Origin: an uncultured Ignavibacteria bacterium
GTDB lineage: Bacteria > Bacteroidota > Ignavibacteria > Kapaibacteriales > UBA2268
Reading direction: 5' to 3'
DNA length: 34,349 bases
Assembly: GCA_903862655.1 (NCBI GenBank)
Contig: CAIOZA010000003.1
Location: 1 to 34,349, forward strand
Shown here: in pieces, positions 1 to 34,349 of the stretch
Position numbering within the stretch: the stretch's first letter is position 1
Layout of the letters: every line of letters begins with the position of its first letter
Position numbers and translations under genes: made by a program
Notes under the pieces: generated by a model
What the model saw: the letters and a program-made list of their open reading frames with translations, nothing else
The model's database searches: none
What the model was told of the DNA's origin: nothing

Positions 1-1216
1 ATTCTTTAATATTTAATATATGTCCCATTCTTTCTTTTTTTGTAAGAAGGTATTGTCTATTATCTTTATTAGGTTCAATCTCAATTGGAACCATTTTCTC
101 TACCTTTAAACCATAACTTTCAAGACCAACTCGTTTTGTAGGATTATTAGTAATTAATTTCATTCTTCTAATACCGAGATCATGAAGAATCTGGGCACCA
201 ATACCATATTCTCTAGGATCTGCATTAAATCCTAGTTTCAGGTTAGCTTCAACGGTATCAAATCCTTGTTCCTGAAGAGCATAGGCTTTTACTTTATTAA
301 TTAAGCCGATTCCTCTGCCTTCCTGCCTCATATAAAGTACAACACCTTTACCTTCTTTTTCTATCATTCTCAAAGCATTATGAAGTTGATCACCACAATC
401 ACATCTCATGGAATGAAAGACATCTCCGGTCAAACATTCAGAATGAACTCTGACTGGTACTATCTCATTCTGCTTCCAAGAACCCTTAACAATAGCAACG
501 TGTTCTTTGCTATCAACAATATTCTCATAGACTTTTATCTTGAAGGATCCTTCCTTTGTTGGAAGATTGGCTTCAGCAACACATTTTACAAGAAAATCAG
601 TTTTAAGTCTATATGAAATCAGATCTTTAACCGTAATGATTTTTAGATTATGTTTTATGGCAAATTTTTCGAGATCAGGTCTTCTAGCCATTTCACCGTT
701 TTCTTTGATAATTTCACAAAGAACACCTGATGCTTTCAATCCTGCCAATCTCATTAAATCAACCGCAGCTTCAGTATGACCTGCACGTCTTAGTACACCT
801 TCAACTGAAGATATTAAAGGAAAAATATGGCCTGGACGGCCTAGGTCGGAAGGTTTAGTGTCCTTGTTGCATAAAGCTCTAATAGTAGCAGCTCTATCGA
901 ACGATGAAATACCTGTTGATGTTCCATGGACATAATCAACTGAAACAGTAAAATTAGTCCCATGAAGTCCGGAACTTTCTTTAACCATAATATCCAACTC
1001 AAGTTCTTTAGCTCTTTCTTCTGTAACAGCAACACAAATAAGACCTTTACCTTTTGAGGACATAAAATTGATTATATCCGGTGTGATCAGTTCAGATGAT
1101 GAGATCAAGTCCCCTTCATTCTCCCTGTCTTCATCATCCATAACTATTATCATTTTACCGGAAATAAGATCCTTAAGGGCTTCATCGATTGTATTTAATT
1201 TGAATTCTTTTGGCAT
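1..1216 (-). CDS. ribBA: Bifunctional 3,4-dihydroxy-2-butanone-4-phosphate synthase / GTP cyclohydrolase II, C-terminus cut by window edge
   Basis: Catalyses the two entry reactions of riboflavin synthesis in the cytoplasm: ribulose 5-phosphate to dihydroxybutanone phosphate (RibB half) and GTP to the diaminopyrimidine precursor (RibA half). Reading from the ATG at 1216 (protein begins MPKEF), the N-terminal half has the RibB acidic signature DDEDRENEGDL and the later HTEAAVDL motif. The C-terminal half has the RibA zinc segment ECLTGDVFHSMRCDCGDQ, with all three cysteines present, and the RQEGRGIGL motif. 405 codons are visible without a stop. Family members are about 400 residues, so only the last few residues should be missing. 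It lies downstream of the yajC terminator and so probably has its own promoter. No FMN riboswitch is visible in the short leader. Confidence 0.97.
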   Translation of the reverse strand, partial: MPKEFKLNTIDEALKDLISGKMIIVMDDEDRENEGDLISSSELITPDIINFMSSKGKGLICVAVTEERAKELELDIMVKESSGLHGTNFTVSVDYVHGTSTGISSFDRAATIRALCNKDTKPSDLGRPGHIFPLISSVEGVLRRAGHTEAAVDLMRLAGLKASGVLCEIIKENGEMARRPDLEKFAIKHNLKIITVKDLISYRLKTDFLVKCVAEANLPTKEGSFKIKVYENIVDSKEHVAIVKGSWKQNEIVPVRVHSECLTGDVFHSMRCDCGDQLHNALRMIEKEGKGVVLYMRQEGRGIGLINKVKAYALQEQGFDTVEANLKLGFNADPREYGIGAQILHDLGIRRMKLITNNPTKRVGLESYGLKVEKMVPIEIEPNKDNRQYLLTKKERMGHILNIKE

Positions 1217-1245
1217 AAAAAATGAAATAACTATATTTTAAAAAT

Positions 1246-1253
1246 CAAAATTA
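1246..1253 (-). promoter_or_regulatory. Candidate -7 promoter box (TAATTTTG) for ribBA
   Basis: TAATTTTG on the minus strand matches the Bacteroidetes TAnnTTTG element. It lies 29 nt upstream of the ribBA start and just after the upstream terminator, where a promoter would be expected. No TTTG -33 element is seen at about 20 bp upstream, and the region is AT-rich, so this is a weak call. Confidence 0.35.
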
Positions 1254-1280
1254 CGATTATTTTTCTTCTAATAGTTTTAA

Positions 1281-1320
1281 AAATAAAAAAATCACATTAG
1301 ATTTAGTACCTAATGTGATT
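1281..1320 (-). terminator. Intrinsic terminator after yajC
   Basis: Perfect 11-bp inverted repeat (AATCACATTAG at 1290-1300, CTAATGTGATT at 1310-1320) with a 9-nt loop. On the minus strand it is followed by a T-rich tract at 1290-1281. It begins 17 nt past the yajC stop and separates the nnr-vanZ-tgt-yajC operon from ribBA. Confidence 0.85.
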
Positions 1321-1337
1321 AAATAATTACGTTGGGA

Positions 1338-1652
1338 TTATTTTTTTCCTGCTAAAGAAGCTTTTTCGATGTTAATACGAACATTGTCAGCAATCTGAAC
1401 AGTGAAAACATTACCGTCGATATCCGTGATTGTACCGTGTATACCGGCTGTAGTAATAACTTTATCACCTTTTTTTAATTCGTTAAGCATTTTCTGATGT
1501 TCTTTTTGTCTCTTTTGCTGAGGTCTAATCATTAAAAAATACATTATAAGAATAATTGCTCCGAACATTACAAGAGTTGTAATCATTGATCCGCCACCCT
1601 GTGCTCCGCCTGATTGTGGCATCATTCCGAATAATACTGGTAAAAACGACAT
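1338..1652 (-). CDS. yajC: Preprotein translocase subunit YajC
   Basis: Small inner-membrane protein of the SecDF-YajC accessory complex, which associates with the SecYEG translocon. The 104-residue protein has a Gly/Met-rich N-terminus, one membrane helix at about residues 22-43, then the family motif IRPQQKRQKEHQKM and the KKGDKVITTAGIHGTI segment that defines the cytoplasmic domain. Length and topology are typical. It starts 17 nt after tgt ends and is followed by a strong terminator, so it is the last gene of the nnr-vanZ-tgt-yajC unit. A tgt-yajC pairing is common across bacteria. secD and secF are not in the window. Confidence 0.96.
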   Translation of the reverse strand: MSFLPVLFGMMPQSGGAQGGGSMITTLVMFGAIILIMYFLMIRPQQKRQKEHQKMLNELKKGDKVITTAGIHGTITDIDGNVFTVQIADNVRINIEKASLAGKK

Positions 1653-1669
1653 TGCTTCCCCTAAATTAA

Positions 1670-2806
1670 TTAAATAATTTCCTGATTCATTGCATTTAAA
1701 ATTTCAAGTTTCCATTGACGATAGTCATCCGTTAGTATTTTTTCACGTGCTGTAACAACAAGCCATTTATAAAATGCTAAATTGTGTTGAGAACCAAGTT
1801 GAAGTGCTAATATTTCACCTGATATATAGAGGTGACGAAGATATCCAAGAGAAAAATTATTACTTGCATAAGCATTTATATTTTCATCAATACAGTCATT
1901 TGAAAACTTATATTTTGCATTTTTAATATTAATTTTACCTTTTGATGTAAATAATTGACCATTCCTTGCATTACGAGTCGGTAGAACACAATCGAACATA
2001 TCAATTCCCAATTCAATCGCCTCAAGTATATTCTCAGGAGTACCAACACCCATGAGGTATCTGGGAGATTCTTCAGGAATTTCTGCAGTGCAAACATCTA
2101 CCATTTCATACATCATGTCAGCAGGTTCACCAACAGATAAACCACCAATAGCATATCCATCAAAGCCGATGTCAACCATTTGCTGTACGTAAGATTTTCT
2201 TAAATCCTTGTACATACTACCCTGCCCAATACCAAATAGAAATTGGTCTCTTCCCCATCTTGTTGATGAATTATCGAAAGCATTTCTGGATTTTTGAGCC
2301 CATTTCAAAGATAGATCCATTGAATCTTTGGCATATTTATATTCAGATGGATAAGGCGTACACTCATCTAGAACCATAACAATATCTGAACCTAGAATCC
2401 TTTGAGTTTCTATTACATTTTCGGGAGAAAATAAGTGGTATGAACCATCGATATGAGATTGGAATCTAACGCCATCTTCAGTGATTTTTCTTAGATCTGA
2501 CAAAGAGAACACCTGGTATCCTCCACTATCAGTCAATATGGCTCTATCCCAGTTTATAAATTTATGCAAACCACCAAAATGATTCATGACTTCATTTCCT
2601 GGCCTTAGATATAAATGGTAAGTATTTCCAAGGATTATCTTAAAATCAGTTTCAATCAGATTGCGATGATCAACAGCTTTAACAGAACCCAAAGTTCCAA
2701 CAGGCATAAACACAGGGGTTTCAATGTTAATTCCATTAAAATGTATTATACCTGCTCTGGCTCTTGAATTAGTAGAAGTTTTAACTAGATTAAATAATTT
2801 ACGCAT
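1670..2806 (-). CDS. tgt: Queuine tRNA-ribosyltransferase (tRNA-guanine transglycosylase), variant lacking the zinc cysteines
   Basis: Exchanges guanine-34 for the queuosine precursor preQ1 in tRNAs with GUN anticodons. The 378-residue protein has the full TIM-barrel signature: DSGGYQVFSL with the general-acid Asp at about 93, LDECTPYP, GIGQGS, YAIGGLSVGEP, and MFDCVLPTRNARNG with the nucleophilic Asp at about 272. By alignment to the remembered bacterial pattern CxCxxC before YLRHL, the three zinc cysteines are replaced by Ile310, Ala312 and Ser315, while the fourth ligand His341 (QHNLAFY) is kept. I recall a similar loss in Bacteroidetes homologues. The start at 2806 overlaps the end of the vanZ-like gene by 8 nt, indicating translational coupling. 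Confidence 0.97.
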   Translation of the reverse strand: MRKLFNLVKTSTNSRARAGIIHFNGINIETPVFMPVGTLGSVKAVDHRNLIETDFKIILGNTYHLYLRPGNEVMNHFGGLHKFINWDRAILTDSGGYQVFSLSDLRKITEDGVRFQSHIDGSYHLFSPENVIETQRILGSDIVMVLDECTPYPSEYKYAKDSMDLSLKWAQKSRNAFDNSSTRWGRDQFLFGIGQGSMYKDLRKSYVQQMVDIGFDGYAIGGLSVGEPADMMYEMVDVCTAEIPEESPRYLMGVGTPENILEAIELGIDMFDCVLPTRNARNGQLFTSKGKINIKNAKYKFSNDCIDENINAYASNNFSLGYLRHLYISGEILALQLGSQHNLAFYKWLVVTAREKILTDDYRQWKLEILNAMNQEII

Positions 2807-3185
2807 TAAATGCTCTTTTTGAAAGATATGGATAAATAATAACTGCCATTAATATTCCAAAAGAATCCGCGATTAAATCATAAATATCACAGAGTCTCCC
2901 TGGAATAAAGTATTGATGAACTTCATCACTAGCTCCATACAGAATTCCAATTATAATCACTAAATACCTAAGTTTCATTAATGAAATTGTAGGATTAATT
3001 GTTAGTAATGAATACACCAAACTTAAGCCAAATATCAAATATACTATACAATGTATGATTTTATCTTCAATTTTGAACCCAAAGTCAGGAATAGTAAATT
3101 TACTTTGATGAGATGCAATAAATATTAAAATAGCTATCAAGGCGGGAAAGAATAGAGGTTTATATTTTGAACTAATCATTTTCAT
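2799..3185 (-). CDS. VanZ-family membrane protein
   Basis: 128-residue protein with about four hydrophobic segments (roughly residues 10-25, 42-62, 72-85, 105-122). It carries the VanZ-like core: a DKIIHCIVYLIFG segment in helix two and the DEVHQYFIPGR motif followed by CDIYDLIADSFG. VanZ of Enterococcus confers low-level teicoplanin resistance, but most chromosomal relatives have no known function, and resistance should not be assumed here. The gene overlaps nnr by 14 nt upstream and tgt by 8 nt downstream, so it is embedded in the nnr-tgt-yajC operon and probably co-translated. Confidence 0.9.
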   Translation of the reverse strand: MKMISSKYKPLFFPALIAILIFIASHQSKFTIPDFGFKIEDKIIHCIVYLIFGLSLVYSLLTINPTISLMKLRYLVIIIGILYGASDEVHQYFIPGRLCDIYDLIADSFGILMAVIIYPYLSKRAFNA

Positions 3186-4689
3186 TCATCATAAAATACT
3201 TAATAAAATCTATTATTGAACTTGCTGTTAAATTTTGCTCCTGAAATTTTTCTGTGAATAAAGAAGAAGAACCAGCATGGATATAAGCTCCGAGTGATGT
3301 TGCGTTGAATGCAGACAATCCTTGTGCAATCAATGAAGAAATGATTCCTGACAGGACATCACCACTACCTGCTGTTGACATTCCAGGATTTCCATTGATA
3401 GTTAAACAAGTACTAACTCCATCAGTCGTAACACTTGGCACAGATTTAAGATGAACTATACAGTTCATTTGTAAAGCATATTTCTTAGAAAAACCAATAG
3501 TATCTTTCTCAATTTCAGATCTTGGTACTCCGATTAATCTTGAGAATTCACCAAGATGAGGCGTTAGAATAACACTGGACTTAAATGGAGTACTAACATC
3601 AACTGCTCTTAGTCCATCAGCATCAATTAACAACTTTGAATCCTCAGGTAAAGAATAGATAAATTTTGAAAGTTTATTCCAATCAAAAGTTTCTCCTAAT
3701 CCTGGACCAATTACTATTGAATTTGATTTTTTTGTGCTTTTAATAAAATCGTCAAAGATTAAATTAAAGTCTAAAGGTTGATCTTTTGTTGCTAAAGGAC
3801 AAATCACTTCAGGTAAAGTAGAAGGATGAAAATATTCAGTAAATAGCTCAACTAAACCTGCACCAACCCTGATCGCCGCATTAGCCGTCAAAGCTCCAGC
3901 TCCAGGAAACTGTTTTGAGCCTGCAAGAATAACTACTCTTCCATAATCAAATTTAGATGAATTTTTTTTTCTTTTGGGTAATAGATTATCTAAATCTTCT
4001 TTAGTATGATAAAATATGTGTGATTTATCTTTAACAATTTGTGTTGGGGCTCCGAGATCAGCAACAACAATTTCGCCACAATATTCTGGCCCTTGATCCA
4101 ACAATAATCCAAGTTTTTGTGCATACATTGTAATAGTATGATTTGCTTTAAAACAGTATTGATGTGCTTTGCCGGATTCCGAATTTAGTCCTGTAGGCAC
4201 ATCAACAGCAAATTTAATTGCATTGATTGAGCTAATCTTAATTAAAATATTTCCTGCAATCCCCTTGATATTCTCCGATCCGCCGACACCGATAATGGAG
4301 TCAATAATTATGTCAATTTCTGAGTTCAATAAGGTTAAATCCTTCTCGGATTTAATATGAAAGAGGTTTTTTGTTATTTTTTTTATAGATGAATAGTTTG
4401 ATTTCGTCTCAAGAGACATTTTTGATTCATCACCAATCCAATAAACATTTAGAGAAGTATGACTGAACAAATGCCTGGCTAATGCAAACCCATCGCCACC
4501 GTTATTACCTGAGCCGCATAATATTGCAATTTTAGGATCAATTAATTCTAAATCAATAATTTTCTTTCTTATAAAATCTGATGCAGATCTTGCAGCATTT
4601 TCCATTAATAGAGCTGACGGAATACAAAAATCATTGATAGCTATTGAATCAACAATTTTCATTTCTTTCGGTGTAAGAATATATTCCAT
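3172..4689 (-). CDS. nnr: Bifunctional NAD(P)H-hydrate epimerase / ADP-dependent NAD(P)H-hydrate dehydratase
   Basis: Metabolite-repair enzyme that restores damaged hydrated NADH/NADPH: the N-terminal domain interconverts the R and S hydrates, and the C-terminal domain dehydrates the S form using ADP. In the 505-residue protein the epimerase (YjeF_N) part covers about residues 1-220 with CGSGNNGGDGFALARHL at 58-74. The ribokinase-fold dehydratase covers about 245-505 with VVILAGSKQFPGAGALTA, DADGLRAV, LTPHLGEFSRL and GNPGMSTAGSGDVLSG, whose catalytic Asp is near 444. The fused architecture and length are the usual bacterial ones. It is the first gene of the operon. A purine-rich AAGGA lies about 8 nt before the ATG at 4689. 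Confidence 0.96.
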   Translation of the reverse strand: MEYILTPKEMKIVDSIAINDFCIPSALLMENAARSASDFIRKKIIDLELIDPKIAILCGSGNNGGDGFALARHLFSHTSLNVYWIGDESKMSLETKSNYSSIKKITKNLFHIKSEKDLTLLNSEIDIIIDSIIGVGGSENIKGIAGNILIKISSINAIKFAVDVPTGLNSESGKAHQYCFKANHTITMYAQKLGLLLDQGPEYCGEIVVADLGAPTQIVKDKSHIFYHTKEDLDNLLPKRKKNSSKFDYGRVVILAGSKQFPGAGALTANAAIRVGAGLVELFTEYFHPSTLPEVICPLATKDQPLDFNLIFDDFIKSTKKSNSIVIGPGLGETFDWNKLSKFIYSLPEDSKLLIDADGLRAVDVSTPFKSSVILTPHLGEFSRLIGVPRSEIEKDTIGFSKKYALQMNCIVHLKSVPSVTTDGVSTCLTINGNPGMSTAGSGDVLSGIISSLIAQGLSAFNATSLGAYIHAGSSSLFTEKFQEQNLTASSIIDFIKYFMMNEND

Positions 4690-4709
4690 TAAAGATTTCC
4701 TTAAAAAAA

Positions 4710-4717
4710 CAAAAATA
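4710..4717 (-). promoter_or_regulatory. Candidate -7 promoter box (TATTTTTG) for the nnr operon
   Basis: TATTTTTG on the minus strand fits TAnnTTTG. It sits about 20 nt before the nnr start, in the 133-bp divergent gap shared with the phosphatase gene at 4823. No TTTG is present 20 bp further upstream. Because the region is AT-rich, confidence is limited. Confidence 0.35.
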
Positions 4718-4822
4718 CTAAAAAACTTTAATTAAATTTAAATCTTGACTAATATCATTTTTTAAAACTGTTAAGTTTTATAGAAACTTTATTGGATATT
4801 ATACGTTAAATACTCTTAATAT

Positions 4823-7000
4823 ATGATAAATTACATTTCAAAGGATTTTTCAGGTTATCAGAAGAGCATTCTGTGGATTATTTCTATTGCCTCTTTGGCA
4901 ACAAAGGCAACAATAGATAATATTTTCTTTTTATTCGATGGTTATAATTCCATTGTTGCTTTAACTTTGAGATTCATTTTTTCAATTCTCGTTGTAATGC
5001 CATTATTAATTCTTTATACAAATTATCTTTTTTTTCAGTTTTCCTCCAAGGACTATTCAAGATTTGAGGCTTTTGTAAAAGATTCGTATAAAATAATAGT
5101 TTTGATATCAATTATTTTTTTTCTTTCTATCTTTCTACCCGAATCAATAAAATTAGGCGGATTGCCTAAACGGGTTATTGATATTATCTATATTAATTTT
5201 TTATGCTTTGTTTCATTATATTTGATTTTAACAATATACCGATATTTATTCCTTTGGTTTTGGTTTCACAAACATAAATCAACCAAACTATACAACAGAG
5301 CAATAGGCATAGCCGTAGCGTGTGTGGTCATATTCGAAATTCCATTTTATTTTTATCACGCTAATCCTGAGGATATTCTATATAATAATTTTTTAACAAG
5401 TATAATTTTTGGTCTTCAGTTCACATTAATTATACTTACATTCCTTCAGGCTAAACGCAATGATTGGATAGCATCTCTTACAAAGCCCCAAAAAAGAAAT
5501 CTTATTTTTGTTTCTATGATAATTATAACACTATGTATAATATTGGCAACCTTTGAAATCAGCAATTCAAATGATGGCAAATTCAATAATGCCCTTTACA
5601 ATCTTTTTCCCATTGCATCAGTTCTCCCAATGTTTTCTTTGATGTTGATTTCATATCATATCCGTTTGTTCTTTTCAGCGATTATGTATTACCCATCAAC
5701 AAAAATATTCGAGAAGAGGATAAGTGAAATCAGCTCTCTTACTTTTCTCAATAAACTTGTTGCTCAAACTATAGAATTGGATAAGTTGATTGAAACAGTA
5801 ACAAAATTATCACTATTTTCAAGTGGTGCAACTTTTGCATGGAATGACAAGTATGATTCAAACAATAAATTACAGTTAAATTTTATCGAAATTTCTCAGG
5901 TTCTTAAAATTTCGTCGAATGATTTATCTACATTACTAAACAATAACTATTATTCTGATGAATTCAAATACTCATCTATTATTCCAATTTCCGAACCATT
6001 GTATATTGAATCTCTTAATGAATACAAATTATTGGATTTTACTTTCTTGGAAAAGAGTATCCCTGTTAAGTCTTTAATAATATTACCGCTACAGTCTGGT
6101 GATGAGAAAATTGGGAATATTTATCTAATCCATAGCGACGAGTATGGTTTTGATGGAGATTACATGAATATATTGTCCGCATTTAGTGATAATATTAATA
6201 TTGCCATCGAAAATGCACGCCTTGTACAGGAGTCAATTGAAAAAGAAAAGTATAAAAGAGAACTAAAAATTGCTCATGATATAGAAGCTAAGCTTATCCC
6301 TCTTAAAATGCCTGAAATTGAAAATTATAGCTTTTCTGCATTCACAATTACAGCTGATGAAGTTGGTGGTGATTATTATGACTTTGTTCATCTCAAAGAT
6401 GGTTCACTATGTGCTTTGATAGGTGATGTATCTGGCAAGGGAATGAGTGCTGCTTTTTATATGGTTTTATTAAAAGGTGTAGTGCTTGGAGTAGCCAAAG
6501 AAGCAGAAAATGCTAAAGATTTATTGTGTAAGATTAACCTCAATTTATACAAATCAATGGATAAACAGATGTACATTACTATGTCAGCTATTGTAATTAA
6601 AAACAATGAAGGATTAATAGAAATTTCAAGAGCAGGACACATGCCATTTATACACAAATCATTTAATAGTATCAATACAATAACTCCTACAGGAATTGGA
6701 ATAGGATTGACTTCATCAGAAATATTCGATGAGAACCTTGAGCTAGTTGAACTCCAATTAGAAAATGGTGACAATATTATTATGTATAGTGATGGGATTA
6801 CAGAGCTAAGGATTGAAGATCAAGAATTAAATATTGAATATTTGAAACTAATTTTGAAAAATTCAGTATATAATAGTAATAGCAATAATTTTGCTAAAAT
6901 ATTGAAAGAAGATATAGTAAAAATTAGTAAAGATAATCATCAACATGATGATATGACTGTGGTTAGTTTAAGTTATTTTTCTAAAGAGTTAAGAGGTTGA
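4823..7000 (+). CDS. Membrane-anchored PP2C/SpoIIE-type serine phosphatase with GAF-like domain (RsbU-like)
   Basis: Likely dephosphorylates the STAS antagonist encoded next door, in response to a signal sensed at the membrane. The 725-residue protein has about eight hydrophobic helices in residues 13-280 and a GAF-like region at about 300-480 ending in a predicted coiled linker (ENARLVQESIEKEKYKREL). The SpoIIE phosphatase domain follows at about 486-715. Metal-binding motifs are present: EVGGDYYDF near 516, GDVSGKGMSAA, SRAGHMPF, YSDGITE near 654 and HDDMTVV near 706. The STAS gene begins 1 nt after its stop, and the kinase gene follows, making an RsbU-RsbV-RsbW type cassette. No sigma factor or sensor kinase gene adjoins it. 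Confidence 0.93.
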   Translation: MINYISKDFSGYQKSILWIISIASLATKATIDNIFFLFDGYNSIVALTLRFIFSILVVMPLLILYTNYLFFQFSSKDYSRFEAFVKDSYKIIVLISIIFFLSIFLPESIKLGGLPKRVIDIIYINFLCFVSLYLILTIYRYLFLWFWFHKHKSTKLYNRAIGIAVACVVIFEIPFYFYHANPEDILYNNFLTSIIFGLQFTLIILTFLQAKRNDWIASLTKPQKRNLIFVSMIIITLCIILATFEISNSNDGKFNNALYNLFPIASVLPMFSLMLISYHIRLFFSAIMYYPSTKIFEKRISEISSLTFLNKLVAQTIELDKLIETVTKLSLFSSGATFAWNDKYDSNNKLQLNFIEISQVLKISSNDLSTLLNNNYYSDEFKYSSIIPISEPLYIESLNEYKLLDFTFLEKSIPVKSLIILPLQSGDEKIGNIYLIHSDEYGFDGDYMNILSAFSDNINIAIENARLVQESIEKEKYKRELKIAHDIEAKLIPLKMPEIENYSFSAFTITADEVGGDYYDFVHLKDGSLCALIGDVSGKGMSAAFYMVLLKGVVLGVAKEAENAKDLLCKINLNLYKSMDKQMYITMSAIVIKNNEGLIEISRAGHMPFIHKSFNSINTITPTGIGIGLTSSEIFDENLELVELQLENGDNIIMYSDGITELRIEDQELNIEYLKLILKNSVYNSNSNNFAKILKEDIVKISKDNHQHDDMTVVSLSYFSKELRG

Positions 7001-7001
7001 A

Positions 7002-7373
7002 ATGAATCAGAATTCAAAATTTTTAGTATCAAACACATCCCTAGATAATGTCCAGTTGTTACATCTTCATGGATATTTGGATGCGCATACGGCTCCTGAT
7101 CTCGAGAATGCTATTTCTCGTATCATTAACAAAGGTCATTCAAATATTCTTGTTAGCTTTAAAGAACTGGATTATATCAGTAGTGCAGGTTTAGGAGTAT
7201 TTATGGCATTTATAGAGGACGTTAGAGATAAAGGTGGAGACATTAAACTATGCAACATGAAACCTAAGGTATTTTCTGTTTTTGATTTACTAGGTTTTCC
7301 ATTATTATTTGATATTACAGAAGATGAGCAATTAGCATTGTCAAAATTTTCAAATATTAATTCTGATAAATGA
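7002..7373 (+). CDS. STAS-domain anti-sigma factor antagonist (RsbV/SpoIIAA-like)
   Basis: 123-residue single STAS domain. The signature LDYISSAGLGVFMAF contains the phosphorylatable serine expected at Ser61, in the position of DSSGLG in SpoIIAA; the preceding Asp is replaced by Ser, a common variation. When dephosphorylated it should bind the neighbouring RsbW-like protein and release that protein's target; phosphorylation by the same protein would reverse this. It lies 1 nt after the phosphatase gene and overlaps the kinase gene by 4 nt, so equal expression and coupled translation are likely. Confidence 0.94.
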   Translation: MNQNSKFLVSNTSLDNVQLLHLHGYLDAHTAPDLENAISRIINKGHSNILVSFKELDYISSAGLGVFMAFIEDVRDKGGDIKLCNMKPKVFSVFDLLGFPLLFDITEDEQLALSKFSNINSDK

Positions 7374-7822
7374 CAAATAACATATTAAATAGTAAGATTA
7401 ACGACTACCAATTTCAGACAGATTATATTTATCTCGAAGATATTAGAAGAACTATAAATTTAGATGCATTATCGGTTGGATTTTCTGAGGAAGTGGCTTC
7501 ATACATCGCTATGGCAGTTGATGAAGCTTGTACTAATCTTATTAGATATTCTTTCAATCTAGACCCGAACAATCAAATACTAATTGAAACTCAGTTTGAT
7601 TCTAAAAGCTTTATCATAAAAATTAAGGACAGCGGCAAACCATTTAATCCTACTGAAGTAAATGAACCAGACATGTTAGAATACTTCAAATCTTTTAAAC
7701 GTGGAGGATTAGGAATCCATATAATTAAAAAAATTATGGACGAAATAATCTACATTCCTTCAGATACCAAAAATTCAATGAACACACTAACACTCGTTAA
7801 ATCATTGCATAATTTGAACTAA
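7370..7822 (+). CDS. RsbW/SpoIIAB-like serine kinase, anti-sigma factor family
   Basis: 150-residue GHKL ATP-binding protein of the HATPase_c_2 type. The N-box VDEACTNLIRYSF carries Asn56, the G1 box IKDSGKPFNP carries Asp87, and RGGLGIHIIKKIMDEI forms the G2 region. Proteins of this family phosphorylate the partner STAS protein and sequester a sigma factor or another regulatory protein when the STAS protein is phosphorylated. The start ATG overlaps the STAS stop (ATGA). The controlled target is not encoded nearby, so whether it is a sigma factor or another effector cannot be told. Confidence 0.93.
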   Translation: MTNNILNSKINDYQFQTDYIYLEDIRRTINLDALSVGFSEEVASYIAMAVDEACTNLIRYSFNLDPNNQILIETQFDSKSFIIKIKDSGKPFNPTEVNEPDMLEYFKSFKRGGLGIHIIKKIMDEIIYIPSDTKNSMNTLTLVKSLHNLN

Positions 7823-7902
7823 AATTTCTTTTTAATTAGCAATTAATTCTGTAATTTTATCTTTTTTAAAATCACATTTGATAAATATTTATTTTTTTAT
7901 AT

Positions 7903-8955
7903 ATGAAAGCAGTAATCATTGTTTCGGGCGTTGTTTTAGGATTAGTTTTAGGAATGTATAATGGTATTGAAAAGCCTAAAGCTCTTTGGTGGAAGTTTAC
8001 AGTATTCTTTTTTGTAATACTTCTCACTGTCCTATCTTTTCTACCACCTATTGCCGCTAATTTTGCAACTTCAAAATATCTTTCTGAAGCTCTACCTGAG
8101 TACAATGGGAATGTACTTGTTAACATTATTCCATCAACACTGAAGTTCGATACAGCGTCAAGTAAGTGGGTTCTAAGAATTTGGAATAATGTACCAAAAT
8201 ACAAAGAAGCAAATTTAGCGATATACTCTAAAGATTTACCTGAAGAATTCAAAGCTAGTGCTTCAACAGGCAGATTTGTACTAAAAACTCATTTTGATTC
8301 GAAAAAAAATGAATTTGTTTATCACTCCATTGCCTCAATTAATCCAATTTTTACTTTTCCTGTCGTGCCAGGATTAGAAGAACAAATAAGGATAATGAAC
8401 TATCATGTTCCTGTTGCATGGATTTCGGTACTAGCGTATCTTTTTGCTATGATTTATTCTATATCTTATCTGAGAACAAGGAATATGGAATACGATCTTA
8501 AAGCTACAGCTGCAGCAGAAATAGGTACAATTTTTACAATTTTAGCAACAGTTACTGGAATGATCTGGGCTAAACTCAACTGGGGTTCCTTTTGGAACTG
8601 GGATCCAAGAGAAACATCAATTTTTATTTTGTTGCTAATTTATGGAGCATATTTTGCGTTAAGATCGGCTTTGGAGAATGAAGAACTAAAAGCACGTCTC
8701 AGTTCTGTTTATTCAATAATTGCATTTCTTACTGTTCCATTCTTTGTCTTTATATTACCAAGACTTTTAACTGGTCTTCACCCAGGGTCAGTAAACGATA
8801 ATAGTTCTGGACCAGTTGTGAGTACTCAAGCAAATACTTTAAATTTTTTACAGCAAATAACATTTAGTCTGGGATTTACGTCTATTAGTTTAATCTTTTT
8901 CTGGATGTTAAACATTCGTTTTAGAATGAAAAAGTTAATTTCTCATATTTATTAA
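7903..8955 (+). CDS. ccmC: Cytochrome c maturation protein CcmC with N-terminal extracytoplasmic extension
   Basis: Integral membrane protein of the heme-handling family that presents heme to CcmE. The C-terminal 190 residues hold the CcmC core: NYHVPVAW with a heme-ligand His at 168, the tryptophan-rich WGSFWNWDPRET at about 227-238, and TGLHPGS with the second His at 293. Ahead of the core is an extension of about 160 residues. It has two hydrophobic helices (about 4-20 and 28-50) bracketing a short loop, followed by a roughly 100-residue hydrophilic stretch predicted to be periplasmic. Typical CcmC is about 230-250 residues, so 350 is long. It opens a ccmC-ccmD-ccmE-ccmF-tlpA run. ccmA and ccmB are not in the window. 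Confidence 0.93.
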   Translation: MKAVIIVSGVVLGLVLGMYNGIEKPKALWWKFTVFFFVILLTVLSFLPPIAANFATSKYLSEALPEYNGNVLVNIIPSTLKFDTASSKWVLRIWNNVPKYKEANLAIYSKDLPEEFKASASTGRFVLKTHFDSKKNEFVYHSIASINPIFTFPVVPGLEEQIRIMNYHVPVAWISVLAYLFAMIYSISYLRTRNMEYDLKATAAAEIGTIFTILATVTGMIWAKLNWGSFWNWDPRETSIFILLLIYGAYFALRSALENEELKARLSSVYSIIAFLTVPFFVFILPRLLTGLHPGSVNDNSSGPVVSTQANTLNFLQQITFSLGFTSISLIFFWMLNIRFRMKKLISHIY

Positions 8956-8971
8956 TCTATTAGGTGGTTTA

Positions 8972-9130
8972 ATGCAGGAAATGATGAATCAGAATACATT
9001 GTATATTGTTATGGCTATTATTTTGGTTATTTGGTTTGGGCTTGGATTTTATCTATTCACTTTGGATAGAAAAATTAAGAAAATCGAACAATCTGTTAAT
9101 GACAAATTATTTGATATCAGTGATAAATAA
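8972..9130 (+). CDS. Small CcmD-like membrane protein
   Basis: 52-residue ORF, starting ATG at 8972 and ending TAA at 9128-9130. It has one membrane helix (about residues 10-29, YIVMAIILVIWFGLGFYLF) followed by a charged, helical tail LDRKIKKIEQSVNDK. Size, topology and position between ccmC and ccmE match CcmD, which stabilises the CcmC-CcmE complex and helps release holo-CcmE. Sequence conservation in this family is too low to prove it. A purine-rich AGGTGG lies about 5 nt before the ATG, supporting the start. It is 16 nt after ccmC and 30 nt before the ccmE ATG. Confidence 0.75.
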   Translation: MQEMMNQNTLYIVMAIILVIWFGLGFYLFTLDRKIKKIEQSVNDKLFDISDK

Positions 9131-9160
9131 TTTCGTTTTTTTTAATCAATTTTGGATATT

Positions 9161-9559
9161 ATGAAAACTAAATATATAATCGGAGTAATTGCTGCAATAT
9201 GCTTTGTAGTAATAGCAATTTTTGCTTTGGACTCTAACGCAATTGAATACTCTAATCTTGCAAATGCTTCGGTGTCAGGCAAGAAGGTTCAGGTTACCGG
9301 ATCTTGGGTTAAAGACAAACCAATAAATTATGATGCGGAAAAAAATATTTTTACTTTTTTTATGATAGATAAAGAAAATAAAGAGGTAAAAGTAATTTTC
9401 AAAGGTGCAAAACCCCAGAATTTCAATATCGCAAATTATTTTGTTGTGACTGGCAAACTTGACGGCAACACTTTTTATGCTTCGGATATTCTAACAAAAT
9501 GCCCATCAAAATATGAGGGGCAGATAGAAGATTTGAAGAGAACAAGCGGTCAGCAGTAG
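9161..9559 (+). CDS. ccmE: Cytochrome c maturation heme chaperone CcmE, CxxxY variant
   Basis: Periplasmic heme chaperone anchored by an N-terminal helix (about residues 5-23). It accepts heme from CcmC and passes it to CcmF. The OB-fold body is recognisable in KKVQVTGSW, FFMIDKENKEVKVIFKG and YFVVTGKLDGNTFYASDIL. At the heme-attachment site the classical HxxxY is replaced by Cys114-Pro-Ser-Lys-Tyr118. This cysteine form is known from archaea and some anaerobic bacteria as the system I variant. I start at the ATG at 9161 (MKTKYII) because the upstream in-frame alternative is only a TTG at 9152. Translated length is 132 residues, and ccmF follows after 37 nt. Confidence 0.94.
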   Translation: MKTKYIIGVIAAICFVVIAIFALDSNAIEYSNLANASVSGKKVQVTGSWVKDKPINYDAEKNIFTFFMIDKENKEVKVIFKGAKPQNFNIANYFVVTGKLDGNTFYASDILTKCPSKYEGQIEDLKRTSGQQ

Positions 9560-9596
9560 TTTAAATTATTTTTTTCATCACTAAAGAAATTATTAT

Positions 9597-11915
9597 ATGT
9601 TAGGGAAATTACTTACTTACATACTTCTCGTATTGGCTCTGGGTTCTGCCGGGGCTTATTTTTTGTCGGTTAGACGAAATAGTGAGAAATTAAAATCGAT
9701 TGGAAGATACACTTTTTTTGCTTTTGTTGGCAGTATTACTGCAATGGTACTACTACTGATGACTAATATCTTTGCACACAATTTTCAATATACTTACATT
9801 TGGAGTTATTCATCAACAACACTTCCAATGCATTTGCTGGTTTCTTCTTTCTATGCAGGTCAGGAAGGTTCATTTCTATTATGGACATTCTTTTTAGCTT
9901 TAATTGGTTTGTTTCTAATACCAAATGCAAAAAAATATGGTTATGAATCATGGGTAATGGGATTTTATTCTCTCATTCTTTTGTTTTTAGTAGTTATTCT
10001 TATTTTCAAAAGTCCATTCGAAATGATTTGGGAAACATTCGCGGGGCAACAAGGCGTTCAGGTAGGCTTTACCCCTCCAGAAGGTAGAGGTCTTAATCCA
10101 ATTTTACAGAACTATTGGATTGCAATTCATCCACCGATTTTATTCCTCGGTTATGCCGCAATGACAGTTCCTTTTGTATTTGCTATTGCTGGTTTAATTA
10201 AAAGAGAATATAATGAATGGATTAATATAGCAATTCCATGGACTTTGTTTGCTGCTGCCATTTTAGGTTTAGGAATAATGATGGGTGGTTTCTGGGCTTA
10301 TGAAACACTTGGTTGGGGTGGCTTTTGGGCATGGGATCCTGTGGAGAATGCTTCACTTATGCCATGGCTAATAGCAACAGCTTTAATTCATACAATGCTT
10401 GTTCAAAAAAGAACAGGAGGTTTATACAAAACCAATTTCTCATTAGCAATTTTTGGTTTTGTATTTGTGTTATTTGCTACATATTTGACAAGAAGTGGAA
10501 TTCTTGGAGAAGCTTCAGTTCATTCATTTGTTGATCCGGGACAAATCGTAAATAATTTGATGGTATTTCTGCTTTTATTCTTTACAATATCTGGCTTTAC
10601 AATTCTTTTTATAAGGCTTAAGGATATACCTCAGGCTAAAATTGGATTCAGTTTCAGTTCTAAAGAAATGTGGCTAGCTTTAGGTGCTATTCTTCTTCTT
10701 GCTTTAACAGTCATTGTTCTGTTAGGTACAATAAGACCAGTTCTACCTGAGTGGCTTGTTAAAACTAAAGCTTCCGTTAAGCCTGAAGATTATAATATGT
10801 GGGCAAATCCAATTTCATTCTTGATATTGATTCTTAACGCTGTTTCCATATATCTAAACTGGAAACAATCTGATTGGAAAACAGTTTTAAAGAAATTGTA
10901 TTTTCCAATTATTGCAAGCGTTGTGATAGTAATTATTTCTTATTTCCTTGGACTATCAGACTATAGATATATTCTTTTGGGTTTTGCTGGATGGTTTTCA
11001 TTATTTGTTAATATTGAATTATGTATTAAGAATTTCAGAAGTAATACCAAATTTCTCGGTGCTTTTGTGTCTCATCTTGGTATATCGGTCATGATTCTTG
11101 GTATTATAGCTTCAGGTGCTTATTCAGAAATGAAACCATTGTCTTTGATTCAGGGCAAAACGCAAAAAGCTTTTGGATATGATATTACATTGGTTGGTAA
11201 AAAACAAATTGAAAGACAATTTACTGATCGTGAAAAGTATGAGTATCAAATTAGAATCGAAAAGAATGGTATAGTTTTAGCTGATGCCTATCCAGTTTTA
11301 TACTACAGTAGTTTTAATAATTTCGAGAGCCCTTTCTTCGAACCTGGTATTGAGCGTTTCCTAATGAAAGATATATATATATCACCAAAAACATTTGATT
11401 TGCAGGTTGGAGATCCACCTTTGGTACTCAAGAAAGGTGAATCCGGAAAACTTGCTTATGATACTACAATTACCATGACCTTTAATAGATTCGAGATGAA
11501 TCAGCAGCACAATGAAAAGGAAATGGTACTCGGGACAATAATCAGTTTTGTAAAAGATGGGAAACAATGGGAAGATACTCTCTTTGCGACATTAAATCCT
11601 GAAAAAGGAAAGATGACTCCAATAACAAAATTAGTTAAAGGCACAGATTTTCAACTCAGTTTAAGTAGTGTTGTTCCAGGAGAAACAGCTGAAGACACAA
11701 AGATGGAGTTTCTATCTTCAAGAGAAGTTTTCCATGTAGATGTATCAACTAAACCATTTATTAATTTGGTTTGGTTTGGTGTTTTAGCAGTAGTTCTTGG
11801 TTTCTTCGTGGCAATGTTCAGGTATGTTAATTCAATCAAAAAAGCCAAACATGTTGAAATTGTCCAAGAAGTTCCAAATGTTGAAACAACAAAAGATGAA
11901 ACTGAAGATTTATAA
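9597..11915 (+). CDS. ccmF: Cytochrome c heme lyase subunit CcmF
   Basis: Large polytopic membrane protein that ligates heme from holo-CcmE to the CXXCH motifs of apocytochromes c. The 772-residue protein has more than twelve hydrophobic helices. Key motifs are AGQEGSFLLW near 88, NYWIAIHPPILFLGYA with His178, GWGGFWAWDPVENAS at about 239-253, His265, ASVHSFVDPG with His309, and a late FVSHLGISVMILG that supplies the fourth conserved histidine. A periplasmic domain precedes the final helix, and the C-terminal tail is acidic. Length is slightly above the usual 640-700 residues. It lies between ccmE and the tlpA-like gene. Confidence 0.96.
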   Translation: MLGKLLTYILLVLALGSAGAYFLSVRRNSEKLKSIGRYTFFAFVGSITAMVLLLMTNIFAHNFQYTYIWSYSSTTLPMHLLVSSFYAGQEGSFLLWTFFLALIGLFLIPNAKKYGYESWVMGFYSLILLFLVVILIFKSPFEMIWETFAGQQGVQVGFTPPEGRGLNPILQNYWIAIHPPILFLGYAAMTVPFVFAIAGLIKREYNEWINIAIPWTLFAAAILGLGIMMGGFWAYETLGWGGFWAWDPVENASLMPWLIATALIHTMLVQKRTGGLYKTNFSLAIFGFVFVLFATYLTRSGILGEASVHSFVDPGQIVNNLMVFLLLFFTISGFTILFIRLKDIPQAKIGFSFSSKEMWLALGAILLLALTVIVLLGTIRPVLPEWLVKTKASVKPEDYNMWANPISFLILILNAVSIYLNWKQSDWKTVLKKLYFPIIASVVIVIISYFLGLSDYRYILLGFAGWFSLFVNIELCIKNFRSNTKFLGAFVSHLGISVMILGIIASGAYSEMKPLSLIQGKTQKAFGYDITLVGKKQIERQFTDREKYEYQIRIEKNGIVLADAYPVLYYSSFNNFESPFFEPGIERFLMKDIYISPKTFDLQVGDPPLVLKKGESGKLAYDTTITMTFNRFEMNQQHNEKEMVLGTIISFVKDGKQWEDTLFATLNPEKGKMTPITKLVKGTDFQLSLSSVVPGETAEDTKMEFLSSREVFHVDVSTKPFINLVWFGVLAVVLGFFVAMFRYVNSIKKAKHVEIVQEVPNVETTKDETEDL

Positions 11916-11999
11916 ATCAATATTATTTTTATAATAAAAAATTAATTTATTCATATTTTTCTACATTAGAATATTTTAATTCAATTATCAAGGATTGTT

Positions 12000-12641
12000 A
12001 TGTATTATTTCAAAACATTTTGTTTTTTTACTGTTTTAATTTTCAGTATATCGGTCCTAAGCTCTTGTGGACAAGAGAAGCCAAAAATCGATTTACAAAG
12101 TCAGGCACTAAACAATACATCAAGTATGCTGGCCAATAATAACACAGTAACATCAACAACAACTACTGTTACCGGTACCAAAGTTTTTCAGATTGAAACA
12201 GTTGGGAAAGCTGAAAAAGGAAAATCAATTGACTTTACATGGAATGACAATGGAACTAAAGTATCATTCGCAGAATACACCAAAAATAAAGTAGTACTTC
12301 TCAATTTTTGGGGAACTTGGTGCGGTCCTTGTCGAAGGGAAATACCAGACTTAATTTCACTGGGACAGTTAATGAAAGGTAAGGATTTTGTAATTATTGG
12401 TATTGCTTTAGAAAGAAATCCAAATGGTGCTCTGTTAGGTGTGGAGGAATTCGTTAAAAAGAATAACATTGAATATATAAACCTTGTAGATCTTCAAAGA
12501 AAATTGGATGCAGCTTATGGTAGCATTGAAGCTATTCCAACAACTTTTATTATTGATAAAAAAGGTAATATTTCTGAGACAATTGTTGGTGGTCGGGATA
12601 AAGATACTTTTCTACAATCGGTTAACAGAGTTTTGAAATAG
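12000..12641 (+). CDS. TlpA/ResA-like lipoprotein thiol-disulfide oxidoreductase
   Basis: Probably keeps apocytochrome c CXXCH cysteines reduced on the outer face of the membrane. The N-terminus is a lipoprotein signal ending in the lipobox LSSC (Cys23). A low-complexity Asn/Thr/Ser linker follows at about residues 37-60. The thioredoxin fold has the active site FWGTWCGPC with Cys108 and Cys111 and the cis-proline segment EAIPTTFIID. Length is 213 residues. It lies 84 nt after ccmF and before a terminator, so it is the likely last gene of the cytochrome c maturation cluster, filling the role CcmG has in proteobacteria. Its exact partner is inferred from context only. Confidence 0.92.
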   Translation: MYYFKTFCFFTVLIFSISVLSSCGQEKPKIDLQSQALNNTSSMLANNNTVTSTTTTVTGTKVFQIETVGKAEKGKSIDFTWNDNGTKVSFAEYTKNKVVLLNFWGTWCGPCRREIPDLISLGQLMKGKDFVIIGIALERNPNGALLGVEEFVKKNNIEYINLVDLQRKLDAAYGSIEAIPTTFIIDKKGNISETIVGGRDKDTFLQSVNRVLK

Positions 12642-12665
12642 TTTTTTACTATTCTTTATAAATTT

Positions 12666-12705
12666 AATGGCAGTTTTTGCTTTGCAGAAACAGCCATTTT
12701 TTTTT
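12666..12705 (+). terminator. Intrinsic terminator after the ccm/tlpA genes
   Basis: Stem AATGGC (12666-12671) with GCCATT (12693-12698), extended past one A-A mismatch by GTTT (12673-12676) with AAAC (12688-12691), followed by a run of nine or more T. It begins 25 nt after the tlpA-like stop. Confidence 0.85.
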
Positions 12706-12722
12706 GTCAATAAATTAACTAT

Positions 12723-12758
12723 AAAAAAAACCTTGAATCACAAATGCTTCAAGGTTTT
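12723..12758 (-). terminator. Intrinsic terminator after tRNA-Arg
   Basis: Inverted repeat AAAACCTTGAA (12727-12737) and TTCAAGGTTTT (12748-12758) with a 10-nt loop, followed on the minus strand by a T-run down to 12723. It lies 12 nt past the 3' end of tRNA-Arg. Together with the plus-strand terminator just upstream it insulates two convergent units. Confidence 0.85.
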
Positions 12759-12770
12759 ATTTGTTGTAAG

Positions 12771-12844
<74 letters not shown>

Positions 12845-12855
12845 AGAATAGAATA

Positions 12856-12887
12856 CAAAAATAGAACATTTTCTTTAACAAAACAAG
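12856..12887 (-). promoter_or_regulatory. Bacteroidetes-type promoter of tRNA-Arg
   Basis: Minus-strand -7 box TATTTTTG (12863-12856) with CTTG (12887-12884, one mismatch to TTTG) exactly 20 bp upstream. The -7 box ends 11 nt before the tRNA 5' end, a reasonable distance for a short 5' leader. It shares spacing with the SRP RNA and tRNA-Cys promoters. Confidence 0.65.
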
Positions 12888-12924
12888 ATAATTTGTGAAT
12901 TTCTTCAATTTATTTTTTAATAAA

Positions 12925-12956
12925 TTTGAATTAATGATAAATTATACCTAATTTTG
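12925..12956 (+). promoter_or_regulatory. Bacteroidetes-type promoter of the SRP RNA
   Basis: TTTG at 12925-12928, a 20-bp spacer, then TAATTTTG at 12949-12956, a perfect match to TAnnTTTG. The box ends about 6 nt before the predicted first paired base of the SRP RNA, so the start point should be near 12962. Confidence 0.8.
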
Positions 12957-12961
12957 TAGTC

Positions 12962-13060
12962 GGGTCAAGTCCCGTGCGGCTAAGTCAAGCCCAACCCCGC
13001 CAGGTCCGGAAGGAAGCAACGGTAAGTTTGTTCTTAGGGTGCCACGGTCAACTTGACCTT
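12962..13060 (+). ncRNA. ffs: Signal recognition particle RNA, small bacterial (4.5S) type
   Basis: RNA scaffold that binds Ffh and docks FtsY for co-translational membrane targeting. The conserved apical domain is unmistakable: GTCCGGAAGGAAGCAACGG, with the GGAA tetraloop and the Ffh-binding internal loop AGCA. The ends pair as GGTCAAGT (12963-12970) with ACTTGACC (13051-13058). The closing stem followed by a run of nine T (13059-13067) can also act as its terminator. Length of about 100 nt, without an Alu domain, is the short form. rng begins about 60 nt downstream. Confidence 0.97.
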
Positions 13061-13129
13061 TTTTTTTATTTAATTGTAATTTATCTAAATTTATTCGTCT
13101 CTTTAATCTTTAATCAATATTGATTCTGA

Positions 13130-14788
13130 ATGAAAAAAGAAATAATCATTAATTCTGCCTTAAATGAAGTCCGCATCGCAATCACTGAAGAAGGAAAGCT
13201 TGCTGAATTCTTTATTGAAACTCCGGATAAAGAAAAATCAGTTGGTAATATTTATCTTGGTCAGGTAAAGCGTATTGTTCCCGGGATTAATGCAGCATTT
13301 GTTGACATTGGTCAAGGACAGGATGGATTTCTTCATTTCTCAGATGTTGATGATGATCTTGACAATATGATTACTGACGAAGAAGATTCACCAGAAGATG
13401 AAGACAACGAACTTGAAATCGACGAATATAATGATGTTTTTGATGAATTGAATATTTCTTCCGAATCAGAAGATGACAAAATAAAAAAAGCAAATAAAAC
13501 TGAAAATGCCTTTGAGACCAAACAAGCAATTTTCATGACCAGAAGAAGCGGTCCCGTTGAAATAAATCTCGAAGAAGAGCAAAAGATAATAGTACAAATC
13601 GTCCGTGAAGCTTATCGCTCAAAAGGAGTAAAAATAACGACAAAAATTGCACTCCCAGGTAGATATGTCGTTCTAATGCCTTTCGAAAATGTCATTGGTA
13701 TATCACGTAAAATAACATCATTCAAAGAGAGAAAACGTCTTCGCTATTTGGCAAGAACAACTCTACCCAAAGGATCTGGTTGCATTATCCGTACTGCAGC
13801 TCAAGGAAAAAGTGAAACAGAATTAATCCGTGACTGGGATAAGTTGATACAAACTTGGCGTGATATTGAAGCTAAGATTAAAAGAGCTGAGGGTCCCACC
13901 CTACTCTATCAGGACATGGAACTTGCCACAAGTGTTATCCGTGATTTATTCACAACCGATGTTGCGAAAGTTCATGTCGATTCAAAAAAGTTATTCAAAG
14001 AAATTACAAATTATATCAAATGGGCATCACCAAATCTTTTAAGTGCTATAGAACTTTATGACCAAAAGAAACCAATATTTGATCATTTTGGGGTAGAACA
14101 AGAGTTAGAAAAAACCTATAAATCAAAAGTTAATCTACCAAAAGGTGGATCGATCATAGTTGAACAAACAGAAGCAATGCACGTTATTGATGTTAATTCC
14201 GGCAAATCTATCTCGGAGCATCTCCAGGAAAATACTGCATTAAATACAAACCTAGAAGCATCCCGTGAAATTGCACGACAGATAAGACTAAGAGATATGT
14301 CCGGCATGATCCTTATTGATTTCATCGATATGGGTAAGGATGCAAATCGTAAGAGATTGTTTAGTGATATGCGTAGAGAATTGAACAGAGACAGAGCAAA
14401 AACTGTTGTCTATCCTCTCACACAGCTCGGAATAATGCAAATTACACGACAAAGAGTGAATCAAACAATTTCGGAGAAGATGACTGATGTTTGCCCTATG
14501 TGTCACGGAAGAGGCAGGATTGCTTCCAAGTCAGTTCTCTTTAATGCCATTGAAAGATGGTTGAAGAATTTTCGTTCTCATTCAAGAGAATTTAAATTAA
14601 ATTTACATATACATCCTCATGTAGCACCATATTTGACTGAAGGTACATTATCTAGGTTATCAAGACTAATGATAAAGTATTTCGTTAAAATCAAATTGGT
14701 TCAAGATGAGCAAATATCTATCGATTCATTCAAGTTTGAATCTCCACGCAGAAACAAGGATGTAACCCAGGAATACATGAAGAGCTGA
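13130..14788 (+). CDS. rng: Ribonuclease G/E family endoribonuclease with acidic insertion
   Basis: Single-strand endoribonuclease for rRNA processing and RNA turnover. In the 552-residue protein the N-terminal S1 region starts with NIYLGQVKRIVPGINAAFVDIG. It is interrupted at about residues 72-150 by an insertion rich in Asp and Glu, after which the S1 domain resumes (KIALPGRYVVLMP). The DNase-I-like catalytic region has the magnesium ligands Asp354 (MHVIDVNSGKS) and Asp397 (GMILIDFIDM), and the zinc-link CPMCHGRGR at 455-463. No long RNase E C-terminal scaffold is present, which favours rng. Its stop overlaps the dxr start by 1 nt. Confidence 0.95.
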   Translation: MKKEIIINSALNEVRIAITEEGKLAEFFIETPDKEKSVGNIYLGQVKRIVPGINAAFVDIGQGQDGFLHFSDVDDDLDNMITDEEDSPEDEDNELEIDEYNDVFDELNISSESEDDKIKKANKTENAFETKQAIFMTRRSGPVEINLEEEQKIIVQIVREAYRSKGVKITTKIALPGRYVVLMPFENVIGISRKITSFKERKRLRYLARTTLPKGSGCIIRTAAQGKSETELIRDWDKLIQTWRDIEAKIKRAEGPTLLYQDMELATSVIRDLFTTDVAKVHVDSKKLFKEITNYIKWASPNLLSAIELYDQKKPIFDHFGVEQELEKTYKSKVNLPKGGSIIVEQTEAMHVIDVNSGKSISEHLQENTALNTNLEASREIARQIRLRDMSGMILIDFIDMGKDANRKRLFSDMRRELNRDRAKTVVYPLTQLGIMQITRQRVNQTISEKMTDVCPMCHGRGRIASKSVLFNAIERWLKNFRSHSREFKLNLHIHPHVAPYLTEGTLSRLSRLMIKYFVKIKLVQDEQISIDSFKFESPRRNKDVTQEYMKS

Positions 14789-15951
14789 TGACAGATAATC
14801 CCAAAATATTAACTATTCTTGGATCGACAGGTTCAATCGGAGTACAAACTTTGGAAGTTATTGATTCGATTCAAGATCATTTCGAAATTAATTATCTTAC
14901 TACAAACTCTAGAATTGATATCCTCACCAATCAAATAGAAAAATATCATCCTAAAGGAGTAGTTATTGGCGATGAGAAATTATATCTGAATTTCAAAAGG
15001 GAATCAAATTTTATAGGTAAAATACTCTATGGCGAGGAAGGCTTATGCGAAGCAGCATCTGATTCAATTAACGATTTAACTGTTTCGGCATTGGTTGGTT
15101 TTTCAGGAGTGATCCCTACCCTATCAGCAATTAAAGCAGGCATTAACATTGCTTTAGCTAATAAAGAGACATTGGTTAGTGCTGGCAGCATTATAATTGA
15201 TGAGGCCAGGAAATACAACGTTCAAATATTTGCAATCGATAGTGAGCATAGTGCTGTTCTGCAATGCATTGTTGGCGAGAATAAGGACGAAATCGAAAAG
15301 ATTATTCTAACAGCATCAGGTGGTCCATTCCTTAACACTCCAATTGAAGATTTTAAGAATATTACTGTCAATCAAGCTTTGGCACATCCAAACTGGTCAA
15401 TGGGCAACAAAATCACAATTGACTCTGCAACCATGATAAATAAAGGTTTCGAGATAATAGAAGCTTTCTGGTTGTTTGATATCGAACTAAGTAAAATTGA
15501 AGTTGTTATACATCCACAAAGTATAATTCATTCAATGGTACAATTTGTTGACGGTTCAATAAAAGCGCAAATGGGACTTCCAGATATGAGAGTACCGATT
15601 TCCTATGCACTAACCTACCCAATGAGGATGAAAAATAATTTTAAAAGACTTGATTTTAATAAATTTAATTCTTTAACATTTTCAAAGCCTGATTTAAATC
15701 GATTTCCATGCCTCAGACTTGCTTATGATTCACTGAATAGCTTTGGGAATAGTACAGCAGTTTTGAATGCGGCTAACGAAATTGCAGTTAATGGCTTTTT
15801 AAAAAATCAAATTCCATTTAATGCTATTTCAGTTCTTGTGGAAACAACACTTATGAATATTAATCATATCGATAATCCAACTATTGATGACATAGTTAAT
15901 ACTAATTTAGATTCAAGAAATTTTACAACTAAATTGCTACACAATAATTAA
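14788..15951 (+). CDS. dxr: 1-deoxy-D-xylulose 5-phosphate reductoisomerase
   Basis: Second enzyme of the non-mevalonate (MEP) isoprenoid pathway; converts DXP to MEP with NADPH and a divalent metal. The 387-residue protein has the N-terminal NADPH-binding motif GSTGSIGVQTLEVI, NKETLVSAG near 126, AIDSEHSAV with metal-binding acids, TASGGPF, the flexible-loop and substrate motif HPNWSMGNKITIDSATM, and IHPQSIIHSMVQF, all conserved. The start codon shares a base with the rng stop (TGATG), so translation is probably coupled. rseP starts 12 nt downstream, an association seen in many bacteria. Confidence 0.97.
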   Translation: MTDNPKILTILGSTGSIGVQTLEVIDSIQDHFEINYLTTNSRIDILTNQIEKYHPKGVVIGDEKLYLNFKRESNFIGKILYGEEGLCEAASDSINDLTVSALVGFSGVIPTLSAIKAGINIALANKETLVSAGSIIIDEARKYNVQIFAIDSEHSAVLQCIVGENKDEIEKIILTASGGPFLNTPIEDFKNITVNQALAHPNWSMGNKITIDSATMINKGFEIIEAFWLFDIELSKIEVVIHPQSIIHSMVQFVDGSIKAQMGLPDMRVPISYALTYPMRMKNNFKRLDFNKFNSLTFSKPDLNRFPCLRLAYDSLNSFGNSTAVLNAANEIAVNGFLKNQIPFNAISVLVETTLMNINHIDNPTIDDIVNTNLDSRNFTTKLLHNN

Positions 15952-15963
15952 ACGGATAAATTT

Positions 15964-17340
15964 ATGGAAGTGTTAAATAGTTTATTTTACTTTATCATTG
16001 TTATTGGAATACTTGTTTTCATACATGAATTGGGACATTTTCTAGCTGCCCGATCTTGTGGCATCCGAACAGACATTTTCTCTTTTGGAATGGGACCTCG
16101 TTTATTCGGTTACAACAAAGTTCATGGGTTTACATTTGGAAAGCTTAAAGATTGGGAAGGAAATGGATATTGCGATTATCGAATCTGCATATTTCCCGTT
16201 GGAGGTTATGTTAAAGTAAACGGTATGGTTGACGAGAGTATGGACACCACCGCTTTGAGTGCAGAACCTCAAGAATATGAATTCAGATCGAAGAACATGT
16301 TGCAGAAAATATTTGTGCTGAGTGCAGGTGTTTTAATGAACTTTCTACTTGCGATTGGAATTTTTACTTTCATAACAATGTCCCAAGGGAAAATAATATG
16401 GAAGACAACTACGATCGGGTATATCGACAAAAATACTATCGCAGATAGAATTGGTTTAAAGAGTGGCGACCAAATTATTCAAATCAATGGCAAAAGCATA
16501 TCGACATGGGACGAACTTACTGAAATGCTGATGATCTCAGAATTAGGTGAAGAAAAGAACCTTACAGTTAGCCGCAATGGAACAGAAATGAGATTTAAGG
16601 CTGATGGAAAAACATTACTAAAAACGATGACTGGTCAACAGACACTCGGAATCGTTCCAGAAAATGCTTATGTTTATGTTAAGGGTGTAGAGAGCGGAAA
16701 GCCTGCCGATAAGATCGGTTTAACAACCGGTGATACGATTATCTCAATTAACAATGAGAAAATTGGAGCTTTTACAAGATTGACTGTTCTCCTAAATCAG
16801 TACAAAAATCAGAAAATATTGTTAAGTTGGAAGCGTGGGAATAACTTGTTGAAGGACTCTATTAATCCTGACAACAATGGAAAACTTGGATTTTATCCTG
16901 ATGTAGTTTTTGCAGGTAAAAGGGAAAAACTATCTTTTGGTTTTTTTCAATCAGTTTCTGAAGGATTTAAACAGACATATAAATTCTCAACTGTTTTTGT
17001 TAAATCAGTTCAACAAATCTTTAAAGGAAATATCTCAGCAAAGGAATCTCTTGGTGGTCCGATTATGATCGCTAAAAGTGCTGGTTTGTCAGCCAAGCTT
17101 GGCCTTGAAGTTTTCCTGAATTTCATGGCAATGCTATCAATTACATTGGCCATAATCAATATTTTACCATTCCCTGCACTAGATGGTGGTCATATTATAA
17201 TAACAATAATTGAATCTATCATAAGAAGGGAAATTCCACTAAAGGGAAAAATTGTTATTCAGAATATTGGCATGTTTCTTCTTTTAGGGCTAATGGCTTA
17301 TGCCTTCTATAACGATATAATGAGATTATTTGGTAAATAA
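15964..17340 (+). CDS. rseP: RseP-type site-2 membrane zinc metalloprotease with two PDZ domains
   Basis: Intramembrane protease of the S2P family that cuts membrane-bound regulators such as anti-sigma factors, and possibly signal-peptide remnants. The 458-residue protein has the zinc motif HELGH at residues 21-25 in the first helix, a second helix near 115-137, and two PDZ domains at about 147-210 and 225-290 (GLKSGDQIIQINGKSI and GLTTGDTIISINNEKI). The third zinc ligand lies in LPFPALDGGH (Asp407) between the last helices. The regulated target is not encoded nearby; the upstream partner-switching genes are soluble and not obvious substrates. surE starts 2 nt downstream. Confidence 0.95.
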   Translation: MEVLNSLFYFIIVIGILVFIHELGHFLAARSCGIRTDIFSFGMGPRLFGYNKVHGFTFGKLKDWEGNGYCDYRICIFPVGGYVKVNGMVDESMDTTALSAEPQEYEFRSKNMLQKIFVLSAGVLMNFLLAIGIFTFITMSQGKIIWKTTTIGYIDKNTIADRIGLKSGDQIIQINGKSISTWDELTEMLMISELGEEKNLTVSRNGTEMRFKADGKTLLKTMTGQQTLGIVPENAYVYVKGVESGKPADKIGLTTGDTIISINNEKIGAFTRLTVLLNQYKNQKILLSWKRGNNLLKDSINPDNNGKLGFYPDVVFAGKREKLSFGFFQSVSEGFKQTYKFSTVFVKSVQQIFKGNISAKESLGGPIMIAKSAGLSAKLGLEVFLNFMAMLSITLAIINILPFPALDGGHIIITIIESIIRREIPLKGKIVIQNIGMFLLLGLMAYAFYNDIMRLFGK

Positions 17341-17342
17341 GA

Positions 17343-18107
17343 ATGTCCGAACCATTAATTTTAGTATCCAATGATGATGGCATAGACTCCAACGGGATCT
17401 ATGTTCTAGCCAAGGAGATGATGAAACTCGGAGAAGTATTTGTTGTAGCTCCAGACCGACAGCAAAGTGCTGTCGGTCATGCATTGACTGTGTCAAAACC
17501 GTTAAGAATAACCAAATATCAACGTAATGATATAAATAATGAATTTGCAATCAATGGGACTCCAGCCGACTGTGTTAAATTAGCTATATCCAGAATACTG
17601 CCCAGAAAGCCTGACCTCGTTGTCTCAGGTATTAATCATGGACAAAACACTTCGGTCAATATGCTCTATTCTGGAACGGTTTCAGCAGCAACTGAAGGTA
17701 TGTTATTGGGGATACCATCAATGGCAATATCACTTTCATCCTATGATATAAATTCAGACATGAGTGCATCCGGAATTTACTCTTATCGAATTGCAAAAGA
17801 ACTTCTTGAAAATAACTTGCCTTCAGGTACTTTTATTAATGTAAACATTCCTAACCTTGAAGAACAGAAAATCAAAGGAATCAAAATCACTAAGCAAAGT
17901 AATTCTTCGTGGGATGATGCCTATGAGAAACGAGTAGACCCTTTTGGGAAAGAATACTTCTGGTTTTCAGGTATCTATAAGACAAATGATCAGAACCCTG
18001 AATCTGATGATAATGCAGTCTCAGAAGGATATGTTTCGATAACTCCAGTTCACTACATCCTAACAAACTTTGCAGCAATACAGAATCTAAAACATATTTT
18101 TGGATGA
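17343..18107 (+). CDS. surE: 5'/3'-nucleotidase SurE
   Basis: Metal-dependent nucleoside monophosphate phosphatase, associated with stationary-phase survival and damage control. The 254-residue protein has the N-terminal metal motif LVSNDDGIDSNGI with the paired Asp at 11-12, then VVAPDRQQSAVGHALT, INGTPADCVKLAI, and VVSGINHGQNTSVNMLYSGTVSAATEG with the ligand Asn. All signatures and length are typical. It is the last gene of the rng-dxr-rseP-surE run and faces the DUF4139 gene convergently with only 25 nt between stops. No convincing terminator is seen there. Confidence 0.97.
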   Translation: MSEPLILVSNDDGIDSNGIYVLAKEMMKLGEVFVVAPDRQQSAVGHALTVSKPLRITKYQRNDINNEFAINGTPADCVKLAISRILPRKPDLVVSGINHGQNTSVNMLYSGTVSAATEGMLLGIPSMAISLSSYDINSDMSASGIYSYRIAKELLENNLPSGTFINVNIPNLEEQKIKGIKITKQSNSSWDDAYEKRVDPFGKEYFWFSGIYKTNDQNPESDDNAVSEGYVSITPVHYILTNFAAIQNLKHIFG

Positions 18108-18132
18108 GTTAGAAAATTCAATTATAAAAACA

Positions 18133-19491
18133 TCAATATGAATATCTAACTTTAAAGCTCAGAATTGACTCTCCACCTTTTTTGACAGGAATTTTAAAAT
18201 TTACTTTGTCAGCACTTTGTTTTTGAATCGGATAAGAAGATTCAAGAATTTTCCAGCCTGAGCCCATAAATTTTTCAACATCTACTTCAATATTTTCTTC
18301 TTTTCTGTTACGGATTTTTATTTCCCATGAGCTTTCAACAACTTTATCTGAAATTTTATTTTCTTCTACTTTGGTATCCTCAACAACGACATCAAAAGCA
18401 TCACCAACTTTTAAACTTATCTTTTCATCTTTTGGAGTGTGTTCTATTCTATCTTCACCAATAAATTGAAGATTCTTGCCATCTGATTTGTAAAGTCTGA
18501 CTATCCCTTTGGGCATTGGCATCCCAATTTGATTCTCTTTCTTATTCTCAAACTCAACAACAACAGAGACTTTTCCCTTATCATTGCTACTTTGGTAACT
18601 ATACACATTAGAAAGGTAACGATATTTTTTATTAATTCTCACATCAGTTGCTTCGAAGAGTGAGATTTGCTTTGTTTCATTGTTTGATAGTGTAGTAGTT
18701 CTTTGCATGTCATAAATATGATACTCAAAGAATGATTTTTCCTCAAAACTCCTCATTGCTACATTAGGAGCTCTTTCGATAGTTGCTCCATTTTTCTCGA
18801 TAAAATCATACCTTGTTTGAACTCGGTTAACATCACCTGCAACTAGTTGTAGTTTTGCATCAGGAAAGGTTGTACCTGAATTATTAGTAACACTAACCCA
18901 CGAATTGAAATTCATCTTTGTGTCGTTTTCATTAAGAACAGCCACGTATTGTGCATTCCAGCTCATTCCAGATGTCATATATGACACTTCAACTTCTTGG
19001 TTAGAATTTTTTTCTGCATCAACTGTCCAGACAAGAGTTGGAACTGAAATCAATCCATCAGGAAGTTTATCAACATTTAATTGATAATCATCTGTTTTGG
19101 GGAGTAGAATGAGACCTTCGTCAGATTTCTTTATTACAAGTTGATCACCCGAAGCTGAGATCAGTTGTCCAGTAATAACTTTTCCATCTTTAGCTACCAA
19201 CGAAATGTTCTTTTCCAGATATTTCTGAAGAATAGATGAAAAATTTGCTAAATCATATTTGTAGTTCTGTTCAAGAACAGTTGCATCCATTTTGATGTGA
19301 ACACTTGTTGGATCGATCAACTGAGCTACATCTTTCAATTGAATGGAAGTTATACCTTTACCTATTTTCATATTACGAACATCACGAATCACACCAAGAT
19401 TATCGTTATAAACTGTTACATTTAAGTTCCTGTCTTGAGCATTAATGCTTAAACAAGAAATAATTAATAAAAGTACCTGAGACTTTTTCAT
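18133..19491 (-). CDS. Secreted DUF4139 domain protein
   Basis: Function unknown. The 452-residue protein starts with a signal peptide (KKSQVLLLIISCLSINAQ, likely cut after Ala-Gln near residue 19). The N-terminal region to about residue 110 (LNVTVYNDNLGVIRDVR) resembles the N-terminal domain usually paired with DUF4139. The DUF4139 beta-rich part follows from about 165, including the family segments SWNAQYVAVL and LQLVAGDVNR and ending in strands rich in Lys/Glu. No catalytic motif is seen. It lies downstream of the M16 protease terminator, so it needs its own promoter within 19492-19552, where I see no clear box. An AGGAT lies 6 nt before the ATG. Confidence 0.85.
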   Translation of the reverse strand: MKKSQVLLLIISCLSINAQDRNLNVTVYNDNLGVIRDVRNMKIGKGITSIQLKDVAQLIDPTSVHIKMDATVLEQNYKYDLANFSSILQKYLEKNISLVAKDGKVITGQLISASGDQLVIKKSDEGLILLPKTDDYQLNVDKLPDGLISVPTLVWTVDAEKNSNQEVEVSYMTSGMSWNAQYVAVLNENDTKMNFNSWVSVTNNSGTTFPDAKLQLVAGDVNRVQTRYDFIEKNGATIERAPNVAMRSFEEKSFFEYHIYDMQRTTTLSNNETKQISLFEATDVRINKKYRYLSNVYSYQSSNDKGKVSVVVEFENKKENQIGMPMPKGIVRLYKSDGKNLQFIGEDRIEHTPKDEKISLKVGDAFDVVVEDTKVEENKISDKVVESSWEIKIRNRKEENIEVDVEKFMGSGWKILESSYPIQKQSADKVNFKIPVKKGGESILSFKVRYSY

Positions 19492-19552
19492 TTTTTATCC
19501 TAAAAGAAATATGAAATTTAAATTAGTTGACGCTTTGGACAGATAATTAGTT

Positions 19553-19588
19553 AAAAAAAATCCGGAGTCGCAATAACGACACCGGATT
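19553..19588 (-). terminator. Intrinsic terminator after the M16 protease gene
   Basis: Stem AATCCGG-A-GTCG (19559-19570) paired with CGAC-A-CCGGATT (19577-19588), one A-A mismatch and a 6-nt loop, followed on the minus strand by a run of eight T. It lies 20 nt past the M16 stop. Confidence 0.88.
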
Positions 19589-19608
19589 CAATTCTAAAGA
19601 CAGTAATA

Positions 19609-22434
19609 CTATTTTTCGGGATAAAGTACGAATTTTAAATAATTGTCAGTTTTAAAGTACTTCTTGGCTGTATTTTGAATATCTTGAGGTGTCAAAGCTT
19701 CCACCCATTTTGGTCTTTCTAGAACAAATTTTGGATCAATTTCATTGGTATAAGCCAGATTCAGAACATTGTTCAACCAAAATCTATTATCTTTTAAATT
19801 TACTTCGTATTCTCTCTTTTGAGTTTCCTTTACCTTTGTCATATACTTATCTGTTGGCAAACTGTCCTGCATAATTTTCATCTGATCAACAACAGCTTGA
19901 ATCAATTCATCAACTCTGTCTGGATTGCAACCAAACATAACATTGATTTTATATTCCTGTTTAGGTGTTCTAGTTAATATTGGATAGGCTCCTACACCAT
20001 AAACTCCACCTTTATCTTCTCTAAGAACTTCTCTTAGTCTAACATTAAGCATGCTCATGGCAGAAGAGATATTATAATTTGTTTTGATGTTCCAATCAAA
20101 ATTTCCTGCAAAAACTAATCTAACTGAACTTTTCTTTTCAATTCCCTTTTTCACAGATTTGGATATCTGTCCTTTTGGAAAATTAACATTCAGATCCTTC
20201 CAATTTTCTTTGCGATTTTTATTTGGAAGATTTGCCAAATAGGTTGTTGCCATAGTTTTGAATTTAGCCTCATCTATATTCCCAACAAAAAGGAAAGTGA
20301 AATCACTTGCATCAGCAAATCTGTCATAATAAATATCATAGATTTTATCAGGATCAATTTGCTTTAAAGTTTCCAAAGTCCAGGGTTTTTTGCGTGGATG
20401 ATAATTAGCTGAGATATATTCAACTGAATCAGAAAAGACTTCTTCAGGACTATTGCTGGCATTTTCAATTTGAGATTTTAAGTTCTCAATTGTTGATTTT
20501 GCTGCTTCATTATCAACTCTAGCTTCGTTGAAATATAAATATATTAGCTGGAACATTGTTTCCATATCATTAGGTGAACAATTTCCACGAATACCTTCAT
20601 TTAAATCTGAAATATATGGTGCAACACGAACAATTTTCCCGGTTAACAATTTCTCTAGCTTATCGGCATTCATATTGCCAATACCACTATTATTTATAAC
20701 TTGAGTTGTAATTTCAGAATTTATAAAATCTTTATCTGAAACAAGTGAAGAACCACCCGGACTGAATGATGTGAATTGAACTTCATCATTTTTGAAGTCA
20801 GTTGGCTTATATGCAACCTTAACACCGTTTGATAAAGTTAATTCAGTAACACCAATTTCAGAAATTTTCTTTTCGCTAATAATTTTACCTGGGCTAAGTT
20901 TTTTACTCATCAAAGGTGAATCAGAAACCTGATCGACATATTGTGGTATATTCTGTGCCGAAATATTATCAAAAGCAGCTAAAATCTCTTTTTCATTAGG
21001 AACGATAACTTCAGCTTTTTCAGGAGCACTAAGTGTAATAACAGCTGATTCTTTTTTGATGAATTCTTTAGATAGTGCGTTAACTTCTTCTAATGTAATT
21101 TCAGGTAAGAAATGTTTGGTTATCTCTTGTTCATTTGAGATACCGGGTATAGGTTCATTCTCAAGGAAATTATTCATAAACTCATTTGTATATCGCTTTG
21201 ATTCTGTTTTTTCCTTTTCAGCAACAGCTTTTTCCATGTTACGCAATATTTCAACTTTAGCTCTGTCAAATTCAGATTTTAAAAATCCATTCTTCTGTAC
21301 TCTAAATGCTTCTGTAAACAAAGTTTCGTATCCAGCTTTGATGTTATCTGATTTAGGCACTGACACAAACATGAATACTCTTGTATCACCTAAAAATGAA
21401 CCCTCATTTGAGAAGGCAAACATAAAAGGAGAATTTGATTTTCTTGTGAGTTCTTTCAATCTATTATTCAACATAGTTGAAAAGAGTTGCGATGATAGTG
21501 TCTTTTTATAATCAAGATAGTCGCCAACTGGTCGAGCAGGCATTTTGAAAAACATACCCACGTTAGGCATTGTTAGTTCTTTATCCGTTGCTATAGAAAC
21601 AAATGTTTCCTTGTGAAGAGGCATAGTGTATTTAGTTCTTTCTCTGGGATTGTCAGGATTTTTTAATCCAGAAAAAGTCTCGATAATTTTCTTTTCAATA
21701 TCAAGCTTATTGAAGTCCCCAACAATGATAATAGCCATCAAATTAGGACGATACCAATCCTTATAGAAACTTGTTAATCTTTCATAAGGAGCATGTAACA
21801 ATACGTTAGTATCTCCTATAACGTCTCTCTCAGCAAATCTGGAATTATAAAAAAGAAATTTCTGATGTTTTTTTGAAACTCTGTCATCAGCTCCTTTTCC
21901 TAGTCTCCATTCTTCAACGATCACACCTCTTTCTTTATCAATTTCCTGAGGATCATAAGTAACTGCTGATGCCCAATCTTGAAGAACCTGAAATCCTTTG
22001 TTAAATTGTTCTTTATTGTCCATGGGTAATTGAAGAGTATAAACGGTCTGGTCAAAACTGGTAAAAGCATTCAAATCACCACCGAATTTAACACCAATTG
22101 ATTCAAGATAATTTACTAGATCTGATTTAGGAAAATTTTTTGTTCCATTAAAAGCCATGTGTTCGCAAAAATGAGCCAGACCGTCTTGTGAATCTTCCTC
22201 AAGGACAGATCCTACTTTGGTAGCTAACATTAACTCTGCTCGATTTTCGGGTTTTTTGTTTTCTTTAATGTAGTACTTCATACCATTTGGCAAAGTTCCG
22301 ATGAGAATAGAAGGATCAGTTGGAATCTTAGCGTTTAGGTTTTTGAAATCGACATTAGTCTGTGCCGAAAGAATTGCAGAAAAAATAATTGCAGTAATTG
22401 CGAAAATTAGACTTCGCGTTAGGTTTTTATTCAT
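19609..22434 (-). CDS. Secreted M16-family zinc metallopeptidase (two-module, pitrilysin/insulinase type)
   Basis: Large periplasmic or exported peptidase, likely degrading peptides. I choose the ATG at 22434 because it gives a clean signal peptide (MNKNLTRSLIFAITAIIFSA..., cleavage near residue 24 after SAQ/LSA). The longer in-frame reading from 22497 adds 21 non-signal residues. In this numbering the inverted zinc motif is HFCEH at 88-92 and the distal ligand is Glu168, 76 residues later, as in M16. The N-terminal active half is followed by a second M16 pair (from about 540, VTELTLSNGVKVAYKPTD), which lacks the zinc motif. The total of 941 residues matches the Bacteroidota M16 form often called PqqL-like. 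Confidence 0.94.
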   Translation of the reverse strand: MNKNLTRSLIFAITAIIFSAILSAQTNVDFKNLNAKIPTDPSILIGTLPNGMKYYIKENKKPENRAELMLATKVGSVLEEDSQDGLAHFCEHMAFNGTKNFPKSDLVNYLESIGVKFGGDLNAFTSFDQTVYTLQLPMDNKEQFNKGFQVLQDWASAVTYDPQEIDKERGVIVEEWRLGKGADDRVSKKHQKFLFYNSRFAERDVIGDTNVLLHAPYERLTSFYKDWYRPNLMAIIIVGDFNKLDIEKKIIETFSGLKNPDNPRERTKYTMPLHKETFVSIATDKELTMPNVGMFFKMPARPVGDYLDYKKTLSSQLFSTMLNNRLKELTRKSNSPFMFAFSNEGSFLGDTRVFMFVSVPKSDNIKAGYETLFTEAFRVQKNGFLKSEFDRAKVEILRNMEKAVAEKEKTESKRYTNEFMNNFLENEPIPGISNEQEITKHFLPEITLEEVNALSKEFIKKESAVITLSAPEKAEVIVPNEKEILAAFDNISAQNIPQYVDQVSDSPLMSKKLSPGKIISEKKISEIGVTELTLSNGVKVAYKPTDFKNDEVQFTSFSPGGSSLVSDKDFINSEITTQVINNSGIGNMNADKLEKLLTGKIVRVAPYISDLNEGIRGNCSPNDMETMFQLIYLYFNEARVDNEAAKSTIENLKSQIENASNSPEEVFSDSVEYISANYHPRKKPWTLETLKQIDPDKIYDIYYDRFADASDFTFLFVGNIDEAKFKTMATTYLANLPNKNRKENWKDLNVNFPKGQISKSVKKGIEKKSSVRLVFAGNFDWNIKTNYNISSAMSMLNVRLREVLREDKGGVYGVGAYPILTRTPKQEYKINVMFGCNPDRVDELIQAVVDQMKIMQDSLPTDKYMTKVKETQKREYEVNLKDNRFWLNNVLNLAYTNEIDPKFVLERPKWVEALTPQDIQNTAKKYFKTDNYLKFVLYPEK

Positions 22435-22570
22435 AGTTATTCTCAAAAATGTTAAATAATATCTAAAGTATACGATTTCAATATTCATTGGTTTCAAATA
22501 TTTGTTTTATTTGGAAAGCAATTTAAGACTATTTTCAAAAAAATGTGCATTATTTATTAATTCTTATTGC

Positions 22571-22578
22571 TATTTTTG
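22571..22578 (+). promoter_or_regulatory. Candidate -7 promoter box (TATTTTTG)
   Basis: TATTTTTG, 29 nt before the small membrane protein start at 22608, in the divergent gap with the M16 gene. No TTTG is present 20 bp upstream, so this rests on the -7 element alone. Confidence 0.35.
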
Positions 22579-22607
22579 AATAATTGTAAGAATTAGGTTT
22601 GAATTAA

Positions 22608-22883
22608 ATGATAGAATTATTCGTTTTCCATTTGCATATTGTCGGTGCCCTTTATGCTTTCACTCGGAACTGGATTCAGAGGAGTCTTAAAGATGGGTTG
22701 TTATCTTTAGGAATTATTGGATTGATATTTACAATTGGTTGGACTCTTACTAGTCCGATAGCCTCACTCATTATGCCTAAGCCATTATCCATATATTTCT
22801 CGAAAGATACATTGTCATTGATTTTGCTTATAATTCCAGAATCAATATTCTTTTATATGTATTTCATCAGAGATAATCATTAA
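22608..22883 (+). CDS. Small three-helix membrane protein, unknown
   Basis: 91-residue protein that I do not recognise. It is mostly hydrophobic, with three likely membrane helices at about residues 3-20, 32-57 and 66-86, a basic stretch (RNWIQRSLK) between helices one and two, and an acidic/His end (RDNH). It stands alone between the divergent M16 gene and the convergent thiamine-binding gene. A possible -7 box lies upstream and a weak hairpin with a T-run overlaps its stop, so it looks like an independent transcription unit. No catalytic residues can be argued for. Confidence 0.7.
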   Translation: MIELFVFHLHIVGALYAFTRNWIQRSLKDGLLSLGIIGLIFTIGWTLTSPIASLIMPKPLSIYFSKDTLSLILLIIPESIFFYMYFIRDNH

Positions 22884-22904
22884 TAAAGGTATTATTTTTT
22901 TTTG
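22881..22904 (+). terminator. Weak intrinsic terminator after the small membrane protein gene
   Basis: TAATA (22881-22885, including the stop codon) pairs with TATTA (22890-22894) over a 4-nt loop, followed by a run of T. The stem is short and AT-only, so stability is doubtful; the T-run is the stronger part of the evidence. Confidence 0.4.
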
Positions 22905-22922
22905 TATTCCTCAAATTAAGAA

Positions 22923-23231
22923 TCAAATTTTAATGTTCTTTTGGAGAATACTTTTGATTTTATCGGTTTTTGAACTCATTCTTGATTCATCAGTTTTGCG
23001 ATAATCCACTTTGATTGTACTATAAATCCTACTCGACTGAGATTCAAGAATTTTAAAACAACCGGTTATCACTGACATTACCTGATCCCAATCACCTTCG
23101 ATAATTGTTCCCATCGGAGTTAGTTTGTAATCTAATCCAGAGTCATCAATAGAATTAATAATCTGTGAAACATAAGCACTAACACTTTCACCCTTATCGG
23201 TTGGAAACATAGCAAATTCTACTAATACCAT
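22923..23231 (-). CDS. MTH1187/YqgV family thiamine-binding protein (DUF77)
   Basis: Small alpha-beta protein of about 102 residues from the family that binds thiamine or related pyrimidines (Pfam Thiamine_BP). Recognisable features are VLVEFAMFPTDKGESVSAYV at the N-terminus, YKLTPMGTIIEGDWDQVM in the middle, and SSRIYSTIKVDYR near the end. I start at the ATG at 23231 because the AAGGTG 6 nt upstream is a good ribosome binding site; the longer reading would start on the GTG that forms part of that site. The T-run of the tRNA-Leu terminator ends only about 24 nt upstream. Transport or salvage genes for thiamine are absent nearby. Confidence 0.88.
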   Translation of the reverse strand: MVLVEFAMFPTDKGESVSAYVSQIINSIDDSGLDYKLTPMGTIIEGDWDQVMSVITGCFKILESQSSRIYSTIKVDYRKTDESRMSSKTDKIKSILQKNIKI

Positions 23232-23254
23232 AATTAACACCTTAGATTTTTAGT

Positions 23255-23288
23255 AAAAAAAAAGCTCACTACCAGAAAGATAGTGAGC
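23255..23288 (-). terminator. Intrinsic terminator after tRNA-Leu
   Basis: Perfect 8-bp stem GCTCACTA (23264-23271) / TAGTGAGC (23281-23288) with a 9-nt loop, followed on the minus strand by nine T (23263-23255). It begins 10 nt past the tRNA-Leu 3' end and about 24 nt before the thiamine-binding protein start. Confidence 0.88.
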
Positions 23289-23297
23289 CATAATTTG

Positions 23298-23379
23298 TGC
23301 GGAAGGCGGGACTTGAACCCGCATGCCCGTAGGGCGCCACCCCCTCAAGATGGTGCGTCTGCCATTTCGCCACTTCCGC
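23298..23379 (-). tRNA. tRNA-Leu (anticodon GAG)
   Basis: Class II tRNA, 82 nt on the minus strand: acceptor GCGGAAG/CTTCCGC, D-arm TGGCGAAATGGCAGACGC, anticodon stem CCATC/GGTGG around loop TTGAGGG (anticodon GAG), a long variable arm (CGCCCTACGGGCAT region), T-arm GCGGG TTCAAGT CCCGC, and discriminator A at 23298. CCA is not encoded. Confidence 0.97.
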
Positions 23380-23393
23380 AAAAAACAAGAATT

Positions 23394-23401
23394 CAAAAAT
23401 A
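23394..23401 (-). promoter_or_regulatory. Candidate -7 promoter box (TATTTTTG) of tRNA-Leu
   Basis: TATTTTTG on the minus strand, ending 14 nt before the tRNA 5' end. This is the same box and about the same distance as at the other tRNA genes of the window. No TTTG is found 20 bp upstream. Confidence 0.5.
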
Positions 23402-23429
23402 CGAGTTAATTTTCAATTAAAAAAATAAA

Positions 23430-25390
23430 TCAAGCATGATCGTGTAAATGAGTCTCACTTAACTTAATTGGTAAAATAATAAATTCATGGCCTGAATTGT
23501 ATAGTTTCCATTGGATTGAGAAAACAGTAAAATTATGTAATAATCTGGAAATGAAAGTATCGTTAGGAAAAACAATCTGCCCACCAAAGAAAATTGAATT
23601 AGGATATTTTTCCAGAATTTGAGCAACCATATTCAAAGCCTCTTGTTCAATATCAAGACCTGTGGCTGTAAATGCATCAGCATAATTTCCAAGATAATTT
23701 GTTAAATCAATGTATTTAACAACATCAAGATGAACTTTTTCTTTTAATCGATCAATTTCTTCTATACCTTTAAAATTTCCTGCATCAATTAAACCGACCT
23801 GAACAAAAACTATGTTTTTGAATGAATCTCCAAATAGTCTGAAGATACTCAACAATGAATATATTCCAATTCCTGAGTAACTATTTACAAATAGAACAGC
23901 AGTCCTATCCTTATTGTCCGGTTTAGGAATAGGTTCGTTTTTTGATTTATTTTGAGAAACAAAATCTCTATCAAGAAAAATTTTGTCTAAATTCCTTATA
24001 AGTTCACCTGCCTTTTTATATTCCTTTTTAAAATTCAAGAACATCAAGCATAAAGATCCTGTCAATATGATGGTTATCCAACCACCTTCAAAGAATTTTA
24101 CAAACACAACTGATACTAGAATCAGAAAACAAATTATTAATCCAACACCATTAATTATTAATTTCTTTTTCCATTTTTTATCTTCTCCTCTTACTTTTAA
24201 CCAGTGAATGACCATTCCAAATTGTGACAAGCAAAAAGTAATCAAAACATTAATGCTATAAAAGACAACAAGTAAAGTTACTGACCCATTAGTCAGAAAC
24301 ATTAATGCAAAAGAGGCGATACCCATCAATAAAATTCCTTTTTGAGTAACCAATCTATCACTTAAAGCAGAAAAACGTGTTGGAGCCCATCTGTCCAAAG
24401 CCATATTTGCAAGAACTCTGGGACCATCCAAAAAACCGGTTTGAGCAGCTACGAATAAAATTGCTGTTTCAGAAATTAAAGTAACAATCATAAAAATATA
24501 TCCAACATTGCTATTCCAACCACTTGTCATTTTTATCAAATAAAACATCGGTTATCGTTTTTCCATCAACTGGCACAACATTGTATAGATGGAAGGCTAA
24601 GAACAATACGAAAACAGTTATTGACAGTGATATTGCCATATACCTCATTGTAATTTTAGCTGTATGTACTTTAGGATCCTTTAAAACTGGCAAACCATTA
24701 CTAACCGCTTCAATGCCAGTATAAATTCCGGCACCCATACTAAAAGCATGCAAAATCAAATAAAGTGCTCCAAACTTTCCGAGGGATGTGAAAGTTTTAC
24801 TAAGTTCTAAAGTAGCTGTATGGGCGTCTTGAGGTAATTCAAACATATGATTAAAAATTGCATAAAGTATTACAAAAATGTGTGTAAATACAAAATCCAG
24901 AAAAATAGGGACTAATGAAACAACTGATTCTTTTACTCCACGCATGTTTAATATTGTCAAGCCACACAGAATAAACAATCCAAAGTAAACTTTATAGGGT
25001 AAATACGCTGGTGGTAGAAATGAGAATAATGCGTCCGCTCCACTTGCTATTGATACTGTAATTGTTAAAACATAATCAATCATTAATGCTGTTCCAGAGA
25101 CCATTCCAAAAAATGGGGATAAAAGCTTACTTGCAACTAAATATCCACCACCGCCATTAGGAAATAATTCAATAATTTGCTGATAACTTGAACTTACCAC
25201 AAAAATAGTAATCACTGACATCAAACAGATGAAAATACCTAGATGAGCATTCCCCTTTAAAGCCATAATTAACTCTGAAGGGCCATAGCACGATGAAGAC
25301 AAGCCATCAGAGCTAATTTATGGAATATTTTAGGATCAAGAGGATCTTTGCCCTTTCCAATTACACTTCTTTTAATAATTTGGAAATTAA
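23430..25390 (-). pseudogene. APC-superfamily amino acid permease, broken by a deletion, a frameshift and loss of the start
   Basis: Polytopic permease whose coding frame is split into at least three pieces. (a) From about 25376, KRSVIGKGKDPLDPKIFHKLALM is readable but no ATG, GTG or TTG precedes it in frame after the upstream TAA. (b) At about 25305-25311 the frame jumps to DGLSSSCYGPSEL; relatives as I remember them have roughly a dozen more residues between the two parts (xFxAWVGLGADGL), so about 34 bp seem deleted. (c) At 24530-24534, in a run of five A on the minus strand, one extra base ends the frame (DKNDKWLE, stop) while the matching DKMTSGWNSNVGY continues in another frame to 23430. 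Typical motifs ELFPNGGGGYLVASKLL and TGFLDGPRVLANMALDRW remain well conserved, so the decay looks recent. Confidence 0.85.
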
Positions 25391-25485
25391 TCCTGGTATC
25401 TAATGAATGATTAAAATTGTGGATACAAATTTATAAGATTACATTGATATAATTCAAATAATTTTAATTTTCATTTTCCATCATA

Positions 25486-25517
25486 TTTGTTTTTACAGAA
25501 TTTATTAGTTAATTTTG
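25486..25517 (+). promoter_or_regulatory. Bacteroidetes-type promoter of tRNA-Cys and efp
   Basis: TTTG at 25486-25489, a 20-bp spacer, then TAATTTTG at 25510-25517. The elements and spacing are identical to those of the SRP RNA promoter. The box ends 9 nt before the tRNA-Cys 5' end. Confidence 0.8.
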
Positions 25518-25526
25518 TAATTCTTT

Positions 25527-25597
25527 GGTGCCTTGGCCGAGCGGTCAGGCAGAGGTCTGCAAAACCTCGTAGGTTGGTTCGACTCCGACAGGCACCT
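25527..25597 (+). tRNA. tRNA-Cys (anticodon GCA)
   Basis: 71 nt: acceptor GGTGCCT/AGGCACC, D-arm GGCC...GGTC, anticodon stem GAGGT/ACCTC with loop CTGCAAA (anticodon GCA), T-arm GTTGG TTCGACT CCGAC, and discriminator T at 25597, the identity element of tRNA-Cys. CCA is not encoded. efp begins 38 nt downstream without a terminator in between. Confidence 0.97.
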
Positions 25598-25635
25598 CTA
25601 TTAAAAATCATGTAAAATTAATTGTAAGAATAAAG

Positions 25636-26202
25636 ATGGGTGGAACCACATCAGATTTAAGATCTGGAGCAGTTATTAATTATAACGGTGAGCTATGTGT
25701 AGTATTGGAATCTGAACATAGAACTCCAGGAAATCTGAGAGCCTTCTTCCAGGTTAAATTAAGAGTCATGAGAACCGGGAAGCTACTCGAAAACAGATTC
25801 CGTTCAGGAGAATCAATTGATTTTGTTCGAGTAGAAAGAAAAAATTATCAATTTCTTTATAGGGATGGTAATACTCTATTTTTTATGGACATGGACAATT
25901 ACGAACAAATTCCTGTTGACAGTGATCTGTTAGGGATTTCTGTAAACTTTCTTAAAGAAAATCAAGATTGTCTTTTGGCATTCGTTAATTCAACTGTTAT
26001 TGCAGCTGAATTACCGCCACATGTGAACTTAAGAATTGCACATACTGAACCAGGTCTTAAGGGTGACACAGCAACAAATGTGCTTAAGCAGGCAGTCGTT
26101 GAAACAGGCGCATCAATTCAAGTACCAATTTTCGTGAATGAAGGTGATATGGTAAGAGTTGATTCGAGAACTGGTGATTACGTAGAACGAGTTAAAGAAT
26201 AA
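25636..26202 (+). CDS. efp: Translation elongation factor P with Asn at the tip position
   Basis: Binds between ribosomal P and E sites and relieves stalling at polyproline. The 188-residue protein has the three beta-barrel domains of EF-P: KOW-like N-terminal domain (RSGAVINYNGELCVVLESEH), middle OB domain (VDFVRV region at 60-125) and C-terminal OB domain with the family signature HTEPGLKGDTATNVLKQAVVETG (reading around 136-160). The loop that reaches the CCA end reads TPGNLRAF, with Asn33 where lysine (beta-lysylated or 5-aminopentanolylated) or arginine (rhamnosylated) normally stands. It is probably co-transcribed with tRNA-Cys and ends at a strong terminator. Confidence 0.96.
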   Translation: MGGTTSDLRSGAVINYNGELCVVLESEHRTPGNLRAFFQVKLRVMRTGKLLENRFRSGESIDFVRVERKNYQFLYRDGNTLFFMDMDNYEQIPVDSDLLGISVNFLKENQDCLLAFVNSTVIAAELPPHVNLRIAHTEPGLKGDTATNVLKQAVVETGASIQVPIFVNEGDMVRVDSRTGDYVERVKE

Positions 26203-26220
26203 TATTTTTTAAAAATTTGC

Positions 26221-26258
26221 AGAACGAAGCAGAAAGTTCTTTTTTGCTTCGTTCTTTA
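26221..26258 (+). terminator. Intrinsic terminator after efp
   Basis: Perfect 11-bp stem AGAACGAAGCA (26221-26231) / TGCTTCGTTCT (26245-26255) with a 13-nt loop, followed by TTTATTATT. It lies 18 nt past the efp stop and separates efp from accB. Confidence 0.85.
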
Positions 26259-26305
26259 TTATTAACTTGATTTTTTCCTTTCTCAAATAATTAATGGAGG
26301 TCAGA

Positions 26306-26806
26306 ATGGATTTAGTATATTTAAAAAAGTTAATTAAAATATTCGATGATAGTCACGCAACAGCTCTTGAGTTAGATGAGAAAGGCATTAAAATTCATCT
26401 TTCTAAGACATCTAATATTTCTCACGAACAAACACCGAATAATCAGCCATATTTTGCTCATGCTCATGTTCAACCACCTCAACATCATATTGAGCCACCC
26501 TTGTTCATTCCCCCTGCCTCAGCCGTTGCTAATGCAAAAGAAAATGAAGTTATTTTAGCTGATGATATGCATACAGTACTTTCTCCAATCGTTGGAACTT
26601 TTTACAAAGCTCCTTCTCCTGAATCTCCATCTTTTGTTGAGATTGGATCCAGAGTAACAAAGGGACAAACACTTTGTATAATTGAAGCTATGAAGCTTAT
26701 GAATGAAATCGAAAGTGATGCTGATGGTATCATCGAAAAGATTTTAGTACAAAATGCTCAGCCAGTCGAGTACAATCAACCTCTTTTCATTATTAAACCA
26801 GCTTAA
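26306..26806 (+). CDS. accB: Biotin carboxyl carrier protein of acetyl-CoA carboxylase
   Basis: Carries carboxybiotin between biotin carboxylase and carboxyltransferase in fatty acid synthesis. The 166-residue protein has an N-terminal region [20 protein letters not shown], a His/Pro/Ala-rich linker at about 36-75, and a C-terminal biotinyl domain with [21 protein letters not shown] and the biotin site EAMKLMNEI (Lys130). The ATG at 26306 is chosen because GGAGG at 26296-26300 is an ideal ribosome binding site 5 nt before it; an ATG at 26294 overlaps that site. accC starts 6 nt after the stop. Confidence 0.97.
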
Positions 26807-26812
26807 TAATTT

Positions 26813-28156
26813 ATGATAAAGAAATTACTAATAGCCAATAGAAGCGAGATTGCACTCAGAATCATAAGAGCTTGCAAAGAACTGGATATATTAACCGTTG
26901 CAGTATATTCAGAAGCTGACAAAAATGCTTTACATGTCAGATTTGCTGATGAGGCAATTTGCATTGGACCTCCACCAAGTTCAAAGAGCTATCTGCATAT
27001 CCCTTCAATTATTTCAGCAGCCATGATTACAAATGCCGATGCAATTCATCCTGGATATGGATTTTTAGCTGAGAATAGTGAATTCGTAGATATATGTAAT
27101 GCCGTAGGAATTACTTTCGTTGGACCAAGTGCTGATTCCATTTCCAGAATGGGGAATAAATCAGTTGCGAAGGAAACAATGAGATTAGCTGGAGTTCCTG
27201 TTGTACCAGGCAGTATTGGTATCGTTCCTACAATTGAAGAAGCTATCAAAGTAGCTAATGAAACCGGATACCCAATAATGCTAAAAGCAGTTGCTGGAGG
27301 TGGCGGTAAGGGAATGAGACTTGTAAATGATGAAAATGAACTTAAGAGATTTTATCCTATAACTCGCTCCGAAGCAGAATCTTTCTTTGGAAATCCTGAT
27401 TTATATATTGAAAAGCTCGTTCAGGCATCACGTCATATTGAAATTCAGATATTTGGGGATAAATTTGGCAATGTCATCCATCTTAATGAACGTGAATGTT
27501 CTACTCAAAGAAGACATCAGAAATTAATTGAAGAAGCTCCCTCCCCTATTGTAACCGAAGAATTAAGAAAGAAAATGGGTGATGCAGCTGTTGCTGGTGC
27601 TAAATCAGTTAACTATTATGGTCCTGGTACTATTGAATTCCTAGTTGACAATGATCTGAATTTCTTTTTTATGGAGATGAATACTCGTATTCAGGTTGAA
27701 CATCCTGTAACAGAAGAATCTTTATCTGTTGACTTAATCAAAGAACAGATTAGGGTTGCATCCGGAGAAAAATTAACTCTTAAAAATAAAAAGCCCTTAT
27801 TTCATGCAATCGAATGCAGAATTAATGCGGAAGATCCCTATAACGACTTCAGACCTTCCCCTGGAACGATTACATCATTACATTTTCCAGGTGGACACGG
27901 TGTAAGAGTAGATTCTCATATTTATCAGGGATATACTATTCCACCCTACTATGATTCACTAATAGCCAAATTGATAACTTTTGCACCAACTCGCGATGAG
28001 GCTATTAAAAAGATGAAAAGAGCTCTAGAAGAATTTATTATTGAAGGCGTAAAAACTACTATACCTTTCCACACTAAGATGATGGATAATCCTGATTTCA
28101 AGGCTGGGAACATTGACACAAAATATCTTGAACGTGTCGATTGGAAAAATTTGTAA
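26813..28156 (+). CDS. accC: Biotin carboxylase subunit of acetyl-CoA carboxylase
   Basis: ATP-dependent carboxylation of the biotin on AccB. The 447-residue protein has the pre-ATP-grasp domain ([14 protein letters not shown] near 80), the glycine-rich ATP loop [12 protein letters not shown] near 160, the [18 protein letters not shown] segment, and the catalytic [14 protein letters not shown] near 285-298, followed by the C-terminal domain ECRINAEDP. The N-terminal motif reads [10 protein letters not shown], where relatives nearly always have Gly instead of Ser. It follows accB by 6 nt. accA and accD are not here, as is usual. Confidence 0.97.
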
Positions 28157-28205
28157 TAAAGATAAACTATTAATTTAATTAAACATCATAAACAAGAATA
28201 TTCGT

Positions 28206-28219
28206 CAACTACATAGTTG
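28206..28219. repeat. Short inverted repeat upstream of the C25 protein gene
   Basis: CAACTACATAGTTG: arms CAACT and AGTTG around ACAT. It sits about 95 bp before the start at 28313, in the 156-bp gap after accC. No T-run follows, so it is not a terminator. An operator is possible but unsupported. The rest of the gap shows no gene and no clear promoter box. Confidence 0.3.
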
Positions 28220-28312
28220 GACACAATGAATGGGAAAAATCATAAAACTTCATTAATACCGTTTTAATAAATCAGTCAGATTACTTATTAGTTTAAGTGT
28301 AACGGAAAGTTT

Positions 28313-31300
28313 ATGAAATTTTTCAAATTCTTTATTATTTTTAGTTTATCCTCATTGTCATTTCTTTTAGCAAATGATTTTTCTATTACTCCTGTAGAAG
28401 AAGGATTATTAGTTAAAATAAACAATCTTGAACTAACAAAAGTATCAGACAATGGGAAATATCGGATCAAGATTAATAATCTTGACGTAACCATTACTAA
28501 TCCTAATTCGAAGTATTTTAACGATGAAATACAAATACAATTTATAGCTCCTTCTGATCAGCAATTATCTTATGTAATTCAAAAATTAAATAAGCTGAAC
28601 TATGGTTTGGTTCAGTTAATTTCAAAACCATTAAATATTCAGAAGAATTTTCAAGAGTTAAAATCAGAAATTTCTCTTAAATATCTTGGTTTACAACGCT
28701 TCGCAAATGTCCATTCTTTAAGAATTCAGCCATTTGATTATGACGAGAGCACTACATTACTGACATATATCAGGAATATAGAACTCCTTATTAAATTTCC
28801 TCAAACATCAAATATAAACTACACCAAAACTGAGTTTAAAGATAATATTAATTATTACCAAAATCTCATCAATATTGATCAAGTTCCAACATTTGCCAAA
28901 ACTGAGAAAATATCTTTTGATTTACCACAAGCTACTAACTGGTATCAGCCCGATTTGAAATATGTAAGATTAGCAACAACAAGAGATGGTATAGCTAGAA
29001 CTAACCTATCAGATGTTCTGTCAATAGTTCCTGATTGGTCGGGAAAGAATTCATCAAATCTTCATTTAATTCATAACGGTGAAGAATATCCACTAATTTT
29101 TATTAATGATAAAAATGGAAAATTAGATAATAATGATATCTTTTATTTTTATGGAAGAAGACCAACTGGCGACACTACCTGGTATGACAATTACGCATCC
29201 GATGAATCCTTTTTCTTGTATTATTCAGAGTCAAGTTCAGGAATAAGATTCCAATCTTTTGAACCAGTAGGTTTTGGTGCAAATGAATTAAGCAATGTTT
29301 TTGTAAGAAAGCATATTGAAAAGGAAAAAATATATTACCGAGGGTTCCCTCAGGAATCATCTGAAACTGCACCTGGGGAAGGTTGGTTTTGGGATATTAT
29401 AAGTCCTTCTAAGGATTGGCCACATTTTTTAAAAGATTCACTGATCATGCTTCCTGAAGGAAACGCAAATGGAATAAACTTTTATTTTCATTTTGCCAGT
29501 TGTCGTTGGAATGTTAATTTTGATACCGTCCATCTATTAAATGGAAGTTTTAACAAGTTAAATTTTGGAGATGGAAAATTTTCATGGGGAAATAGAGATT
29601 CATTAGGTGGCACAATTCCTGAAAATGAACTTTTCTTTGGAATTAATCAATTTCAGATTAATACAATTGGTCAATATATTAACTCAGTCTTAATGGATCC
29701 TGATCATGTTGGTATAGACTATTATTCTGTTGAAGGTAATTTTAAACCTTTTGCTCAAAACGGGCTTTTTGATTTTTCTACAAAATATTCATCGTCAGAT
29801 AAAACAGTCAACATACCTGGGTTCAGTTCAGGAAATGTCTGGGCGATTGATACTCTGAATAATTTTATCTCGCAATTACCATCAACAAAAAGTGATTATG
29901 CAATTGCTTCAACATCATTTACTTCAAAATACACATCAATTGTTTTAAACGCAGATAAACCTTACCATTCTGACCAAAGGGGAATTCATATAGTTTATTG
30001 GGACAATGCGACATCAGACATTAAAACAAATTTCTATCCTTCAAACAGTACCGAAGTACAGAAGTTGATTTCAGGTTTACCAGACAGCACAAGAATATAT
30101 GTAGCGATAAATGCTGATACACAAATCGACAATTCATTGAAAACATTTCTGAAAACTGCAGGATCGACTGAGATTGAGGGATATCAACCAGGCGACAACT
30201 ATATTGCCAATCTGATAAAGAATGGTAAACTCAAAGATCAATTTTCATCTAATTCAACTGCTGAGCTATTTAATTCTTTCGATTCTGATAACGGAAAATC
30301 ATTTAGAGTTCGCCTTGAGTTAGCATCTGGTAGAGATTATTATGCTTGGATTCAGGAAGAAAGCACATTTGAATCAGCAAAAACATTTGCCGTGAATAAA
30401 ACGAACCTAAGAGACAGAGCAAATCAGTATGACGTTGTCTTGGTTTATAACAAATTATTTGAGTCGTCAATTCCGAGATATATTGAGCAACGAAAGTTGA
30501 CTGACCCCGAAAAAAAGATTATAGCAATTGATCAGGAGGATATTTATAAAGAATTTAACTTTGGAAAGAAATCACCTCATGCAATAAAAAATATGCTAAA
30601 ATATGCATTTGAAAACTGGGAGAGCACCAAACCTTCTTATGTAGTCCTTTGGGGAGATGCTAGCTGGGATAGCAGGAAAATTCAAGTAGATTCAAAATAT
30701 ACTGATTTTATTCCAACTTTTGGTTGGCCTGCATCAGATTACTGGTATGTAATTCTAACAGATGACTTTTTGCCAGACATGTACATTGGCAGAATACCTG
30801 TTAAATCAATTGAGGAGAGTGATGGATATATTGATAAATTAATCTTGAATGATACAATTGAAAATAATCCATGGAATAAGAAATTTGTTATGTTAACAGG
30901 AGGACAGAATACAAACGAGATAGGGATTTTCTATAGTTATGGAAAGTATACTATGGCTGAGGAAATAATTTCACATTCTGATTTTTGTGCCGACACAATG
31001 GTTATTAAAAAAGAGCTGGCAAGCAATACAAGTGAATCCCAAGGCGGTCAAATAATTAAAGCAATTAATAATGGATTGTATTGGTCATATTATATCGGGC
31101 ATGGTTCAACAAGAATTTTAGATCTTGATGGCTGGCAGGTTGAGAAATTGAATAACAAAGGAAAGTATGGATATTTATCAACTCTTTCCTGTAATACTGC
31201 TGCATTTGCTGAGCCAAATTTAATTGCAAGAAATGAAGAGTATGTTGTCACTCCCGAAAAAGGATTTATAGGAACCGGTGGCTCTTCAGGAGTATCATAC

Positions 31301-34078
31301 CTTGACAACACTCTTAGTATGGGGCTTTTAATGTTAAGGAGCATGTTGTCTGGACTAAATATTAATACTTATGTTGAAGCTTTATGGAATGCCAAAGAAC
31401 AAATGCATTACAGTATCGAGGATACATTAAATGGATATCATTATACTTATTTGGGCGATCCTTTAGTGAAACTAAAGATTAGACAAAGACCTGATTTTTA
31501 TTTTTTAAGAAACGAGGTTTCGATATCTAACCCACAAGACAACCGATTAATATCAGTTTCTGATTCAACTGTAATTAAAGGTTCTATCTACAATAATGGT
31601 CTAAGAAATAATGAAAACATTAAACTTATACTTATTCATGACTATAAAGGAAATCATGATACTTCGACTAAAGTATTTTTTGGTATTTGCAATCCTGCAC
31701 CTTTCATTTTCAAAGTCAACACAGTCAATCAGCCGGGAATTCATAAATTCACTTTAATAGTAGATCCGGAAAAAGCTTTACAGGATTTGAATTATAATAA
31801 TAATACATTAGTGCTAAATTCTGAAGTATTTAACAATGGAATATATCCACTTGAGCCTCTACCATTCTGGAATATTGATGCTTCAGCACCACAGTTCCGT
31901 GTTATCAATCCTATTTCTTCAAACTCAGATTTTAGTTATAGTTTTAGAATATGGAATGATTGGGATACTTCAAGCTCTGCAATTTTCAGCTCACAAAATT
32001 CTGAGCTAATCAAACAGGAGAATTACATTGATTGGAAACCTATGTTAAAGCTTGTACAAAATAAGAACTATATACTTGGTGTCCAATCAATTCAGTTGAA
32101 CAATTCAGCTGTTTCTCCTTTGAGTATTATCCCGTTTAATACATTCAGCAACAAACTTAATGAAAATGTAGATCTTAGATTATCAGGAGTGGATAATTTT
32201 ATTCATTCAGGACAAATGGATAATCTTGAAATTATATCAAATAACAATGAAGACAATCTTGTTCTAGGCAAAAAAGAACATCCTTTTAGGATTGTCAGTG
32301 TTTATGGAAGTTCTAGAAGTCCATATAGAGTTGGAGAAATTGAATATGATAGCAGCATTTACACTACAACGCCCCCTGATATACTTGGATTCAGATTGGT
32401 TGCTGTTTCTTCAGATTCATTTAAAGTATATTCTGTTAAATACTACGATACTTACAATACAGAAGACGGTCAAGGCAATCCCAACAGACAGAGTAGAGAA
32501 ATAAATCTATTCTTAAGAGATACAGTTAAAGATGGTGATTATGTATTATTGGCAACAAATGGAGAATCCTTCAGGCTATTCCATCATTACGACGTTGTTG
32601 AACCCGGTACAATAAATTCATTAAAAGCTCTTAGATCTATATTAAAAGATAATTACGGTGCATCTGCAATAGATACCATGGAAATGGATAAAGGTTCTTA
32701 TTCATTCTGTGGCAGAAAGAATAGGAATCCGGAAAAAACAGTTGAGTCGTTTAGCGGTTCTTTTGATACAGCAGCCATTCAATCAACAATTGTTGAGAAT
32801 TATAAAAAAGGTAGTTATGTTACAAATGAATTCGGACCAGCAAAATCATGGAAATCACTTCAAATATCTGCTAACCCTGATTCAATATCATTATCTACAG
32901 CAATTTTGGCATTAAATAAGAAGACAAAACTCGGGGATATTCTGAAAGTAATCAGGCAAAAAGAACTTTCTATAAGCGTTGATTTATCTGATATAGATGC
33001 AGGAATATATCCTTATATTCTTCTGGTAACTGATTTCAGAAGAGACGATGAATCAAAAAATCCATCGATCAGTTCTTATAATGTTAGTTTTGATCCTACA
33101 CCTGAATTAGCCATTCATAAATCTGAATCATCCTTTTTAATTGATTCTTTGCTAAGAGGTGATGTAATGGAGTACAAATTGAATGTTCAGAATATCAGTA
33201 TTCGAAGCAAATCTGATTCAGCGGATGTGAAAGTCAGGATAACATCAGACTCAAAATCAATTGAAGAAATTTCATTAAAATTACCGAATATCCCTGCTGA
33301 TTCTTCTGCCAATACTACAATTACAAGCTTAACTGAGGTGTTTGATAATAAAGACTATATGTCGGTCAATCTTGATGAACAGAATCTCATAAATGAACTT
33401 TATAATTTTAATAATTTTTTGAAAGATGAATTGTTCATTAATGAGGATACTCAAAAACCAAGCATTGAGTTTAAACTTGACGGAAAATTGATTGCTAATG
33501 GTGACTACGTGAGCAGAGTCCCATATATTGAAGTAACCTTGTATGATAATTCTAAGTTACCGATTACAACTGCCAGAACAATTGGCATTGGTATCAATAG
33601 ACCTTTTCCAAGCAATTATGATACTTTGTTTACTTCCTACAATAGAGAAATTCCAGCTAAGGCTAAATTGGAATTCTGGTCGGATACACTTGATTATGGT
33701 GAAAATTATTTTCGAGTTATTGTATCTGATGCATCTGGCAACCGAGACACAAATTTATATTATGTCAAAGTATCTTTAAATGGATTTATTGACAATCTAA
33801 CATCTCATCCAAATCCATTTATTGAAAAAACCAATATCTCACTATCTCTGAGAGCCCCAGAGAATGCAGGTACTCTTTCTTTAAAGCTTTTTAATTCTAT
33901 TGGTCAAACCGTAAGACAATATTCTATTCCGGCAACAGTAGGATTTAATTCATTTGAATGGGATGGAAGAGATGAGTCAGGAAATACACTTCAATCAGGA
34001 GTTTATGTTTATGTTGTTACATATGCATCTGATACTTATGCAGAACCTCAACATGGTAAATGTATATTAATTAAATAA
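28313..34078 (+). CDS. Very large gingipain-like C25 cysteine peptidase with T9SS sorting domain (PorU-related)
   Basis: 1921-residue secreted protein. It has a signal peptide (residues 1-20, ending FLLA-ND), then a propeptide-like region (about 30-180, including FANVHSLRIQPFDYD) of the type in front of C25 peptidases. A beta-rich region with YVRLATTRDGIART precedes the peptidase domain at about 700-1065. Its catalytic pair is His930 in SYYIGHGSTRIL and Cys960 in YLSTLSCNTAAF, the gingipain His/Cys arrangement. CARDB/Ig-like segments follow (about 1066-1180, 1570-1680). The last 94 residues (from NLTSHPNPF) form a T9SS type A sorting domain with FEWDGRDESGNTLQSGVYVY. PorU, the T9SS sortase, is a C25 member too, but is usually about 1100-1300 residues; I cannot separate a sortase from an exported protease by sequence alone. 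Confidence 0.9.
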   Translation: MKFFKFFIIFSLSSLSFLLANDFSITPVEEGLLVKINNLELTKVSDNGKYRIKINNLDVTITNPNSKYFNDEIQIQFIAPSDQQLSYVIQKLNKLNYGLVQLISKPLNIQKNFQELKSEISLKYLGLQRFANVHSLRIQPFDYDESTTLLTYIRNIELLIKFPQTSNINYTKTEFKDNINYYQNLINIDQVPTFAKTEKISFDLPQATNWYQPDLKYVRLATTRDGIARTNLSDVLSIVPDWSGKNSSNLHLIHNGEEYPLIFINDKNGKLDNNDIFYFYGRRPTGDTTWYDNYASDESFFLYYSESSSGIRFQSFEPVGFGANELSNVFVRKHIEKEKIYYRGFPQESSETAPGEGWFWDIISPSKDWPHFLKDSLIMLPEGNANGINFYFHFASCRWNVNFDTVHLLNGSFNKLNFGDGKFSWGNRDSLGGTIPENELFFGINQFQINTIGQYINSVLMDPDHVGIDYYSVEGNFKPFAQNGLFDFSTKYSSSDKTVNIPGFSSGNVWAIDTLNNFISQLPSTKSDYAIASTSFTSKYTSIVLNADKPYHSDQRGIHIVYWDNATSDIKTNFYPSNSTEVQKLISGLPDSTRIYVAINADTQIDNSLKTFLKTAGSTEIEGYQPGDNYIANLIKNGKLKDQFSSNSTAELFNSFDSDNGKSFRVRLELASGRDYYAWIQEESTFESAKTFAVNKTNLRDRANQYDVVLVYNKLFESSIPRYIEQRKLTDPEKKIIAIDQEDIYKEFNFGKKSPHAIKNMLKYAFENWESTKPSYVVLWGDASWDSRKIQVDSKYTDFIPTFGWPASDYWYVILTDDFLPDMYIGRIPVKSIEESDGYIDKLILNDTIENNPWNKKFVMLTGGQNTNEIGIFYSYGKYTMAEEIISHSDFCADTMVIKKELASNTSESQGGQIIKAINNGLYWSYYIGHGSTRILDLDGWQVEKLNNKGKYGYLSTLSCNTAAFAEPNLIARNEEYVVTPEKGFIGTGGSSGVSYLDNTLSMGLLMLRSMLSGLNINTYVEALWNAKEQMHYSIEDTLNGYHYTYLGDPLVKLKIRQRPDFYFLRNEVSISNPQDNRLISVSDSTVIKGSIYNNGLRNNENIKLILIHDYKGNHDTSTKVFFGICNPAPFIFKVNTVNQPGIHKFTLIVDPEKALQDLNYNNNTLVLNSEVFNNGIYPLEPLPFWNIDASAPQFRVINPISSNSDFSYSFRIWNDWDTSSSAIFSSQNSELIKQENYIDWKPMLKLVQNKNYILGVQSIQLNNSAVSPLSIIPFNTFSNKLNENVDLRLSGVDNFIHSGQMDNLEIISNNNEDNLVLGKKEHPFRIVSVYGSSRSPYRVGEIEYDSSIYTTTPPDILGFRLVAVSSDSFKVYSVKYYDTYNTEDGQGNPNRQSREINLFLRDTVKDGDYVLLATNGESFRLFHHYDVVEPGTINSLKALRSILKDNYGASAIDTMEMDKGSYSFCGRKNRNPEKTVESFSGSFDTAAIQSTIVENYKKGSYVTNEFGPAKSWKSLQISANPDSISLSTAILALNKKTKLGDILKVIRQKELSISVDLSDIDAGIYPYILLVTDFRRDDESKNPSISSYNVSFDPTPELAIHKSESSFLIDSLLRGDVMEYKLNVQNISIRSKSDSADVKVRITSDSKSIEEISLKLPNIPADSSANTTITSLTEVFDNKDYMSVNLDEQNLINELYNFNNFLKDELFINEDTQKPSIEFKLDGKLIANGDYVSRVPYIEVTLYDNSKLPITTARTIGIGINRPFPSNYDTLFTSYNREIPAKAKLEFWSDTLDYGENYFRVIVSDASGNRDTNLYYVKVSLNGFIDNLTSHPNPFIEKTNISLSLRAPENAGTLSLKLFNSIGQTVRQYSIPATVGFNSFEWDGRDESGNTLQSGVYVYVVTYASDTYAEPQHGKCILIK

Positions 34079-34094
34079 GATTAAGATAGTAAGA

Positions 34095-34349
34095 TTAATC
34101 AAGAAAAGCCCAGTTTAGCATAATTTTTAGAACCCGACCAGTTTCGGGATAATAGGCTGTATGGAAATATCCTGAGCCAAGTAGATTATTGAGTAACAAC
34201 TTTACATAAGTAGTTCCCAAGCGGGCCTGTGCATATATATTAATACCATTATGGAAGAATTTCTGTTCATCATTAATCTTACTATAAGTTCTTGTTTGAG
34301 GAAAATATCTTAACCAGTATTTGGAATAATTGACAGAAAATTCTAAACC
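34095..34349 (-). CDS. C-terminus of an outer-membrane beta-barrel protein (TonB-dependent receptor-like), cut by window edge
   Basis: Open reading frame of 84 residues plus TAA (34097-34095), entering from the right edge in frame without a stop. The segments show alternating hydrophobic/polar strands with aromatic residues (FSVNYSKYWLRYF, INIYAQARLGTTYVKLLLNNLL). The end YYPETGRVLKIMLNWAFLD matches the P-x-GR...W-x-F-x terminal strand usual in TonB-dependent receptors. It converges on the C25 gene with 16 nt between stops. Identity beyond a beta-barrel is inferred. Confidence 0.72.
   Translation of the reverse strand, partial: GLEFSVNYSKYWLRYFPQTRTYSKINDEQKFFHNGINIYAQARLGTTYVKLLLNNLLGSGYFHTAYYPETGRVLKIMLNWAFLD

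Follow-up and report, generated by a model that had tools for sequence, protein, structure and literature searches.

Elongation factor P with an asparagine loop tip and coupled neighboring residues in an uncultured Ignavibacteria bacterium

An uncultured Ignavibacteria bacterium encodes a single elongation factor P (EF-P) in which the loop tip, occupied by Lys34 in E. coli, is an asparagine; among aligned EF-Ps, Asn at this site is accompanied by changes at the two residues that follow it (+1 and +2). The gene lies in a 34,349-nucleotide stretch (contig CAIOZA010000003.1 of assembly GCA_903862655.1), the whole of which is referred to here as the window. Our best reading, to which we assign a probability of about 0.57, is that this EF-P works unmodified, with Arg35 rather than the tip carrying the charge, and that it would relieve polyproline stalling in this form. 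EF-P is usually described as requiring a modified Lys or a modified Arg, and here a widespread single-copy form has neither residue at its tip. The joint switch of tip, +1, and +2 points to a second way of building an active loop.

An asparagine-tipped EF-P encoded by a single gene

The efp gene (25636 to 26202, + strand) encodes a 188-aa protein with a KOW domain and two OB domains. Its product scored above the cut-offs of all three Pfam models (EFP_N [PF08207], EFP [PF01132], and Elong-fact-P_C [PF09285]) and of the NCBIfam efp equivalog (TIGR00038; 229.4 bits against a cut-off of 185.8), in agreement with an earlier sequence-only reading, according to which the protein is intact outside its loop. 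An AlphaFold model based on an alignment of 36 proteins from the window and the loci (mean pLDDT, 91) had the three-beta-barrel fold of EF-P, and the closest solved structures detected by Foldseek were EF-Ps (9a6x, TM 0.90; 1ueb, 0.90; 6enj_w, 0.88).

Strands beta3 (residues 19 to 29) and beta4 (residues 37 to 44) of the model flank a loop of residues 30 to 36 (TPGNLRA; 25723 to 25743, +), with Asn33 in the middle. The codons at 25723 to 25746 are ACT CCA GGA AAT CTG AGA GCC TTC (TPGNLRAF), of which AAT (25732 to 25734) encodes Asn33, aligned to E. coli Lys34, and the next two encode Leu34 (+1; 25735 to 25737) and Arg35 (+2; 25738 to 25740). The sequence-only reading had already placed Asn33 at the tip and Arg35 two positions beyond it; both assignments held, and the offset that it had considered (a Lys or Arg at the true tip) is contradicted by both the model and the alignment. 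Its statement that neither the Lys nor the Arg modification chemistry is possible at the tip likewise stands, the residue being Asn. A base error is unlikely, given that the +1 and +2 residues also differ from those of Lys-type loops and that all of the 20 closest loci (L002 to L021; 55 to 75% identical) read TPGNLRAF.

Regarding copy number, the window's genome, an assembly of 148 contigs with 98.35% completeness, yielded one EFP_N match, and the protein fell below the EfpL/YeiP cut-offs (NF003392, 122.9 against 216 bits; TIGR02178, 117.2 against 264 bits). We therefore rejected an EfpL/YeiP identity as well as the possibility, raised by the sequence-only reading, that this gene is a paralogue accompanying a standard EF-P gene; the latter could hold only if an assembly gap conceals that second gene.

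The Asn tip is less odd than that reading had implied. Of 395 genomes drawn evenly across the phylum, 156 carried the motif PGN[L/F]RAF (reversed-motif control, 6 of 395; the search misses the N-W-R form and takes in chance matches), EF-P was present at 24 of the 30 loci listed for the motif (6 were without EF-P), and Asn-tipped EF-Ps have been published. In the accessible part of PMC6544042, Asn tips account for 2.23% of 1166 EF-Ps, always with Pro at -2; the window protein likewise has Asn at the K34 position and Pro at -2. Within the window's family group (f1), 8 of the 9 genomes drawn carried the motif, the exception being G109, in which EF-P is Lys tipped (KPGKGGAF; L162).

EFP_N matched in 127 of 130 searched genomes (77 of 80 plus 50 of 50), which were chosen to span families with and without the motif and whose tip counts are thus not frequencies. 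The EF-P content of the 125 genomes with sequence read (G097 and G240 were left out) was Asn only (55), Asn plus Lys (5), Asn plus another form (4), Lys only (59), or another form only (2), with G122 counted as Asn bearing (Asn copy L090). There was no second EFP_N match in 55 of the 64 Asn-bearing genomes, and the Asn-type loop was retained among proteins down to about 40% identity. Three near-complete genomes (G341, G157, and G197; 98 to 99%) among the 130 had no EFP_N match, EF-P being either lost or missing from the assembly. Two genomes of the window's family group (G389 and G196) have, beside the Asn-tipped copy, a second EF-P (L157 and L158; QTGRGGAY) with an Arg tip and no Pro at -2, and EarP had no match in either genome. 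Asn-tipped and Lys-tipped (TPGKGGAF) EF-Ps occur together in genomes of family f22 (L182 in G080; L097 and L096); in G080, the two efp genes are in tandem, about 680 bases apart.

Coupling of the tip to the two following residues

The alignment consisted of 258 rows, i.e., 257 distinct sequences of 270 EF-P copies plus E. coli EF-P. Tips were Lys (137), Asn (108), Arg (8), or Gln (5). At +1, Gly was present in all 137 Lys-tipped rows and in none of the Asn-tipped rows (Leu, 92; Trp, 14; Lys, 1; Arg, 1). At +2, the Asn-tipped rows had Arg (107) or His (1), so that 108 of 108 were basic, against 1 of 137 Lys-tipped rows (Gly, 68; Ala, 45; Ser, 9; Pro, 9; Asn, 4; Gln, 1; Arg, 1). A further residue typical of Asn-tipped EF-Ps is Arg54 (25795 to 25797, +; E. 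coli Thr55), with Arg in 106 of 108 Asn-tipped and 7 of 137 Lys-tipped rows. We also made two within-group contrasts, one inside a single class (15 Asn and 41 Lys rows) and one inside family f22, in which second copies are Lys tipped (10 Asn and 5 Lys rows). E. coli columns 34, 35, and 36 were the only ones that separated Asn from Lys rows fully in both.

Shared ancestry was weighed against repeated switches on a quick tree of 163 representatives, with the loop (E. coli columns 28 to 40) omitted, in which some rows were long and 44 of 160 inner branches were starred for support. On this loop-less tree, the N/K tip needs 6 changes, and starred branches make 5 of these unavoidable. Over the 5 starred independent K/N pairs, the average number in step with the tip was 5.0 for +1 and 4.7 for +2, and no pair ran in the opposite direction (sign test, p 0.0625, the lowest attainable with 5 pairs). 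When Lys/Arg tips were set against Asn/Gln tips, the tree required 8 changes and offered 6 starred pairs, of which 5.5 were in step (median p, 0.031; range, 0.031 to 0.125). Two other candidate partners of the Asn tip, Arg54 and a missing Lys at -3, were in step in only 2.4 and 2.2 of the 5 independent pairs, respectively; we rejected both, and their distribution may reflect ancestry. The Lys-tipped copies of family f22 sit inside the Asn clade and retain Arg55 (E. coli numbering), on which basis their loop appears to have reverted from N-L-R to K-G-G, a direction that we infer.

Some loops depart from this pattern. Two Gln-tipped second copies (L205 and L263; GSGQMQGF) have no basic neighbor, which counts against a general rule. 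Arg stands at +1 in four rows from Spirochaetota, three with Gln tips and one with an Asn tip without Pro at -2. The loops at these loci (L292, L296, L297, and L295) include KVGQRQAI and RAQQRKAN for the Gln tips and KTANRRAM for the Asn tip; the last differs from the Asn tips of PMC6544042, reported in its accessible text only with Pro at -2. Within the Asn clade, L194 (G365) reads FMGRGSGF, and L167 (G128) reads TPGKGRAS, the sole Lys tip with a basic +2 residue.

As far as we have seen, the Asn tip itself was already known, and the joint change of tip, +1, and +2 is new. The searched literature, to the extent that its texts were accessible, held no account of a coupling of +1 or +2 to the Asn tip, and a query with the loop letters returned no EF-P title among the matches listed. 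The accessible part of PMC6544042 tests K34N alone and does not mention +1/+2 partners, whereas coupled partners are noted here.

Known modifiers and rival explanations

Lys-type EF-Ps (beta-lysylated by EpmA in E. coli; 5-aminopentanolylated in B. subtilis) share with the window protein the fold, the domains, the Pro-Gly before the tip, and the place before accB/accC, but the window protein has neither the tip Lys nor the +1 Gly. Arg-type EF-Ps, rhamnosylated by EarP, also have an Arg in the loop, whereas the Arg of the window protein is at +2, after an Asn tip and with Pro31 at -2. YmfI, the target of which is Lys, belongs to a large dehydrogenase family. An actinobacterial EF-P subfamily has a Lys tip followed by Pro, in contrast to the Asn-Leu-Arg of the window loop. 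According to the accessible part of PMC11611912, which cites Pinheiro and colleagues (2020), this subfamily is unmodified and has a stiffer loop, a change that is said to replace modification. The same source describes EfpL/YeiP as functional with an unmodified loop, as proposed here for the window EF-P, although the EfpL loop is longer and has an Arg tip. It further lists Asn, Gln, Met, Ser, and Gly tips, describes EF-Ps that work unmodified, and states that a stiffer or longer loop can substitute for modification; B. subtilis EF-P stays active without modification (PMC5885033, in the text available).

Among the searches that the sequence-only reading had proposed, we ran those for epmA, earP, and a second efp; the window's genome has no second efp, as described above. 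EpmA was above its cut-off in 0 of 80 genomes, each of which had a match below it, and in 2 of 14 controls. The best match in the window's own genome (245.9 bits against 286.9) lies in a 512-codon open frame that is probably LysRS-like. EarP was found in 0 of the 80 genomes and in 0 of 3 in a further search, while the same search worked in Spirochaetota (6 of 120 matched; E values down to 2e-73). We thus rejected EpmA as the modifier of the window EF-P and EarP acting on Arg35.

A deoxyhypusine synthase (DHS)-like enzyme could also be thought to modify Asn-type EF-P. The accessible part of PMC6544042 notes DHS-like proteins alongside Lys or Asn tips, and the family (PF01916), matched in 66 of 80 and 47 of 50 of our genomes, was present in 48 of 49 Asn-bearing against 14 of 26 Lys-only genomes (p 4e-6, kinship ignored). 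With 50 more genomes, the counts were 63 of 64 and 44 of 59; within families f9, f14, and f37, presence was independent of tip type, and 2 starred independent pairs, which have no power, showed no trend. The association tracks kinship. Furthermore, the DHS-family protein of the window's genome (locus L302, 5531 to 6559) is a 1,9-bis(guanidino)-5-aza-nonane synthase by NCBIfam (576 bits against a cut-off of 500), below the deoxyhypusine synthase cut-offs. All 10 strong matches tested, two of them from Lys-tip genomes and one from a genome without an EF-P match, pass the same model (573 to 603 bits) and fail every DHS cut-off shown; this typing covers the strong class, and a weaker class scores 129 to 147 bits. 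On the basis of the polyamine assignment and the kinship pattern, we rejected DHS as the EF-P modifier; such a role is very improbable, and the case for DHS-like proteins acting on EF-P in these bacteria is weakened. The protein at L302 retains a WGK motif, which we take to carry the active-site Lys.

In the reading that we prefer, Asn-Leu-Arg would have taken the place of the tip Lys-Gly-X in a single cassette exchange; Pro-Gly-Asn may form a turn, the bulky +1 residue may orient the strand, and Arg35 could stand in for the (modified) Lys at the tRNA end. The sequence-only reading had left three options side by side, i.e., no modification, use of Arg35, or undescribed chemistry; the pattern favors the use of Arg35, since Arg at +2 accompanies the Asn tip in 107 of 108 rows and His in the other. 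Confidence in an unmodified state is only moderate because a hidden modification of Arg35 would give the same pattern. Evidence against it also comes from E. coli, in which EF-P K34N alone is inactive and activity is strongly cut by Q36S or G35N (accessible part of PMC6544042); the Asn-Leu-Arg swap is absent from the variants given there. The contrast between a dead K34N in E. coli and a natural Asn elsewhere can now be framed as a testable three-residue swap.

A less likely alternative is that EF-P is activated by new chemistry, with Arg35 or Asn33 in the loop modified by an enzyme not yet described. Most characterized EF-Ps need modification, and K34N is inactive in E. coli (PMC6544042, accessible text); an enzyme could recognize the N-x-R cassette, which is nearly invariant, and a modified Arg35 would yield the same coupling. 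However, the known arginine modifier of EF-P, EarP, had no match in any of the 80 genomes by a search with a working positive control, the nearest candidate (the strong DHS-family match) is a polyamine synthase in every case tested, the cassette varies at +1 (Leu, Trp, or Lys) and once has His at +2, and there is no linked enzyme, efp preceding accB/accC in both types. It is unlikely that Asn-tipped EF-Ps, the sole EF-P in much of the phylum, carry such a modification on Arg35 or Asn33 with the enzyme gained several times along with N-x-R. We consider decidedly unlikely a weak or altered factor that binds the ribosome but relieves stalling poorly, with ABC-F proteins or slow growth compensating: the loss of activity in K34N and the 5 genomes with a Lys-tipped copy beside the Asn-tipped one, as if the Asn form were insufficient, would fit, but the Asn type is the only EF-P in most Asn-bearing genomes, its loop persists in distant homologs, and Pro-Pro-Pro is not rarer near Asn-type genes (counted in loci around efp). 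An artefact, whether from a wrong base, a misplaced alignment, or a paralogue that coexists with a standard EF-P, is scarcely credible; a second gene could be missed in a draft of 148 contigs, but the nearest loci share the loop, EFP_N has one match, the EfpL/YeiP cut-offs are missed, and the loop position fits the model.

Gene neighborhood and polyproline content

Downstream of efp, on the same strand, lie genes for an accB-like biotin carrier protein (26294 to 26806, +; PF00364) and an accC-like biotin carboxylase (26813 to 28156, +; PF02785/PF02786/PF00289), the latter with a Pro-Pro-Pro motif (GPPPS) at residue 53. The order efp-accB on one strand was seen at 74 of the 113 Asn-type loci and at 66 of the 115 loci of the Lys type, with many loci ending short; its occurrence in both types fits an in-place change of one orthologue. 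No modifier gene was found by Pfam among the genes downstream of efp.

The Pro-Pro-Pro of ValS is a classic EF-P client, and the ValS of the window's genome (1032.9 bits) retains it (MPPPNVTG). Around efp, Pro-Pro-Pro occurred at 0.228 per 1,000 aa in 111 Asn-type loci and 0.243 in 74 Lys-type loci, with efp neighborhoods alone counted; subsets differed (Kapabacteria-like Asn loci, 0.143; Melioribacter-like Lys loci, 0.032). Given the retained ValS motif and the similar rates near the two types, we rejected a loss of polyproline demand.

Two other features of the window were observed. An amino-acid permease on the - strand (23430 to 25302) is split into overlapping frames (23430 to 24548 and 24511 to 25302), both matching AA_permease_2, as a result of either a frameshift or an assembly error. 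On the + strand, 28313 to 34078 encodes a protein of 1921 aa that combines a C25 peptidase domain with a tail for type IX secretion, and for which the closest NCBIfam names, below cut-off, are the PorU and PorU2 sortases.
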